A stretch of DNA of 64,000 nucleotides from Photorhabdus thracensis (lineage in GTDB: Bacteria; Pseudomonadota; Gammaproteobacteria; Enterobacterales; Enterobacteriaceae). Position 1 is the first letter of the stretch; each line of letters starts with the position of its first letter. Of this stretch, positions 1-64,000 are shown in pieces. Location: assembly GCF_001010285.1 (NCBI RefSeq), contig NZ_CP011104.1, positions 682,001 to 746,000 of the forward strand, in the 5' to 3' direction. The notes beneath the pieces were generated by a model, which was not told the origin of the DNA, made no database searches, and saw nothing but the letters and a program-made list of their open reading frames with translations. The translations under genes and the position numbers were made by a program.

Positions 1-873
1 TGAGCGAAATAAACTCCATCGTTGCATCAAATAACCACCATATAATGCACCGACGATAGTTGCGGCTAATCCCAGTGTTTTGTTGATCATACCGACTTCA
101 CCAGCATCAAAACCAATACCACGGATGAGAAATGGGGTGCTGAGACTGGCAGCAAAGGCATCGCCTATTTTATACATGACAATTAATAGCAGTATCAGCC
201 ACGCATTATTACGACTGAAAAAATCAGCTAATGGTTCTATTGCGGCCTGCTGAAGTGTTTTGGGTGGAGGTGCGTTAATTTTGGGCTCTTTGGCTCTTAA
301 CGTTGCATAGACGCCAATCAGCATCAATCCAGCCATCAACCAATATGTGTGTTGCCAGCCTATATAGCGGTCTGCGATCCATAATGCTAACCCGCCTGAA
401 ACTAACATTGCCAACCGGTAACCAAGTACCGAAACAGCCGCGCCTACGCCCCGTTCTTCGCTATTGAGTAAATCTGTTTTATAAGCATCAAAGACGATAT
501 CTTGTGACGCAGAACAGAAAGCGACGGCGACTGCCAGTGCTGCCAGCCACCATAAATGTTGAGATGGCTGGAGAAAACCCATTGCAGCAATACTGGCTAT
601 CAGTAATAACTGTGTAACAAGCAGCCAACCACGGCGGCGCCCAAGGAAAGAAGGGGTAAAGCGGTCCATAAAAGGGGACCAAAGAAATTTGAAAACATAT
701 GCCTGGCCGACAAGGGAAAAGAAGCCAATAGTTTTAAGATCGACGTTTTCAACGGTCATCCACGCTTGCAGGGTGCCGGCAGTCAGTGCGAGAGGTAAAC
801 CAGAAGCAAAGCCAAGTAAAAGCAGGATACGTGAGTTATGTTGAGTAAAAACAGTGAGATAACGATAATACAT
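1..873 (-). CDS. ampG: Muropeptide permease AmpG, N-terminal part (cut by window edge)
   Basis: Inner-membrane MFS permease that imports GlcNAc-anhydromuropeptides for cell-wall recycling and, in species that have ampC, sets beta-lactamase induction. The frame opens with MYYRYLTVFTQH after an AGGAGGC-like Shine-Dalgarno and stays open for 291 codons to position 1. The family is about 490 residues, so the C-terminal 40% lies outside the window. Visible are the early membrane helices, the loop with FLWSPFMDRFTP and the stretch SASQDIVFDAYKTD that is typical of AmpG. It is followed by yajG in the opposite direction to bolA, as in E. coli. Identification is by recognition of the sequence and by synteny. 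Confidence 0.95.
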   Translation of the reverse strand, partial: MYYRYLTVFTQHNSRILLLLGFASGLPLALTAGTLQAWMTVENVDLKTIGFFSLVGQAYVFKFLWSPFMDRFTPSFLGRRRGWLLVTQLLLIASIAAMGFLQPSQHLWWLAALAVAVAFCSASQDIVFDAYKTDLLNSEERGVGAAVSVLGYRLAMLVSGGLALWIADRYIGWQHTYWLMAGLMLIGVYATLRAKEPKINAPPPKTLQQAAIEPLADFFSRNNAWLILLLIVMYKIGDAFAASLSTPFLIRGIGFDAGEVGMINKTLGLAATIVGALYGGYLMQRWSLFRS

Positions 874-925
874 GAGCCTCCCAAAACTCTGTCCTTGGCG
901 GACAGAGTAAGTAATTAATCCTTAA

Positions 926-1504
926 TTAGCGGGCATTTTGTTTGATGAAATTACTCACGGAAGGATCCTGAGCCATATCTGCGATGACTTCAGATAGTAC
1001 AGTATTTACCGCATCAGCAATTTTCTCATTGGTTGCTCCGAGAGGGCCTTGCACATTGTAGCTAGTGCGATAGTTTTTAACTTGTTTACTTCCGTTTTGC
1101 GCTGCACTGATGATGGAAATATCGGCTTTTGTTGAAATATTATGACGTAAGCTGCCTTCTTTAACATCTGCATACAGGTTGTTCACAATAATTTGCAAAT
1201 TAGCATTGGCTGGAGAGCCAATCATATAACCACGGGCAGCCATCTGTTTTTCCAGGATTTCCTGGAGTAGAAAACGCAGATCACGGGACGGTTTCAGTAT
1301 TTCCAGTTTTGCATTGCGGTTAACTTGAGCGAGTGTCTGAGATTGGCGATTGTCGGCACCACTGATGCTGATGGTAATAGCCCCCATAGTTGGGTCTGCT
1401 GTTGGCAGCGTAATTTTAGGTTCGATAGTCAGGGTATTGCTGGGAGCAGCACAACCAGCAAGAAGAAAAAGGGCTATAAGCGGGAATAATATTCTTTTCA
1501 ACAT
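926..1504 (-). CDS. yajG: Lipoprotein YajG
   Basis: A 192-residue predicted lipoprotein. The start MLKRILFPLIALFLLAGC contains a signal peptide and a lipobox (LAGC) with the lipidated cysteine at residue 18. The rest is soluble, with no membrane segment, and matches the YajG family of unknown function. It lies upstream of ampG on the same strand with a 52-base gap, the usual enterobacterial arrangement, so the two are probably co-transcribed. Its role is not established in the family. Length and position agree with E. coli YajG. Confidence 0.92.
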   Translation of the reverse strand: MLKRILFPLIALFLLAGCAAPSNTLTIEPKITLPTADPTMGAITISISGADNRQSQTLAQVNRNAKLEILKPSRDLRFLLQEILEKQMAARGYMIGSPANANLQIIVNNLYADVKEGSLRHNISTKADISIISAAQNGSKQVKNYRTSYNVQGPLGATNEKIADAVNTVLSEVIADMAQDPSVSNFIKQNAR

Positions 1505-1754
1505 GTTGATTTTCTCATCAGTGATAAGGATGTCCAGTAATACTTATCAATTTAATAAGCATAAACTACGCCAATAATAGCACTGCCTTTGATCATGGCA
1601 TATCCCTGATGAGGTAAACGTGTATAAAAACCTTTTGATGTGGGGTTTGATTAAAAGATATTTTAATACGCTGGTGCTATAACTCATGAAGAATAGACTA
1701 AAATCATTGATATGGTTGGCAGTACGATTGCTATGTAGTGTAAGGAGAATGATT

Positions 1755-2066
1755 ATGGTGTACCAGGATATAGAAGAGAAATTACAGGCTGCATTTAACC
1801 CCTCATATCTTGAGGTTATTGATGAAAGTTATCGTCATAATGTACCTGTAGGTTCTGAAAGCCATTTTAAGGTTGTAATCATCAGTAATAAATTTGTTGG
1901 TGAACGTATGCTGAATCGCCATCGTTCTGTTTACGGTACATTATCGGCAGAACTGGCCGCAGGTGTTCATGCTTTGGCGTTGCATACCTATACCGAAAAA
2001 GAGTGGAATGAATTGCAGGATACTGTTTTAGCTTCACCGGCTTGTCGGGGTGGTAATGTGGCCTGA
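1755..2066 (+). CDS. bolA: BolA transcriptional regulator / glutaredoxin partner
   Basis: A 104-residue BolA protein: a morphogene regulator that responds to stress and stationary phase, and a family that binds Fe-S clusters together with monothiol glutaredoxins. Visible are the BolA core motifs [26 protein letters not shown] and the helix [13 protein letters not shown] with its conserved histidines. An upstream in-frame ATG at 1686 would add 23 residues absent from the family. The ATG at 1755 sits 7 bases after a TAAGGAG sequence at 1741-1747, whereas the ATG at 1749 is too close to it. The gene stands alone before tig and is closed by a terminator at 2124. Confidence 0.95.
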
Positions 2067-2123
2067 GTACTTAATTGGGGCATTCTCCTGAAATTGCGAT
2101 ATTAAAATAGAATGAACCCGATT

Positions 2124-2145
2124 AACGGCCTTTGGGCCGTTTTTG
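2124..2145 (+). terminator. Rho-independent terminator after bolA
   Basis: A perfect 7-bp stem AACGGCC / GGCCGTT with a TTTG loop is followed by a T-rich run. It lies about 60 bases after the bolA stop codon and before the tig promoter. Confidence 0.8.
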
Positions 2146-2241
2146 CGTTTTGTATGTGACACATTTTGAACGCAATCCTGATAGCTAAGAAATTGTTGTT
2201 GCATGGAATTGATGAATACCTCGGGCTTTTGTTAGCAATTC

Positions 2242-2270
2242 TCGACTCACACCGTCTGCATCGCTATAAT
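2242..2270 (+). promoter_or_regulatory. Likely sigma-70 promoter of tig
   Basis: A TATAAT -10 box at 2265-2270 is preceded, at the ideal 17-base spacing, by TCGACT, which matches 4 of 6 bases of the -35 consensus. It would start a transcript with a leader of about 165 bases before tig. The rest of the 376-base interval between bolA and tig holds the bolA terminator and no open frame that I can support. Confidence 0.55.
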
Positions 2271-2442
2271 GTCGCGTCTAATTTTTAGAATGGTTTCGGG
2301 ATGCTTCTGACATCAGGGATTCTCGGTTTTTAAATGCGACCGCCCCGGTTCTTAGAGAGTGTTGCGATTGGCACATAGAACATCTGCCGGTTGTACGGTC
2401 TCTGGAGTTGACCGAGCACTATGATTTTTTTGAGGTAAAAAG

Positions 2443-3747
2443 ATGCAAGTTTCTGTTGAAACCACTCAAGGCCTTGGGCGTCGTGTGACAATCACCGTTC
2501 CTGCTGCCGATGTTGAAAAGGCAGTTAGCAGTGAGTTGGTCAATGTAGCAAAAAAAGTTCGTATTGATGGTTTCCGTAAAGGCAAAGTGCCTATGAACAT
2601 CGTTAAACAACGTTATGGTGCTTCTGTTATTCAGGATGTTCTGGGTGATCTGATGCAACGTAACTTTATTAATGCAATCATCGAACAAAAAATCAATCCA
2701 GCGGGTGCGCCAAGCTATGCGCCAGAGCAGTTCAAAGACGATGAAGATTTCACTTATTCTGTAGAATTTGAAGTGTATCCGGAAGTTGAGCTGAAAGACC
2801 TGGAAGCTATTGAAGTTGAAAAACCCGTTGTTGAAGTAAAAGACGAAGATGTTGATGCAATGTTGGAAACATTGCGTAAGCAGCAGGCTGACTGGAAAGA
2901 AACCGAAGAAGCTGTTAGTGCGGAAGATCGTGTGACTGTTGACTTCAACGGTTCTGTTGATGGTGAAGAGTTTGAAGGCGGCAAAGCTTCTGATTTTGTT
3001 CTGGCTATGGGGCAGGGTCGTATGATCCCAGGTTTCGAAGAGGGCATTGTTGGTCATAAAACGGGTGAAGAGTTCATTATTGATGTGAACTTCCCAGAAG
3101 ATTATCATGCTGAAAATCTGAAAGGTAAAGCAGCTAAGTTTGCGATCACTTTGAAAAAAGTGGAACAGCGTGAATTACCGGAGTTAACTGAAGAATTCAT
3201 CAAACGTTTCGGTATTGCTGATGGCACTGTTGACGGCCTGCGTGCAGAAGTACGTAAGAATATGGAACGTGAACTGAAAAATGCAGTTCGTAACCGTATT
3301 AAATCCCAGGTTATCGATGGTTTAGTTAAAGCTAACGAAATCGAAGTTCCGGCTGCTGTTGTTGATGGCGAAATTGATGTTCTGCGCCGTCAATCTGTCC
3401 AGCGTTTTGGTGGCAATGAAAAACAAGCGTTGGAATTGCCTCGTGAACTGTTTGAAGAACAAGCTAAACGTCGCGTTGTTGTTGGCTTGTTATTAGGTGA
3501 AGTTATCAGTAGCAATGAACTGAAAGCTGACGAAGAGCGTGTTAAAGGACTGATTGAGGAAATGGCTTCTGCCTATGAAGATCCTCAGGAAGTGATCGAA
3601 TTCTATGGTAAAAACCAGGAATTGATGAGCAATGTTCGTAATATTGCTCTGGAAGAACAAGCTGTTGAAGTTCTTCTGGGTAAAGCAAAAGTTTCTGAAA
3701 AAGAAACAACTTTCAATGAGTTAATGAATCAGAATCAAATGGCGTAA
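2443..3747 (+). CDS. tig: Trigger factor, ribosome-bound chaperone and prolyl isomerase
   Basis: Trigger factor binds ribosomal protein L23 at the exit tunnel and shields nascent chains. The protein has 434 residues against 432 in E. coli. The N-terminal ribosome-binding domain carries the signature GFRKGKVP at residues 43-50. The FKBP-type PPIase domain occupies about 150-245 ([17 protein letters not shown], then [12 protein letters not shown]). A helical C-terminal chaperone domain follows. It is a stand-alone transcription unit with its own promoter and a strong terminator, ahead of clpPX. Codon use is biased towards highly expressed codons, as expected for this abundant protein. Confidence 0.98.
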
Positions 3748-3796
3748 GCTTTAGCTTCGCTTGAGATAACGAATTTATCATCTCTGTGAAACTGAA

Positions 3797-3823
3797 CCCG
3801 CAGATTTATCTGCGGGTTTTTTT
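3797..3823 (+). terminator. Rho-independent terminator after tig
   Basis: A 9-bp stem CCCGCAGAT / ATCTGCGGG with a two-base loop is followed by seven T residues, 50 bases after the tig stop codon. Confidence 0.92.
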
Positions 3824-3844
3824 ATGAATAAAGGCAAAATTTTT

Positions 3845-3872
3845 CTTGAAAAAAGTGGGTTTAACCCCAGAT
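3845..3872 (+). promoter_or_regulatory. Sigma-32 heat-shock promoter of clpPX
   Basis: CTTGAAA at 3845-3851 and CCCCAGAT at 3865-3872 are separated by 13 bases. The sigma-32 consensus is CTTGAAA, 13-15 bases, CCCCATNT, so only one position of the -10 element deviates. It lies about 150 bases upstream of clpP, which is a sigma-32 regulon member in E. coli. Confidence 0.7.
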
Positions 3873-4019
3873 CCTTTTTTACATTATGTATATGATTGCA
3901 AAATTTTTCAGGGGTAATCCTCCTTTGATTGATTAACTTTTGAATCATGGTCATCATCGCTTATCTCAAGTAGAATCGGTTATGAATGGCACCAACATGA
4001 ATTCTATTAGGAGACGGAA

Positions 4020-4643
4020 ATGTCATATAGCGACAAGCGGGATCAATATGTGCCTCATATGGCTTTGGTGCCGATGGTAATTGAACAGACTGCACGTGGA
4101 GAGCGTTCGTTCGATATCTATTCACGCCTGTTAAAAGAACGTATTATTTTTCTGACCGGTCAGGTTGAAGATCATATGGCAAACCTGATTGTGGCCCAAA
4201 TGTTGTTCCTTGAGGCAGAGAATCCGGAAAAAGATATTTTCTTATATATTAATTCACCAGGTGGTGTGATTACTGCGGGCATGTCCATTTATGACACGAT
4301 GCAGTTTATTAAACCGGATGTTAGCACCATTTGTATGGGGCAGGCATGTTCAATGGGGGCATTCTTGCTGACTGCCGGCGCAGAAGGAAAACGTATCTGT
4401 CTACCAAATTCCCGGGTCATGATCCATCAACCATTAGGTGGTTTCCAAGGGCAGGCTACGGATATTGAGATCCATGCTCAGGAAATACTTAAAGTTAAAG
4501 CGCGTATGAATGATTTGATGGCAAAACATACGGGAAGAACCCTTGAAGAAATTGAGAAAGATACAGAACGTGATCGTTTCTTGTCAGCAAGTGAAGCTGT
4601 AGAGTATGGGTTGGTTGATAAGATTTTCACCCATCGCGATTAA
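4020..4643 (+). CDS. clpP: ATP-dependent Clp protease proteolytic subunit
   Basis: Serine peptidase that forms the two-ring chamber used by ClpX and ClpA. The protein has 207 residues, the E. coli length. The catalytic triad is complete: Ser111 in GQACSMGAF, His136 in MIHQPLGG and Asp185 in DTERDRF. The first 14 residues look like the autocleaved propeptide (processing after HM before ALVPMVIEQ). The start at 4020 follows TTAGGAGACGGAA. It is upstream of clpX in the same direction, with a 137-base gap. A sigma-32 promoter lies upstream. Confidence 0.99.
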
Positions 4644-4677
4644 TTTATTATTCCCGGAAGCTATAATATAAATATTC

Positions 4678-4697
4678 GCCTTACCATTTGGTAAGGC
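4678..4697 (+). other. Hairpin between clpP and clpX
   Basis: A perfect 9-bp inverted repeat GCCTTACCA / TGGTAAGGC with a two-base loop. No T-run follows, so it is more likely an mRNA stability or partial attenuation element between the two cistrons than a full terminator. Its function is an inference. Confidence 0.45.
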
Positions 4698-4780
4698 TAT
4701 GCCGTTCGGGGTAATAGCAGAGTTTCCTGCTTTGCCAGATGAATCTGGGGTGGCAGTTGATTAAAGTGAGGTTGTGACTG

Positions 4781-6052
4781 ATGACAGATAAGCGCAAAGA
4801 CGGTTCAGGAAAGCTGCTGTATTGCTCTTTCTGCGGGAAAAGCCAACATGAAGTGCGGAAATTGATTGCTGGCCCGTCAGTGTATATCTGCGATGAATGT
4901 GTGGATTTATGTAACGACATCATTCGCGAAGAAATTAAAGAGCTTGTACCACATCGTGAGCGTAGTGCATTACCAACTCCTCATGAAATTCGTCAGCATC
5001 TGGATGATTATGTTATCGGCCAGGAAACGGCGAAAAAAGTGTTAGCAGTTGCTGTTTATAATCACTATAAGCGGTTACGTAATGGCGATACCAGTAACAG
5101 TGTTGAATTAGGTAAAAGTAATATTCTGCTTATTGGGCCAACAGGGAGTGGTAAGACACTGCTGGCTGAAACACTGGCCCGTTATCTTGACGTTCCCTTT
5201 ACTATGGCAGATGCGACTACGCTGACCGAAGCGGGATATGTGGGCGAAGATGTAGAAAACATTATTCAGAAGTTATTGCAAAAATGTGACTACGATGTGC
5301 AGAAAGCTCAACGCGGTATTGTTTACATTGATGAAATTGACAAAATTTCACGTAAATCTGATAACCCGTCAATTACCCGGGATGTTTCAGGGGAAGGTGT
5401 ACAGCAAGCGCTGCTGAAATTGATTGAAGGTACAATTGCGGCGGTTCCTCCTCAGGGCGGACGTAAACATCCACAGCAGGAGTTTTTACAGGTAGATACC
5501 TCTAAAATCTTATTTATTTGTGGTGGGGCGTTTGCCGGTCTGGATAAAGTGATTAGCCAGCGTCTGAATACCAGTACTGGTATTGGCTTTGGTGCGAAAG
5601 TCAAAGGTGAGTCAGAAAAAGCGACTGAAGGCGAATTGTTTGCACAGGCTGAACCAGAAGATCTAATCAAATTTGGTCTTATCCCTGAGTTTATTGGGCG
5701 GTTACCTGTTGTTGCCACGCTTACTGAACTGAGTGAAGAAGCGTTGATTCAGATTCTAAAAGAGCCTAAAAATGCGCTGACTAAGCAGTATCAGGCTCTA
5801 TTTAACCTTGAGGGTGTCGATCTGGAGTTCAGAAATGAAGCTCTGATCGCTATTGCTAAGAAAGCGGTGCTTCGTAAGACAGGGGCCCGTGGCCTGCGCT
5901 CTATTGTTGAAGGTGCATTGCTGAACACGATGTACGATTTGCCATCAATGGAAAATGTTGGGAAAGTTGTTGTAGATGAATCCGTTATCAATGGTCAATC
6001 TGCACCATTACTGATTTACAGCAAGCCGGATGCCCAGGTTTCTGGTGAATAA
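4781..6052 (+). CDS. clpX: ATP-dependent Clp protease ATP-binding subunit ClpX
   Basis: AAA+ unfoldase that delivers ssrA-tagged and other substrates to ClpP. It has 423 residues (E. coli 424). The N-terminal zinc domain has Cys15, Cys18, Cys37 and Cys40. The Walker A motif is GPTGSGKT, the Walker B region is [11 protein letters not shown], and the ClpP-docking loop is seen as GIGFG. A sensor-2 region GARGLRS is near the C-terminus. It lies 137 bases downstream of clpP and is followed by a terminator and then lon, as in E. coli. Confidence 0.99.
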
Positions 6053-6096
6053 TTGAGGCCAGGACAGGGAATTCACTAAACGAGATATTATTGAAT

Positions 6097-6127
6097 AAAA
6101 TGAGGGGGTTGCCCTCATTTTATTTTT
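6097..6127 (+). terminator. Rho-independent terminator after clpX
   Basis: A 10-bp stem AAAATGAGGG / CCCTCATTTT with a five-base loop is followed by ATTTTT. It lies 45 bases after the clpX stop codon and ends the clpPX operon. Confidence 0.85.
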
Positions 6128-6143
6128 AATTAAAGTGCCATAC

Positions 6144-6172
6144 CATTGAATGTCAAATTCCTGTCCCCATAT
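6144..6172 (+). promoter_or_regulatory. Sigma-32 heat-shock promoter of lon
   Basis: CATTGAA at 6144-6150 and CCCCATAT at 6165-6172 are separated by 14 bases. The -10 element is a full match to the sigma-32 consensus CCCCATNT and the -35 element matches in five of seven positions. It is 90 bases upstream of lon, a classic heat-shock gene. Confidence 0.75.
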
Positions 6173-6261
6173 ATTTTATATTCTATGAAGTGAAACTCGT
6201 GAGAACCGTGTTTCACGAGATTCCTTAAAAACTGGCGAAAGCTAAACGAAGAGAGAGCTCT

Positions 6262-8616
6262 ATGAATCCTGAGCGTTCCGAACGCATAGAAATCCCTGTA
6301 TTGCCTCTGCGCGATGTGGTGGTTTACCCGCATATGGTGATCCCACTGTTTGTAGGGCGTGAAAAGTCTATTCACTGCCTGGAAGCAGCAATGGATCATG
6401 ACAAACAGATCATGTTGGTTGCGCAAAAAGAAGCTTCAACTGATGAGCCAGGGGTTAATGATCTTTTCTCCGTTGGTACATTAGCTTCTATTTTACAGAT
6501 GTTAAAACTGCCGGATGGCACCGTAAAAGTACTTGTTGAAGGGTTGAGACGTGCCCGTATTACGACTCTGACTGACAATGGTGAGCATTTTTCTGCTCAG
6601 GCTGAGTATCTTGATTCACCAATCGTTGATGAGCGTGAGCAGGAAGTTCTGATCAGAACGGCTATTAATCAGTTTGAAGGTTACATTAAGCTCAATAAAA
6701 AAATCCCGCCGGAGGTTTTGACCTCACTGCACAATATTGAAGATGTTGCTAAATTAGCTGATACAATTGCTGCTCATATGCCATTGAAACTCAGTGACAA
6801 ACAGACTGTTCTGGAAATGTCTGATGTTGTTGAGCGCCTTGAATATCTAATGGCAATGATGGAATCAGAAATTGATCTGTTACAGGTAGAAAAACGCATC
6901 CGTAATCGCGTGAAGAAACAAATGGAAAAAAGCCAGCGCGAGTATTACCTGAATGAACAGATGAAAGCGATTCAGAAAGAGCTGGGTGAAATGGATGATG
7001 CGCCTGATGAGTATGAGACTCTCAAGCGCAAAATTGAAGCGGCAAAAATGCCAAAAGAAGCCCATGAAAAAGCGGAAGCTGAATTACAAAAGCTGAAAAT
7101 GATGTCTCCTATGTCGGCGGAAGCGACGGTTGTCCGTAGCTACATTGATTGGATGGTACAGGTTCCGTGGGTTGTCCGCAGTAAAGTTAAAAAAGATTTG
7201 GTTAAAGCCCAGGAGACTCTGGATACTGACCATTATGGTTTGGAGCGCGTGAAAGAGCGTATCCTTGAGTATCTGGCAGTACAAAGCCGAATCAGTAAAA
7301 TTAAAGGGCCGATTTTATGTCTGGTTGGGCCTCCAGGGGTGGGTAAAACTTCTTTAGGCCAGTCTATCGCACGAGCAACCGGGCGGAAATATGTGCGTAT
7401 GGCATTGGGCGGAGTTCGTGATGAAGCGGAAATCCGTGGTCATCGCCGTACCTATATTGGTTCTATGCCGGGTAAATTGATTCAGAAAATGTCCAAAGTT
7501 GGGGTGAAAAATCCATTGTTCCTGTTGGATGAAATCGACAAGATGTCATCTGATATGCGTGGTGATCCAGCTTCTGCCTTATTGGAAGTTTTGGACCCGG
7601 AACAGAACGTGGCATTTAACGACCATTATCTGGAAGTCGATTATGATTTGTCAGATGTCATGTTTGTTGCAACATCCAACTCTATGAATATTCCGGCACC
7701 ATTGCTGGATCGTATGGAAATTATTCGTCTTTCCGGTTACACCGAAGATGAAAAACTAAATATTGCCAAACGTCATTTGCTGCCTAAGCAGATTGAGCGT
7801 AATGCCCTGAAAAAAGATGAATTAACTATTGATGACAGTGCCATTATTGGCATTATCCGTTATTACACCCGTGAAGCCGGAGTGCGTAGTTTAGAACGAG
7901 AAATTTCTAAATTGTGCCGTAAGACGGTGAAAACATTGCTCATGGATAAGAGCTTAAAACACATTGAGATCAATGCAAATAATCTGAAGGACTATCTGGG
8001 TGTTCAACGTGTGGATTATGGTCGTGCAGATACAGAGAACCGTATTGGTCAAGTCACAGGACTTGCATGGACCGAGGTTGGTGGTGATTTATTAACCATT
8101 GAAACTGCATGTGTTCCAGGGAAAGGTAAGCTGACCTATACCGGTTCATTAGGTGAGGTTATGCAGGAATCCATTCAGGCTGCATTGACCGTTGTTCGTG
8201 CCCGGGCTGATAAACTGGGTATCAACTCTGATTTCTATGAAAAGCGGGATATTCATGTCCACGTTCCAGAAGGCGCAACACCAAAAGATGGCCCAAGTGC
8301 AGGTATCGCTATGTGCACAGCATTGGTTTCTTGTCTAACAGGTAATCCAGTTCGGGCCGATGTTGCTATGACGGGTGAAATTACTCTGCGTGGTTTAGTT
8401 CTGCCAATCGGTGGTTTGAAAGAGAAACTATTGGCTGCGCATCGAGGTGGTATTAAAACAGTCTTGATTCCCGAAGAGAATAAACGTGATCTGGAAGAAA
8501 TTCCTCAGAACATTATTGCGGATCTACAGATCCATCCGGTTAAGCGTATTGAAGATGTTTTAGCTATTACATTGCAGGATCCTGCGTTTGGCGCGGAATT
8601 AGTGTCAGTTAAATAG
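6262..8616 (+). CDS. lon: ATP-dependent protease Lon (La)
   Basis: Cytoplasmic AAA+ serine protease that degrades misfolded and regulatory proteins. It is 784 residues, exactly the E. coli length. It contains an N-terminal substrate-binding domain (about 1-300, with a coiled-coil region), the AAA+ module with Walker A GPPGVGKT and Walker [11 protein letters not shown], and the protease domain with the catalytic dyad Ser679 (PKDGPSAG) and Lys722 ([10 protein letters not shown]). The start follows GAAGAGAGAGCTCT. It is monocistronic between two terminators, with a sigma-32 promoter upstream. Confidence 0.99.
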
Positions 8617-8660
8617 TATAAAAATAGTGAACGATCTCAAGAGCTATGGATGAAATATAG

Positions 8661-8695
8661 GCTGGTAAGTGAATTCAGGCTTACCAGCTTTTTTT
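8661..8695 (+). terminator. Rho-independent terminator after lon
   Basis: A 9-bp stem GCTGGTAAG / CTTACCAGC with a ten-base loop is followed by seven T residues. Confidence 0.92.
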
Positions 8696-8847
8696 GTATC
8701 GTTAACTTGGATGAATTGTCTAATAAATATTTTGCTGTTTTATGATTTCTTGCCAATACCGGAAAGGATTGATATAACGGCACTGCTATCGGGTTATCCG
8801 TTAGGATTCTGATGCGATAGTAAAATACTATATGGGGATGAATAAGA

Positions 8848-9123
8848 GTGAATAAATCACAACTGATCGACAAAATTGCTGCTGACTCTAATATTTCTAA
8901 AGCAGCTGCAGGGCGTGTAGTAGATGCATTCATTTCTTCTGTAACTGCTGCATTGAAAGATGGCGATGATGTTGCTCTGGTGGGATTCGGTACTTTTGCT
9001 GTTCGTGAACGTTCTGCACGTACTGGTCGTAACCCTCAAACAGGGAAAGAGCTCAAAATTGCTGCGGCTAAAGTACCTGCTTTCCGTCCAGGTAAGGGTT
9101 TGAAAGACGCGGTTAACGAGTAA
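8848..9123 (+). CDS. hupB: DNA-binding protein HU-beta
   Basis: Nucleoid-associated HU beta subunit, 91 residues (E. coli 90). The HU/IHF signature spans [18 protein letters not shown], with the minor-groove-intercalating RNP loop at residues 61-63. The start is GTG at 8848, as in E. coli hupB. The nearby ATG codons at 8832 and 8838 are in a frame that stops within seven codons, so they cannot be used. It lies between lon and ppiD with its own terminator. Confidence 0.98.
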
Positions 9124-9203
9124 CACAAACCAAATATTCTTTGTCGACGTCTGCTATATTGGTAAACATAGACTGACGAGACAGATTTGGTAAGCTAAAA
9201 TAG

Positions 9204-9235
9204 AAGCGCATCAATTGATTGGTGCGCTTTTTTTC
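9204..9235 (+). terminator. Rho-independent terminator after hupB
   Basis: The stem AAGCGCA / TGCGCTT encloses a 12-base loop and is followed by a seven-base T-run and then CTC. Confidence 0.9.
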
Positions 9236-9300
9236 TCTTAACGCTTGAATTAGCGTAATATAGCGTTTTCTATTTCACCAAAGCGGAGTTTTGCCTCTTT

Positions 9301-11172
9301 ATGATGGACAACCTACGCACGGCGGCAAACAGTCCTGTGCTTAAAATCGTGCTGGCTCTCATTATCTTGTCTTTTGTACTGACAGGGGTTGGGGGCTACT
9401 TGACAAGTGGAACTGGTAGTTATGCTGCCGAAGTGAATGGCCAGACTATCAGTCGTGCTCAATTGGAGCAGGCGTTTCAGCAAGAGAGAAACACGTTGCA
9501 AGAACAACTGGGAGATAAATTCTCTGTGTTGGCAAGTGACGAACAAAGTATGAAGCAGATTCGTAGCCAGGCTTTGGAACGTCTGATTAATAACGCGTTG
9601 ATTGAGCAATATTCCCGTGAATTGGGTCTATCTGCCAGTGATGAGCAAGTTAAGGATTCTATCCGAAATATCCCTTATTTTCAGACAAATGGTAAATTTG
9701 ATAACAACAAATACCTGGAACTGCTCAACCGTTTCAATCAGAGTCCGGATATTTTTGCTGAACAAACGCGCCAGAATTTAATTAATCAGCAATTAGTTAT
9801 GTCTTTTTCTGGTAGTGAAATAGCATTGCCTGGTGAGGCAAAACTCAATGCTGAATTGCTTTTGCAAAAGAGGACAGTCCGTCTGGCTACACTGGAGCTG
9901 AAGAAAATTCAGGCGCAGCAAGAAGTGACAGATAAAGATTTACAGGATTATTACGCTCGAAATAAGAACAGCTTTATTGCTCCCGAAGAAGTGAAAGTCA
10001 GCTATATAAAAATGGATGCTGTAGATGAAATGGATAAAGTTTCAGCCACATCCACTGATATTGATACTTACTATGAGCACAACTTGAAGCGTTATACTCA
10101 ATCAGAGCAGAAAAAATACAGTTTGATTCAGCTTGCAACCGAAGCTGAAGCCAAAGCAGTGCTTGATGAGCTGAATAAAGGTGCTGATTTTGGTAAATTG
10201 GCGACTAAAAAATCCACAGATAAGTTTTCAGCGAAAAATCATGGCGATATTGGCTGGATGGAAGCGGATTCTCTTCCTGAAGAGATGAAAAAAGCTCACT
10301 TAAGAGAGAAAGGCCAAACTTCTTCTGTGATTAAAGTTCCTAATGGTTTCGCTATTTTCCATTTAGATGATGTTAAGCCTCAAATAACTAAGCCTTTGTC
10401 TGAAGTTCGCTCTGAAATTGAGAAAATAGTTAAACAGGAAAAAGCGGTAGATGCTTTCTATGCTCTGCAACAGAAGGTCAGTGATGCGGCTACCAGCGAT
10501 AATGAATCTTTAGCTGCTGCTGAGGAAGTTTCAGGTATTAAAATTGTGACGACTAATTGGTTTGATCGCAATAATGTGCCGGCAGAGATTAATTTTAGTT
10601 CTGTTATTCATGCAATTTTTGAAGGTAATCTTGTTGATGGGCAAGGGCCAACAGGCACTAACTCTGATGTGATCTCAGTTGAAGGTGATCGTGCGTTTGT
10701 TCTGCGTGTAGATAATTACAAGCCAGAAACAGTGCAGCCATTTGAGAAAGTTAAAGAACAGGTTATCGAACTGGTTAAGCGTCAGAAAGCTGAAAAACAG
10801 CTTCAAATTGAAAGTGAGAGATTACTTGCTGCCTTAAAAGAAGGTAAAGGTGAACAAGCTCTGAAAGACGCAGGCATTCATTTTGGTGAATCTCAGGTTA
10901 TTCAGCGTATACCTCAGAATAATGTATTGGTTGATGCGGTATTCGCTTTACCACAGCCAAAAGCAGCTAAGGCAGAGTATGGTTTAGCGAAAAATAGTTT
11001 GGATGACGTTGTTTTGATTCAATTGGATAAAGTGACTCCAGGTGTTGTATCCGGAGAGCAAATTAAAAGCATGACTGATGGTTACCAGAGTGAGATGGGT
11101 AACGCGATGCTGGAGTCATTATTGATTAGCTTGCGTGAAAAAGCCAAAATTAAGTTAGGTCATATTGAATAA
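9301..11172 (+). CDS. ppiD: Periplasmic folding chaperone PpiD (membrane-anchored parvulin-like)
   Basis: Inner-membrane-anchored chaperone near the SecYEG translocon that helps newly exported proteins. It has 623 residues, the E. coli length. One N-terminal transmembrane segment lies at about 14-36 (VLKIVLALIILSFVLTGVGG), followed by a SurA-N-like domain and one parvulin domain at about 265-357. E. coli PpiD parvulin has little or no isomerase activity; whether that holds here is not visible. The start MMDNLRTAANS matches the family. It follows hupB and precedes the ComEA-like ybaV. Confidence 0.97.
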   Translation: MMDNLRTAANSPVLKIVLALIILSFVLTGVGGYLTSGTGSYAAEVNGQTISRAQLEQAFQQERNTLQEQLGDKFSVLASDEQSMKQIRSQALERLINNALIEQYSRELGLSASDEQVKDSIRNIPYFQTNGKFDNNKYLELLNRFNQSPDIFAEQTRQNLINQQLVMSFSGSEIALPGEAKLNAELLLQKRTVRLATLELKKIQAQQEVTDKDLQDYYARNKNSFIAPEEVKVSYIKMDAVDEMDKVSATSTDIDTYYEHNLKRYTQSEQKKYSLIQLATEAEAKAVLDELNKGADFGKLATKKSTDKFSAKNHGDIGWMEADSLPEEMKKAHLREKGQTSSVIKVPNGFAIFHLDDVKPQITKPLSEVRSEIEKIVKQEKAVDAFYALQQKVSDAATSDNESLAAAEEVSGIKIVTTNWFDRNNVPAEINFSSVIHAIFEGNLVDGQGPTGTNSDVISVEGDRAFVLRVDNYKPETVQPFEKVKEQVIELVKRQKAEKQLQIESERLLAALKEGKGEQALKDAGIHFGESQVIQRIPQNNVLVDAVFALPQPKAAKAEYGLAKNSLDDVVLIQLDKVTPGVVSGEQIKSMTDGYQSEMGNAMLESLLISLREKAKIKLGHIE

Positions 11173-11220
11173 AAATTTGCGGGGAATATCGCAAATATTT
11201 TTGTAATTATCTTGCTCATA

Positions 11221-11243
11221 AAGGCCGCTTTCGCGGCCTTTCG
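11221..11243 (+). terminator. Possible terminator after ppiD
   Basis: A perfect 8-bp stem AAGGCCGC / GCGGCCTT with a four-base loop lies 48 bases after ppiD. The T-run is interrupted (TCG), so termination may be partial. Confidence 0.5.
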
Positions 11244-11322
11244 CATATCTGATCTTCATCTATTGTGCTCAAATTTATCTGTGGCAATCTTTTTTGTACC
11301 AATAAAACACGGAGGAATAAGT

Positions 11323-11697
11323 ATGAAAAAATCGGGAATTTTATCTGTTTTGCTTGCTGGCTTGCTTTATACGTGTGGAGGGCAATTTGCAATCGCCGCT
11401 GAACAAGTAAAAGATAAAGTCGCTAAAACAGCCAGTACTACAAGTCATTCTTCATCAGAAAAGCAGTTACAGCAACCAGATGCTTTGAAAGTAGAAGAAA
11501 AGGGAAAGGTGAATATTAATATTGCAAGTGCAGAAGAGTTAGCAAAAGCACTGAATGGTATTGGGGTAAAAAAAGCACAGGGAATTGTTGAGTATCGTGA
11601 AAAACATGGCTCATTTACTGCTGTGGAACAATTACAGGAGGTTCAGGGAATAGGGCCAGTTTTTATCGAACGAAACAGAAGTAAGTTGAGTTATTAG
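11323..11697 (+). CDS. ybaV: Helix-hairpin-helix protein YbaV (ComEA-like)
   Basis: A 124-residue exported protein with a signal peptide (MKKSGILSVLLAGLLYTCGG, then a cleavage region IAAEQ), a low-complexity linker and a C-terminal ComEA-type helix-hairpin-helix domain (VNINIASAEELAKALNGIG, then LQEVQGIGPVFIERNRSKL). In naturally competent bacteria ComEA binds incoming DNA. In enterobacteria YbaV's role is not established. A longer frame opens at 11212, but the ATG at 11323 has a GGAGGA ribosome site at 11311 and gives a proper signal peptide. Confidence 0.9.
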   Translation: MKKSGILSVLLAGLLYTCGGQFAIAAEQVKDKVAKTASTTSHSSSEKQLQQPDALKVEEKGKVNINIASAEELAKALNGIGVKKAQGIVEYREKHGSFTAVEQLQEVQGIGPVFIERNRSKLSY

Positions 11698-11851
11698 TAG
11701 TCATCCAGCATCCTCATTCATGATTTATTTTGTGAGTGGGGATGTTGTGATCGGGGTTGCAAATAAATCACTTTAATTCGTGTAAATTTTTTGTTTTGCT
11801 ATTGTTAACCGAATCTGGTCAGATGAGTGACGTTAACATTAAGGCAATATT

Positions 11852-12259
11852 ATGAGTTCAATTATAAAAGTTCATGGTTATCATATCGATTTATTTCAAC
11901 ATGTAAACAATGCCCGCTATTTGGAGTTTATGGAAAGTGCTCGATGGGAATGGCTATATAAGCACTCTGTAGTGGAATGGATACAGAAAAATAATGTTGG
12001 GTTTGCGGTGGTTAACATGAATATTAATTATCGTAGTTCAGCCGTTCTTGGTGATGAATTGGAAGTGGATTGCCGATTAACTGAGTTGAGAAACAGAAGT
12101 GGTGTATTTTCGCAGGAAATAATACGCAAGAGGGATAATCAACTCATTACAGATGCTAAAACCACATTTGTGTGGATTGATAGGAAAACGCAAAAAGCAT
12201 TGTCTATTGAAGGTGAATTACGTGAAATAATGGGAGCTTTGATGAAAACGGGACAATGA
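11852..12259 (+). CDS. fadM: Long-chain acyl-CoA thioesterase FadM (YbaW)
   Basis: Hotdog-fold thioesterase of 135 residues in the 4-hydroxybenzoyl-CoA thioesterase family. In E. coli it is thioesterase III, in the FadR regulon, cleaving long-chain acyl-CoA side products of beta-oxidation. The active-site segment DLFQHVNNARYLEF with its conserved aspartate and HVNN stretch is visible, as is the NINYRSSAVLGDELEV strand. It sits between ybaV and queC as in E. coli, except that ybaE is missing. I did not identify a FadR site. Confidence 0.92.
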   Translation: MSSIIKVHGYHIDLFQHVNNARYLEFMESARWEWLYKHSVVEWIQKNNVGFAVVNMNINYRSSAVLGDELEVDCRLTELRNRSGVFSQEIIRKRDNQLITDAKTTFVWIDRKTQKALSIEGELREIMGALMKTGQ

Positions 12260-12287
12260 GAGGAGAATGTTCCCATTGTCCTTTGGG

Positions 12288-12986
12288 TTAAGGTAAATGT
12301 GTTTTTGCTTTCATTTCAGTCATTATTTTCTCAGGCGCATTCAGATATTTTTCCAGTCCGCTAGTTCTGAGATAACAAGCTGCACATGTACCACACCCAT
12401 TACCTTGAATGCCGTTATAACAAGTCAGTGTCTGGCTACGGACGAAATCTAAATGCTGATAGTAGTCGGACAATGCCCAGGTTTCAGCTTTGTTGAGCCA
12501 CATCAATGGGGTTTCAAAGTGGATATCACGGGCAACGCCAAGGCTTACAGCTTTATTCAGTGCTTTGACAAATTCATCACGGCAATCAGGGTAGCCAGAG
12601 AAATCAGTCTCGCATACACCAGTGATAACTGTTTCAGCTTCAACTTGGTAAGCATATATAGCAGCCAGTGTCAGGAACAAAATATTACGGCCAGGGACAA
12701 ATGTACTGGGTAGGGTGCTTTTTTCACTTTCACTATAGTTAGGGACAGGGATGTTATCACGAGTCAGGCTGCTGAGAGCCAGTTCGTTAAGTAATGTGAC
12801 ATCAATTACCTTATGTGCAATAACACCAAGAGAATGGCTGATATCACATGCAACATCAATTTCGGCCCGATGGCGTTGACCATAATCAAAAGTGACACAA
12901 TGTACTTCATCATATTGGTTAATTGCCTGAATCAGACATGTAGTGGAATCTTGCCCACCACTGAATACAACAACAGCTCGTCTCAT
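12288..12986 (-). CDS. queC: 7-cyano-7-deazaguanine synthase QueC
   Basis: ATP-dependent enzyme that converts 7-carboxy-7-deazaguanine to preQ0 in queuosine tRNA-modification synthesis. It has 232 residues. The PP-loop motif SGGQDST is at residues 9-15, and the C-terminal zinc site has four cysteines in the pattern C..(8)..C.GC.AC ([20 protein letters not shown]). It is transcribed convergently with fadM. The next gene upstream on this strand is the PLP enzyme, with only 32 bases between them, so the two may share a transcript. Confidence 0.97.
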
Positions 12987-13018
12987 TGTAACATCCTCAT
13001 TGGAATAAAACGGTTATT

Positions 13019-14071
13019 TTACTTATAACCTTGGAGATTGGGTAGCTGCTTGAGGTAAGGAGAGATATCGCCGATATTATTTTTTACCCAATCTGGGTTG
13101 TAATAAGTGTCGAGATAACGTTCACCACTGTCACACAGTAAGGTGACTATTGCTCCTTGTTCTTCACGTTCATGCATTTGATTGGCAAGCAGGAGTGCAC
13201 CCCAAACATTGGCTCCTGTAGATGCTCCAACTTTTCTGCCCAGTAACTTTTCCAGCCAGTAAATCGTTGCAATGCTGGCGCAATCTGGTATTTGTATCAT
13301 GTCATCGATAACTGTAGGAATAAAAGAAGGTTCTGCCCGAGGACGGCCAATACCCTCAATTTTGCTGCTGTAATTGCCACGAATATCACAACAATTTTGA
13401 CGGTAGCAGTCATAAAATACAGAGTTTTCTGGATCAACAACAATCAGCTTGGTGTTATACCCCTGGTAACGGATATAGCGTCCTAATGTTGCAGAAGTCC
13501 CGCCAGTGCCAGCGCTCATAACGATATAATCTGGCTCAGGAAATGGTTCCATTTGCATCTGGCGGAAAATACTTTCAGCAATATTATTATTACCCCGCCA
13601 GTCCGTTGCACGTTCAGCATAAGTGAATTGATCCATATAATGACCATTTAATTCTTTCGCTAGTCGTTCTGATTCGTCATAAATTTGAGCTGAATGATCA
13701 ACAAAATGGCATTTCCCGCCGTAGAATTCAATTTCTTGAATTTTACGTTTTGCGGTGTATGAGGGCATAACAGCAATAAAAGGTAATCCAAGTAGACGGG
13801 CAAAATAGGCTTCGGATACAGCAGTACTGCCAGATGAGGATTCAATAACTGGAGTACCTTCCTTGATCCAGCCATTGATAAGTGCGTAAAGGAATAAAGA
13901 ACGGGCAAGTCGGTGTTTTAGACTGCCGGTTGGGTGGGTACTTTCATCTTTCAGATATAAATGGATACCTGGAAAAGCCGGTAAATTAAGGCGGATGAGA
14001 TGAGTATCAGAACTGCGTTGATAATCTGCCTGAATCTCTTTGATTGCCTTGGTTGTCCAGCTGTACGACAT
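13019..14071 (-). CDS. PLP-dependent cysteine synthase-family protein, probable L-cysteine desulfhydrase (Cds1-like)
   Basis: A 350-residue fold-type II PLP enzyme. The PLP lysine is Lys52 in [12 protein letters not shown], the substrate loop is [12 protein letters not shown], and the phosphate-binding glycine loop is [12 protein letters not shown]. It resembles the Cds1 group of cysteine synthase-like proteins, which release H2S from cysteine, rather than CysK/CysM. It is divergent from decR, whose E. coli product senses cysteine and activates cysteine detoxification. That neighbour strongly suggests a role in cysteine breakdown. The exact reaction is inferred, and a cystathionine- or O-acetylserine-related reaction cannot be excluded. 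Confidence 0.75.
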
Positions 14072-14197
14072 AATTTATTAACTCTTAATTAGAATGTAAT
14101 TGATGATGAGTAGATTAACTTTATACTGGGAGAAATGGATTGTTATTTTTTTCAATATGTGGTTTCTTTATGGAAAAATTTTCTATAAGAGGTGACT

Positions 14198-14659
14198 ATG
14201 TTAGATAAAACAGACCGCAAGTTGCTTAAGTTACTACAGAAAGATTGTAGCCTGTCTCTGAATGCATTGGCGGAAGCTGTTAATCTTACCTCTACCCCTT
14301 GCTGGAAACGTTTAAAACGGCTTGAAGACGAAGGCTATATCGTTGGCAAAGTTGCTTTGATTGATAGTGAAAAATTAGGGCTAGGATTGACAGTGATTGT
14401 CATGATCAGAACTCAGCAGCATAACAGTAGTTGGTATGAGGAATTTGTTGCATTTATAAAGCAAATGCCAGAGGTTCTGGCTTTTTACCGTATGGCCGGT
14501 GAATGTGATTATCTGATGCATGTAGAAGTTGTGGATATGAAAAGCTATGATCTCTTCTACAAGCGCATGGTTAATGGTGTTTCGGGATTGATTGATGTTA
14601 CATCCAGCTTTGCAATGGAAAAAATCAAGTACACTACAGCATTACCGATACCAGATTAA
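14198..14659 (+). CDS. decR: Lrp/AsnC-family regulator DecR (YbaO), cysteine-responsive
   Basis: A 153-residue Lrp-family activator. The N-terminal winged HTH starts [17 protein letters not shown] and includes [20 protein letters not shown]; a C-terminal RAM ligand-binding domain follows. In E. coli DecR responds to cysteine and activates the cysteine desulfidase locus. Here it is divergent from a PLP enzyme with a 126-base shared regulatory region, so that enzyme is its likely target. The ATG at 14198 follows AAGAGGTG. The in-frame GTG at 14192 lies inside that ribosome site and is rejected. Confidence 0.92.
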
Positions 14660-14745
14660 CTAATGATTACTCAATGAGTTAACTTCATTATTCTGAATGT
14701 CGTTCAACATTTATATTATCTATTTCTATTTCAGGATATACGCGT

Positions 14746-16515
14746 GTGAGAATATTTTCTCAATTAAGCTGGTACTTCCGCCGCGAGTGGCGTCGCTATC
14801 TTGGCGCAGTGACTCTACTTATTATTATCTCTATTCTGCTACTGGTTCCTCCATATCTGGTGGGCGTAATTGTTGATGGCATCCGTGCTGGTTCTATGTC
14901 ATCTCACCAACTGATGGCGTGGATTGGTGTTATGCTGGTCATTGCATTGATTGTTTACATTCTGCGTTATATATGGCGCTTATGGTTGTTTGGGGCGTCA
15001 TATCAATTAGCGGTTAAATTACGCAATAATTTTTACCAGCAACTTAGCCGACAAACCCCTGAGTTTTATCTGCGTCACCGTACGGGTGATTTGATGGCCC
15101 GTGCGACTAATGATGTGGACCGTGTGGTATTTGCTGCGGGTGAAGGGGTGCTCACTTTAGTTGACTCGTTGGTTATGGGTTGCGCAGTACTGATTATGAT
15201 GAGTGTACAAATTAGTTGGCAGTTAACTTTATTATCTTTGTTACCTATGCCGATTATGGCAATCATCATTAAACGATATGGTGATCAACTTCATCATCGC
15301 TTTAAATCTGCACAAGGTGCCTTTTCTGCTCTGAATAACCAAGCTCAGGAAAGTTTGACCAGCATTCGCATGATCAAGGCATTTGGTCTTGAAGATATGC
15401 AATCAAATCAATTTGAACAGGTTGCTGTAGAAGCTGGGCGTAAGAATATGTATGTTGCTAGGGTGGATGCCCGATTTGATCCGACAATTTTTATTGCTAT
15501 CGGTATGTCAAACTTTCTGGCTATCGGTGGTGGTAGTTGGATGGTGCTGAATGGTGTTTTGACTCTTGGGGAGCTCACTAGCTTTGTGATGTACCTTGGC
15601 CTGATGATTTGGCCAATGTTAGCGCTGGCATGGATGTTTAATATCGTTGAACGGGGAAGTGCTGCATATAGCCGTATCCGTAGCTTGTTGCAGGAGCTTC
15701 CGGTTATTGCGGATGGTAACCGTCATTTATCTCCTGAGCGTAGTATTCTGAATGTGAATATCAAAGCGTTTCATTATCCGCAAAGTAATAAAACTATTTT
15801 GAGTCAAATTAACTTCCGGTTATCACCCGGACAGTTACTGGGGATATGTGGCCCAACCGGTTCAGGTAAGAGCACACTACTTGCGTTGATACAGAGACAG
15901 TTTGATGTGACTGATGGGGAAATTTTTTTCCAGTCGATTAAAATTGCAGATATCCGGTTAGATGAATGGCGAGCACGGTTTGCTGTTGTCAATCAAACTC
16001 CTTTTCTATTTTCAGACACAGTTGCCGGGAATATTGCTTTGGGACGTCCTGATGCAACACAGGAACAGATCGAAGGAGTTGCCCGTCTTGCCAATGTTCA
16101 TGAAGATATTCTTCGTTTACCTGAAGGGTACCAAACGGAAGTGGGCGAGCGTGGAGTGATGCTTTCTGGTGGGCAGAAGCAGCGCATTTCTATTGCAAGA
16201 GCATTGCTTTTAGATGCAGAGATTTTGATTCTGGATGACGCTTTATCTGCGGTTGATGGGCAAACTGAACACAATATCTTACAAAACCTCAGCCAGTGGA
16301 GACAACAACGCACAGTTATTATCAGCGCACACCGCCTGTCTGCATTAACTGATGCTGATAATATTCTAGTGATGCAGCAAGGTTCTGTTATACATCAGGG
16401 GCGGCATCAGCAACTGGCGGAGCAGCCAGGATGGTATCGTGATATGTATCATTATCAGCAGCTTGAAGCAGCATTGGATGACGGGGAAACCACTGAGGGA
16501 GATCAAGATGACTAA
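14746..16515 (+). CDS. mdlA: Multidrug ABC exporter half-transporter MdlA
   Basis: ABC exporter half with an N-terminal six-helix transmembrane domain and a C-terminal nucleotide-binding domain; 589 residues. Walker A is GPTGSGKST, the signature is LSGGQKQ, and Walker B is [13 protein letters not shown]. Here the usual catalytic glutamate after Walker B is an aspartate (DDALS, as in E. coli MdlA), so this half probably carries a degenerate ATP site. The start is GTG at 14746 ([14 protein letters not shown]). The stop codon overlaps the start of mdlB by eight bases, implying a translationally coupled heterodimer. The substrate is unknown. Confidence 0.95.
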
Positions 16516-18292
16516 GGTTCGCCGATTGTGGCCGTCTCTGAAACGTTTGCTGGTTTATGGAAAAAATTATCGTAAGCCGTTGGGGCTGGCGGTGCTAATG
16601 CTGTGGGGGGCTGCAATTGCGGAAGTAAGTGGTCCGATTTTGGTTAGTTACTTTATCGATAATATGGTTGCAACGGGTAATATGCCAGTAGGAGTGATTA
16701 TTGGGTTGTCTGTAACCTTTATTGCTCTGCAACTGATTACGGCTGCATTACACTATTTCCAGACTTTATTGTTCAATCAAGTGTCAGTTGATGTGGTTCA
16801 GCAACTTCGTACTGATGTGATGAATGCAGCATTGCGCCAGCCTTTGAGTGCTTTTGATAATCAACCGGTAGGGCAATTGATTTCCCGTGTAACGAACGAC
16901 ACAGAGGTCATTAAAGATCTTTATGTCAATGTGGTTCCTGCGGTATTCCGGAGTATAGCGTTGATTGGTGCGATGATGATAGCCATGTTTGTGCTCGAAT
17001 GGCGTATGGCACTGATTGCAATGCTTATTTTTCCTATCGTGTTGATTGTCATGGCGATATACCAGCATCTAAGTACGCCAATTATCAGGCAGGTACGCAG
17101 TTATTTAGCTGATATTAATGATAATTTTAATGAAGTTATCAATGGAATGAGTGTTATTCAGCAGTTCCGGCAGCAGGCTCATTTTGGTGAACGTATGTTG
17201 TCAACAAATCGTGCTCATTTTAAAGCGAGAATGCAGACGTTGCGATTAGATGGGATTTTATTACGTCCATTGCTGAGTTTATTGTCAACTATGGTGCTGT
17301 GCGGTCTTATTGTGTTATTTGGGTTCAGTGGAGCAGGAGTGATTGGTGTCGGGGTATTGTATGCTTTTATCAATTATCTTGGGCGGTTGAATGAACCACT
17401 AATCGAACTGACCTCTCAACAATCAATCCTGCAACAGGCTGTAGTTTCTGGTGAGAGGATATTTGAATTAATGGATAGCCCTCAACAAGGTTATGGAATG
17501 GATAGTCAACCACTATCCAGTGGTCGAATTGATATAGAAAATGTCAGTTTTTCCTATCGGGATGACAAAATAGTTTTACAAGATATTAATTTACAGGTTC
17601 CGGCTTATGGTTTTATTGCTTTGGTTGGTCATACCGGTAGTGGAAAAAGTACGCTGGCAAATTTACTGATGGGATATTACCCGTGGCAGAAAGGGGAGAT
17701 TTACCTTGATGGCCGGCCTGTGTCGTCTCTGTCTCATTCGGTATTACGCAATGGTGTGGCAATGGTTCAGCAGGATCCAGTCGTTCTCGCTGACTCTTTC
17801 TTTAACAATGTTACGCTTGGTCGGAATATTTCAGAAGAGAAAGTTTGGCAGGTACTGGACACTGTGCAATTAGCTGAGTTAGTGCGTACGCTTCCTGATG
17901 GCCTTCATACTATCTTGGGAGAGCAGGGCAATACGTTGTCAGCCGGCCAAAAACAATTGCTTGCTATGGCGAGAGTGTTAGTGCAAGCACCGCAAATTTT
18001 GATCCTTGATGAAGCGACAGCAAATATTGATTCTGGTACGGAACAGGCGGTACAACAGGCTTTACGATTGATTCGCCAGCAAACAACATTGATCGTGATT
18101 GCTCACCGTCTGTCCACGATTGTAGAGGCTGATACTATTCTGGTGCTGCATCGTGGTGCAGTTGTTGAACAAGGACACCATCAACAATTATTGGTAAGAC
18201 GTGGACGTTACTATCAGATGTATCAGTTACAACAAGTGAGTGATACATTAAATGAATGTGGCACAATCTTTGAGAAAGAGGTGGCGATTTAA
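16508..18292 (+). CDS. mdlB: Multidrug ABC exporter half-transporter MdlB
   Basis: Partner half of MdlA, 594 residues (E. coli 593). It has six transmembrane segments, then the nucleotide-binding domain with Walker [10 protein letters not shown], signature LSAGQKQ and Walker [13 protein letters not shown] with the canonical catalytic glutamate. The LSAGQ signature replaces the usual LSGGQ. The frame is open from 16439, but the ATG at 16508 overlaps the end of mdlA (ATGACTAA) and matches the family start ([17 protein letters not shown]). It is followed by the glnK regulatory region. Confidence 0.95.
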
Positions 18293-18300
18293 TCATATTT

Positions 18301-18315
18301 GCACTAATTTGGTGC
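18301..18315 (+). promoter_or_regulatory. NtrC-type enhancer site upstream of glnK
   Basis: GCACTAATTTGGTGC is a GCAC-N7-GTGC dyad, the half-site arrangement of NtrC binding sites (consensus TGCACYNNNNTGGTGCA core). It lies about 110 bases upstream of the sigma-54 promoter, a normal enhancer distance, and only nine bases after the mdlB stop codon. An imperfect GC-rich hairpin at 18321-18348 next to it may end mdlB transcription. Confidence 0.75.
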
Positions 18316-18409
18316 TCTAACGGGAGAGGACATTCGTTGCTCTCCCTGTTCTTCTCTCTGTAATTTATATTAACCTTATAATTAATTGATTTTTATATAT
18401 TTTAATTTC

Positions 18410-18425
18410 TGGCACACCCCTTGCT
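18410..18425 (+). promoter_or_regulatory. Sigma-54 promoter of glnK-amtB
   Basis: TGGCACACCCCTTGCT matches the sigma-54 consensus TGGCAC-N5-TTGCW completely, with the -24 GG at 18411-18412 and the -12 GC at 18423-18424. It is 44 bases upstream of the glnK start codon and supports nitrogen-limitation control through NtrC. Confidence 0.93.
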
Positions 18426-18468
18426 ACTGACTTATTGCAAACACAATAGCCGGATGGCGGGGGGATAT

Positions 18469-18807
18469 ATGAAGCTCATTACGACAATTATAAAACCATT
18501 TAAATTGGAGGATATTAGGGAGGTTCTCTCTGGTCTTGGTGTTCAAGGGTTGACCATAACAGAGGTAAAAGGATTTGGTCGCCAAAAAGGGCATGCGGAG
18601 CTTTATCGTGGAGCTGAGTATAGCGTCAATTTTTTACCTAAGGTAAAGATAGATATTGCTGTAGCAGATGAGTTAGTTGAGGAGGTAATTCATGCGATTC
18701 AGCAAGCGGCTTTCACCGGAAAAGTTGGCGACGGTAAAATTTTTGTCATCGAATTACAACAGGCTATCCGTATCAGAACAGGCGAGATTAATGATGCGGC
18801 ACTGTAA
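18469..18807 (+). CDS. glnK: Nitrogen regulatory PII-type protein GlnK
   Basis: PII signalling protein of 112 residues. It binds ATP/ADP and 2-oxoglutarate and blocks AmtB when nitrogen is plentiful. The uridylylated residue Tyr51 lies at the T-loop tip (YRGAEYSVNFLPK). The PII C-terminal signature GKVGDGKIFV is present. An open frame extends upstream to 18421, but the ATG at 18469 follows a GGGGGG-type ribosome site and gives the family start MKLITTIIKPFKLEDIR. It is co-directional with amtB, 22 bases apart. Confidence 0.98.
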   Translation: MKLITTIIKPFKLEDIREVLSGLGVQGLTITEVKGFGRQKGHAELYRGAEYSVNFLPKVKIDIAVADELVEEVIHAIQQAAFTGKVGDGKIFVIELQQAIRIRTGEINDAAL

Positions 18808-18829
18808 GTCACTGATAGAGACGATATAT

Positions 18830-20113
18830 ATGAAAAGACAATTCTCTGTGGCTACCGGTGTTGTGGCCAGTTTTTTACCATCATTATCTCAGGCAGCGGA
18901 AGGTGTTGCTGATAGAGCTGATAATGCCTTTATGATGATTTGTACAGTACTTGTTCTGTTTATGACAATTCCAGGAATCGCTCTATTTTATGGTGGATTG
19001 TTACGGAGTAAAAATGTTTTATCGCTGATGGCTCAGGTTATGGTGAGCTTTGCTCTGGTATGTGTATTGTGGGTGATTTACGGTTATAGTCTGGCTTTTG
19101 AGCCAGGGAATGGTTTTTTTGGTAGTTTTAGTCAAATGATGTTAAAGAATGTGGCACTCACGAACTTAAGTGGCAATTTTTATCAGTTAATTCATGTGGC
19201 ATTTCAGGGTTCTTTCGCTTGTATCACAGTCGCTTTGATTATTGGCGCGTTAGGCGAGCGTATTCGCTTTTCGGCTTTGTTAATTTTCAGTGTGCTCTGG
19301 TTGACGTTTTCTTATTTGCCTATGGCGCATATGGTTTGGGGAGGTGGTATTCTTTCACAGGATGGTGCGTTGGATTTTGCTGGTGGTACAGTTGTACATA
19401 TTAATGCTGCTGTAGCTGGATTGGTTGGTGCTTACTTACTGGGAAAACGTACTGGCTTTGGGAAAGAAGCATTTAAACCGCATAACTTGCCGATGGTCTT
19501 CATTGGTACTGCTATACTCTATATCGGTTGGTTTGGTTTTAATGCGGGTTCTGCTGGTGCTGCTAATGAAATCGCTGCTCTGGCATTTTTGAATACAATT
19601 GTGGCGACTGCCGCCGCTATTCTGTCATGGGTTTTTGCAGAATGGCTTTTCCGTAATAAACCTTCTCTTTTAGGGGCATGCTCAGGCTGTATTGCCGGGC
19701 TGGTTGGTATTACACCTGCTGCGGGAATGGTTGGTGTTGGTGGTGCACTAATTATTGGATTAATCGCGGGTTTTGCCGGGCTTTGGGGAGTAGTGGTCTT
19801 AAAACGGTGGTTACGCGTTGATGATGTGTGTGATGTATTTGGTATACATGGTGTATGTGGGATCGTAGGTTGCCTCCTGACTGGAGTTTTTACGGCGAAA
19901 TCATTGGGCGGAACCGGTTATGCAGAGGGTATAACCATGTTGGAACAAGTGAGTATTCAGGTTTTTAGTATATTGATCTGTGTGGTTTGGTCAGTAATTG
20001 TCTCTTTTATTGCTTTTAAAATAGCAGATCTGCTGGTAGGGCTGCGGGTTACTGTTGAAATTGAAAGAGAAGGTCTGGATATTAATTCCCATGGAGAGAG
20101 TGCTTATAATTAA
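18830..20113 (+). CDS. amtB: Ammonium channel AmtB
   Basis: Trimeric inner-membrane ammonium channel. It has 427 residues, including a signal peptide cleaved near SLSQA. The pore twin histidines are His190 and His340 in the precursor, which become 168 and 318 after removal of 22 residues, the E. coli mature numbers. The frame is open from 18692 inside glnK, but the ATG at 18830 gives the proper signal peptide. It is second in the sigma-54-controlled glnK-amtB operon and is followed by a bidirectional terminator shared with tesB. Confidence 0.98.
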   Translation: MKRQFSVATGVVASFLPSLSQAAEGVADRADNAFMMICTVLVLFMTIPGIALFYGGLLRSKNVLSLMAQVMVSFALVCVLWVIYGYSLAFEPGNGFFGSFSQMMLKNVALTNLSGNFYQLIHVAFQGSFACITVALIIGALGERIRFSALLIFSVLWLTFSYLPMAHMVWGGGILSQDGALDFAGGTVVHINAAVAGLVGAYLLGKRTGFGKEAFKPHNLPMVFIGTAILYIGWFGFNAGSAGAANEIAALAFLNTIVATAAAILSWVFAEWLFRNKPSLLGACSGCIAGLVGITPAAGMVGVGGALIIGLIAGFAGLWGVVVLKRWLRVDDVCDVFGIHGVCGIVGCLLTGVFTAKSLGGTGYAEGITMLEQVSIQVFSILICVVWSVIVSFIAFKIADLLVGLRVTVEIEREGLDINSHGESAYN

Positions 20114-20128
20114 TCTGTGATATAAACA

Positions 20129-20190
20129 GGCAGCAATAAGACCGTAGGTGTGATGCTGATTTCTTATTTGCTGCCCTTATTATTTTTATT
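20129..20190. terminator. Bidirectional terminator between amtB and tesB
   Basis: GGCAGCAATAAG at 20129-20140 pairs with CTTATTTGCTGCC at 20163-20175 (one bulge) and is followed by a T-rich run. The genes converge here, so it can serve both. Confidence 0.65.
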
Positions 20191-21049
20191 TGTTCCGTTT
20201 CCTGATTAGCCCTTCTTGTACAGTGGAAGCAACAAGTACACCTTCATAATTATAAATCTGTCCACGAACAAAACCACGGGCCCCAGAAGCTGATGGACTA
20301 TCTATAGCATAGAGTAACCAGTCGTCTAGTTTAAACGGACGATGGAACCACATAGAGTGGTCAATAGTTGCTATCTTAATATCTTTCTCAAGGAACCCAA
20401 CACCATGTGGCTGTAATGCTGTTGGTAGGAAATTAAAATCAGAGGCATAGCCGAGCAGATATTGATGCATAAAAGGATCGGCAGGCATGTCGCCATTACT
20501 GCGGAACCAAACATAGCGTACAGGTTCTTCTGGTAGACAATTGAATGGGCTGTAATATTTTACTGGCCTCATTTCCAGCGGGCAGGGGTGGAGAAAAATA
20601 TTCTGCATCTTCTGCGGCAGCAGATGCGACATTTTTTTCGCAATTTCGTCCTGAGAGATAAGTTCTTCTGGATAGGGGACATCTGGCATCATATTCTGGT
20701 GTTCAAAACTTTCTTCATGACTTTGGAATGAGGCGGTCATATAAAAGATAGGCTTACCATTTTGAATAGCACTGACTCGCCGGGCACTGAAACTTCCTCC
20801 ATCGCGCAGGATCTCGACATCATAGACGATGGGTTTGCTACTGTCACCGGGGCGTAAGAAATAGCTATGGAAAGAGTTGCTCATCCGGTCATCAACAACG
20901 GTTTGTTTGGCAGCATAAAGTGCCTGACCAATCACTTGTCCCCCGAAAACCTGAGGAAAACCTAAATCTTTACTTTGCCCCCGGTAAATACCTTCCTCAA
21001 TTTTTTCTAAGTTCATCAGATTTATCAGATTCTTTAATGACTTGCTCAT
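20186..21049 (-). CDS. tesB: Acyl-CoA thioesterase II TesB
   Basis: Broad-specificity acyl-CoA thioesterase with a double hotdog fold, 287 residues (E. coli 286). Visible are the N-terminal hotdog with [20 protein letters not shown] and the C-terminal hotdog with the catalytic-aspartate motif [11 protein letters not shown], then EGLIRKRNK at the end. It is transcribed convergently with amtB and away from ybaY, as in E. coli. The physiological role is in fatty acid turnover, but mutants of E. coli have mild phenotypes. Confidence 0.96.
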
Positions 21050-21300
21050 AATATTCCTTTGTTTTCTATCTGGTTATCAGAGAGTACAAGAGATGATTAT
21101 TGTCCCATTAATAGATGATAAATAAATAACTAAATTGTAAATGTTTTAAGTCCTGATAGTAGTGCAACAAAGAATATGAGATTAATTGAAGTTTTATATT
21201 AAGATTTTTAATCTATAATCCAGACGGTTTAGATTTAACGGTTTGATATTTCAATTTATTTTATTATTTATATAGATTAGTTAATAGTGGAGGAGTGTGT

Positions 21301-21747
21301 ATGAAATTATGGCAGATCCCTGCGAGCGTATTACTGGCGGTTGCTTTGGTTGGGTGTAATGGTAAAGGTCCTGAAATAGCAGATACTCAGGTGGAAGCGA
21401 TTGAAAATCCAGTAAAACGCTCTTTTGTTGAAGGCAATATTAATATATTGCAGCGTATTGCGTTGCCAGCGGATGCAGTTCTGACAGTAACTTTATCTGA
21501 TATATCTTTGGCTGATGCGCCTTCAGTTACTCTGTCTGAGAAGGTAGAACGTTTAGGTGGGAAACAATCACCTTTCCATTTTGTTCTGCCTTACCAGCCA
21601 AACGAAATTAAGCCACATGCACGTATTGTCGTCAGTGCTTCTGTTTCGCTGCATAATCGTTTGATGTTTGTTACAGATACTGCATATGAGGTGATTAATA
21701 ATGGACAGACTAAAGATATCGAAATCACGTTGAAAGCTATCAGATAA
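21301..21747 (+). CDS. ybaY: Lipoprotein YbaY (YscW family)
   Basis: A 148-residue lipoprotein with the signal peptide MKLWQIPASVLLAVALVGC, whose lipobox cysteine is residue 19. The remainder is a beta-rich domain of the YscW/YbaY family, which includes type III secretion pilotins; the enterobacterial member has no established role. The ATG at 21301 follows GGAGGAG at 21289-21295. An in-frame GTG at 21295 lies within that ribosome site and is rejected. It lies between tesB and the 4.5S RNA gene as in E. coli. Confidence 0.92.
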   Translation: MKLWQIPASVLLAVALVGCNGKGPEIADTQVEAIENPVKRSFVEGNINILQRIALPADAVLTVTLSDISLADAPSVTLSEKVERLGGKQSPFHFVLPYQPNEIKPHARIVVSASVSLHNRLMFVTDTAYEVINNGQTKDIEITLKAIR

Positions 21748-21869
21748 TACATTTCCTTGTGTATTTACTCGTAATGTGCAATAAAGCATCATTCGAGTCT
21801 GCTTGTCTTGCTATTTAGATAGGTATGAATGATAATGGCGCCGCTTTGAAGCTAAAGCAACACGTCAAT

Positions 21870-21982
21870 GGGGGCTCTGTTGGTTCTCCCGCAACGCTAA
21901 CTTGTTAACTTGGTCAGGTCCGGAAGGAAGCAGCCATAGCAGGGGATGTGTGTGCCGGGATGTCGCTGGCAGAGCCCTCACC
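21870..21982 (+). ncRNA. ffs: 4.5S RNA of the signal recognition particle
   Basis: This stretch matches E. coli ffs along its whole length: the GGGGGCTCTGTTGGTTCTCC start, the apical loop region GGTCAGGTCCGGAAGGAAGC that binds Ffh, the AGCAGCC segment and the closing GTGCCGGGATGT and GAGCCCTCACC. The 5' and 3' ends pair to a long hairpin. Ends are placed by alignment from memory and may be off by one or two bases. Position after ybaY is conserved. Confidence 0.96.
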
Positions 21983-22056
21983 AGTTTTATTGATAACCCA
22001 ATTAAGCCGATAGCACTTTACCGGCCCGGATCATTTTCTACCTGATGAAAACTATT

Positions 22057-22260
22057 TTAGCGAACGTATTTCCACACTGAAGGTGGAATTCTATCATATA
22101 GTTTATTCATGGTCAGCTCAGCTAGTCGGTGATCCGCAGCAGAGTAGAATAGTTCAAGTTCGTCTCCTGAAAGTTCATATTTGTTCTTTTCAATCACACG
22201 TTCCAGTGTATCAATTGTAGTGCATTTTCTTAAACGCATCAGATAATCAGTTTTAGTCAT
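22057..22260 (-). CDS. hha: Haemolysin-expression modulator Hha (YmoA family)
   Basis: A 67-residue member of the Hha/YmoA family, small proteins that bind H-NS and help silence horizontally acquired genes in response to temperature and osmolarity. The full family pattern is visible: [20 protein letters not shown], then [19 protein letters not shown] and the ending PPSVWKYVR. In enterobacteria it is the second gene of a tomB-hha pair. Here the upstream tomB is a decayed remnant at 22320-22701, so hha persists without an intact partner. Confidence 0.97.
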
Positions 22261-22319
22261 AGTCGCCTTTCTTATTTAAGATATATAAAGAATTATTTAG
22301 TGAAATATTCAATCAAATT

Positions 22320-22701
22320 TTGCTCAGGGAGCAATTTAAATCGTGTAACAGGATACTGGTTAAACATTCATTGGTTTTTTACCATTTCGTAAGTTTAGAA
22401 ACGCTAATCTTATTCGCTTCCAAACAAAGTATAAGTATATGTATATGTATATGTATTATCAAAAAATTTATCAATTCAAGTGAGAAGGCTGAAATCATCA
22501 GAATATTTTATTTTAAAGTGCTAAACTAAAATTGATATGTACTCAATCAATTCATTTAGCTTTAAATTATTCTGAGACGTAAGAATTATTTACACAACCA
22601 GTCTCGATGTACTCTGTCACTAGAGGTGCTTCTTGCCTTAGATTCTCACATTAGCATTTTAATTCAGCAATGTTATGTCATCCTAGTGAATATTCATCTA
22701 T
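22320..22701 (-). pseudogene. tomB: Decayed tomB (ymoB), Hha partner gene
   Basis: No open frame exists here, but reading the minus strand with frame changes recovers a TomB-like sequence in order over its whole length. The start region reads (ATA)-DEYSLG*HNIAELKC*CENL, matching MDEYTPKYYDIAELKFLCESL. Then comes a middle block NLKLNELIEYISILV*HFKIK followed by YSDD, matching NLQLNDLIEHIASFVLTYKIKYPDD. Next is FFDNTYTYTYTYTLF against YLDDTYTLF, and finally LTKW*KT against LRRWQKT. The start codon is ATA, there are at least five in-frame stops and one or more frameshifts, and a hexamer repeat has expanded inside the gene. The size (about 380 bases) and the place directly upstream of hha are as expected. 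The family sequences are recalled, not searched. Confidence 0.82.
22435..22456 (+). repeat. GTATAT microsatellite inside the tomB remnant
   Basis: Three full GTATAT units and a partial fourth unit. On the gene strand it reads as repeated Tyr-Thr codons where intact TomB has a single TYT, so it looks like slippage expansion in a gene no longer under selection. Confidence 0.85.
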
Positions 22702-23266
22702 GCTATGTATCTCTCCCGTATATGTATGGCATTACTTAATTTGAGTCAAACACTAAACATATGCACGTATTATAGAAATTTTCTTTCGAGAGATTATTAT
22801 TATGTGCCTATAATCGTTCTTTGGGATTATTTTTCTTTTTTACAGGAAACCCTGATTTGCTTTTAGTAAATCAGAATCACCTCTTAAACAAAAACTCATA
22901 CCTTAACGTAATAAACTATAAATATCGGCTAGTATATGTGAGCTTATATAAAGCAGTATTATCCTCAGATACCCATAACAGCAGATTATAGCCTGATGGC
23001 TACAATAATCAATGAATATAGCATCATTATTACATAAGTCACTATGTGCTGGTATTGTTTTTTGTCATTTAGTGTAAAAAAAGATAAAGCAATTTTTGTC
23101 CAACAATTTTCTCGTTAATTTTATTAAAGTCAGTAATGCTTGGATTTTTAAAGATATTTTCTACTCATAAGTGGTAATTTTAATTAAATTTGAACGAATT
23201 TATGTAAGAGTTCAGCGAGTAGATTAGTGGTCAGAATCTTGCCTGATGCAGGCAACTATTATATTT
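22702..23266. other. AT-rich gap between the tomB remnant and acrB
   Basis: About 565 bases without any open frame or RNA that I recognise. It is AT-rich with scattered stop codons on both strands. One weak hairpin (CTGATTT / AAATCAG near 22852-22874) is the only structure seen. Confidence 0.6.
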
Positions 23267-23292
23267 AAGAAGGCCGTTAAAACGGCCTTCTT
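23267..23292 (-). terminator. Terminator after acrB
   Basis: A perfect 12-bp inverted repeat AAGAAGGCCGTT / AACGGCCTTCTT with a two-base loop, 17 bases past the acrB stop codon. The U-rich part is inside the stem on the acrB strand, and T-rich sequence also follows on the other strand. Confidence 0.7.
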
Positions 23293-23309
23293 ATTATTGT
23301 TTAGTTGCA

Positions 23310-26300
23310 TTAGTGAGATTCTGACGCAGGTTCAATCTCCTCAGCTTTCTTACTAAAACGTCGTCTGATAACGACAAAGAACACAGGTACGAAAAAGATA
23401 GCCAGCGAGGTTGCAGCAATCATTCCGCCCAATACCCCGGTACCCACTGCGTTTTGAGAGCCGGAGCCTGCACCATTACTCAGTACTAGAGGGATAACAC
23501 CTAGCATAAATGCCAGTGATGTCATTAGGATTGGGCGAAGACGCATTCTTACGGCATCTAGCGTAGCTTCTATCAACCCTTTTCCTTCTTTTTCCATCAG
23601 GTCCTTAGCGAACTCAACGATTAGGATTGCGTTCTTTGCCGATAAGCCGATGGTAGTCAGTAAGCCAACTTTAAAGTAAACATCGTTATCCAAGCCTCGG
23701 AATGTTGTTGCTAACAAGGCTCCAATGATACCCAATGGTACTACCAGCATAACTGAGAATGGAATTGACCAGCTTTCATACAGTGCAGCCAGACAGAGGA
23801 ATACCACTATTAATGACAGTGCATACAGAGCAGGCGCCTGATTACCTGACAGGCGTTCCTGATAAGACATTCCTGTCCAGTCGAAACCGATTCCATTTGG
23901 TAACTGGGATGCTAATTCTTCCATCAGAGCCATTGCATCACCGGTACTTTTACCTGGCGCTGCTTCACCCAGAATTTCCATTGATGGCAAACCATTGTAA
24001 CGTTCCAAACGTGGCGAGCCATAGGTCCATGGCTCTTTAGACATATCTGCGAAGGCAGATAATGGAACCATTTCGCCCTGTTTGTTACGGACATACAGTT
24101 TGTAGATATCACCTGGCAGCATACGATAAGGTGCTTCTGATTGAACATAAACTTTTTTGACACGACCACGGTCGATAAAGTCATTCACATAGTTGCCACC
24201 AAACATCGTGCTTAGTGTCGAGTTGATATCAGAGATGGAAACACCTAAAGCTTCCGCCTTTTCCTGATCAATCCTAATCCGATACTGAGGGGTATCTTCT
24301 TGGCCATTAGGGCGAACACCCACTAACATATCTGGATGTTTTTGTATCATGCCAAGCAATTGGTTACGTGCTTCGGTCAGTTTATTATGCCCAAGGTTCG
24401 CTTTGTCAATTAATTCAAAATCAAAACCAGTGGCTGAACCTAACTCTACAATTGCTGGAATGTTAAAGGCAAAAACCATACCTTCTTTGATTTTCTGGAA
24501 GTGAGCACTTGCCCTGGCAACAATAGCAGGTACTTTGCTCTCTGCATCAGAGCGCTCACTCCAGTCTTTCAGGCTTATAAATGCCAGACCGGTGTTTTGC
24601 CCCTGACCACTGAAACCAAAGCCACTTACTGTAAATACAGAAACCACAAGATCTTTTTCTTCTGTATTGAAGTAGTCACTTATTTTTTCCAGAACTTTCT
24701 GTGTCTGTTCTTGTGTTGCACCTGAAGGTAATTGAACCATTGTCAGCAATACCCCTTGATCTTCTTCAGGAAGGAAGGAGGATGGCAGACGAGTGAACAT
24801 GACAGCCATACCAGCAACCAGCAATACATAAATTACCAGGTAGCGGCCTGTATTGCGCAGGATACGGCCGATACTATCAGTATAGTGGTGGGTACTTTTA
24901 TCAAACATGCGGTTAAACCAGCCAAAGATCCCGGTCTGTTTACCGTGGCTGCCTTTAGCAATGGGTTTCAATATGGTGGCACACAGAGCAGGTGTCAGGA
25001 TTAATGCTACCAGTACAGACAGTACCATTGCAGATACGATGGTGATCGAGAATTGACGATAAATCGCACCGGTTGAACCACCGAAGAAAGCCATTGGGAC
25101 AAATACAGCAGACAGCACCATGGCAATACCAACAAGGGCGCTTTGGATTTGCCCCATTGATTTCCTGGTTGCTTCCTTCGGAGATAGACCTTCTTCCTGC
25201 ATAACACGTTCAACGTTTTCCACCACCACAATGGCATCATCTACCAGTAAGCCAATGGCGAGAACCATGGCAAACATAGTTAATGTATTTATTGAATAAC
25301 CAAATGTGGCAAGTATTGCAAATGTTCCCAGCAATACGACAGGAACCGCAATGGTTGGAATAAGTGTTGCTCGGAAGTTTTGTAGGAATAGGTACATAAC
25401 CACGAACACCAGCATAATTGCTTCAACTAGTGTTTTAACTACTTCGTTAATAGAGATTTTAACGAATGGAGTGGTGTCATATGGATAGACGACTTTCAGC
25501 CCATGAGGGAAGAAAGGCTCCATATTTTTTAGCGCTTCTTTTACCGCTTTTGACGTATCCAGAGCGTTAGCGCCTGTTGCTAGTTTGATACCGACACCAG
25601 CAGCTGGTTTACCGTTAAAGCGGGCAATGATATTGTAACTTTCTGCTCCTAACTCCACTTTTGCCACATCTTTCAGACGGATCTGAGAACCATCAGTATT
25701 AACGCGCAGAAGAATATTGCTGAACTCTTCCGGTGAAGTCAGACGTGTTTGAGCAATAATAGAAGCATTCAACCGTTGACCTGGAACTGGAGGGGTTCCC
25801 CCTAACTGACCGGCGGCTATTTGGTTATTTTGAGCTTTGATTGCATTTATTACATCCAGAGTCGTCATTTTGTAGTCAACGAGCTTGTCAGGATTTAACC
25901 AAATGCGCATTGCATATTGGTTACCAAACAGCATTGAATCACCCACACCAGTTACACGGCTTAACGGGTCTTTGACGTTTGCGCCAACATAGTCAGCGAT
26001 ATCCTCCTGTGACATGGAGCCATCTTCAGAAATGAACCCTGCAACCATTAGGAAAGAACTTGTGGACTTATCCACATGTATCCCTTGCTGCTGTACTTCT
26101 TGTGGTAACAGAGGCATAGCCAGTTGCAGCTTGTTCTGTACTTGTACCTGTGCAATGTCAGGATTAGTACCCGCTTCAAAGGTTAGCGTGATATTCATGT
26201 TGCCAGCAGAGTCACTGTTGGAAGACATATAAACCAGATTATCGATACCATTCATATTCTGTTCGATAACCTGAGTAACTGTGTTTTGCACAGTGGTGGC

Positions 26301-26459
26301 ATCTGCGCCGGGATAAGTTGCGGAGATAGAAATTGCCGGTGGTGCGATAGTTGGGTACTGCGCCACGGGTAATTTCATAATTGCCAGCAGCCCAGCCAGC
26401 ATGGTAATAATTGCGATTACCCATGCAAAGATTGGCCGATCTATAAAAAACTTAGGCAT
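23310..26459 (-). CDS. acrB: RND multidrug efflux pump AcrB
   Basis: Inner-membrane RND transporter of 1049 residues, exactly the E. coli AcrB length. It starts [18 protein letters not shown]. The proton-relay aspartate pair is in [18 protein letters not shown] (TM4). The periplasmic porter and docking domains and the second half with TM segments ([31 protein letters not shown]) are complete. It exports bile salts, detergents, dyes and antibiotics with AcrA and TolC. It is second in the acrAB operon, 18 bases after acrA, and controlled by AcrR at the acrA promoter. Confidence 0.98.
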
Positions 26460-26477
26460 GAATCACCGACTCCTTAA

Positions 26478-27671
26478 TTAAGACTTTTTTGCAGGTTCAG
26501 CTTGGTTCGCAGCAGGTTTTGCATCTAAATCCACTTCTTCTGCTTTAACTGGTATGCCAGGTTGAATTTTTTGCAAGCCAGTAACGATAACCCGATCACC
26601 TGTTTTCAGACCGGAAGTTACCAGCCATTTGTCACCAATGGCTTGGCTTGCCGTGATAACGCGTGGTTCGACTTTTTCGTCTTTACCGACCACCATAACA
26701 GTAGCTTCGCCACGAGGTGTACGGGTAATTCCTTGCTGAGGAACCAATATTGCATCCCGACGAATACCTTCTTCCAGTTTTGCGCGAACAAACATACCTG
26801 GTAGTAATTTTTCATTTGGGTTAGGGAATATTGCACGGATGGTGATAGAACCCGTTGTTTCATTTACAGTGATATCGGAGAATTCCAGATAGCCTGTTTC
26901 ACTGTAATTTTTACCATCTTCCATAACCAGGTGAACTTTAGCTTTACTACCCTCTTTCTGTACAATACCTCTGGTGATTTCATTTTTAAGACGCAGGTAG
27001 TCATCACTTGACTGAGTGACATCCACATAAATTGGATCCAACTGTTGAACGGTTGTCAGTGCTGTTGGTTGACCAACAGAAACCAGAGCACCTTCCGTTA
27101 TAGTCGATTTGCCGGAACGACCGCTAATCGGTGCTGTAACTTTGGTGTATGCCAAATTAATACGAGCAGTCTCTACAGCCGCTTTTGCTGCTTGTACCGC
27201 AGCATTCGCCTGTGCAGAGTCAGCGCTGGCTTTATCAAACTCCTGCTGACTAACATAGTTTGTACCTAACAGTGGCTTATAGCGGTTCACTGTCAGGCGT
27301 GCTATCTCTGCATTAGCCTGAGCTTTAGCCAAATCAGCTTTAGCACTGTCATAGGCAGCCTGGTAAGTTGCTGGATCTATCTGGTATAAAGAAGTCCCCT
27401 CTTTTACATCACTTCCTTCTTTGTAGTTTCGCTTCAGAATTATGCCACTTACTTGTGGACGAACTTCTGCAATACGGAAGGCTGATGTTCGGCCTGGCAG
27501 TTCAGTTGTGACCATCAGAGGTTCAGTTTTCAGCGTCACGATACCGACTTCAGGAGCCTGTTGATTTTCAGCAACTTGCTGAGAGTCTTTGTCGTTACAT
27601 CCTGAAAGAGCTAAGCTGCCTGAGAGTACCAGTACTGTAGCCAGAGGCAAAACTCCCCTGTTTATTCGCAT
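26478..27671 (-). CDS. acrA: Multidrug efflux periplasmic adaptor AcrA
   Basis: Membrane-fusion lipoprotein of 397 residues. The signal peptide ends in LSGC with the lipidated cysteine at residue 25. The lipoyl-like half motif GRTSAFRIAEVRPQVSG, the alpha-helical hairpin (about 100-170, rich in Ala/Gln) and the beta-barrel region follow. It links AcrB to TolC. It is first in the operon and divergent from acrR. The upstream region carries a promoter overlapped by the AcrR palindrome. Confidence 0.98.
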   Translation of the reverse strand: MRINRGVLPLATVLVLSGSLALSGCNDKDSQQVAENQQAPEVGIVTLKTEPLMVTTELPGRTSAFRIAEVRPQVSGIILKRNYKEGSDVKEGTSLYQIDPATYQAAYDSAKADLAKAQANAEIARLTVNRYKPLLGTNYVSQQEFDKASADSAQANAAVQAAKAAVETARINLAYTKVTAPISGRSGKSTITEGALVSVGQPTALTTVQQLDPIYVDVTQSSDDYLRLKNEITRGIVQKEGSKAKVHLVMEDGKNYSETGYLEFSDITVNETTGSITIRAIFPNPNEKLLPGMFVRAKLEEGIRRDAILVPQQGITRTPRGEATVMVVGKDEKVEPRVITASQAIGDKWLVTSGLKTGDRVIVTGLQKIQPGIPVKAEEVDLDAKPAANQAEPAKKS

Positions 27672-27744
27672 AAGTAAACCTCAATATTTTTAGATGTTGA
27701 CCTTTCAATCCGTAAAACCACTACTCCATTAATAGCAGCATGCT

Positions 27745-27774
27745 ATAATACAAACATACATGAATGTATGTAAA
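27745..27774 (-). promoter_or_regulatory. acrAB promoter
   Basis: On the minus strand TTTACA (27774-27769) and TATTAT (27750-27745) are spaced by 18 bases, with the AcrR operator between them. The arrangement and bases are almost those of the E. coli acrAB promoter. Confidence 0.75.
27754..27771. promoter_or_regulatory. AcrR operator
   Basis: ACATACAT-GA-ATGTATGT is a perfect 8-2-8 palindrome. The E. coli AcrR box has the same arms with a slightly longer centre. It sits between the -35 and -10 elements of acrAB, so binding would block the promoter, and it is 30 bases from the acrR start codon, consistent with autoregulation. Confidence 0.88.
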
Positions 27775-27800
27775 TCAGCTTCAGGTTAAAAACAGAGTAT

Positions 27801-28442
27801 ATGGCACGAAAAACTAAACAACAGGCTGAGGAGACCCGGCAACAGATTATAGACGCAGCTATAAAAGAGTTTTCTGAGCGCGGTGTCTCTGCTACTTCAC
27901 TGACAGATATTGCCACAACGGCTGGCGTAACCCGAGGTGCAATTTACTGGCACTTTAAAAATAAAGTAGACCTGTTTTCCGAAGCTTGTAGAATAACAGA
28001 TTCTAAGATTGATGAATTAGAAAAAGAGTATCAAGGAAAATATCCTAATAATCCACTCCTGATTTTAAGAACTTTAATAATTCATATCCTGACGTCGGTC
28101 GTTGATGATCCGAAGAACCGGCTGTTAATGGAAATTTTTTTCCACAAATGTGAGTTTGTTGGTGAAATGTCTGCTTTGGTGGAAGTTCGTCAGGAGCTGT
28201 GTGTTGCAGACTATGTTCGTATTGAAGAGTCACTTTCCAACTGTATTGCATCAGGTCAGCTTCCTTATAATCTTAATCTGCGGCGAGCCGCTATCATGCT
28301 GAGAGGGTTGATAACTGGTTTGCTGGAGAATTGGTTATTTGCGCCAGACAGTTTTGATATTCAGAAAGAAGCTGAACCGTTAGTGGATAGTTTTATCGAT
28401 ATGCTTAAATATAGTGAGCATATGAAAGTCACAGAAAAATGA
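27801..28442 (+). CDS. acrR: TetR-family repressor AcrR
   Basis: A 213-residue TetR-family repressor of acrAB. The N-terminal HTH is TSLTDIATTAGVTRGAIYWH (residues about 33-52), followed by a helical ligand-binding domain. It is divergent from acrA across 129 bases that contain its operator. In E. coli mscK follows, but here mscK is absent and a non-syntenic block begins. A weak hairpin AATAGA / TCTATT just downstream (28454-28472) may be its terminator. Confidence 0.97.
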   Translation: MARKTKQQAEETRQQIIDAAIKEFSERGVSATSLTDIATTAGVTRGAIYWHFKNKVDLFSEACRITDSKIDELEKEYQGKYPNNPLLILRTLIIHILTSVVDDPKNRLLMEIFFHKCEFVGEMSALVEVRQELCVADYVRIEESLSNCIASGQLPYNLNLRRAAIMLRGLITGLLENWLFAPDSFDIQKEAEPLVDSFIDMLKYSEHMKVTEK

Positions 28443-28832
28443 AAAACCAGAATAATAGAGGTAAATTCTATTTTGGTAATTGCTAACAATGCGGCTAATG
28501 GTCAAAAGTCATTATCTTATGCTCTTTGTTTATCGACTGCTACATACAAGGAATAAAACTTAGGAACTGAGCCGAAATTATTTCTAATATCAAATATTGC
28601 TGCTGCTGGCTTTGTAGATAGTGACCAAAGAAAAACGATAACTTAAAAAAATGTCGAAGATTCTGTCTGAGAAAAATTTATTAAATTATTTAATATCAGC
28701 AATTTATGTTTCTTGATGGTGTTGGGATCAATACGTTGGTTGAATTTGCCCTACGGGTTTTGCAGTCAGATAGAGTGCTAAGTTGGTACCGTGTTATGTA
28801 GCTAGTCACAATTGTTGAGGGATAACCATCAT
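28443..28832. other. Gap between acrR and the biotin transporter operon
   Basis: About 390 bases with no open frame or recognised RNA. It marks the left edge of the block that replaces mscK. It must hold the bioMNY promoter, but I cannot point to a convincing -35/-10 pair or a BirA-type operator. Confidence 0.5.
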
Positions 28833-29507
28833 ATGCTGGAAATACGAAATGTAACGCATGCTTACGGCGAGCGTGTGGTATTGAAAGACTTAAATTTGCA
28901 GTTGAAGGAAAAGCGAATTGCCATCATAGGTAGCAACGGTTGCGGCAAGAGCACATTTGCGCGTCTGCTTAATGGATTACTAGTACCGAAATGTGGTGAC
29001 GTTTTGGTGGATGGTCTGAATACCAGAACGGAGGGTAAAGCGATTCGGCGCAAGGTTGGTTTTGTATTCCAGAATCCTGATAATCAGATTGTCTTTCCAG
29101 TTGTTGAAGAGGATTTGGCCTTTGGAATGAAAAATCTCGGTTTTACCAAGGAGACAATTCAGCAAAGAACGCAGGAGGTACTTTCACGATATGGCTTACT
29201 TCAGTTTAGGGAGCATCCAGCCCATCTTTTGAGTGGCGGTCAGAAACAACTCTTGGCAATTTCTGGTGTCCTGGTGATGGAACCTGCTTACATAATTTTC
29301 GATGAGCCTACGACTTTACTGGATTTACGCAACAAGCGTCGTGTTGCTGAAGCAATCGATAACTTATCTCAAACTGTGATCATAGTTTCTCATGATCTTG
29401 AGTTTTTGGCGGGGTTTGACCGCGTGCTCGTTTTTGATGATGGTCGTGTGGTTGTTGATGACATTCCCTCTGTTGCTATTCCTGAATATTTAAGGATGAT
29501 GTCATGA
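28833..29507 (+). CDS. bioM: Energy-coupling factor ATPase, biotin transporter BioM
   Basis: CbiO/EcfA-type ATPase of 224 residues. Walker A is GSNGCGKST, the signature is LLSGGQKQ, and Walker B is [12 protein letters not shown]. It would power a biotin ECF importer with BioN and BioY, which follow in the same direction. The frame is open from a TTG at 28812, but the ATG at 28833 gives [14 protein letters not shown], the usual start. The stop overlaps bioN by four bases (ATGA). A role in biotin uptake rests on the linked bioY. This operon is not at this site in E. coli. Confidence 0.88.
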
Positions 29508-30133
29508 GCCTGTCTGGGTATGATCTTGGTTCATCACTTGTGCATCGAGTTAGTCCTGGGTTCAAAATTATTTCTTTGCTCATTCTGGGGACATTACTCT
29601 TTATTGTTCCGCGTATCGATCTTTCTATGGCAGCGTTGGCAGGTATCGTACTTTTATACTTGTTAGCCAGAATCTCATTAAGAACTGCCTGGGCGCAACT
29701 ACGACCTGCTGTGTGGATCTTTGCGCTTATTTTTATAGTCCAGGTGTTTCTGCATCACTGGACTGCCGGTGTACTTGTAGTCATTCGTCTTGCCTCACTT
29801 TTACTGTTAGCCTCGCTTGTCACCCTGACTACTCGTTCCTCCGACATGATCGATGCATTGGAAAAGGGTCTTTGGTGGTTGTATTATTTTAGAATCAATC
29901 CAGGAAAAGTGAGTCTGGCTCTATCTCTTGCCTTGCGGTTTATTCCTGTTCTCGCGTCAATTACAGAAGAAGTACGGGAGGCTCAGAAAGCAAGAGGTCT
30001 CGATAAGAGTGTCATAGCAATTGCCGTACCCGTTATCGTGCGAACTCTCAAAATGGCAGATGATATTTCTGCTGCTATTGAAGCTCGGTCTTACGATCCA
30101 GGGTTTGAGAGAAAGAAATCGAGCAGCAAATAA
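29504..30133 (+). CDS. bioN: Energy-coupling factor transmembrane protein BioN (EcfT)
   Basis: EcfT/CbiQ-family membrane component of 209 residues. It has four to five hydrophobic segments in the first 120 residues and the two cytoplasmic coupling motifs of the family, AQKARG and EARSYD, near the C-terminus. These contact the ATPase. It starts inside the bioM stop codon (ATGA), so it is translationally coupled. It is followed after 43 bases, containing a long A/G homopolymer run, by bioY. Confidence 0.87.
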
Positions 30134-30162
30134 AACCTAGTTTGTGGCTTTATCGAAAAAAA

Positions 30163-30171
30163 GGGGGGGGG
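30163..30171 (+). repeat. Nine-base G tract in the bioY ribosome-binding region
   Basis: Seven A residues are followed by nine G residues, ending five bases before the bioY ATG. The tract is the only plausible ribosome-binding sequence of bioY. Homopolymers of this length can change by slippage, which would alter spacing or affect sequencing accuracy. Confidence 0.8.
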
Positions 30172-30176
30172 ATTAA

Positions 30177-30725
30177 ATGTCCACGAAAGATATTGTTTAT
30201 ATAGCACTATTTGCCGCGCTAACCGCAGCACTGGGTTTATTCCCACCATTGGCTCTTCCCGTTATAGGCGTTCCGATAACAGCCCAATCAATGGGAGCGA
30301 TGTTTGCTGGCGCTATTGCTGGTGCGAAACGAGGGGGGTTAGCATTATTGCTCTTTTGTGTTCTTGTTGCAGTTGGATTACCGGTAATGGCGGGAGGTAT
30401 GGGAGGATTGGGGGTATTTTTCAGTCCAAGCGGTGGTTTTGTTTTGGCGTGGCCGATTGCTGCTTTTATTATCGGCTACTTGTATGAGTGGAGTCTTGCA
30501 AAACTAAATACTTTTAAAGAAGCTGTATTTCTTGTCTTTGGTGGAATTGTGATTGTCTACGTGATGGGTATTCCATGGGTTGCGGCATTTGCCAATATCA
30601 GCTTTTGGCAAGCAGCCATCGGTTCGATTGGATTTATTCCAGGAGATATTATTAAAATCGTGCTGGTTATCTTAATTGCGAAAACTGTTCGCCGGGCCTA
30701 CCCGACTCTTGAATTACATTCTTAA
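30177..30725 (+). CDS. bioY: Biotin transporter substrate-binding protein BioY
   Basis: S component of the biotin ECF transporter, 182 residues with about six membrane segments. BioY family features are visible: GVPITAQSMGAMFAGAIAG, then GLPVMAGGMGGLGVFFSP and SGGFVLAWPIAAFIIGYLYE. It would capture biotin and dock with BioMN. Some bacteria use BioY alone, but here the energising partners are in the same operon. It ends four bases inside the convergent DMT gene. Confidence 0.93.
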   Translation: MSTKDIVYIALFAALTAALGLFPPLALPVIGVPITAQSMGAMFAGAIAGAKRGGLALLLFCVLVAVGLPVMAGGMGGLGVFFSPSGGFVLAWPIAAFIIGYLYEWSLAKLNTFKEAVFLVFGGIVIVYVMGIPWVAAFANISFWQAAIGSIGFIPGDIIKIVLVILIAKTVRRAYPTLELHS

Positions 30726-31627
30726 GTATCAGTGTTTACGGCGGGCTGATATTTGGTTGTGATTACCCAATAATTGCCGCTAAGCGTCATTATTGTGCCG
30801 ATTATGGCCCAAACGGTTGGACGGTAGCCCTCTGTGATGCTGGAGATCGCTAAGGCTACAAGCGGAACGAGAAGCATTGTATAGGCCCCTCGTTCCGCAC
30901 CTAAACGACCGACGACGGCGAAATACGTTGTGTACCCAATCACCGAAGGAAACAGGATCAAATAGAATAGAGATGTTACGTAGACTGGTGATGGATCAAA
31001 GTTAAACGTTTGTTTAGTTAAAAGGGCATAGCCGAGCAAGAATATGGCACCATATCCCATAGAAATACCTGTCATTGGGAGAACAGTGGCCCCCTTTCTC
31101 TGTAACTGAACTGCGGAAATGTTGGCGAATGAGAACGCGAGGGTTGCTGTGATAGCGTAACCGAATCCCGCCCAATTCCATTCATTATTTAAAAATTCTG
31201 GGCTGAAGACCAAAATTATCCCAGTCAGACCGACCATAGCACCGACTAGAACTGTCCATGAAATTGATTGCCGTAGGAAGAGAATTGCATTCACAGAGTT
31301 GAATAATATGACCGAAGAGTAGGTAAGGGCGATTAAACCTGTGGTGATTAAGGCCGCAGCCTTGTAAATCAGTAAGAATGCGACAGCGAATCCGAATGCT
31401 CCAAGCGCAGCGAAAGAGAGGTGCTCGCGCCAGGTATATGTGAGTCTTTCCCGAGAAATTGCAGTAATCAGAAGCAGCAATACCGACGCACATCCAAAAC
31501 GGTAAATCAGGGATATTACAGGTGAAACATCAGTTAATTGCAGTTTTGCCGCATACCACGATGTTCCCCCCGTAATGATCGTCACGACGTATAGAACAAC
31601 GGTAGAGTAAGAAAAGGCGGTCTTCAT
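30722..31627 (-). CDS. DMT-superfamily (EamA) transporter
   Basis: A 301-residue membrane protein with about ten hydrophobic segments and two EamA repeats (about 10-130 and 150-285), the pattern of drug/metabolite exporters. Its 3' end overlaps bioY by four bases in convergent orientation. It lies 31 bases downstream of the 2OG-Fe(II) oxygenase on the same strand, so they are probably one operon, and it may export or import that enzyme's product or substrate. No substrate can be read from the sequence. Confidence 0.8.
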   Translation of the reverse strand: MKTAFSYSTVVLYVVTIITGGTSWYAAKLQLTDVSPVISLIYRFGCASVLLLLITAISRERLTYTWREHLSFAALGAFGFAVAFLLIYKAAALITTGLIALTYSSVILFNSVNAILFLRQSISWTVLVGAMVGLTGIILVFSPEFLNNEWNWAGFGYAITATLAFSFANISAVQLQRKGATVLPMTGISMGYGAIFLLGYALLTKQTFNFDPSPVYVTSLFYLILFPSVIGYTTYFAVVGRLGAERGAYTMLLVPLVALAISSITEGYRPTVWAIIGTIMTLSGNYWVITTKYQPAVNTDT

Positions 31628-31658
31628 GCTCAGATTCCAAACATCTTATTGAAATGTA

Positions 31659-32423
31659 TTACGACCATAAGATCAGATTTTTTTCATTTAACAGACCGAT
31701 GAAGGAGCCTGTTGCAATCCGATTGCCGTTCGCTGGCAGGACGATATGAGGATTGCTGGTGTTAAAAATGACGACAGAACCAACTTGAGGCCGGAAAGTG
31801 AAAGATTCGCAATCACCCAATAGCGAACTATCATATGGCTTATAGGTTTTATCAACAACAGTACTCTTGAATGGCTGATTATAGATTACTGTTTCCCCTC
31901 CTTGTGAAGGAGACAAAACATAGAGGTTCCAGGCGAGCTGAGCTGATATCTCTCCGATGGATAAATTGCCTTTCGCAAAAGTAGGGGCGTAGTCCACATG
32001 TAGATCTGAACCACCGGAGATAATACGGACGATACCTGCAAAGTAGGAGCCAAGCCCTGGTTCTTCCGCGATCGAAATGCTGAAATCGGTATCGTGATTG
32101 ATACGTTGTATGAATCGAACAACGGGATCAAAAGCTTGATTGGTAAATTGAGCACGTTCTTGCTCTGCTGCGTTAACTTGAGCGAAATATTCTTCTTTTG
32201 GGCGATCACGGTAGTGAGTGAGTGGATTTCCCAAGTAAAATCCTGGCCTGCCGAATTCATATTGCTTTGCCTTCATGCTCAGTATTGCCGCAGAAAGCTG
32301 TATTGATTCCTCTGTAGCTGCAAAATCATCTATCATTACCGCTGGAATCTTGTTATCTATGATTGCCTGCAAGCTTTCTGATGATAATTTAACAAGCTCG
32401 TTTGATGCCCATCTTGATGGCAT
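31659..32423 (-). CDS. 2-oxoglutarate/Fe(II)-dependent oxygenase, small-molecule type
   Basis: A 254-residue protein with the double-stranded beta-helix signature of 2OG-Fe(II) oxygenases. The iron ligands are His142 and Asp144 (SDLHVDYAP) and His226 (NTSNPHIV), and Arg235 (NGNRIATGS) is the likely 2-oxoglutarate anchor. Because the second ligand is Asp and not Gly or Ala, it should be a hydroxylase or similar and not a radical halogenase. There is no signal peptide. It is upstream of a DMT transporter in the same direction and divergent from a DUF1284 gene. The overall organisation recalls free amino acid or specialised-metabolite oxygenases, but the substrate is unknown. Confidence 0.75.
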   Translation of the reverse strand: MPSRWASNELVKLSSESLQAIIDNKIPAVMIDDFAATEESIQLSAAILSMKAKQYEFGRPGFYLGNPLTHYRDRPKEEYFAQVNAAEQERAQFTNQAFDPVVRFIQRINHDTDFSISIAEEPGLGSYFAGIVRIISGGSDLHVDYAPTFAKGNLSIGEISAQLAWNLYVLSPSQGGETVIYNQPFKSTVVDKTYKPYDSSLLGDCESFTFRPQVGSVVIFNTSNPHIVLPANGNRIATGSFIGLLNEKNLILWS

Positions 32424-32552
32424 GATTGCCGATTCCTAGTCTATTTTCTTTATATTAGAAAAATTGATCTATTTAAGGCCTGTGTCAATCGTATAACATT
32501 GTTTGTATAATAATGCAACACTTGGCTGCACTCCACACTCAGGAACGCAACA

Positions 32553-32990
32553 ATGACAATATCTTTGAGAGGTCATCACCTCCTATGTATTCTTACCTAC
32601 GCGGGCAACGGATATTCCCCTAGCTTTATTGAAAACTACAATAAGATTATTCCCCGAATTCAGAACGAAGATATCCTGATTGTGGAAGGGCCAGATGATA
32701 TTTGTGCTCCTTTGCTTGGAGAAGATGATCCTCATTGTTTGGGCAAGAGTGTCATTGTCCGGGATAGTCGTGCTTTGGAGGCTATTGGTGCTCTTATGGG
32801 GTGGTCAATCGAAGTAGGTCATACACTGAGGCTTGACGAAACCTATTTAAAACAGGCTCGATGGGCTTTTAACCGCAGGATCGTAAGATCTGCCTGTGTA
32901 GGATGTGAATGGGAGCAGCTTTGCACTCGAATCGCTGCGGACGATTATGCTTCAACGTTTCTTAAACTCAGCAATGGAAAGAATGAATGA
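32553..32990 (+). CDS. DUF1284 cysteine-rich protein
   Basis: A 145-residue DUF1284 protein. The family start LRGHHLLC is at residues 5-12. The cysteines are 12, 51, 62, 115, 118 and 124, with the last three in a CVGCEWEQLC arrangement that suggests a metal or Fe-S site. No function is established for the family. It is divergent from the oxygenase-DMT pair across 129 bases. A TATAAT box at 32506-32511 is a plausible -10 element for it. Confidence 0.78.
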   Translation: MTISLRGHHLLCILTYAGNGYSPSFIENYNKIIPRIQNEDILIVEGPDDICAPLLGEDDPHCLGKSVIVRDSRALEAIGALMGWSIEVGHTLRLDETYLKQARWAFNRRIVRSACVGCEWEQLCTRIAADDYASTFLKLSNGKNE

Positions 32991-33104
32991 CGACATCAAG
33001 TCATTTTGCAAAGGCTGATCAAATGCGTGAGAGCAAATTCTAAGACTAACTAATGTAGATCTTTATGGTATCGACAAAGTATCTATGAGGTGTTTGTAAA
33101 TCGC

Positions 33105-33272
33105 TCAATATTCCTTCGTAGATTGTGACTGCTTCACTAACTTTGCTTGATAATCGTGTTTGACTATTTCCAGTGCAGCGAGTGCAATTTCGGGCGCGAT
33201 TTCATTGCATTCCAATAGATAGATCAGATCAACAGCAAGCTGAACTTCAGGTGGTGCGTGTTCGACTGACAT
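33105..33272 (-). CDS. rsmS: Pleiotropic regulatory protein RsmS (YbaM)
   Basis: A 55-residue protein found by reading the minus strand from the ATG at 33272: it begins MSVEHAPPEVQLAVDLIYLL and continues with ALAALEIVKHDYQAKL. It matches the small YbaM/RsmS family, which in Pectobacterium modulates quorum-related gene expression through Rsm. It is 21 bases downstream of priC on the same strand, as in E. coli. Its function here is an inference from the family. Confidence 0.88.
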   Translation of the reverse strand: MSVEHAPPEVQLAVDLIYLLECNEIAPEIALAALEIVKHDYQAKLVKQSQSTKEY

Positions 33273-33293
33273 AAAACTTCCTCATCTGCGTTG

Positions 33294-33836
33294 TTAATCC
33301 ATGTTCTCTTTATATTCGATTGATTTTTCAATTCGTGTCAGAGATTGGCGGCAACGTGCTAGTCTTCCGGCTAGTGCTGCGATTTCTTTTTGTATTTTTT
33401 GCTGATTACTCAGTGTAGTTTGTTGATTCAATCTTAGCTCTCGATCATTGATCATTGCGAGCAGACGGCGTTCATAATCCTGATGTTCAGCCAGCTTGTG
33501 ATACAGGTCAGTAGCTTGTTGTTTATGTTCGAACCTGCTCTCTTTTTTTCTCAGTGATTGAGTAGACAATTCACGCTTTAATGCTTCCATTTGAGCAACT
33601 AAACGCTCGGTCAGAAATGCGACTTGTTCCGTTCGGTTATCCTGAACACACTCTTTGAGTTGTTCCATGTTATGCCTGACTTCTTGCAGATAACCACGGA
33701 GTTTATCGCTGCGCCGGTTAAATAAAGTTTGATCAAACCGGGCAGTAGAAAATGGGATATCTGCCAGAGGTGTGAGCTCTTCCGCCAATATATTGACCTG
33801 TTTTTCGAGTAAATTTAATAACGGTTGTGTATTCAT
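33294..33836 (-). CDS. priC: Primosomal replication protein N'' (PriC)
   Basis: Restart primosome protein of 180 residues (E. coli 175). It binds SSB and single-stranded DNA at stalled forks and helps load DnaB. The protein is helical, highly charged and without membrane segments. The start MNTQPLLNLLEKQVNILAEE and the block FDQTLFNRRSDKLRGYLQEV are recognisable. It is followed by rsmS and divergent from apt. The ybaN gene that lies between priC and apt in E. coli is missing. Confidence 0.93.
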   Translation of the reverse strand: MNTQPLLNLLEKQVNILAEELTPLADIPFSTARFDQTLFNRRSDKLRGYLQEVRHNMEQLKECVQDNRTEQVAFLTERLVAQMEALKRELSTQSLRKKESRFEHKQQATDLYHKLAEHQDYERRLLAMINDRELRLNQQTTLSNQQKIQKEIAALAGRLARCRQSLTRIEKSIEYKENMD

Positions 33837-33979
33837 TTATACCCTGCAATGATTATGTTTTGCGAAGCAGAATTAACCTGGAACGACAAAAAATAGGCTG
33901 ATGTATGTTCATCAGTTGCTTTTTTTTATCAGTTTGCATAGATTTTAGCACTCTCGTGTTCTACTCACTGGCACCGATT

Positions 33980-34531
33980 ATGACCGCAAACGCGCAGCAA
34001 CTGCAATTTATTAAAGACAGTATTGAAACTATTCCTGATTACCCTAAACCGGGGGTTCTTTTTCGTGATATTACGACCTTATTGGATAACCCTCTTGCCT
34101 ACCAGGCAACAATTAATCTTCTGGTAGAGCGATATCAGGACAAAGGCATTACGAAAATTGTGGGTACTGAGGCGCGCGGTTTTCTATTTGGAGCTCCAGT
34201 TGCGTTGCGTCTCGGTGTTGGTTTTATCCCTGTCCGTAAAGCAGGTAAATTACCTCGTGAAACATTGAGTGAAACTTACGATTTAGAGTATGGCACCGAT
34301 ACACTGGAAATACATAAGGACAGCATCAAAGAAGGTGATAAGGTGTTGGTTATTGATGACCTGCTGGCAACGGGTGGCACTATTGAGGCAACTGTTCGCT
34401 TAATCCGTCATTTAGATGGTGACGTTTCTGAGGCTGCCTTCGTTATTGGCCTGCCTGATTTGGGAGGGAGTGAGCGTCTGCAAAAACAAGGTGTGAACAG
34501 CTTCACTCTACTGGAATTCCCTGGTCATTAA
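33980..34531 (+). CDS. apt: Adenine phosphoribosyltransferase
   Basis: Purine salvage enzyme: adenine plus PRPP gives AMP. It has 183 residues, the E. coli length. The PRPP-binding motif is [16 protein letters not shown], with other family blocks [16 protein letters not shown] and [18 protein letters not shown]. The frame opens at 33905, but the added 25 residues are hydrophobic and absent from the family, and the ATG at 33980 gives the usual MTANAQQL start. There is no strong Shine-Dalgarno before it. It precedes dnaX. Confidence 0.97.
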
Positions 34532-34627
34532 TCTGCTTATTTTCGTATTACTGACATATCGGCCTCGCTGTCTGTAGTGGGGCTGTGTTAGCATGGTACC
34601 CAATTATATTCAATTTTCCCGGTATCA

Positions 34628-36610
34628 ATGAGCTATCAGGTACTTGCCCGTAAGTGGCGCCCACAGATATTTTCTGATGTGATTGGTCAGGAATATGTCC
34701 TGACTGCGCTGGCTAATGGCCTTTCCCATGGCCGGCTCCATCATGCCTACCTTTTTTCCGGCACTAGAGGTGTCGGGAAAACAACGATTGCCCGTTTATT
34801 TGCCAAGGGATTAAATTGCGAAACAGGTATTACTGATAAGCCTTGTGGTAAATGTGCTAATTGCCTTGAAATTGAACAAGGGCGATTTGTCGATCTCATT
34901 GAGATTGATGCGGCTTCCCGTACTAAAGTTGAAGATACGCGCGAATTGCTGGATAACGTGCAATATGCTCCAGCTCGTGGGCGTTTCAAAGTCTACCTGA
35001 TTGATGAAGTGCATATGCTTTCCCGCCACAGCTTCAATGCGTTATTGAAAACGCTGGAAGAGCCTCCTGAGCATGTGAAATTTTTGCTGGCAACTACTGA
35101 TCCGCAAAAATTGCCGGTAACTATCCTTTCCCGCTGTTTGCAGTTCCATCTCAAAGCGCTGGGTGTTGATCAGATAAGCGATCAACTCGAACATATTCTT
35201 AAAGCTGAACATCTGGAGAGTGACAGCCGTGCCCGTCAGCTTCTGGCCCGTGCTGCTGATGGCAGTATGCGTGATGCTTTGAGTCTGACAGATCAGGCTA
35301 TCGCGATGGGGCAAGGCCAGGTAACAACTGAAATAGTCAGTTTGATGCTGGGAACATTAGATGATGAACAACCGTTATCAATTATAGAATCATTGATTCG
35401 GGCTGACGGTCAGCAGGTTATGGCATTAGTGGAACAAGCCGCTTCACGGGGGGCTGATTGGGAGAATTTGCTGGTAGAGATTCTTTCATTACTGCATCGT
35501 ATTGCAATGATCCAGTTATTACCTTCTCAACCAGAAATCGCTTCTTCTTCCATTGAAGGCCGTTTGCGGATATTGGCAAAAGCAATTTCACCAGAAGATT
35601 TGCAACTTTATTATCAAACTCTACTGATTGGTCGTAGAGATCTGCCGTATGCACCGGAACGCAGGATGGGTGTTGAAATGACGCTGCTCAGAGCTTTGGC
35701 ATTTCATCCAAAAACAGTCATTGAAGAGGTTGCTGCACCGGTTGTGCATGGACATCCTGCGGCTATCCCATCAATTGCAGCACAGCTGCAACATAATCAT
35801 CAGGGCAATACGGCATCCGCTTACTCTATTGATGAACCAGTACCGGTGGGCAGTGTTTCTCAGACGGAACCCCAGATACCTCAGGCACTTGCATCAAGTC
35901 CAACAGCGCAGTTGCTGAAAGCAAGGAGTGTGTTATCCCGGCAACAAGAGCAAACGCCACCAAAAAAGCCTAAACCGGCTACGCCTGTTCAGGCGAGGCC
36001 GGCAACCTCGGCGCTGGAGCGGATTGCCGCAGTGTCAGGGCAGCGACCTCAGTCATCAATAGCTAAAACGCAGGAAGAAAAACCTGAGAAAAAAGAGGCT
36101 TACCGTTGGCGAGCTAAGAATATTGAAGAAAAACCAGAAGCTCATGTCGCTACGCCAAAGGCTTTAAGAACGGCTCTGGAGCATGAGAAAACGCCGGAAC
36201 TGGCAGAAAAATTAGCTGAAGAATCCAAACAAAGAGATGCATGGGCAGCGGAAGTTGATAAACTTAAAATTCCTAAGCTAGTGCAACAATTAGCATTAAA
36301 TGCGTTTAAAGAGCAGATTAGTGTTAATAATATCTGTTTACACCTGCGTTCGAGTCAGCGTCATCTTAATTCCGCTTTTGCACAAAAATCATTAGCGGAG
36401 GCTTTAAGCGAGTTGTACGGTGTAACGATTGAATTCAGCATTATTGAAGATGATAATCCAGAGGAGAAAACTCCACTGGAGTGGCGACAAGCCATTTATG
36501 AAGAAAAATTGGCACAAGCTCGCCAATCAATTATTGCGGATAAGACTATTCAGACATTGCGGCAGGTATTTGATGCTGAACTGGATGAAGAGAGTATCCG
36601 GCCGGTCTAA
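34628..36610 (+). CDS. dnaX: DNA polymerase III subunits tau and gamma
   Basis: Clamp-loader ATPase; the full-length product tau has 660 residues. Walker A is GTRGVGKTT (about residues 45-53), the zinc cysteines lie in CGKCANCLEIEQG, Walker B is YLIDEVHML, and the sensor region is in LATTDPQKLPVTILSRC. The tau-specific C-terminus (after about 450) binds DnaB and the polymerase core. A slippery heptamer at 35962-35968 plus a hairpin should produce the short gamma form of 448 residues by -1 frameshift. It is followed by ybaB and recR in the same direction. Confidence 0.98.
   Translation: MSYQVLARKWRPQIFSDVIGQEYVLTALANGLSHGRLHHAYLFSGTRGVGKTTIARLFAKGLNCETGITDKPCGKCANCLEIEQGRFVDLIEIDAASRTKVEDTRELLDNVQYAPARGRFKVYLIDEVHMLSRHSFNALLKTLEEPPEHVKFLLATTDPQKLPVTILSRCLQFHLKALGVDQISDQLEHILKAEHLESDSRARQLLARAADGSMRDALSLTDQAIAMGQGQVTTEIVSLMLGTLDDEQPLSIIESLIRADGQQVMALVEQAASRGADWENLLVEILSLLHRIAMIQLLPSQPEIASSSIEGRLRILAKAISPEDLQLYYQTLLIGRRDLPYAPERRMGVEMTLLRALAFHPKTVIEEVAAPVVHGHPAAIPSIAAQLQHNHQGNTASAYSIDEPVPVGSVSQTEPQIPQALASSPTAQLLKARSVLSRQQEQTPPKKPKPATPVQARPATSALERIAAVSGQRPQSSIAKTQEEKPEKKEAYRWRAKNIEEKPEAHVATPKALRTALEHEKTPELAEKLAEESKQRDAWAAEVDKLKIPKLVQQLALNAFKEQISVNNICLHLRSSQRHLNSAFAQKSLAEALSELYGVTIEFSIIEDDNPEEKTPLEWRQAIYEEKLAQARQSIIADKTIQTLRQVFDAELDEESIRPV
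35962..36003 (+). other. Programmed -1 frameshift signal in dnaX
   Basis: The slippery heptamer AAAAAAG (A AAA AAG in frame) at 35962-35968 is followed six bases later by a two-part hairpin: outer stem CCGGC / GCCGG (35975-35979 with 35998-36002) and inner stem CGCCTG / CAGGCG (35982-35987 with 35990-35995). After the shift only one codon (GCC) is read before TAA at 35971-35973. This gives gamma of 447 residues plus one alanine. The arrangement is that of E. coli dnaX. Confidence 0.92.
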
Positions 36611-36665
36611 CCGCGCTGCAATCTGTACCTGTTGTACGATGTAGCCATAGCGAAGAGAGAAAACT

Positions 36666-36995
36666 ATGTTTGGTAAAGGTGGTTTGGGCAATTTGATGAA
36701 ACAAGCCCAACAAATGCAGGATAAGGTGCAGAAAATGCAGGAAGAGATCGCCAATCTGGAAGTGACGGGTGAATCTGGTGCAGGTCTGGTTAAAGTGACT
36801 ATCAATGGTGCTCATAATTGCCGTCGTGTTGAGATTGATCCAAGCCTGATGGACGATGACAAAGAGATGCTGGAAGACTTGATTGCAGCTGCATTCAATG
36901 ACGCAGCCCGCCGCATTGAAGAAACTCAGAAAGAGAAAATGGCAAGCGTTTCCAGTGGGATGCAACTGCCACCAGGCTTTAAGATGCCATTCTGA
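36666..36995 (+). CDS. ybaB: Nucleoid-associated protein YbaB/EbfC
   Basis: A 109-residue YbaB/EbfC-family DNA-binding protein that forms a tweezer-like dimer. It begins [20 protein letters not shown] and ends in a Met/Pro-rich tail. It lies between dnaX and recR, an arrangement kept across most bacteria. Its stop codon overlaps the recR start (TGATG), so the two are translationally coupled. Confidence 0.96.
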
Positions 36996-37600
36996 TGCAA
37001 ACCAGTCCTCTCCTTGAATCCTTGATGGAAGCATTGCGCTGTTTGCCAGGAGTCGGCCCTAAATCTGCGCAGCGGATGTCTTTTCATCTGTTACAGCGTG
37101 ATCGCAGTGGTGGAATGCGTTTGGCTCAGGCCTTGACAAGGGCAATGTCGGAAATTGGACACTGTAAATATTGCCGGACTTTTACCGAGCAGGAGCAGTG
37201 CACGATCTGCGCTAATCCACGCCGTCAGCAAAATGGTCAAATTTGTGTGGTTGAAAGCCCTGCGGATATTCATGCCATTGAACAAACCGGGCAGTTTGCT
37301 GGGCGCTACTTTGTGTTGATGGGGCATCTTTCTCCATTGGATGGCATTGGCCCGATGGATATTGGTTTGGATCGTCTTGAAGACCGTCTCTCCACTGAGG
37401 AGATTTCAGAGGTGATTTTGGCGACTAATCCGACAGTGGAGGGAGAGGCAACGGCCAATTATATCGCAGAAATATGTGTTCAGTATGGTGTAACAGCAAG
37501 CCGCATTGCTCATGGTGTACCGGTTGGTGGTGAGCTTGAAATGGTAGATGGTACAACTTTGTCGCATTCACTTGCTGGGCGGCAGAAAATTACTTATTGA
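36995..37600 (+). CDS. recR: Recombination protein RecR
   Basis: RecFOR pathway protein, 201 residues, that helps load RecA at single-strand gaps. It has an N-terminal helix-hairpin-helix ([18 protein letters not shown]), a zinc finger with cysteines in [16 protein letters not shown], a Toprim domain ([16 protein letters not shown]) and a C-terminal Walker-like region. It starts inside the ybaB stop codon and is the last gene of the dnaX-ybaB-recR unit. Confidence 0.97.
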
Positions 37601-37793
37601 TTTTCTGTTAATGTCTTACCGTTTTATCTGGCTGGAAAAGAGTACGGTTGTATACCCTGCATAGATCAAATCGTAAAGACGTTGAGGCGCTGCATTTATG
37701 TGGCGCACGCCTATTAATTCATTCCGCTATGGTTATAACCTATTTAAATATCTAACTTATTCGCGTTATTTGATACTCTTTTGAATAATCAAA

Positions 37794-37822
37794 CTTGAAA
37801 CCCGGCTTATTTATCCCCATCT
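37794..37822 (+). promoter_or_regulatory. Sigma-32 heat-shock promoter of htpG
   Basis: CTTGAAA at 37794-37800 and CCCCATCT at 37815-37822 are separated by 14 bases, a full match to the sigma-32 consensus. It lies 54 bases upstream of the htpG start codon. Confidence 0.93.
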
Positions 37823-37876
37823 GCATACTATCGTCTAATTTTATCTGTCTGAACTGGATTTAGATTGAGGTAACAA

Positions 37877-39775
37877 ATGAGTATGAAAGGTCAGGAAACC
37901 CGTGGATTTCAGTCTGAAGTAAAACAACTTCTGCAATTAATGATCCATTCACTTTATTCCAATAAAGAGATTTTCCTTCGTGAGTTAATCTCAAATGCTT
38001 CCGATGCGGCTGACAAATTACGTTTCCGCGCATTATCTGCACCAGAACTTTATGAAGGTGATGGTGAACTGCGCGTTCGCCTCTCTTTTGATAAAGAGAA
38101 GAGATCTATCACGATCAGTGATAATGGCATTGGTATGACCCGTGATGAAGTCATCGATAATCTTGGCACTATTGCTAAATCAGGAACAAAAGCTTTCCTG
38201 GAATCTATTGGTTCAGATCAGGCTAAAGACAGCCAGTTAATTGGTCAATTTGGTGTTGGTTTTTACTCTGCCTTTATTGTATCTGATAAAGTCACGGTAC
38301 GTACCCGTGCTGCCGGTGCTTCAATTGATCAGGGCGTATTCTGGGAATCCGCTGGTGAAGGTGATTACACTGTCGCTGATATTGAAAAAGAAACTCGTGG
38401 TACAGAGATCACCCTTCATTTACGTGCAGGGGAAGATGACTTCCTGAATGACTGGCGTTTGCGTTCTGTTATCAGTAAATACTCTGACCATATTGCTCTG
38501 CCAGTTGAAATTGAAACTAAAAATAAGAGCGAAGAAGAGGGCGAAGAAGATACAGTAACCTGGGAAAAGATTAATAAAGCTCAGGCTTTGTGGACTCGTA
38601 GTAAATCTGAAATTACAGATGAAGAATATAAAGAGTTCTACAAACATATTTCCCATGATTTTACTGATCCGTTGATCTGGAGCCATAACCGCGTAGAGGG
38701 TAAACAGGAATATACCAGTATGCTCTATATTCCCTCTCAGGCTCCGTGGGATATGTGGAACCGTGAGCATAAGCACGGGTTGAAATTGTATGTCCAGCGC
38801 GTGTTTATCATGGATGACGCAGAACAGTTTATGCCAAACTATTTGCGCTTTGTTCGTGGCCTGATTGATTCCAATGATTTGCCGCTGAACGTTTCCCGTG
38901 AAATTCTGCAAGATAATTCTATTACCCGTAATTTACGTAATGCATTGACCAAACGTGCATTGCAGATGCTGGATAAGCTGGCGAAAGATGACGCAGAAAA
39001 ATACCAGCAATTCTGGCAGCAGTTTGGCCTGGTGATGAAAGAAGGTCCGGCAGAGGATAATACGAATAAGGAAGCTATCGCTAAATTGTTGCGTTTTGCT
39101 TCTACTCATAATGACAGTTCTGCGCAAACAGTTTCTTTGGAAGAATATGTCAGTAGGATGACCGAAGGTCAGGATAAAATCTACTATATCACTGCGGACA
39201 GTTATGCTGCGGCGAAAAATAGCCCTCATCTGGAGCTGTTCCGTAAGAAAGGTATTGAAGTTCTGTTGTTGTCAGAGCGTATTGATGAATGGATGATGGG
39301 ATACCTTACTGAGTTTGATGGTAAGAAATTCCAGTCAGTCAGTAAAGCTGATGAATCTCTGGATAAACTGGCAGATGAAGACAAAGCTGAGCAGGAAGAA
39401 ATTGATAAACAGCTGGAACCGTTTGTTGAGCGTGTGAAAACATTACTTGGCGATCGGGTAAAAGAGGTTAAATTGACTCACCGTTTGACGGATACTCCGG
39501 CAATTGTGACAACAAATGCGGATGAAATGAGCACTCAGATGGCGAAATTGTTTGCGGCGGCGGGTCAACAAGTGCCGGATGTTAAATACAATTTTGAACT
39601 GAATCCTGATCATCAATTAGTAAAACTGGTTGCCGATATCAGTGATGAAGCTCAATTCTCGGATTGGGTTGAATTACTGCTCGATCAGGCATTATTTGCT
39701 GAACGTGGTACATTAGAAGATCCAAACCAGTTTATTCGCCGTATGAATCAGCTATTACTGTCTGAAAAAGCTTGA
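37877..39775 (+). CDS. htpG: Molecular chaperone HtpG (Hsp90)
   Basis: Bacterial Hsp90, a dimeric ATP-dependent chaperone, 632 residues (E. coli 624). The ATP-binding (GHKL) domain shows [14 protein letters not shown] and the [11 protein letters not shown] motif, then [11 protein letters not shown]. Middle and dimerisation domains follow to LLLSEKA. An acidic insertion [13 protein letters not shown] near residue 215 is the charged linker region. The start at 37877 has GAGG six bases upstream; it is two codons longer than the E. coli start. It has its own sigma-32 promoter and terminator. Confidence 0.98.
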
Positions 39776-39801
39776 TTTAATTATTTTCTGGTAACGATTG
39801 T

Positions 39802-39844
39802 AAACCACGCCTCTGATAGTGAGATGGGGCGTGGTTTATTTTTT
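39802..39844 (+). terminator. Rho-independent terminator after htpG
   Basis: A 10-bp stem AAACCACGCC / GGCGTGGTTT is followed by ATTTTTT. Confidence 0.9.
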
Positions 39845-39932
39845 GCAAAAAAATATCACGAAATCGTTTCCCTGTTTTCTTGAGCGAACCCCATTCCAGA
39901 TGGTATGGTGACTCGTTTTCTTACAAATATAA

Positions 39933-40604
<672 letters not shown>

Positions 40605-40624
40605 TCAACCTTAGTGATGTTTAA

Positions 40625-40655
40625 AAGGCGGCTTATAAGCTGCCTTATCTTATTA
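40625..40655 (+). terminator. Rho-independent terminator after adk
   Basis: AAGGCGGCTT / AAGCTGCCTT form a ten-pair stem with one G-U pair and a two-base loop, followed by ATCTTATTATT. Confidence 0.7.
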
Positions 40656-40779
40656 TTATTTCTTTACTGTTTCAGGTAAATCAGTTGGTTTTTATTTATT
40701 GTTCTAGTGGATAAACATGATTTTCATCTCTATTTTATTGTGTTAGGGTGCTCACCAGAGAAGACAATAGGGAGTCGGC

Positions 40780-41772
40780 ATGATGAGCAGCAGTAAGTAT
40801 GGCGTTTTATTAGTTAATCTTGGCACTCCTGATGAACCGACAACTGCGGCTATAAAACGTTACTTAGCTGAGTTTCTGAGCGATAAAAGGGTTGTCGATT
40901 TTTCCAGATTTATCTGGATTCCAATACTATATGGCGTTATTTTGCCTCTCCGCTCTTCACGTGTGGCAAAGTTGTACCAGAAAATCTGGACTGATGAAGG
41001 CTCTCCCTTGTTAGTATATAGCCGTCGTCAGCAGAAATTGCTGGCAGAAAAACTGGCAGCGATTCCTGTTGAATTGGGAATGAGTTATGGTTCTCCATCG
41101 CTTGAGCAGGCAATTGACAATCTGCTCAAACAGGGTGTTGAGCAATTGATTGTCTTGCCACTGTATCCTCAGTATTCCTGTTCTACATCTGCGGCTGTAT
41201 TTGATGGTGTCAGCAAAGTATTGCAGAAATACCGCACTATCCCTGGAATTCACTTTATCCGTAGTTATGCTGACCATCCTGCTTATATTTCTGCATTGAA
41301 AGAGACTATTGAGCAGAGTTTCCATGAGCATGGCAAGCCGGACAGATTACTATTTTCCTACCATAGTATTCCACGGCGTTTTGTTGATACAGGTGATATT
41401 TATTCTGAACAGTGTGAGTTAACAACCCAGTTGCTAAAGCAAACAATTAACTATCCGGCAGAGCAGGTAATGATGACTTATCAATCGCGGTTTGGTCGTG
41501 AACCTTGGTTGACGCCATTCACTAATCAAACCATGAAATCATTACCTGATCAGGGAATAAAGCATATTCAGGTACTTTGCCCCGGCTTTTCGTCCGATTG
41601 TCTGGAAACGTTGGAAGAGATAAAACAGCAGAATAAAGAGATATTTCTTAATGCTGGTGGGCAGAAATGTGAATATATTCCTGCGCTTAACGACAATAGT
41701 AATCATATTTTTCTGCTGGAAGCGTTGGTGAGCGGGCTTGTCGGAAGCAAAACGAATAGTATATGCAATTAA
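40780..41772 (+). CDS. hemH: Ferrochelatase HemH
   Basis: Inserts Fe(II) into protoporphyrin IX to make haem, at the inner face of the membrane. It has 330 residues (E. coli 320). The family signature with the catalytic histidine is [19 protein letters not shown], and the start region has [16 protein letters not shown] and the end region [15 protein letters not shown]. Two adjacent ATG codons (40780 and 40783) are both usable after GGGAGTCGGC. Downstream is a Wzz-type gene and not aes as in E. coli. Confidence 0.97.
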
Positions 41773-41935
41773 TCTATCATTAGGATTAAATGACTCTTTA
41801 ATGATATATTCTCACGCGGGAGTCTATCTATCCGAGCTGTTTCGCCCGGTTTTTCAGGATATAAACTGACGGCTCTGTGGGATGATGTTTTGTAGAATAG
41901 TTAGCAACAGTCATATTTGAATTTGGACATAAATA

Positions 41936-43039
41936 ATGAGTATTAAACCGATTAAAAGCACTAACTCCAGTGAAGAATATTTTAATTATTACAATTCAAA
42001 ACAAGACGATGAAATTGATTTGTTTGAGTTATTCTCTGTTTTATTTCAATCAAAGTTATTGATTATTGCTGTTACTATCATTTTTGCTGTTATTGGTTTT
42101 ACAGCAGCATCTCTTATGCCACAAAAATGGACCAGTTCAGCTTCAGTTATTCAACCTCAACTTGAAGAAATACAGCCACTTAAAAACATTCTGACTAAGT
42201 TAGAGGTTTTAAGTTTACAACCATCGGTAACTTCATCATCACTGTATGATAGTTTTTTAAATAATTTTAACTCACGTGTTTTACGAGAAGAATATCTGGT
42301 TAATACAGAATATTTTAAAAATCTGATAGCTGAATCAGATGATCATTCACCACTTGCAAAAAGAAAACTTATTGAAAAGATTGTAAATAGTAATATTTCA
42401 TCTTCAAAAATGGAAAAAGATGATAGAAGTGGTGAAACTGAACTGACTTTCAGTGCCGGAACTGCTGAGGATGCATATAACCTGCTAAATGGCTATATCA
42501 GCTATGTGTCGTCTGTTGTCCATCAGCAGTTGGAAAGTGAATTGAGTGATATGGTAAAACAGAAGCTTGCCTACTCCGAAGGCTTGTATACAGTTGATTT
42601 GAACCGTGTTCATAATATACAGAGAGCTAATATTGAGCGATTGAAATATTCATTATCTATCGCCACTTCAGCGGGAATTAAAAAGCCTATTTCCAGCGAA
42701 GGGGCAATGATCAAAGACGATCCAGATTATTCCATTGCTTTGGGTGCTGATGCATTACAACGTAAGCTGCAAATTACCGAAGAGATCAAAGATCCATCTT
42801 TGATTGATGGTGATTTACGTAACCGCATGTTCTATATAAATGAACTTAAATCACTTAGAATAGATAAAGTTAACTTCCAGCCATTCAAATATATGCAGGC
42901 TCCTTATGAACCAACGGCGAAAGATTCGCCTAAGCGTCTGCTTATTCTGGTAGGCAGTGCCTTTATCGGTTTGATCTTGGCGGTAATATTTGTTCTGATT
43001 CGTCACGTGGCGCGCAGTCGTCAGCAGCAAGTGGCTTAA
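41936..43039 (+). CDS. Wzz/FepE-family polysaccharide chain-length regulator
   Basis: A 367-residue inner-membrane protein of the Wzz/PCP-1 type, which sets O-antigen chain length with Wzy. One transmembrane segment lies at about 38-58 (LLIIAVTIIFAVIGFTAASL) and a second at about 334-356 (LLILVGSAFIGLILAVIFVL). The long periplasmic region between them has coiled-coil-like stretches, and the Pro-rich motif before TM2 reads YMQAPYEPTAKDSPKRLL. It lies between hemH and gsk, where Yersinia species carry their O-antigen cluster ending in wzz. No glycosyltransferase or sugar genes accompany it here. Wzz and the longer-acting FepE cannot be told apart with certainty. Confidence 0.85.
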   Translation: MSIKPIKSTNSSEEYFNYYNSKQDDEIDLFELFSVLFQSKLLIIAVTIIFAVIGFTAASLMPQKWTSSASVIQPQLEEIQPLKNILTKLEVLSLQPSVTSSSLYDSFLNNFNSRVLREEYLVNTEYFKNLIAESDDHSPLAKRKLIEKIVNSNISSSKMEKDDRSGETELTFSAGTAEDAYNLLNGYISYVSSVVHQQLESELSDMVKQKLAYSEGLYTVDLNRVHNIQRANIERLKYSLSIATSAGIKKPISSEGAMIKDDPDYSIALGADALQRKLQITEEIKDPSLIDGDLRNRMFYINELKSLRIDKVNFQPFKYMQAPYEPTAKDSPKRLLILVGSAFIGLILAVIFVLIRHVARSRQQQVA

Positions 43040-43135
43040 TCTCTCTGGCAGCGGGTGTCGCAATGACACTTGCTGCCTGTCAGTTTTTATTGTGCTAACA
43101 TGCTGCATCTTTTCGCGTTATAGCATCAATCAAAT

Positions 43136-44446
43136 ATGAAATTCCCTGGTAAACGTAAATCAAAACACTATTTTCCCGTCAGTCTGCGTGATCCTTTACT
43201 CCAGCCAATTAAAGAAATGATGGATGGTGAGAATAACCGAGCTTATATTGTTGGTATCGATCAGACATTAGTAGATATTGAGGCGAAAGTAGACGAAGAT
43301 TTTATCCGGCGTTATCACCTCAGCCAGGGACACTCATTAGTTATTGAAGATGATGTAGCTGAAACCTTGTATAGAGAACTGACGGATAACAATCTTATCA
43401 GCCACGAATTTGCCGGTGGCACGATCGGTAATACTTTACATAATTATTCAGTGCTGGCTGATGATCGTTCCGTCTTACTGGGCACGATGTGTAACAACAT
43501 TCAGATTGGCAGCTATGCTTACCGCTACTTATGTAACACCTCCAGCCGAACTGATCTAAATTATTTACAAGGTGTGGATGGCGCAATTGGCCGCTGTTTT
43601 ACGCTGGTAACAGAAAATGGTGAACGGACTTTTGCCATTAGTCCTGGACAAATGAACCAACTAAAACCGGAGAGTATTCCTGAGCAGATTATCGCTGAAG
43701 CTTCAGCCTTGGTATTGACTGCTTATTTGGTTCGTTGCAAGCCAGGGGAACTAATGCCAGAAGCAACAATGAAGGCCATCGAATATGCGAAAAAACACAG
43801 TGTACCTGTCGTTCTGACTTTGGGGACAAAATATGTTATTGCTGATGATCCACAATGGTGGCGCGATTTCCTGGTTGAGAATATTTCTGTTCTGGCAATG
43901 AATGAAGATGAAGCTTATGAGCTTACTGGTTTCAGTGATCCATTATTGGCGTCAGATATGGCTCTGGATTGGGTTGATTTGGTTTTGTGTACCGCTGGTC
44001 CTGCGGGATTATATATGGCGGGATATACGGAAAAAGACTATAAGCGTCAGACAACTCACCCATTGCTACCAGGTGCTATTGCTGAATTTAACCGTTATGA
44101 ATTCAGCCGCGCTATGCGTAAATCTGATTGCCAAACCCCAATGAAAGTTTACTCCCATATTGAACCTTATATGGGCGGGCCAGAAAAAATTATGAATACC
44201 AATGGTGCAGGTGATGGTGCTTTATCTGCGTTACTGCATGATATAACCGCCAACAACCATCACAGAATGAATGTGCCTAATTCCAGTAAGCATATTCGTA
44301 CTTACCTGACATATTCATCACTTGCCCAGGTTTGTAAATATGCAAACAGAGTGAGTTATCAGGTATTGAGTCAGCACTCACCACGATTAAGCCGTGGTTT
44401 ACCAGAAAAAGAAGATAGTCTGGAAGAGTCTTACTGGGAACGGTAA
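43136..44446 (+). CDS. gsk: Inosine-guanosine kinase
   Basis: PfkB-family sugar kinase of 436 residues (E. coli 434) that phosphorylates guanosine and inosine for purine salvage. The N-terminal ligand region contains FAGGTIGNTLHNYSVLADD, and the ATP/catalytic motif NTNGAGDGALSALLHD has the conserved catalytic aspartate. The start MKFPGKRKSKHYFPVSLRDP is family-typical. It is ended by a strong terminator, after which the accessory island begins; in E. coli ybaL is the next gene. Confidence 0.97.
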   Translation: MKFPGKRKSKHYFPVSLRDPLLQPIKEMMDGENNRAYIVGIDQTLVDIEAKVDEDFIRRYHLSQGHSLVIEDDVAETLYRELTDNNLISHEFAGGTIGNTLHNYSVLADDRSVLLGTMCNNIQIGSYAYRYLCNTSSRTDLNYLQGVDGAIGRCFTLVTENGERTFAISPGQMNQLKPESIPEQIIAEASALVLTAYLVRCKPGELMPEATMKAIEYAKKHSVPVVLTLGTKYVIADDPQWWRDFLVENISVLAMNEDEAYELTGFSDPLLASDMALDWVDLVLCTAGPAGLYMAGYTEKDYKRQTTHPLLPGAIAEFNRYEFSRAMRKSDCQTPMKVYSHIEPYMGGPEKIMNTNGAGDGALSALLHDITANNHHRMNVPNSSKHIRTYLTYSSLAQVCKYANRVSYQVLSQHSPRLSRGLPEKEDSLEESYWER

Positions 44447-44490
44447 TTATTAAATAATATTAGCTTATTATATTCATCACTGCGTAATTT

Positions 44491-44523
44491 AATACGGCTG
44501 TAGCTTACAGCCGTATTTTTTTT
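44491..44523 (+). terminator. Rho-independent terminator after gsk
   Basis: A 12-bp stem AATACGGCTGTA / TACAGCCGTATT with a three-base loop is followed by six to seven T residues. It separates the core genome from the island. Confidence 0.93.
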
Positions 44524-44734
44524 CTAAACGGAATAGATTACACTGATCACTAACACGTTACGCATTATAATTCTGGTTTGAATCTACTGACTTCCGGAAT
44601 AACTGTTCTTAAACGGGACAGAGATTATCTTATGAAACTCGTGATATAATAAATGTATAACAAAAATAACAATTCCGTAACTTCATAAAATCTTTATTAT
44701 GAGACTACCAATATAAACAATGAGATGATTTAAA

Positions 44735-45343
44735 ATGTCTGCGAAATACGTAATTATTACACGCTTTCCATTAAAAAAACAAACTGATACTCATAAGTTC
44801 AACACATTGAAAAATAAAAATAATAAAAAATATTTTATTTCAGATGAACAAGGAATTAATGAATTATTAGAACTTCGTTCTTTTTCATCAATTGATGAAA
44901 TAAGCGAAAGTGAAAACGAATTAGAGTCGGCATTTGAGAGTTTTTCTTCAATCTTGAGCGGAGATATTTGCCGTGAATTGGTAAAATTTGTTGAAGCGCC
45001 AATTGACTCAGAAGATGAACTTCCTATTACGGAGTATATTCAACTTCGTCATGTAGAAGTACCAGCAGAAAATTATAAACAATACCGTCAATGGCGTGAA
45101 GAGACAATCTTTAATGTGGTACGGGAAAATAAAGATAAGATTATCAGTTTTGAAGCCTACCATTCTCTGATTAGTGGTCAACCTGGTGTTATGTTTATTT
45201 CGGCATTTAATGTAGATAAAGAAAGCTATTTAGAGGTGTTTACCAATGAACGTTATCGGAATATTATCCAGCAAGCTGGGGATAACTACATTACAGGAGG
45301 AAATGGTGGTCTTTATACTCGTATTTATCGTTCTATTTCTTGA
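44735..45343 (+). CDS. Dimeric alpha/beta-barrel-like protein of unknown function
   Basis: A 202-residue AT-rich gene product without signal peptide or membrane segment. The C-terminal half (about 99-200: YIQLRHVEVPAENYKQYRQW, then FEAYHSLISGQPGVMFISAF, then LYTRIYRSI) has the beta-alpha-beta rhythm of stress-responsive or antibiotic-monooxygenase-type dimeric alpha/beta barrels. The N-terminal half may be a second degenerate copy (YVIITRFPL at the start). Such proteins often act as cyclases, isomerases or small oxygenases, but no catalytic residue can be assigned. It is the first gene of a co-directional group, 23 bases before the AfsA-like gene. No specific family name can be given. Confidence 0.6.
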   Translation: MSAKYVIITRFPLKKQTDTHKFNTLKNKNNKKYFISDEQGINELLELRSFSSIDEISESENELESAFESFSSILSGDICRELVKFVEAPIDSEDELPITEYIQLRHVEVPAENYKQYRQWREETIFNVVRENKDKIISFEAYHSLISGQPGVMFISAFNVDKESYLEVFTNERYRNIIQQAGDNYITGGNGGLYTRIYRSIS

Positions 45344-45366
45344 TGTTTTAAAATCTGGTAACGAAA

Positions 45367-46161
45367 ATGAAAAACACAGCAGCGTGTAAAAAAATAGTCG
45401 TTGTAGGGGACAAGTTTAATGCATTTGCCAATGGTAAAGATGTCGTTACCATTAGCCAATTGGATCTTATTACACAAATCCCTGCTCATATTATTGATAC
45501 AAAGAAGCAGTTTATTGTTGGTCAGGGAGTAAGATATGATTTTGCAGAAAAAGTATTAGATAATCAGAAGAGAAACCAGTGCCATAATAACGAAATAGAT
45601 TTGACTACTTTGCAACAGTTAACCGTTTCGAGGAAAAATGAATACTCACATAAGAAAATAACACATAATACGGTGATAGGTGTTGCAGAGAAAGTGAATG
45701 AAAATTTATTTTCTTTACCACTGTTAATTGATGAACGTTGTGAATTAATGGCTGACCATCAAACAGGGCAACATATTCAAGGGATGATTTTAGTTGAGGC
45801 TTGTCGTCAGACTTTTATAGCTGTGACAGAAGAGTTTTATATGTCAGATAAAGTAGGACAGTCTTATTATGTTATCAATGACATGAATATAAAATTTTCA
45901 AACTTTTTATTCCCTTTACCAGCAGTAGTTAATTATGAATTGGTAGAAGAAGATATTAACGATCGCCGTTCCCGTTTTAAAGCTAATATTCATATCTCAC
46001 AACATACAACACTTTGTGCATCTATGGCTGTTTCCTTCACGGTTTATCCAGAAAAAGTGATCAGCAAAAAAGAAGCAGCAATGGCTAACGAAATCACTAA
46101 GGCTATTTTGCAGACTCAAAACATAAGCACACAAGCTGTTGAGGGGAATGTATATGCCTGA
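45367..46161 (+). CDS. AfsA-type hotdog protein (A-factor biosynthesis family)
   Basis: A 264-residue protein with a recognisable AfsA hotdog domain at about 90-235. The core motif DHQTGQHIQGMILVEACRQ (130-148) contains the family glutamate (Glu144) followed by Arg147 and Gln148. A first, weaker hotdog may occupy residues 20-80, so a two-domain AfsA layout is possible. In Streptomyces AfsA and MmfL join a beta-ketoacyl thioester to dihydroxyacetone phosphate on the way to gamma-butyrolactone or furan signals. The stop overlaps the next gene by eight bases. A HAD phosphatase and a thiolase are further downstream, which fits such chemistry. The substrate is an inference, since many proteobacterial AfsA-like proteins are uncharacterised. 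Confidence 0.78.
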   Translation: MKNTAACKKIVVVGDKFNAFANGKDVVTISQLDLITQIPAHIIDTKKQFIVGQGVRYDFAEKVLDNQKRNQCHNNEIDLTTLQQLTVSRKNEYSHKKITHNTVIGVAEKVNENLFSLPLLIDERCELMADHQTGQHIQGMILVEACRQTFIAVTEEFYMSDKVGQSYYVINDMNIKFSNFLFPLPAVVNYELVEEDINDRRSRFKANIHISQHTTLCASMAVSFTVYPEKVISKKEAAMANEITKAILQTQNISTQAVEGNVYA

Positions 46162-46984
46162 AAAATACGGTCAAACTTATAATCTGGCCGTCACTACGCA
46201 GGGGCCTCTTTATCCCCCTGCTGAGGTGGTGGATATTCACGGGAATTTTGTCGTGGTCGGTCAGATTCCCTCTGATGATGGTATTCGTTGGGGCTGTGCA
46301 ATTGTGAATCAGAACAGTCCGTTGCCACCTTATGGACAGGTTGAACCATATAATATTGTTCAGAATCTTGATGAACAGTCAAAAGACTATCTGGTAAAAA
46401 TCACCTTATATACATTGCCATTACCGCTACCGATGAATAACTATCCTATGATATTTGCTCCAGAGCAGCGACCAGAAGCAGCTCGAGATCAGCGACCAAG
46501 CAGGCCATTACATGAAGGATATATTGCTGATTTCCGAGCTTCTGATGGACGACGTAAGCTGCAACCTATCACATTGTGGGATTGGATGAAGGCTAAGGGG
46601 ACTCTGACGGTAACTCTGAGTAAAGACAAGCGCAGTGCACGCTTTGATTTTACCTTTAAGCATCTGGTACCACACAGTGTTTATACTGTTATGAGTCTGC
46701 GTGAACGAGATCTGGCTCTTGAGAAACCTAGTCGTCCAGGGCCGCTCGGAATACCTAACGTTTTTGTTACTGATGCTGAAGGGAACGCAGAATATTGGGC
46801 AGAATTATCTAATCCATTCCCCTCAGGGGGAAAGGAGCGTAACCGTATTATCAACATTGTTGTTCTTTTTATGAGTTGTCAGCAAAGTTTTGGCGGTGCG
46901 ATAGGTTTATATGGTTTGGGGGGGGATATCCATGCTCATCTAAAATTACCTACTGCTTCTTTCAGTGAATTCACTACTTTTTAA
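46154..46984 (+). CDS. Unknown protein encoded with the AfsA-like gene
   Basis: A 276-residue protein I do not recognise. It has no signal peptide or membrane segment, is rich in Pro, and has a central WDWMKAKGTLTVTL stretch and a C-terminal segment SFGGAIGLYGLGGDIHAHLK with a His-Ala-His pair. A beta-sandwich is plausible from alternating hydrophobic residues. The frame opens with TTG at 46139, but the ATG at 46154 is seven bases after GAGGGG and overlaps the upstream stop codon, which indicates translational coupling with the AfsA-like gene. Its base composition is less AT-rich than the two genes before it. Confidence 0.7.
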   Translation: MPEKYGQTYNLAVTTQGPLYPPAEVVDIHGNFVVVGQIPSDDGIRWGCAIVNQNSPLPPYGQVEPYNIVQNLDEQSKDYLVKITLYTLPLPLPMNNYPMIFAPEQRPEAARDQRPSRPLHEGYIADFRASDGRRKLQPITLWDWMKAKGTLTVTLSKDKRSARFDFTFKHLVPHSVYTVMSLRERDLALEKPSRPGPLGIPNVFVTDAEGNAEYWAELSNPFPSGGKERNRIINIVVLFMSCQQSFGGAIGLYGLGGDIHAHLKLPTASFSEFTTF

Positions 46985-47080
46985 ATAATTACAACACCAA
47001 GAAAAATAACTACAAGAATGTAATTAAACAGATTTTTTAACTAAAATCCTATCAAAAAATTTATTAGGAGAGTAGGAACT

Positions 47081-47755
47081 GTGAAGCGAATAGCCGCTTT
47101 TTTCGATGTTGATGAAACTTTGATAAAAATGAAAAGTATGTTTCATTTTTATCAATTTTGGTGCCATTGTCGCCAACGTCAGCATGAATATAATGCATTT
47201 AATGAGCGGTTTATAACTGCTCTTTCTCAGGGAGCTAAAAGAGAAGAATTAAATCGTATGTATTATCGGCAACTCAGTGGAGTTTATATAGATGAGTTGT
47301 ATCAAGAGGGTGAGAATTGGTTTAATAAGTTTCTTAAAAAGGATGAGATTTATATTTCGTCAGCAATAGATGCGTTTTATAAACATCAGACTTATGGTCA
47401 TTTAACAGTATTTATCTCCGGCTCCATGTTGCCTTTATTAAAGCCATTGGGACGGCATTTGGGAGTGGATGTTATTCTGTGTACGCAATTATTGTTAAAT
47501 AAAGAAGGAAAACTAACAGGAGAGATAGATGAACCACAAACCATAGGAGAAGGAAAGAAAAAAGCATTAATTCCCTTTTCATACAGCCAACATATTGATC
47601 TGGAAAATAGCTTTGCTTATGGCGACGACCTTTCTGATGTATCGATGTTAGAGGCTACAGGAAATCCGGTTTGCGTTGGTGATAATACAAATCTGGCCGC
47701 ATATGCTCGAAGGAATAATTGGGAAATTCTTACTGAAAGTGCCCATATTTATTGA
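47081..47755 (+). CDS. HAD-superfamily IB phosphatase
   Basis: A 224-residue HAD hydrolase of the SerB-like IB group. The nucleophile motif is FFDVDETLI with Asp9 and the acid/base Asp11; motif II is VFISGS (about 109-114), and motif IV is AYGDDLSDVSMLE. The cap region is helical (about 20-95). It starts with GTG at 47081 after AGGAG. In butyrolactone and methylenomycin-furan pathways a HAD-type phosphatase removes the DHAP-derived phosphate, so its presence two genes after an AfsA-like protein is suggestive. The substrate is not readable from the sequence. Confidence 0.82.
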   Translation: MKRIAAFFDVDETLIKMKSMFHFYQFWCHCRQRQHEYNAFNERFITALSQGAKREELNRMYYRQLSGVYIDELYQEGENWFNKFLKKDEIYISSAIDAFYKHQTYGHLTVFISGSMLPLLKPLGRHLGVDVILCTQLLLNKEGKLTGEIDEPQTIGEGKKKALIPFSYSQHIDLENSFAYGDDLSDVSMLEATGNPVCVGDNTNLAAYARRNNWEILTESAHIY

Positions 47756-47829
47756 AGAATATTATGAAAATTGAAAAGAATGATAATTATAAAAACCACG
47801 TAGAGTAACATATTAGTAAGGAAAACAAG

Positions 47830-48240
47830 ATGAAAATGGGTAAAGAATTAACCGAACATGGTCGCTCTATTATGGAGTCATTAGAGCCAGGTTTGGCAGA
47901 TCGAGTAATGGGAAGTTTAGCAGAACTGGATGCAGACTTACCATTTTTGATTACTGATTATGCCTTTGGTGCAGTTGTGGGACGTGAAGGTTTGGATCTT
48001 AAAACGCGTGAGATGCTCTCAGTAGCCTCTTTGATTACTTTAGGTAATGCTCAGCCTCAATTAGAACTGCATATGCGTGCTGCACTTAATGTAGGAGTCA
48101 CAGAGAAAGAGTTATTGGAGATTGTAATCCAGATGGCTGTGTACGCTGGTGTTCCCGCCTGCATGAATGGGCTAACTGCGTTCCGTGCAGCTATAGCTCA
48201 AAGAAATGCACTGAAGAGTGAAACAGGAGGGAAATCATGA
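47830..48240 (+). CDS. Carboxymuconolactone decarboxylase-family protein
   Basis: A 136-residue all-helical protein of the CMD/AhpD family. The family core reads LELHMRAALNVGVTEKELLE with the conserved histidine and glutamates. It has no CxxC pair, so it is not an AhpD-type peroxidase and is closer to the PcaC type, which decarboxylates a butenolide-like lactone acid. Its stop codon overlaps the thiolase start (ATGA), so they are translationally coupled. No other catechol-pathway genes are nearby. A role on a lactone intermediate of the cluster is an inference. Confidence 0.78.
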   Translation: MKMGKELTEHGRSIMESLEPGLADRVMGSLAELDADLPFLITDYAFGAVVGREGLDLKTREMLSVASLITLGNAQPQLELHMRAALNVGVTEKELLEIVIQMAVYAGVPACMNGLTAFRAAIAQRNALKSETGGKS

Positions 48241-49415
48241 GAGACGTTGTTGTTGTTGCTGCTAAACGTACGGCAACGGGTAGTTTCCGGGGTTCGCTAG
48301 CTGATCAACCAGCAACTTTTCTTGGCAGTACGGTCATCCGTGCCTTGCTAGCAGAAAGTGGTGTTGCTGCACGAGATATTGAACAGGTCATTATGGGGCA
48401 AGTGCTGACGGCCGGTTGTGGACAAAATCCAGCGCGGCAAACTGCATTGCGAGCGGGGTTACCAGTTACTATCCAAGCTATGACAATTAATAAGGTCTGT
48501 GGTTCAGGTCTGAAAGCTGTTCATTTGGGTATGCAAGCGATCCAGAGTGGTGAAGCGGAGATAGTTATTGCTGGTGGGCAGGAGAACATGTCTCTGGCTC
48601 CTCACATTCTACCCATGTCTCGACAAGGGATTCGTCTCGGCCACTGTGAACTGAAAGATAGTTTGGTACATGATGGCCTTTGGGATGCTTTTCATCATTT
48701 TCACATGGGAGTAACAGCAGAAAATGTTGCAAAGCAATTTAATATAACACGTGCTCAGCAGGATGAATATGCGCTTCTATCACATCACCGGGCTGTTCAT
48801 GCTCAACAGGCGGGGTATTTTAATGACGAGATTGTTGCTGTTGAGATAGCAGGAAGAAAGGGAGAAACTCTCCGTTTCGTACAAGATGAGGGGCCACGGG
48901 AGACTAGCATAGAAAAATTATCTTCTCTGAAGCCTGTCTTTCAGAAAGAAGGGACAGTTACCGCTGGTAATGCATCTTCCCTGAATGATGGTGCTGCGGC
49001 AGTGTTATTATGTAGCCGCGAGAAAGCAGAAAGTCTAAATTTACAGCCATTGGCTACTTTGGGCGGCTTTGCCAATACAGGTATTGAGCCCGAGCTCATG
49101 GGAGTGGCTCCCATTGAAGCGATACACCAGTGTATATTAAAACAGCAATGGAAGCCTGAGGATGTTGATGTACTTGAGTCAAACGAGGCATTTGCTGCGC
49201 AGGCTTTGGCTGTGCTTTCTTCGTGTGGTGTTCCATCTGAGCGTGTCAATCCTTATGGTGGTGCTATTGCTTTAGGACATGCCATCGGTGCTTCTGGATG
49301 CCGCATTCTTGTGACGTTAATCCATAACTTGAGACGGAACCGTTTGCAGAATGGTATCGCTGCGCTGTGTATTGGCGGTGGTGAAGGAGTGGCTTTGGCG
49401 GTCACTTGTTCATAA
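48237..49415 (+). CDS. Thiolase, acetyl-CoA C-acyltransferase type
   Basis: A 392-residue thiolase. The acyl-binding cysteine is Cys88 in NKVCGSGLKAVHLG, the NEAFAAQ motif carries the second active-site region, the catalytic histidine lies in YGGAIALGHAIGASG, and the last cysteine is in CIGGGEGVA. That last motif normally reads GGGQG; here Gln is replaced by Glu. Biosynthetic thiolases join two acyl-CoAs to a beta-ketoacyl-CoA. It closes the six-gene cluster and could supply the beta-keto substrate for the AfsA-like protein. Alternatively it may belong to ordinary acetoacetyl-CoA metabolism. Confidence 0.88.
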   Translation: MRDVVVVAAKRTATGSFRGSLADQPATFLGSTVIRALLAESGVAARDIEQVIMGQVLTAGCGQNPARQTALRAGLPVTIQAMTINKVCGSGLKAVHLGMQAIQSGEAEIVIAGGQENMSLAPHILPMSRQGIRLGHCELKDSLVHDGLWDAFHHFHMGVTAENVAKQFNITRAQQDEYALLSHHRAVHAQQAGYFNDEIVAVEIAGRKGETLRFVQDEGPRETSIEKLSSLKPVFQKEGTVTAGNASSLNDGAAAVLLCSREKAESLNLQPLATLGGFANTGIEPELMGVAPIEAIHQCILKQQWKPEDVDVLESNEAFAAQALAVLSSCGVPSERVNPYGGAIALGHAIGASGCRILVTLIHNLRRNRLQNGIAALCIGGGEGVALAVTCS

Positions 49416-49499
49416 TGAGTATGAGCAAGGTACTTAAAATCAATCTCTTCTTTCACCATGCTTTTCGCGGGAAGCTCCTTCCTTTCAGGTCGTAGGTAT

Positions 49500-50137
49500 C
49501 TACACATCGCCGAACTGATCCAACACACTTGCGGCTAGCCGGGTCAGTTCCTCATCCTTCAGTCGGGTAACTATTAGCCTGACCCGGAGCAGCGAACCTG
49601 ACTGCACTTTTAGCTTTTTTCCGGTTTCTTCATTGATACGTTTCGGTTTGGCCGCTCGCGTTATCGTTATTTGGGCTTCACTCACCGCCAGACTCGTCTT
49701 CCTGCCTTTGTAATCCACTTGTCTGGTCACGTGAAAAAACAGGCTTTCTGCCACCTGACCGAGTTTTTGCGTTTCGCCTTGATATTCAACCCGGAGGCCC
49801 TCTTTTCCCCGGATTAACCACCGAAATCCCTGCGAACTGAGCTGACGCAGATGGCTCACCGAATCGCCTTCCCGGCCAATCACATGAATCAATGTCTTGC
49901 CCAGTTCCAGGGCTTCAATCTGGCTGATACTGGTCGTCACCGCATCCAAATGCGTTTCCTGGGGAAGCCGGTTCTCATCCAGCGTCAAGTGATATCCAGT
50001 ATTATCCGTCAGTGACTGCGCCACCAGGAAATTGGCAGACCGGAAGCGGCATCAACCAGCAGACTGGTTTGCAAGTCATAGCCGATATCTCGGGTATGCG
50101 TCATCTGAAGACGATGGGCTTTATACAGCAGCTACCC
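49500..50137 (-). pseudogene. Internal fragment of an IS4-family transposase
   Basis: On the minus strand the first part reads LLYKAHRLQMTHTRDIGYDL then QTSLLVDAASGLPIS, with the first catalytic Asp (VDA), then shifts frame near 50030. It continues as AQSLTDNTGYHLTLDENRLP and HVIGREGDSVSHLRQL, with the second Asp. The N-terminal part, the final glutamate region and recognisable terminal repeats are missing. It separates the thiolase operon from the SDR/DMT module and is a dead remnant. The 806-base gap between those genes otherwise holds nothing I can identify. Confidence 0.82.
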
Positions 50138-50221
50138 ATCAGATTTTGAGAGAACGGGGGACAGTATATTTCCATTTTCCCAAGCCCCCCTAGAAAACAA
50201 ACAACTAATTATTGTAGATTG

Positions 50222-51145
50222 TTATTTCGCCGGTAATCCCTTAGATATAAACCACGAAGTAATCATCCCCTGCCCTAAAAGTACCCCTGCAATGGTGATA
50301 ATTATTCCAATAATTTGCGCTAAACTTGGAATATCCCCCATTGCTACTTGTATACCAAGAGCAAAAATTGGAACGAAATTGAAAAATATCGCTGTTTTTC
50401 CTGGTCCTCTAGTAGCAATGCCTATATTCCAAAAAAGATAGGCAAAAACGGAACCGGCGATCCCCATATAGACACTCGCCAGATGACTTTCAAGTTTTCC
50501 TGAGAATAATGAAGGAACCGGTGATTCAATGAAAATGGCAATAATAGCCAATATCACAGTACCAAAAAGCATCGTCCAACTAGTTGTTTCGAGAGGAGTA
50601 GCGCCTGTAACAAACGTGCGGGTTCCCACTGTGTAAATTGCCCAACCGAGGCTACCCGCTAAAATGATTAAGTCACCAGATGCTGTATGAATTGCTCCGC
50701 CAGAAAACAATTGACCATTGGTGATAACTAACGCTACACCAAATAGACTAATCGTCATCCCGTACACGCGGATAAGATCTGGAAAACGGCGATTCATTAT
50801 GGCTTCCAGAATATTGGCAGAAATTGGGGTTGTCGCCATTATTAATGCAGCAGTGACAGGGCTGGAGCTTTGCAGGCCAACGAACAAAGCCCCATTGAAG
50901 CCGGCGACGCCAATCGTTCCAAGACTAATGAATGCGAGAAGGTTTTGTCTCAGTACCTTACCGTGAATACCGCCCTTAAGGACCATAAAGATAAAAATAG
51001 CTAAGACAGCGAAGACAAAACGTTCAACAGATGCAGTCCATGGAGGTAAGCTGCTGAGAGCGAGTTTTGTTGCCTGAAAATTGGAGCCCCAAAAGAAGGT
51101 TGCAAATAGAGTCAGAATGACGGCTAGCTGTGGTGTGACCCGCAT
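50222..51145 (-). CDS. DMT-superfamily (EamA) transporter
   Basis: A 307-residue transporter with about ten membrane segments and two EamA repeats (from MRVTPQLAVILTLFATFFWG onward; second repeat about 155-290). It follows the SDR gene on the same strand, with 10 bases between stop and start. The frame is open from 51256, but the extra 37 residues overlap the SDR coding region and are not family-like, so the ATG at 51145 is chosen. It is distinct from the DMT protein at 30722. The substrate is unknown. Confidence 0.82.
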   Translation of the reverse strand: MRVTPQLAVILTLFATFFWGSNFQATKLALSSLPPWTASVERFVFAVLAIFIFMVLKGGIHGKVLRQNLLAFISLGTIGVAGFNGALFVGLQSSSPVTAALIMATTPISANILEAIMNRRFPDLIRVYGMTISLFGVALVITNGQLFSGGAIHTASGDLIILAGSLGWAIYTVGTRTFVTGATPLETTSWTMLFGTVILAIIAIFIESPVPSLFSGKLESHLASVYMGIAGSVFAYLFWNIGIATRGPGKTAIFFNFVPIFALGIQVAMGDIPSLAQIIGIIITIAGVLLGQGMITSWFISKGLPAK

Positions 51146-51155
51146 AACAATGACC

Positions 51156-51881
51156 TTATTTTTCCAATTGATACCATAATGGAGCATCAAGACGCATATA
51201 TGATACATGCGCAGTCGAATTTGTACTGAGAACAAAGCATACAGCTTCTGAAACATCTTTTGGTGTAAGCATTCTTCTCAATTTTTCATCAGGGAAAACA
51301 CCCGCATTACCTAAATTGCGACGAAAGTTGGTATCGACTTTGTCCACTTGCAACGACGTCACTCGTATATTTCTGGGAAGGCCCCACGCGCGTAATCCTC
51401 CTGTATAGCCCTCTACTGCAAACTTTGATGCTGAGTATGAGAGTAGATTCGGATTGTAGTCTACTCCCCATACGGAAGATATATTCACAATATCAGAGCG
51501 CTCTTTTCCTTGTAAGTACGGTAAAGCGGCTTGGGTTATTTGAAACATACCTTTTACGTTAATATCAAATGTGTCTTCCCATTCTTCGGGTGACGCAGTG
51601 AGTGGATCTCCCCCGTAGCAAATACCTGCCACATTAATCAGTGTGTCTATTGAACCAAATGTTTCCACTGCGGTTTGAATAGCTTGGGTGCAACTATTGG
51701 CATCCCGTATGTCGAACTGAAGGGGGACTAAACGAGCTGAATCGCTGTCACTACCGTGAGTATTAATTGATGTGATGTCTCCAGCAGCTACAAAATGACC
51801 TGCTTGCAGGAGATCCTGAACCAATGAAGATCCAATACCTCCACCAGCACCAGTAATAAATATTTTTCTTTTCTTCATCAT
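51156..51881 (-). CDS. Short-chain dehydrogenase/reductase
   Basis: A 241-residue classical SDR. The cofactor motif is TGAGGGIG (residues 10-17), the NAG-like motif is NVAGICYGG, the catalytic serine is in NISSVWG, and the YxxxK pair is in SYSASKFAVEGYTGG. It is upstream of a DMT transporter on the same strand and divergent from a LysR regulator across 279 bases that contain a strong inverted repeat. The module probably forms one regulated unit. The substrate is unknown; nothing ties it to the AfsA cluster except proximity. Confidence 0.88.
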   Translation of the reverse strand: MMKKRKIFITGAGGGIGSSLVQDLLQAGHFVAAGDITSINTHGSDSDSARLVPLQFDIRDANSCTQAIQTAVETFGSIDTLINVAGICYGGDPLTASPEEWEDTFDINVKGMFQITQAALPYLQGKERSDIVNISSVWGVDYNPNLLSYSASKFAVEGYTGGLRAWGLPRNIRVTSLQVDKVDTNFRRNLGNAGVFPDEKLRRMLTPKDVSEAVCFVLSTNSTAHVSYMRLDAPLWYQLEK

Positions 51882-52057
51882 AATGGCCTCTCATATCATA
51901 TTAAATAAGTAGACTTAGTCAGGATGGGGATTGGATGTGTGGTGGTTAACTCATTTCCAATTAACTCATCAATGCTGGTCTCAGAGTAAGCAACAAGTAC
52001 TTTTGACTGCCATTATTTATTGAACGACAATGACAGTCTAAGAATGAACGATTCGAC

Positions 52058-52095
52058 ATTCAATATATGCAGAAATGACCGTTGGTATATTGAAT
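52058..52095. promoter_or_regulatory. Inverted repeat in the SDR-LysR divergent region, candidate operator
   Basis: ATTCAATATA at 52058-52067 and TATATTGAAT at 52086-52095 are perfect 10-base arms separated by 18 bases. The match extends outward to GA-ATTC... / ...GAATATC with one mismatch. It lies 66-103 bases upstream of the LysR start, the usual place for a LysR-type regulatory site controlling both divergent genes. Confidence 0.6.
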
Positions 52096-52160
52096 ATCAA
52101 AAAAACGTCATGCATTAAACTCGTTTACTTTTATCAAGATAATTGTGGCATATATCAAAT

Positions 52161-53126
52161 ATGAAAGATGTAGATAATATTGGAATTCAACTTTCCAAAA
52201 ATGGAAGCAGCATTGAGCAGTCTCTTGTTTGGGATGATATACGTGTATTCTTGGCAGTGGCTCGAACTGGTACCATAAGTAGGGCTGCGGATCTTCTCAA
52301 GATAGGAGTTGCAACTGTATCCAGAAGAATTGAACGACTTGAAGCAACTTTTGGGATGCCATTGTTTCTCCGCCATCAAGCTGGTTATCGACTAACAGAA
52401 GACGGAACTGAACTTCTGGGAAAAGCGAAAAGTATGGAGATGGCAGCAAATACATTGTTGCTTGAGGCGGATACACGCATGGAAATTTCGGGAAAAGTTC
52501 GAATTGCTACTACGGAGACCCTCGCAAACAGTTTAATAATTCCTAGTTTGCCAAGCTTACAGAAAAATTATCCGGATCTAACATTGGAGATCATTACAGA
52601 TATTCGTACTGTCAATTTACATCGTCGCGACGCTGACTTGGCACTTCGCATAATTAGGCCAGAGAGAGGGCATGTAACTATTCGTCAATTAGGCATCTTA
52701 GGATTTGGTCTTTATGGAAGTGAAGATTACCTGGCAACTCATTCATCAGGAGCACTTAGAGGAGAATATGAAAATGATAACTTTATTGGGTGGACAGATG
52801 ATCAATCTCAACTCTTTACATTCAAATGGGTTGAACAAATGCTCAAAGGCCGTCCACTTTCTGTAGCCACAACTTCCCTTTCTGCTCAAATTTCTGCTGT
52901 AAAAGCAGGCTTGGGATTGGCAGTACTTCCACATTTTGTCGCCAACGCGGCGGGTTTCATATGTGTTTCAAGTAATTTGGGCATAGATCAACCTTTATGG
53001 CTGGTAATTCAAGCAGATTTAGCGCATTCCCTCAGGATAAGAAAAGTTGCAGACTTTCTGGCAGATACAGTGTTTCTAAATAGGGCAAAACTTTTAGGGC
53101 AAGATGAGACCAAACCTTTCAAGTAA
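52161..53126 (+). CDS. LysR-family transcriptional regulator
   Basis: A 321-residue LysR regulator. The N-terminal HTH is at about 25-80 (FLAVARTGTISRAADLLKIG, then VATVSRRIERLEATFGMPLF), followed by a LysR substrate-binding domain. It is divergent from the SDR-DMT pair, its likely target. A TTG at 52143 would add six residues; the ATG at 52161 is preferred. An N-terminal extension of about 25 residues before the HTH is slightly longer than usual. Confidence 0.88.
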   Translation: MKDVDNIGIQLSKNGSSIEQSLVWDDIRVFLAVARTGTISRAADLLKIGVATVSRRIERLEATFGMPLFLRHQAGYRLTEDGTELLGKAKSMEMAANTLLLEADTRMEISGKVRIATTETLANSLIIPSLPSLQKNYPDLTLEIITDIRTVNLHRRDADLALRIIRPERGHVTIRQLGILGFGLYGSEDYLATHSSGALRGEYENDNFIGWTDDQSQLFTFKWVEQMLKGRPLSVATTSLSAQISAVKAGLGLAVLPHFVANAAGFICVSSNLGIDQPLWLVIQADLAHSLRIRKVADFLADTVFLNRAKLLGQDETKPFK

Positions 53127-53340
53127 TGTAAACTTCATTGGCAAGAGTCACTTAGAACAATAGACAGGCTGCTCATTGCAATTTTGTTCATAAAAAATTA
53201 ATGACAGCCTGACTGGCTGCGATATGGTGCGAAATTAAAAATAACAGCGTAAGAAATACCTATACATAAAGGCTGTTTGTTTCCCTATATTAATATTGTT
53301 GTTTTATCAGAGCATATATATCGAAACATTGTCTGGGTCA

Positions 53341-54255
53341 TTAATTTTTTGGAGAAAGAGCAAGCAACTTTTGGGTTATATGCAACACATTATCACGATG
53401 TTCATTACTACGTATTACCAAATAGATATCAATGTTCAGCTGCTCATTGTCTGACTTATCTAACTTGCGATAGCACAGGCCCTCGCGCATTGATACACAC
53501 ATTGACTGTGGCATCAGTGCCATTCCTTTCCCTCTGGCTATATTAGCCAGCATGATCAATGAATCATCAGGTTTTGGTATTCGTTTCAAAGGAAATGGCA
53601 ACTGTTGAAAATAGGTTTCGCATTTACCGTAGAAGCCAGGATTCGCTCTACGTGAAAACCAATATAAAGGTAAATCAGCTACATCCTGTAATAAGACTCG
53701 CTCTTTAAGGCTTGCAGGATGGAAAGATGGAAGAGCTAGCATTAATGGTTCACGATAAAGCCAGTAAAAACTGAATTCCTGTAAATGGCTAAGAGGTTTT
53801 TCACCTACTAAGGCAATATCCAACTTCCCATTTCCTAGCATTTGCAGTAATTGTTTTGAGACCAACTGATGAGAGGATATGACATTTGTATCGTCTAGTA
53901 ACTTAAAGACAGGATAAATGGAAGGAATGAGGTTGGAATCTAACGTACGTGTGATTCCAATTTTTACCGTACAACTTTCTCTACTTATTTCTCTGACCAA
54001 ATTAGTCAATTGATTTATAAGTTCTCTAGCTTTTTTTTCAAATTGAACGCCCACTTCAGTCAAATAAACTTGGTGAGTATTTCGGGTAAATAAAGAACAA
54101 TCGAGCATTTCTTCTAAGCACTGGATTTGCCGAGTCAATGGGGGTTGAGTCATGAGCATCCGTTCAGCAGCCCGGCGAAAGTTTAATTCATGAGCAACAG
54201 CAAGGAAGCATTGTAATTGTTTAATTGTAGGGAGTTTTCCATTTAAATAATTCAT
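53341..54255 (-). CDS. LysR-family transcriptional regulator
   Basis: A 304-residue LysR regulator with HTH at about 10-65 (CFLAVAHELNFRRAAERMLM, then TQPPLTRQIQCLEEMLDCSL) and a C-terminal effector domain. Codon use is AT-rich. It faces the previous LysR gene (convergent) and has no adjacent enzyme gene of its own: the upstream neighbour is a decayed IS200-type element. Its targets are unknown. Confidence 0.87.
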   Translation of the reverse strand: MNYLNGKLPTIKQLQCFLAVAHELNFRRAAERMLMTQPPLTRQIQCLEEMLDCSLFTRNTHQVYLTEVGVQFEKKARELINQLTNLVREISRESCTVKIGITRTLDSNLIPSIYPVFKLLDDTNVISSHQLVSKQLLQMLGNGKLDIALVGEKPLSHLQEFSFYWLYREPLMLALPSFHPASLKERVLLQDVADLPLYWFSRRANPGFYGKCETYFQQLPFPLKRIPKPDDSLIMLANIARGKGMALMPQSMCVSMREGLCYRKLDKSDNEQLNIDIYLVIRSNEHRDNVLHITQKLLALSPKN

Positions 54256-54589
54256 TTTTATATTTCAACACCGTTTTCAATATTTAATAAGAGCGAAGCG
54301 ATTATAGTGAGCGGTATTAGCTTAACCTTATCTATGTACTATATTTAAGAAAGGTAATTCCACTTTGTTATTAATTAAAATACATTAACTATTAAATTAA
54401 TTAAATGGGCGAATTTACTTAACATGGCAGTAGTCGTGGAACAATAAATTTTGTCAATTAAAGACGCCGTAGTATTGCCACTATGATGGGACATATTGAT
54501 GTTAATGTTTTTATCAAATACTTAATTTGATTTAATTAAATTTTTTATGCTATGCATTTGCATTTATTCTTCCATATGAAAGGTTAAAA
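54256..54589. other. AT-rich gap between LysR and the IS200-type element
   Basis: About 330 bases with no open frame, hairpin or motif I can support. It would hold the promoter of the LysR gene. Confidence 0.5.
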
Positions 54590-55150
54590 CTACCGACTTT
54601 AGTCGGCCAGCTTTAGCTGAGGTAGAGTGTTGCATGGGAGGTGCAACATGGATTACAGATACGATAGTCACACAGTATTTCAGATTGAATATCATTTTGT
54701 GTGGGTAACGAAATACAGGCACAAAGTGCTAACAGGTGAAGTAGCGATATGGGTGTCCGAGTGAGTTCGTCAGATATGTGAAGCATTTGAAATCAGGATA
54801 TTAAAAGGGGTAGTGAGCAAAGCTCATGTTCACATACTGGTGAGTAGTCCCCCCAACATTAGCCCCCTCAGAAATCCTGAGGAGACTGAAGGGAAGGACG
54901 GCGAGTAAGTTGTTTGAAGAGTTTTCTCCTGTGAAGAAGCACTACTAGGGCCAGCATTTTTGGGGCAGAGGCTATTTTTGTGCGATGGTGGATCAGTTAA
55001 CGGAAGAGATGATAAAGGCTTATCTGGAGCATCATTTTGAACCGAACCCGGATGATAACTTCAGGATGGACAATTGAAGCATCGTTCAGCCGATGCGTAT
55101 CCGGATTTTCAGTCCGTTAATCATTAACCTACCGACTTTAGTCGGTGGTT
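54590..55150 (+). mobile_element. Decayed IS200/IS605-family element
   Basis: A complete but inactive single-gene element. Both ends carry the subterminal palindrome CCGACTTTAGTCGG (54593-54606 and 55132-55145). Upstream of the transposase, GTTGCA-tgggagg-TGCAAC forms a hairpin that hides the ribosome site, the translational brake known from IS200. IS200-type elements lack terminal inverted repeats in the usual sense, so the exact ends are uncertain. Confidence 0.85.
54648..55077 (+). pseudogene. tnpA: IS200-type Y1 transposase, inactivated
   Basis: Starts MDYRYDSHTVFQIEYHFVWV, very close to IS200 TnpA, and contains the HUH motif segment KAHVHILVSSPPN. It has an in-frame TGA within the first 45 codons, an extra C in a C-run near 54866 that shifts the frame, and a TAG where the family has a Trp (HY*GQHFWG). 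Past the shift the reading resumes as SEILRRLKGRTASKLFEEFS to the true end HFEPNPDDNFRMDN. With two stops and one frameshift it cannot make a functional transposase. Confidence 0.9.
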
Positions 55151-55469
55151 GTTGAGTTGAATTTATCACCTTAATCTTACTACTTATTTTAGAGGGGATT
55201 ATCTAAAGGTGAATCTTAACTAAAATCACAATTTTAAAAATTCTTAGTGGCTGATCTTTCAATTATTGATTTCACTAATTAGAATCAAAATAATCGGATA
55301 GGAATTATTCCTTTTTTAGTTATATATGACTAATAATTTATAAAGATCATTCAGAGAAATATTTATTCTCTATTGTAATTATTTGACTTTTCTGCCGATA
55401 TTGGTACAGGTTTTTAGTCTCGTTTGTTGTTGAATTGAAGCCATTGAGATCATTAACATTATAACAAAA

Positions 55470-55660
55470 GATGAAGTTAATAGCTGCTAAGAGAAAATAA
55501 AGCATTTAATAACTATAGTTTCATATTGTTAACTTTAGAAAAATAATTATATGATGGGGTTTTTACTAAGGATTTTATATATGGCTTGAATGGTGAATTA
55601 TTGTCTAAAGATATTATCATGGGTTATTTTTATTTATATTAAAATTGACGGAATGGTGAT
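55470..55660 (+). repeat. First copy of an imperfect direct repeat upstream of the LysE-type gene
   Basis: AGCATTTAATAACTATAGTT and the following 150 bases align to 55733-55890, sharing segments such as TCATATTGTTAA / TATATTGTTAA, TTATATGATGG / GTATATGATAG, GAATTATTGTCTAAAGATAT / AAATTATTATCTAAGGATAT and AAAATTGACGGAATGGTGA / AAAATTGCCGGTATGTTGA. The copy ends a few codons into what corresponds to the coding region and has a stop codon after six codons. It looks like a decaying duplication. The rest of 55151-55850 holds no other feature. Confidence 0.7.
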
Positions 55661-55699
55661 TGTCGGCTTAGCCATTTCATGGATGATAAATATCTTTTT

Positions 55700-55890
55700 G
55701 GTATTGGTTAATAGTTGGAAGGAGAAAGTAATAGCATTTAATGACCATGATTTTATATTGTTAATTTGAAAAAAAAGAAGTATATGATAGAACTTGTACC
55801 AAGTATTTCCTATATACACTTTGAATGATAAATTATTATCTAAGGATATTATGAGTAGTTATTATGATTATGTGAAAATTGCCGGTATGT
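55700..55890 (+). repeat. Second copy of the direct repeat, leader and start of the LysE-type gene
   Basis: This copy covers the upstream region and first codons of the LysE/RhtB gene; the period to the first copy is about 230 bases. It starts near GTTAATAGTTGG and runs past the ATG at 55851. Confidence 0.7.
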
Positions 55891-56462
55891 TGACAATGGT
55901 CTTAATGATGCCTGGGCCGACAAATACCCTTTTAGTCTTGTCTGGATATTCACATGGTTTTATTAGCACACTCAGGCTGATATTGGCTGAGATGTTGGGT
56001 TATCTAACAGCAATTAGTTTATGGGGGTTATTGTTATCCATAACTCCTCAGACTTTCATATGGTTGATATTAGTTTTAAAGCTTTGTGCTTCAACATACA
56101 TTGCTTATCTGGCTTTTAAAGTCTGGCATTTTTCATTAAGCAAAAATGGGGTGAAGGTCTGTTTCAACGTTGTATTATTTACCACTTTGCTTAATCCCAA
56201 AGCTTTTGTCTTTGCTACATATGTATTGCCTTTTACTGCGTTCACTCAGTGGGTAGATTATATTTTTTCCATGACGACTTTTGTTTGTGCATTGTTACCC
56301 GTTTCCCTGATTTGGACGGGGGTGGGAAAAATATTATATCGGGAAGGGCAGGAAGTTGGTCGTTTAAAACCTAATCTATTTTATCGTTTTGCTTCTTTAG
56401 TACTATCTGTTTTCTCATTCTCAATGTTTTACTCCTCAATCAAGGGTATTTTATATCTCTGA
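55851..56462 (+). CDS. LysE/RhtB-family exporter
   Basis: A 203-residue membrane protein with about six hydrophobic segments. The LysE signature is LTMVLMMPGPTNTLLVLSGY (residues about 13-32), followed by a family motif TLLNPKAFVFATYVLPF. Members export amino acids or similar compounds. The frame opens at a TTG at 55794, but the ATG at 55851 follows TAAGGATATT and gives the usual N-terminus. It is very AT-rich, and its leader is duplicated upstream. No neighbour suggests its substrate. Confidence 0.83.
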   Translation: MSSYYDYVKIAGMLTMVLMMPGPTNTLLVLSGYSHGFISTLRLILAEMLGYLTAISLWGLLLSITPQTFIWLILVLKLCASTYIAYLAFKVWHFSLSKNGVKVCFNVVLFTTLLNPKAFVFATYVLPFTAFTQWVDYIFSMTTFVCALLPVSLIWTGVGKILYREGQEVGRLKPNLFYRFASLVLSVFSFSMFYSSIKGILYL

Positions 56463-56668
56463 TGTAATATTGAGATTTGATATTGTTTTCCTATTAGTTT
56501 TTCAAAAAAGAAATTTATTCAAAAAGATACTGGAGACTGTCGAATTCGTGTTTGATTTTCTCTGCTTTAAAAATTGAGTAAAATGGGTCATGGGATATCT
56601 CATATGATAAAAGTCATGACCCAGCTCGGTTATGGATGGGAAATTATTCCATTATTAGCGGCATTTCC

Positions 56669-58372
56669 TCAAAGCGATGAAGAAAATGGTGATACGGGGG
56701 GATCAGCCGGATAACCTTGTTCACTGTTTACCAGCACATTTGCCATTGTTTTAGCAATTTCGTGTTCGCCAATAATGACATGGCTGGCTCCACGCTCCGT
56801 GATATAGGTAACTTCGTCATCATAGTCAGCACGGACAATAATATTAATATCCGGGCGGATTTCTCTTGCGCTGGCGACAATCTCACCTGCTTCATAACCA
56901 TTAGGGATTGTCAGTAATAGGGAACAAGCACAGTCCAGGCGTGCCAGTGACATAATATCTGTGCTGGCGGCGTTACCCATGACCGCACTGATACCTTGTT
57001 CACCCAGTTCCTCAAATTTGGCTCTAGTATTTTCAATCACAACCAGAGGGAACCCGTTTTCTTGCAAGCGTTGGCATAGCAGGCTACCAGTGCGTCCGTA
57101 GCCGACAACGATAGTGTGACCACAGATATTAACAGGAATTTGCGTCTCTTCTTCCAGGGTTTCTTCCAATAGTTGTTCTTCAATTGTTTCTGTTTTTTCC
57201 AGATAACGGTCCAGCAGGCTAAACAGAACTGGGTTCAGCATGATAGAAACAATCGCACCAGCCAGAACAAGGTTACGGGCATTTCCGTCAAGTAGGCCAA
57301 GTGCAACGCCAAGACCCGCCAGAATAAAGGCAAATTCACCGATTTGTGCCAGACTGACCGAAATCGTCAGCGCAGTACGGCGTGAATGACCGAACATCTT
57401 TACCAGCAACATTGCAGCGGCAGATTTACCGATAATAATAATTGCCAGCGTTGCCAGTATTTCGAGTGGTTGCTGAATCAGTACCATCGGATCAAACAGC
57501 ATACCAACGGATACGAAGAACAGAACAGCGAAAGCATCTCTGAGTGGCAATGTATCTTGAGCAGCCCGGTGGCTGAGTTCTGATTCGTTCAGTACCATAC
57601 CGGCGAAGAATGCACCCAGCGCGAATGAGGCATCAAATAGTGTAACGGCGCCATAAGCGATACCCAGAGCGATAACCAGTACGGCAAGGGTAAATAGTTC
57701 TCTGGAGCCGGTACTGGCGGTTTTTGCCAGTACCCACGGAATTAGACGGCGACCAACAACGATCATCAGCAGAATAAACGCGATAACTTTTCCGACGGTA
57801 ATGGCGAGTTCCATAAATAACTGCCCGGCATTGGCTTCCTGATTACCCAGAATACCGGCAGCCGCAGGCAGTAATACCAGCGTCAGTACCATCGCCAGAT
57901 CTTCAACAATCAGCCAGCCGATAGCTATCTGACCGCGCTGGCTATCGATCAGTTGACGCTCTTCCAGCGCTCGTAACAGAACGACAGTACTGGCAGTTGA
58001 TAGACAGAGACCAAAGACGATACCGCTAACTAATTCCCAACCCAGTATTGCCGATAGCCCGACACCAAGTAGTGTTGCTACCAGTATTTGTGCAATAGCG
58101 CCGGGGATAGCAATGGATTTTACTGCCAGCAGATCTTTGAGTGAAAAATGCAGTCCGACGCCAAACATTAATAAGATAACACCAATTTCGGCCAGTTCCG
58201 GTGCCAGTGATGCATCAGCGACAAAGCCGGGGGTGAAAGGACCCGCGAGTACACCGGCGGTAAGATAACCAACCAGTGGTGAGATTTTCAGACGTTGTGC
58301 CAGCATACCAAGCAGATAAGCGAGGACGAACCCGCCAACGAGAGTGGTGATAAGTGGTGTCGAATGCTCCAT
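56669..58372 (-). CDS. ybaL: Cation/proton antiporter YbaL (KefB/CPA2 family)
   Basis: A 567-residue CPA2 antiporter (E. coli YbaL 558). About twelve to thirteen membrane segments in residues 1-390 are followed by an RCK_N domain that starts VNICGHTIVVGYGRTGSLLC. The acidic linker EEQLLEETLEEETQ precedes the RCK domain. It is the first core gene after the island and lies before fsr, as in E. coli. The transported ion is presumed K+ or Na+ against H+ but is not proven. Confidence 0.95.
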   Translation of the reverse strand: MEHSTPLITTLVGGFVLAYLLGMLAQRLKISPLVGYLTAGVLAGPFTPGFVADASLAPELAEIGVILLMFGVGLHFSLKDLLAVKSIAIPGAIAQILVATLLGVGLSAILGWELVSGIVFGLCLSTASTVVLLRALEERQLIDSQRGQIAIGWLIVEDLAMVLTLVLLPAAAGILGNQEANAGQLFMELAITVGKVIAFILLMIVVGRRLIPWVLAKTASTGSRELFTLAVLVIALGIAYGAVTLFDASFALGAFFAGMVLNESELSHRAAQDTLPLRDAFAVLFFVSVGMLFDPMVLIQQPLEILATLAIIIIGKSAAAMLLVKMFGHSRRTALTISVSLAQIGEFAFILAGLGVALGLLDGNARNLVLAGAIVSIMLNPVLFSLLDRYLEKTETIEEQLLEETLEEETQIPVNICGHTIVVGYGRTGSLLCQRLQENGFPLVVIENTRAKFEELGEQGISAVMGNAASTDIMSLARLDCACSLLLTIPNGYEAGEIVASAREIRPDINIIVRADYDDEVTYITERGASHVIIGEHEIAKTMANVLVNSEQGYPADPPVSPFSSSL

Positions 58373-58568
58373 TAAGACTCCTTCTTGCTGAGGCTATTAA
58401 ATAGCATAGTGAAGAGGTAGGTGTAACCGTATTTTATAGATAATTCGAGGTAAATTCGCTAAAAAAATGAATAAAACATCAAAAAATATGGATTGAAAGG
58501 ATTAAATTACCCGTAACATCGATTTGTATTGATTTGTTTGAACATTTATGAGGTATATAAAGGTTATT

Positions 58569-58597
58569 CCCACATAAAAAATAACTTTTATGTGGGG
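58569..58597 (-). terminator. Possible terminator after fsr
   Basis: CCCACATAAAA and TTTTATGTGGG form an 11-bp stem with a short loop, 17 bases past the fsr stop codon. The tail beyond the stem is only moderately T-rich. Confidence 0.55.
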
Positions 58598-58613
58598 CTG
58601 TTTGGCAATTTTT

Positions 58614-59831
58614 CTAGTTCTTATCTTCTATATTAGGTAATAATGCGGTAAATACTCCAAGTAACGGCAGAAAAGCACAGATCTGATAAACCAGTTCAAT
58701 ACTTGTCCTGTCCGCAATGTAACCCAATACCGCGGCGCCAATACCTCCCATACCAAAAGCCAGTCCGAAAAACAGGCCGGATACCATCCCGGTTTTACCC
58801 GGAATAAGCTCCTGAGCATATACCAGGATTGCAGAAAACGCGGATGCCAGAATCACACCAATGATCACTGACAGCATGCTTGTCCAGTACAGAGAAGCAT
58901 AAGGCAGAATCAATGTAAAAGGTGCAACGCCAAGGATTGATATCCAGATAACGTATTTTCTGCCGATTTTATCACCAAGAGGTCCGCCAATGATGGTCCC
59001 AGCCGCAACTGCGAATAAAAAGATGAACAGATGAAGCTGGGCGTTTTGTACGGAAATGCCAAACTTGTGCATTAAGTAAAAAGTGTAATAGCTGCTGATA
59101 CTGGTGAGATAAAAATATTTGGAAAATACTAAGATCAACAGAATAGTCAGAGAACCGATCACTGTTTTTCTTGATAAAACTTTAACAACAGGGACGGTTT
59201 TGGCTTGATTTTTTTTGGTATGATTTTGGGTCTTATACCATTTACTGACCTGCAACAGCACGACAATTCCTAGTAACGCAGCCAGAGAGAACCAGCCGAC
59301 GTTGCCTTTACCATAAGGTGCGATAAACGCAGCTGCCAGCAAAGGCCCGAGGGAAGTGCCAAAATTACCGCCGACTTGAAAAAGAGATTGAGCCAGCCCG
59401 TGGCGACCACCGGATGCCATGCGTGCTACGCGCGACGATTCAGGGTGGAATACCGAAGAGCCGGTGCCAACTAATGCAGACGCTAATAAGATTATTGGGA
59501 AACTGTTAGCATAGGCCAGCAGTAACAGACCTGATAAGGTAAAGCTCATCCCAATGGGTAATGAATAGGGCTGTGGATGTTTATCAGTATAAAGACCTAT
59601 CAGCGGTTGTAATAAAGACGCAGTAATCTGATAGGTTAACGTGATCATGCCGATTTGCACGAAACTCAGGTTGAATTCTGATTGCAGTAAAGGATAAATC
59701 GCCAGAATCAACGATTGGATCATATCATTCAACAAGTGTGAAATACTGATCGCACCAAGAATAGTAAAAACGGTATGCTTGGTTTTTCTTGCATGAGGTG
59801 GAACTATGGTGGTGTTGCTCTGTTCGCTCAT
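58614..59831 (-). CDS. fsr: Fosmidomycin resistance MFS transporter Fsr
   Basis: MFS efflux protein of 405 residues (E. coli 406) with twelve membrane segments. The start MSEQSNTTIVPPHARKTKHT is close to the family, and the MFS motif GDKIGRKYVI lies in the second half. Overexpression in E. coli gives resistance to the IPP-pathway inhibitor fosmidomycin; the natural substrate is not known. It lies between ybaL and ushA on the minus strand, the conserved position. Confidence 0.95.
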   Translation of the reverse strand: MSEQSNTTIVPPHARKTKHTVFTILGAISISHLLNDMIQSLILAIYPLLQSEFNLSFVQIGMITLTYQITASLLQPLIGLYTDKHPQPYSLPIGMSFTLSGLLLLAYANSFPIILLASALVGTGSSVFHPESSRVARMASGGRHGLAQSLFQVGGNFGTSLGPLLAAAFIAPYGKGNVGWFSLAALLGIVVLLQVSKWYKTQNHTKKNQAKTVPVVKVLSRKTVIGSLTILLILVFSKYFYLTSISSYYTFYLMHKFGISVQNAQLHLFIFLFAVAAGTIIGGPLGDKIGRKYVIWISILGVAPFTLILPYASLYWTSMLSVIIGVILASAFSAILVYAQELIPGKTGMVSGLFFGLAFGMGGIGAAVLGYIADRTSIELVYQICAFLPLLGVFTALLPNIEDKN

Positions 59832-60086
59832 ATTAACTGCCAGCCTATCTTATTTGGGAGTAAGTTCATTGGTTATTTGTTGCACTTAAATATATATTAG
59901 GCTGATAGTTGATTTTTTACTATCCCAGATAATAGTTTGATAAGATGCTCGAAAAGATGAAACGAATCATCTTCTAATAATCGCATAGAGTGACCTATCC
60001 CATAGAATGATCAGTTAATCCGGCCTTGTTAGCTTCTGAAGCTGTTTTTGCATGGCAATTCACTAAAAAAAACATGGAGATATACC

Positions 60087-61745
60087 ATGACGTTTTCGTT
60101 TAAAACCTCAGCTTGTGCTTTGGTTGTTTCTATGACACTACTTCCAGCAATGGCAAATGCATGGGAAAAAGATAAAACCTATGACATTACTATCTTGCAC
60201 ACGAATGACCATCATGGTCATTTTTGGCATAACGACTACGGCGAATATGGGTTGGCCGCGCAAAAAACGGTAGTTGATGAAATCCGTCAGGAAATCGCTA
60301 AAAAAGGCGGTAGTGTGTTACTGCTCTCCGGCGGAGATATTAATACCGGCGTACCAGAGTCTGATTTGCAAGATGCGGAGCCTGATTTTAAAGGTATGAA
60401 CCTGGTGGGCTATGATGCAATGGCGTTGGGTAACCATGAGTTTGATAATCCTTTGCAAGTGTTGCGTCAACAGGAAAAATGGGCAAATTTTCCATTCCTT
60501 GCGGCTAATATTTACAAGACAAGCACCGGTAAACGTTTGTTCAAGCCTTATACTATTTTTGATAAACAAGGTGTGAAAATTGCGGTTATTGGACTGACTA
60601 CCGATGATACGGCAAAAATCGGCAGCCCTGCTAATTTCCCTGATGTTGAATTTCGTGTGCCCGCTACAGAAGCTAAAATGGTAGTTGAGGAACTGAAAAG
60701 AAATGAAAAACCAGATGTCATTATTGCAGCAACGCACATGGGACACTATGACAACGGTAATCATGGTTCCAACGCACCGGGTGATGTTGAAATGGCGCGC
60801 AGTTTGCCTGCGGGTTATCTAGATATGATTGTAGGTGGTCACTCACAAGATCCGGTCTGTATGTCTGTGGAAAATAAAAACTACAAACAGATTGATTATG
60901 TACCAGGAACGCCATGTTCGCCTGATCGCCAGAATGGCACCTGGATTGTTCAGGCTCACGAGTGGGGCAAATATGTTGGTCGTGCTGATTTTCAGTTCCG
61001 TAATGGTGAATTAAAGCTGACTCACTATCAGTTGATCCCCATTAATCTCAAGAAGAAAGTGCAAAAGGAAGATGGTTCTGCTGAACGTGTTTACTACACT
61101 CATGAAATTGCTCAAAACCCGGAAATGATCAAGTTGCTGACGCTTTATCAGGATAAAGGTGATAAACAGCTTGGTATAAAAGTGGGTTCTGTTGAGGGTA
61201 AATTGGAAGGAGATCGCAGCAAAGTTCGTTTTGTTCAGACTAATATGGCCCATGTTGTGCTTTCTGCCATGATGGAACGCGCTGATGCTGATTTCGCAAT
61301 TATGAGTGGTGGTGGTATTCGTGATTCAATTGAATCAGGTGACATCACTTATAAAGATGTGTTGAAAGTGCATCCATTTGCTAACACATTGGTTTACGTT
61401 GAGATGAAAGGCAGCGAAGTTGAACAATATCTGGCGACGATTGCGAATATGAAAGTTGACTCTGGCGCTTATGCTCAATTCGTGAATGTCAGCCTGGTTG
61501 CTGATGGTAAACATGTTAAAGAGGTAAAAATTGGTGGTAAACCATTGGAGCCAAATAAAATTTACCGCATGGCAATGCTTGATTTTAACGCTATTGGTGG
61601 GGATGGTTACCCACGTATTGATAATTATCCAACCTATGTCAACACCGGTTTTGTTGATGCAGAAGTTCTGAAAGGCTATATCGAAAAGCACTCACCACTG
61701 AAAGCGGCTGATTATGAGCCAAAAGGTGAAATTGTTTATCAATAA
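60087..61745 (+). CDS. ushA: UDP-sugar hydrolase / 5'-nucleotidase UshA
   Basis: Periplasmic enzyme that hydrolyses UDP-glucose and nucleotides so that nucleosides can be taken up. It has 552 residues (E. coli 550). The signal peptide is cleaved after AMANA before WEKDK. The metallophosphatase motifs are HTNDHHGHF, GGDINTG, GNHEFDNP, THMGHYDNG and GGHSQD. The C-terminal nucleotide-binding domain has GGGIRDSIESG and FNAIGGDGYP. The frame opens at 60048, but the ATG at 60087 has GGAG seven bases upstream and gives the correct signal peptide. It is ended by a terminator. Confidence 0.98.
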   Translation: MTFSFKTSACALVVSMTLLPAMANAWEKDKTYDITILHTNDHHGHFWHNDYGEYGLAAQKTVVDEIRQEIAKKGGSVLLLSGGDINTGVPESDLQDAEPDFKGMNLVGYDAMALGNHEFDNPLQVLRQQEKWANFPFLAANIYKTSTGKRLFKPYTIFDKQGVKIAVIGLTTDDTAKIGSPANFPDVEFRVPATEAKMVVEELKRNEKPDVIIAATHMGHYDNGNHGSNAPGDVEMARSLPAGYLDMIVGGHSQDPVCMSVENKNYKQIDYVPGTPCSPDRQNGTWIVQAHEWGKYVGRADFQFRNGELKLTHYQLIPINLKKKVQKEDGSAERVYYTHEIAQNPEMIKLLTLYQDKGDKQLGIKVGSVEGKLEGDRSKVRFVQTNMAHVVLSAMMERADADFAIMSGGGIRDSIESGDITYKDVLKVHPFANTLVYVEMKGSEVEQYLATIANMKVDSGAYAQFVNVSLVADGKHVKEVKIGGKPLEPNKIYRMAMLDFNAIGGDGYPRIDNYPTYVNTGFVDAEVLKGYIEKHSPLKAADYEPKGEIVYQ

Positions 61746-61767
61746 TCCCTGACAAGGTGATGAATTG

Positions 61768-61798
61768 AAAGGGCTGCCAATCTGGCGGCCCTTTTGGG
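61768..61798 (+). terminator. Rho-independent terminator after ushA
   Basis: AAAGGGCTGCCA and TGGCGGCCCTTT form a 12-pair stem with one G-U pair, followed by a short T-rich tail. It lies between the convergent ushA and ybaK genes. Confidence 0.8.
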
Positions 61799-61804
61799 TT
61801 GAGA

Positions 61805-62281
61805 TTAAGCTTTTGCTATATCGGCAAAAGTACCCTTCAGCAAACAACACAGCTCAGCAGGTGCCAGTTCAATATCTAATCCCCGTTTACCGCCAGAGAT
61901 AAACATAGTCGGGAACTGTTGTGCCTGGTTATCAATAACTGTTGGTAAGTGTTTTTTCTGTCCTAACGGGCTGATCCCACCGACCAGATAACCCGTGATT
62001 TTTTGGGCTATGTATGGATCAGCCATATCTGCTTTTTTGGCTTTAAAGGCTTTGGCGACCTTTTTCAAATCCAGTTGACCTGAAACGGGGGTAATGGCGA
62101 CTACTAAATTTTTAGCATCACCATTAAGTGCGACCAGCAACGTTTTAAACACTTGCCTGGCATTCAATCCTAGTTTCTTAGCTGCTTCATCACCAAAATT
62201 GTGCTCATTGGTATCATGTTCATAGGTGTGAAGAGTAAAGTTAACTTTTTGTTTTTCTAATAAAATGATCGCCGGTGTCAT
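61805..62281 (-). CDS. ybaK: Cys-tRNA(Pro)/Cys-tRNA(Cys) deacylase YbaK
   Basis: A 158-residue editing enzyme that hydrolyses mischarged Cys-tRNA(Pro) made by ProRS. The YbaK fold is seen in [20 protein letters not shown], then [17 protein letters not shown] with the conserved lysine, and the glycine-rich [14 protein letters not shown] loop. It faces ushA, and the sRNA ChiX and ybaP lie beyond it as in E. coli. Confidence 0.96.
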
Positions 62282-62381
62282 AATTTCATTACAGAGGATA
62301 ATTTTGTAATCTAGGATAACGGATGAAATAGAATTGTGAAATTGATATTCTGATTTCGGCTCTGTTGCCTGCTATACAAAC

Positions 62382-62465
62382 GGGTAATACTCCGAATAAT
62401 AAGAATAACGAAAATAATAGGTTATTCCTCTTTTGACTGGCCAATAGAAATATTGGCCTTTTTTT
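62382..62465 (+). ncRNA. chiX: Small regulatory RNA ChiX (MicM/SroB)
   Basis: The 3' half TTATTCCTCTTTTGACTGGCC, then AATAGAAATATTGGCC and seven T residues matches E. coli ChiX (ATTCCTCTTTGACGGGCCAATA and onward) including the CCUC seed that pairs with the chiP leader Shine-Dalgarno. It lies between ybaK and ybaP, the same position and strand as in E. coli. A promoter with an extended -10 (TGCTATACA, 62371-62378) is in place. The 5' end is approximate. The terminator stem is GGCCAATA / TATTGGCC, and its tail overlaps the ybaP stop codon on the opposite strand. Targets in this organism are inferred. Confidence 0.88.
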
Positions 62466-63279
62466 AACTCTGCTCTTCCATCAACATCTGAGGCAAATTA
62501 CCCTCACCATATAAGTGCAAAGCTCCGACAGCGATCAAATACCGGCCGGCAGGTAATTCCCGTAAGCGCTGATTCCATTGCTTATTACGTTCAGTCATCA
62601 GCAGTTGATATATTTCTTCACTGAAAGTTGTTGGTAAAGCATGTTTTTGCTGTTCGGGCTGATAATCCATCCACCAACTTATCATCGTTTGTAAAGCGCG
62701 AGCATTGGCGTACCAATGGGCTAATGTATCTTCCAGTAGTGGCAGGCCGTTATTCGGTATTTGATTGAGTAACTTAATCTGTGATTCAGCACCTTCCAGT
62801 TCGATAATTGTTTTCCCCCGTGCTTTGGCTGCATTCAGTAGCTGATAATCGATACCATAGTGAGGGTACAATCCAAGATTCTGCGCTTGTTCAGCCTGTA
62901 AAATTAAAGCGATTTGCCATGAGGGTAATAAATTGAGCCATTCTTCGTGTTGCCGGATCTCATGGCAGCAGCGCTGAAAATCTTGATACATTTCAGAGGA
63001 TAGACGTTGTTCAATACGGGAATACGATTGAAACTCATCATCATGAAATGGGAAATCTGCCTGAGTAATATCTGCTTCTACGATTAATGTATCGGATTGA
63101 TTAAGCTGCTCCATTAATATTTCTGGAAGTGGAAACATGTTTTCCGTGCCCATATGAATACTGCCTACCAGATGCAGATGTTGGCCACCTGTCAGTGTAA
63201 TATCACAAGCTGGATAAGGATAACGGCGGGATGAGTTCAGCCCCAGCATATTGGTAAGGTATTTAATCAGTCGTCCCAT
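62464..63279 (-). CDS. ybaP: TraB/GumN-family protein YbaP
   Basis: A 271-residue protein (E. coli YbaP 264) of the TraB/TIKI/GumN family, which shares a putative metalloprotease fold. The two conserved metal motifs are seen as LVGSIHMGTE near residue 37 and VGALHLYGEGN near residue 252. A glutamate in TLIVEADI lies between. It has no obvious signal peptide. Its function in enterobacteria is not established. The 3' end overlaps the antisense chiX terminator. Confidence 0.9.
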   Translation of the reverse strand: MGRLIKYLTNMLGLNSSRRYPYPACDITLTGGQHLHLVGSIHMGTENMFPLPEILMEQLNQSDTLIVEADITQADFPFHDDEFQSYSRIEQRLSSEMYQDFQRCCHEIRQHEEWLNLLPSWQIALILQAEQAQNLGLYPHYGIDYQLLNAAKARGKTIIELEGAESQIKLLNQIPNNGLPLLEDTLAHWYANARALQTMISWWMDYQPEQQKHALPTTFSEEIYQLLMTERNKQWNQRLRELPAGRYLIAVGALHLYGEGNLPQMLMEEQS

Positions 63280-63619
63280 TTGAACTCCAGTTCAGCATTT
63301 ATTTTTTAGGCTAACTATTTTCAGGTTAATATTACAGCTGTATCTTTATTCATTTCTATTGAATGTTTCTTTACTACTATCAGTATACAAGGAGATTTTC
63401 TTTCATGGCGGCACTTACCTTTGCCAACTCTTTAGTAATGACCATAATCTTTATCGATCTGAATGAGAACATTGACGGAGATGTGGTGATTTAATGCAGC
63501 GGCATGGATGGACATTGCTGTATGGAATGTGCTGGGGGTGGAAGTATAAGGCATGATCATGGATATGCATTTTTACTATCCCCCCAACATCATCAAAGCA
63601 GACTCATTTCTCTGGTGAT
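63280..63619. other. Gap between ybaP and copA
   Basis: About 340 bases with no supported gene. A short plus-strand frame at 63504 begins with a Cys/His-rich stretch (HCCMECAGGG), but it soon runs antisense into copA. E. coli has ybaQ here, which I cannot find. Confidence 0.5.
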
Positions 63620-64000
63620 TCAGAATTTAGGCTTAAACCTCAGTAATCGGTTAGCGTTACTTACCACCGTAATTGAAGAAAGCGCCATAGCTGCACCTGC
63701 TACTATCGGATCTAACAATGTTCCGGTAAAGGGATAGAGCACGCCAGCGGCAATTGGAATCCCTAATGTGTTGTAAATAAATGCGCCTAACAGGTTCTGT
63801 TTCATATTGCGCAGAGTTCCTTTGGACAGTTCAACCGCATCAGCCACACCATGCAGACTGTGACGCATCAATGTTATTGCTGCGGTTTCAATAGCGATAT
63901 CACTGCCACCGCCCATTGCTATCCCAACATCAGCTTGTGCCAGTGCGGGCGCATCGTTAATACCATCCCCCACCATAGCAACCTTGTGGCCTGCTGCCTG
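63620..64000 (-). CDS. copA: Copper-exporting P-type ATPase CopA, C-terminal part (cut by window edge)
   Basis: The last 127 residues of a P1B-type ATPase. The hinge motif is [20 protein letters not shown], followed by the penultimate and last membrane helices with [17 protein letters not shown] and [18 protein letters not shown]. The latter is the MxxSS copper-site motif of Cu+-ATPases. The gene continues beyond position 64000. It exports Cu(I) from the cytoplasm. Position after ybaP agrees with E. coli copA. Confidence 0.95.

Follow-up and report, generated by a model that had tools for sequence, protein, structure and literature searches.

The operon and its island

Six genes of Photorhabdus thracensis, the products of which are here called P1 to P6, form the probable biosynthetic half of a larger unit, a mobile island of about 10 kb at about 44,555-54,571. 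All coordinates are positions in the window, the 64,000-nt stretch of DNA that was analysed (NZ_CP011104.1, 682,001-746,000). The six open reading frames lie where a preliminary description had placed them, on the plus strand, and all are complete. The features are listed below; SPO_RS and SPOA numbers denote genes of Ruegeria pomeroyi DSS-3, and G188 and G729 are two genomes of the same bacterial family as P. thracensis.

44735..45343, plus strand: P1, 202 aa, uncharacterised; homologue of Ruegeria SPO_RS21575 (48% identity, 203 columns), assigned to SPOA0343 by gene order
45367..46161, plus strand: P2, AfsA-type single-hotdog protein; PF03756 47.6 bits, residues 95-225; 37% identity to SPOA0342
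46154..46984, plus strand: P3, 276 aa, uncharacterised; 55% identity to its homologue SPOA0341 (278 columns)
47081..47755, plus strand: P4, HAD-IB phosphatase; PF12710 101.6 bits, TIGR01490 138.7 bits (cut-off 98.3); 37% identity to the Ruegeria HAD protein
47830..48240, plus strand: P5, CMD-family protein; PF02627 68.2 bits; 50% identity to the CMD protein of the Ruegeria cluster
48237..49415, plus strand: P6, acetoacetyl-CoA-type thiolase; thiolase N 338.6 bits, thiolase C 144.6 bits
49500..50024, minus strand: fragment, weakly IS4-transposase-like; NF033590 18.1 bits, E 0.001, cut-off 160
50222..51256, minus strand: EamA-family transporter, candidate exporter; PF00892 127.4 bits
51156..51881, minus strand: SDR-family reductase that may serve in tailoring or self-protection; PF00106 145.8 bits
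52143..53126, plus strand: LysR regulator, orthologue of Ruegeria SPO_RS21580 (55.6% identity over 313 aa)
53341..54255, minus strand: second LysR regulator, orthologue of the cluster regulator of G188, G729 and Enterobacter hormaechei

Within the operon, gaps of 23 bp, 96 bp and 74 bp separate P1 from the AfsA gene, P3 from P4, and P4 from P5, while the CMD gene (P5) overlaps the thiolase gene (P6) by 4 bp. The AfsA and P3 genes overlap by 8 bp if P3 starts at the ATG at 46154; the longest P3 reading frame starts at a TTG at 46139.

Homology to genomes without an intact island stops on the gsk side at 44553-44555 (at 44455 in three others) and restarts on the LysE side at 55150-55320. The block itself is about 95% identical to P. 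asymbiotica DNA over 44568-54335, with gaps, and 79% identical over 54333-54571. An insertion between gsk and ybaL had been proposed, and the spacing bears this out: measured from gsk to the LysE-ybaL pair, it is 11.3 kb here and about 0.9-1.2 kb in 7 of 12 Photorhabdus genomes. The gene at 56669-58372 is taken to be ybaL from its Na/H exchanger plus TrkA-N architecture (Pfam) and from the label it carried in the preliminary description. With ybaL placed there, a reading of the fragment at 49500-50024 as part of ybaL was dropped. The fragment is at best transposase-like; it scores 35.7 bits against the FlhF model, also far below the cut-off, and has no Pfam match.

The second half of the island lies beyond the stretch covered by the preliminary description. 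Its EamA protein has counterparts with 97% identity inside the same block of both P. asymbiotica and P. australis. Of 12 Photorhabdus genomes, only the 3 with the intact island contain an orthologue of the SDR (at least 95% identity), and the next best match is at most 35%. Other LysR proteins of the set reach at most 33% to SPO_RS21580, in partial alignments; SPO_RS21580 itself, judged from gene order, should be SPOA0344. The second LysR is 53-54% identical to the G188 and G729 LysR and 51% to that of E. hormaechei. Gamma-butyrolactone receptors in Streptomyces are of the TetR type; by Pfam there is no such receptor among the ten island genes, and LysR proteins are found instead. Neither a tautomerase, nor an MFS exporter, nor an aldo/keto reductase was found among the island reading frames.

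The same block lies elsewhere in the genomes of P. asymbiotica and P. australis, and its synonymous divergence from these two species is on average about four times below that of host genes. These observations argue that the island moved between lineages, in keeping with the horizontal transfer suggested at first from the AT-rich genes and the insertion site; the pathway is thus seen moving between insect-pathogen lineages. Values of dN/dS are 0.05-0.33 for the island genes tested (nine against P. asymbiotica, eight against P. australis), and these genes are under purifying selection. The operon genes are complete in P. thracensis, P. asymbiotica and P. australis. Only remnants of the island are left in P. 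khanii, and a plasmid of E. hormaechei has lost most of the biosynthetic genes of the cluster, which suggests that the cluster decays readily.

The operon proteins

The assignment of P2 to the AfsA family is upheld by the profile search (cut-off 24 bits for PF03756), and the protein has the motifs DHQTGQHIQG at 130 and EACRQ from Glu144. None of the 14 control genomes has a PF03756 match, nor do the phages searched. At E up to 1, AfsA is the sole Pfam match of P2, and an AvrD-family domain is absent. Against PDB sequences, the P2 profile finds four hotdog dehydratase chains, the best being 8ayi (E 0.0007). Canonical ScbA/BarX enzymes have two hotdog domains, whereas Pfam places hotdog sequence in P2 in one stretch, residues 95-225. 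The first 93 or so residues are instead a conserved extra N-terminal region, as seen in a profile search with a profile built from six rows. Against the ScbA/BarX model NF041195, P2 scores 17.4 bits, under the 200-bit cut-off, and the AfsA proteins of Ruegeria and G188 score 23.9 and 21.4; a two-hotdog comparison protein of the same family (L005:904-1896) scores 187.5 bits, which is also below the cut-off. With its one hotdog domain and its score under that cut-off, P2 is, as judged from sequence, not a Streptomyces-type butyrolactone synthase. It is probably a phosphorylated-butenolide synthase. In a tree of 18 AfsA proteins, the P3-linked rows do not form one clade but require 3 changes; there are several long branches, and 3 of 15 inner branches are well supported. 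A single origin of the pairing of AfsA with P3 is therefore unsupported.

P1 and P3 can be defined as conserved partners of this protein, and no function or structure match was found for either in this analysis. No Pfam or NCBIfam family matches P1 above cut-off. A GhoS match (16.4 bits, cut-off 21) and the single match of its profile to PDB sequences (E 0.28) were both taken as chance. Its predicted structure, made from three close sequences, has a mean pLDDT of 39, which is low confidence. P1 had been called an alpha/beta-barrel protein, a label that no family match backs; the order of helices and strands in the low-confidence model would fit it, and no more. For P3, no Pfam family reaches its cut-off and the sequence profile finds nothing in PDB, a match to DNA_pol3_a_NI (16.6 bits, cut-off 22) was taken as chance, and the predicted structure has a mean pLDDT of 31 (three close sequences). 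No P3 relatives were found in viral contigs. Distant relatives of P3 occur in other Gammaproteobacteria, with no functional hint from them.

P4 had been noted for Asp9 and Asp11, and its HAD motifs are complete (DVDET at 9, FISGS at 111 and GDDLSD at 181). P5 looks like the decarboxylase (PcaC-like) kind of CMD-family protein; it scores 80.8 bits against TIGR02425, below the cut-off of 155.7, and a motif search found no CxxC. P6 is the complete thiolase it was said to be, with Cys88, NEAFA at 316, GGAIALGH at 341 and Cys378. Among the 40 listed matches with a known structure, the majority carry the name acetyl-CoA acetyltransferase; in NCBIfam, P6 falls in the TIGR01930 subfamily only, with no thiolase equivalog cut-off reached.

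A proposed pathway and its alternatives

In R. pomeroyi DSS-3, a putative gamma-butyrolactone cluster on the megaplasmid (SPOA0339-0344 and divergent genes) is required for diffusible killing of other bacteria (Sharpe et al. 2020, PMC7426152). A 0.22-um filter does not stop the killing. Of seven non-killer insertions, six lay in the killing cluster, and the other one, in SPO0900, did no more than slow growth (PMC7426152). Strains mutated in SPOA0341 or SPOA0344 no longer kill and are themselves sensitive to the parent (PMC7426152). Because the SPOA0341 insertions may have polar effects on genes further downstream, the P3 homologue itself is not necessarily responsible for the loss of killing and immunity. 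In the parts of the literature consulted, no chemical identity was found for the killer molecule. Five of the six operon genes of P. thracensis (P1, AfsA, P3, HAD and CMD) have matches in this cluster, as would be expected of genes that are conserved together.

The best reading, to which we give a probability of roughly 0.6, is that the operon and island make a small diffusible butenolide-derived antibacterial of the Ruegeria kind from acetoacetyl-CoA and DHAP. What speaks for an antibacterial, and not just a signal, is the homology to the killing cluster. The thiolase P6 would join two acetyl-CoA into acetoacetyl-CoA, and P2 would move the acetoacetyl group to DHAP, after which the ester would close to a phosphorylated 3-acetyl butenolide, C7H9O7P. 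An AfsA-like domain does condense a 3-keto thioester with DHAP in vitro, and it releases a 3-ketobutyryl group once DHAP is added (PMC7756379). P4 would then take the phosphate off to give C7H8O4, and P5, P1 and P3 may rearrange the ring. The SDR, or the aldo/keto reductase in relatives, would reduce the product or protect the cell, export would fall to the EamA protein (an MFS protein in relatives), and the two LysR proteins would control the island.

This order of supply, condensation and dephosphorylation was already part of the preliminary description, and it is strengthened by a plasmid of Streptomyces sp. YIM 121038, in which beta-ketoacyl-ACP synthase III (KASIII) and an acyl carrier protein (ACP) precede AfsA. 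The type of beta-keto supply thus varies, a thiolase here and KASIII plus ACP there, as expected if the supply feeds AfsA. The statement that there is no butenolide reductase stands for the operon. The product may nevertheless be a reduced one, since the island carries an SDR, to which the family searches assign no role, and the relatives carry an aldo/keto reductase. Since Photorhabdus, G188 and G729 all have an acetoacetyl-CoA-type thiolase in the operon, the predicted product is narrowed to a small, searchable mass.

One could go further and tentatively propose, at somewhat less than even odds, that this self-contained pathway yields a butenolide antibiotic of a new type, unsaturated and very small. 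A single-hotdog AfsA subfamily, together with the P1 and P3 families, would build it around a C7 core derived from acetoacetyl-CoA and DHAP. The pathway would be common to Photorhabdus, other members of its family, a marine roseobacter and a Streptomyces, and lineages that no longer produce could retain the exporter, the reductase and the tautomerase for immunity.

The main rival is that the product is a signal, a butenolide or furan that turns on the island or other genes for antibiotics, with the LysR proteins as receptors and any killing downstream. AfsA-family products are signals in Streptomyces (PMC7756379, citing earlier work), and the island has two LysR regulators. In the Ruegeria afsA mutant, 10 cluster genes lose transcription 4- to 60-fold, and the authors of that study allow for a signalling role of the AfsA product (PMC7426152). 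However, only 21 genes change in that mutant, those 10 included (PMC7426152), so that Ruegeria shows no sign of a large antibiotic regulon apart from the cluster. The island also has no TetR-type receptor, and G188, G729 and Ruegeria each carry an MFS exporter and an aldo/keto reductase. On balance, a signal of this kind seems rather unlikely.

It is improbable that AfsA uses some sugar in place of DHAP as the partner of the beta-keto thioester, which would lead to a product like methylenomycin or of the furan type. The idea comes from MmyD, for which the proposed substrates are an acetoacetyl thioester and a pentulose and the end product is an antibiotic (PMC12593393), and from the GI-9 island of Streptomyces ambofaciens, in which an AvrD/MmyD homologue accompanies aldo/keto reductases, a CMD-family protein, KASIII and ACP (PMC11195616). 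P2, however, matches AfsA and no other Pfam model at E up to 1, and described AfsA-type enzymes use DHAP (PMC7756379). Last, the P. khanii remnants and the E. hormaechei gene losses might suggest that the island is a relic, or metabolic cargo that makes neither an antibacterial nor a signal; this is very improbable against complete operons in three Photorhabdus and purifying selection on the island genes tested.

Comparison with known systems

The antibacterial pathway proposed here resembles the methylenomycin and GI-9 systems in that an acetoacetyl-type unit is joined to a sugar (as proposed for MmyD), and GI-9 has aldo/keto reductase and CMD-family genes; it differs in that the butenolide synthase of those systems belongs to the AvrD family and their supply is KASIII plus ACP. 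With Streptomyces AfsA/ScbA, it shares the PF03756 hotdog, a phosphatase and a probable phosphorylated butenolide intermediate. The Streptomyces AfsA/MmfL model, invoked at the outset, is not supported as such: P2 has a single hotdog with its own N-terminal region and falls far below the ScbA/BarX equivalog cut-off, and the island has LysR rather than a TetR-type receptor. The YIM 121038 plasmid has AfsA, HAD-IB, P1 and P3 in one gene run; it differs in having KASIII, ACP and a TauD-type dioxygenase, no annotated thiolase and no CMD in the run, and its AfsA is only 25% identical.

Closer relatives are G188 and G729, in which all six operon genes are present (AfsA 60-61%, P3 63-65% and thiolase 70% identity), together with the LysR at 53341. 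Their order is P1-AfsA-P3-tautomerase-HAD-MFS-CMD-thiolase, with a divergent LysR and an aldo/keto reductase nearby, so that the tautomerase, MFS and aldo/keto reductase are additions relative to P. thracensis. No close homologues of the island SDR, EamA or LysR at 52143 were seen in 19 kb of each genome. Elsewhere in the P. thracensis genome, the G188 MFS protein has only 23-25% matches, and the G188 aldo/keto reductase has no match at E 0.001, in a search run without a positive control. E. coli genomes gave no match to the G188 cluster DNA.

The Ruegeria cluster is on a megaplasmid, and the P. thracensis island is chromosomal. In P. thracensis, the thiolase is inside the operon and the CMD gene is co-directional, while no thiolase is annotated next to the Ruegeria cluster. 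Ruegeria has a tautomerase, an MFS protein and an aldo/keto reductase, all three absent from the island, which has instead the SDR, the EamA protein and a second LysR. The substrate of P2 may also differ, since AfsA identity is only 37%. What the two share is P1, AfsA and P3 in the same order, a HAD-IB protein downstream, a CMD-family protein and an orthologous LysR, and it is by means of this related cluster that marine Ruegeria kills diverse competitors.

The operon and its families

The window sits within a genome of 5.15 Mb on one contig, and the six co-directional genes of the preliminary description are borne out as six complete ORFs, closely spaced and all on the + strand. The second matches the Pfam AfsA family, as had been proposed (47.6 bits against a cut-off of 24), and its product carries the core motif reported for it, with DHQTGQHIQG at 130 and EACRQ at 144. 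It is 95–96% identical to three named Photorhabdus records. Pfam calls the fourth ORF a HAD protein, the fifth a CMD protein, and the sixth a thiolase, and both the HAD enzyme and the thiolase show complete catalytic motifs. The HAD, thiolase, and AfsA motifs are read here with the roles generally known for them. The first and third products (P1 and P3) have no Pfam match over the cut-off.

The AfsA protein is assigned a separate architecture, with one hotdog domain (a single PF03756 match, residues 95–225) and its own N-terminal region, because a profile covering the initial ~93 residues, built from six P3-linked AfsA rows, recovers both held-out proteins, from genomes G042 (3e-11) and G153 (7e-10); the nine remaining PF03756 proteins in the family set all stay without a match at E < 0.2. 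Against the NCBIfam ScbA/BarX model, the protein scores 17.4 bits of the 200 required. In the tree, the P3-linked rows are not united, which counts against a simple story. A counterexample to the co-occurrence counts given below is a Streptomyces clavuligerus protein with one AfsA stretch and only a marginal N-terminal match (E 0.001): among its neighbouring genes, none is annotated as HAD or with any of the cluster's product names.

Kinship with a killing cluster

The Photorhabdus island is well supported as homologous to an already described killing cluster, though in another setting and with a changed gene set. When plasmids were searched by tblastn with the AfsA protein, Ruegeria pomeroyi DSS-3 came first of 19 records, at 36.8% over 93% of the query; the remaining 18, all Streptomyces, reach about 25%. 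In the Ruegeria record, LysR, hypothetical, AfsA, hypothetical, tautomerase, and HAD-IB follow one another, and the opposite strand holds CMD, aldo/keto reductase, and MFS genes. Pairwise identities are 48% for P1, 37% for AfsA, 55% for P3, 37% for HAD, and 50% for CMD; none of the eight Ruegeria cluster proteins compared corresponds to the thiolase.

Sharpe et al. uncovered this cluster by transposon screening (PMC7426152). Seven of 10,000 mutants were non-killers, six with insertions in the cluster and the seventh in SPO0900, and the killing activity passes a 0.22-um filter. Transcription of ten cluster genes requires afsA. Mutants in afsA retain immunity, and those in SPOA0341 and SPOA0344 turn sensitive to the parent strain (SPOA numbers were assigned to the record's tags here via gene order, with AfsA as anchor). 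Homologues are reported in Gammaproteobacteria and Actinobacteria, in 35 organisms, with SPOA0341–0343 all present in 29. The authors assign no molecule to the killing, and the word "Photorhabdus" is absent from the main text of their paper.

Five of the six operon genes have matches in Ruegeria and all six in genomes G188 and G729. These two, which belong to the window's own family (Enterobacteriaceae in GTDB), have a single run of P1, AfsA, P3, tautomerase, HAD, MFS, CMD, and thiolase, with a divergent LysR and an aldo/keto reductase nearby. On a plasmid of Streptomyces sp. YIM 121038 (L042:13637-19976), the run is KASIII, ACP, TauD-type dioxygenase, AfsA, HAD, P1, P3, and aldo/keto reductase; this stretch also contains a type I PKS gene. 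Genome G505 has P3, AfsA, and HAD only. In G042 (L046:7220-9718), AfsA and HAD adjoin a regulator with an MmyB-like ligand-binding domain (PF17765). The G153 locus (L045:7857-15340) encodes a related pathway lacking P1 and P3, with genes for HAD, a single-hotdog AfsA, thiolase, FAD monooxygenase, aldo/keto reductase, MFS, and a second aldo/keto reductase. Across these seven loci and our own (near-copies in other Photorhabdus left out), all with the N-terminal region, HAD-IB occurs in 8/8, P3 in 6/8, P1 in 5/8, and CMD in 4/8.

An Enterobacter hormaechei plasmid (NZ_CP077309.1, L040:5893-10578) carries a decayed version: its LysR, tautomerase, MFS, and aldo/keto reductase genes seem whole, P1, HAD, and thiolase survive only as fragments, and AfsA, P3, and CMD were not found within the 14 kb examined. 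This single record possibly represents immunity retained and production lost, one case and thus an anecdote.

The cluster is rare. Counting our own genome, the P3 profile hits 3 of 392 family genomes, and P3 itself matches over almost its whole length in 2 of 369 class genomes (with weak partial matches in four more); among 398 phylum genomes, there is one weak match besides our own. PF03756 occurs in 14 of 198 family genomes. Distant P3 relatives, about 26–33% identical over partial length, were seen in four other gammaproteobacterial genomes (L049, L050, L051, and L052), one of which has several copies near an FG-GAP/UnbV protein.

Site and spread of the island

The operon is part of a larger unit, an island; the following lie 3' of it:

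a fragment weakly resembling a transposase, a gene for an EamA transporter, and an SDR gene
52143–53126, first LysR gene, 55.6% identical to the Ruegeria regulator
53341–54255, second LysR gene, sharing 53–54% identity with the divergent LysR found in the G188 and G729 clusters

The same block is present at a different locus in P. asymbiotica and P. australis (the P. australis contig stops short of the block's last gene). Among 12 Photorhabdus genomes, P3 is found in three, the SDR orthologue in the identical set, and AfsA in four, of which the P. khanii copy is a broken remnant. Besides our own genome, the second LysR occurs in P. asymbiotica and P. khanii.

Insertion between gsk and ybaL, as first claimed, agrees with a distance from gsk to LysE-ybaL of about 0.9–1.2 kb in seven of the 12. 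Three others carry, respectively, a different insert, the khanii remnant, and the island; gsk is flanked by other genes in P. asymbiotica and P. australis. The different insert, in genome G207 (L077:5450-11121), is multigenic, and the gsk-LysE site therefore looks like an insertion hot spot. The stretch directly right of the island is bracketed by two copies of a 20-bp sequence (54587–54606 and 55126–55145) with the palindrome CCGACTTTAGTCGG, perhaps a small mobile repeat.

Horizontal transfer, also claimed from the outset, is upheld by synonymous divergence far under that of host genes. Against P. asymbiotica, nine island genes range from 0.095 to 0.219 (mean 0.14) and five host genes of the window from 0.36 to 0.72 (mean 0.53). 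Against P. australis, eight island genes range from 0.077 to 0.280 (mean 0.16) and five host genes, four of them common to both comparisons, from 0.42 to 0.74 (mean 0.54). EamA was excluded, as its ORF start varies between copies. Since dN/dS is also low (0.06–0.22 and 0.05–0.33, respectively), the island most likely spread after these lineages split and has been kept functional since.

Proposed chemistry and known systems

We infer all chemical steps in Photorhabdus. An AfsA-like domain condenses a 3-keto thioester with DHAP in vitro (PMC7756379). Among known structures, the thiolase is closest to acetyl-CoA acetyltransferases, so the simplest first product would be a phosphorylated 3-acetyl butenolide, from which the HAD enzyme would remove the phosphate. 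In the Streptomyces plasmid, KASIII and ACP occupy the beta-keto supply slot; no supplier gene was seen beside AfsA in the Ruegeria, G505, and G042 loci. In relatives, aldo/keto reductases fill the reductase slot and MFS the export slot; here, the SDR and EamA, respectively, may do so. The G188 aldo/keto reductase has no match in our own genome, in a search without a positive control, and the G188 MFS has matches of only 23–25%.

A search of titles and abstract openings, with preprints and most subscription journals outside its scope, returned no report of a Photorhabdus AfsA, butenolide, or butyrolactone operon (later work may exist) and no identity for the Ruegeria killer. The Ruegeria killing work is cited by PMC10041152, antiSMASH "butyrolactone" clusters are reported in Xenorhabdus (PMC10676414, PMC12383660), a Streptomyces island that encodes an AvrD/MmyD-type butenolide synthase also includes a CMD-family gene (PMC11195616), and methylenomycin illustrates that pathways of such a type can yield antibiotics (PMC12593393).

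The butenolide chemistry first put forward is partly in line with these results, but the locus is better explained as an antibacterial island, with a testable product, than as a Streptomyces-style signal system.
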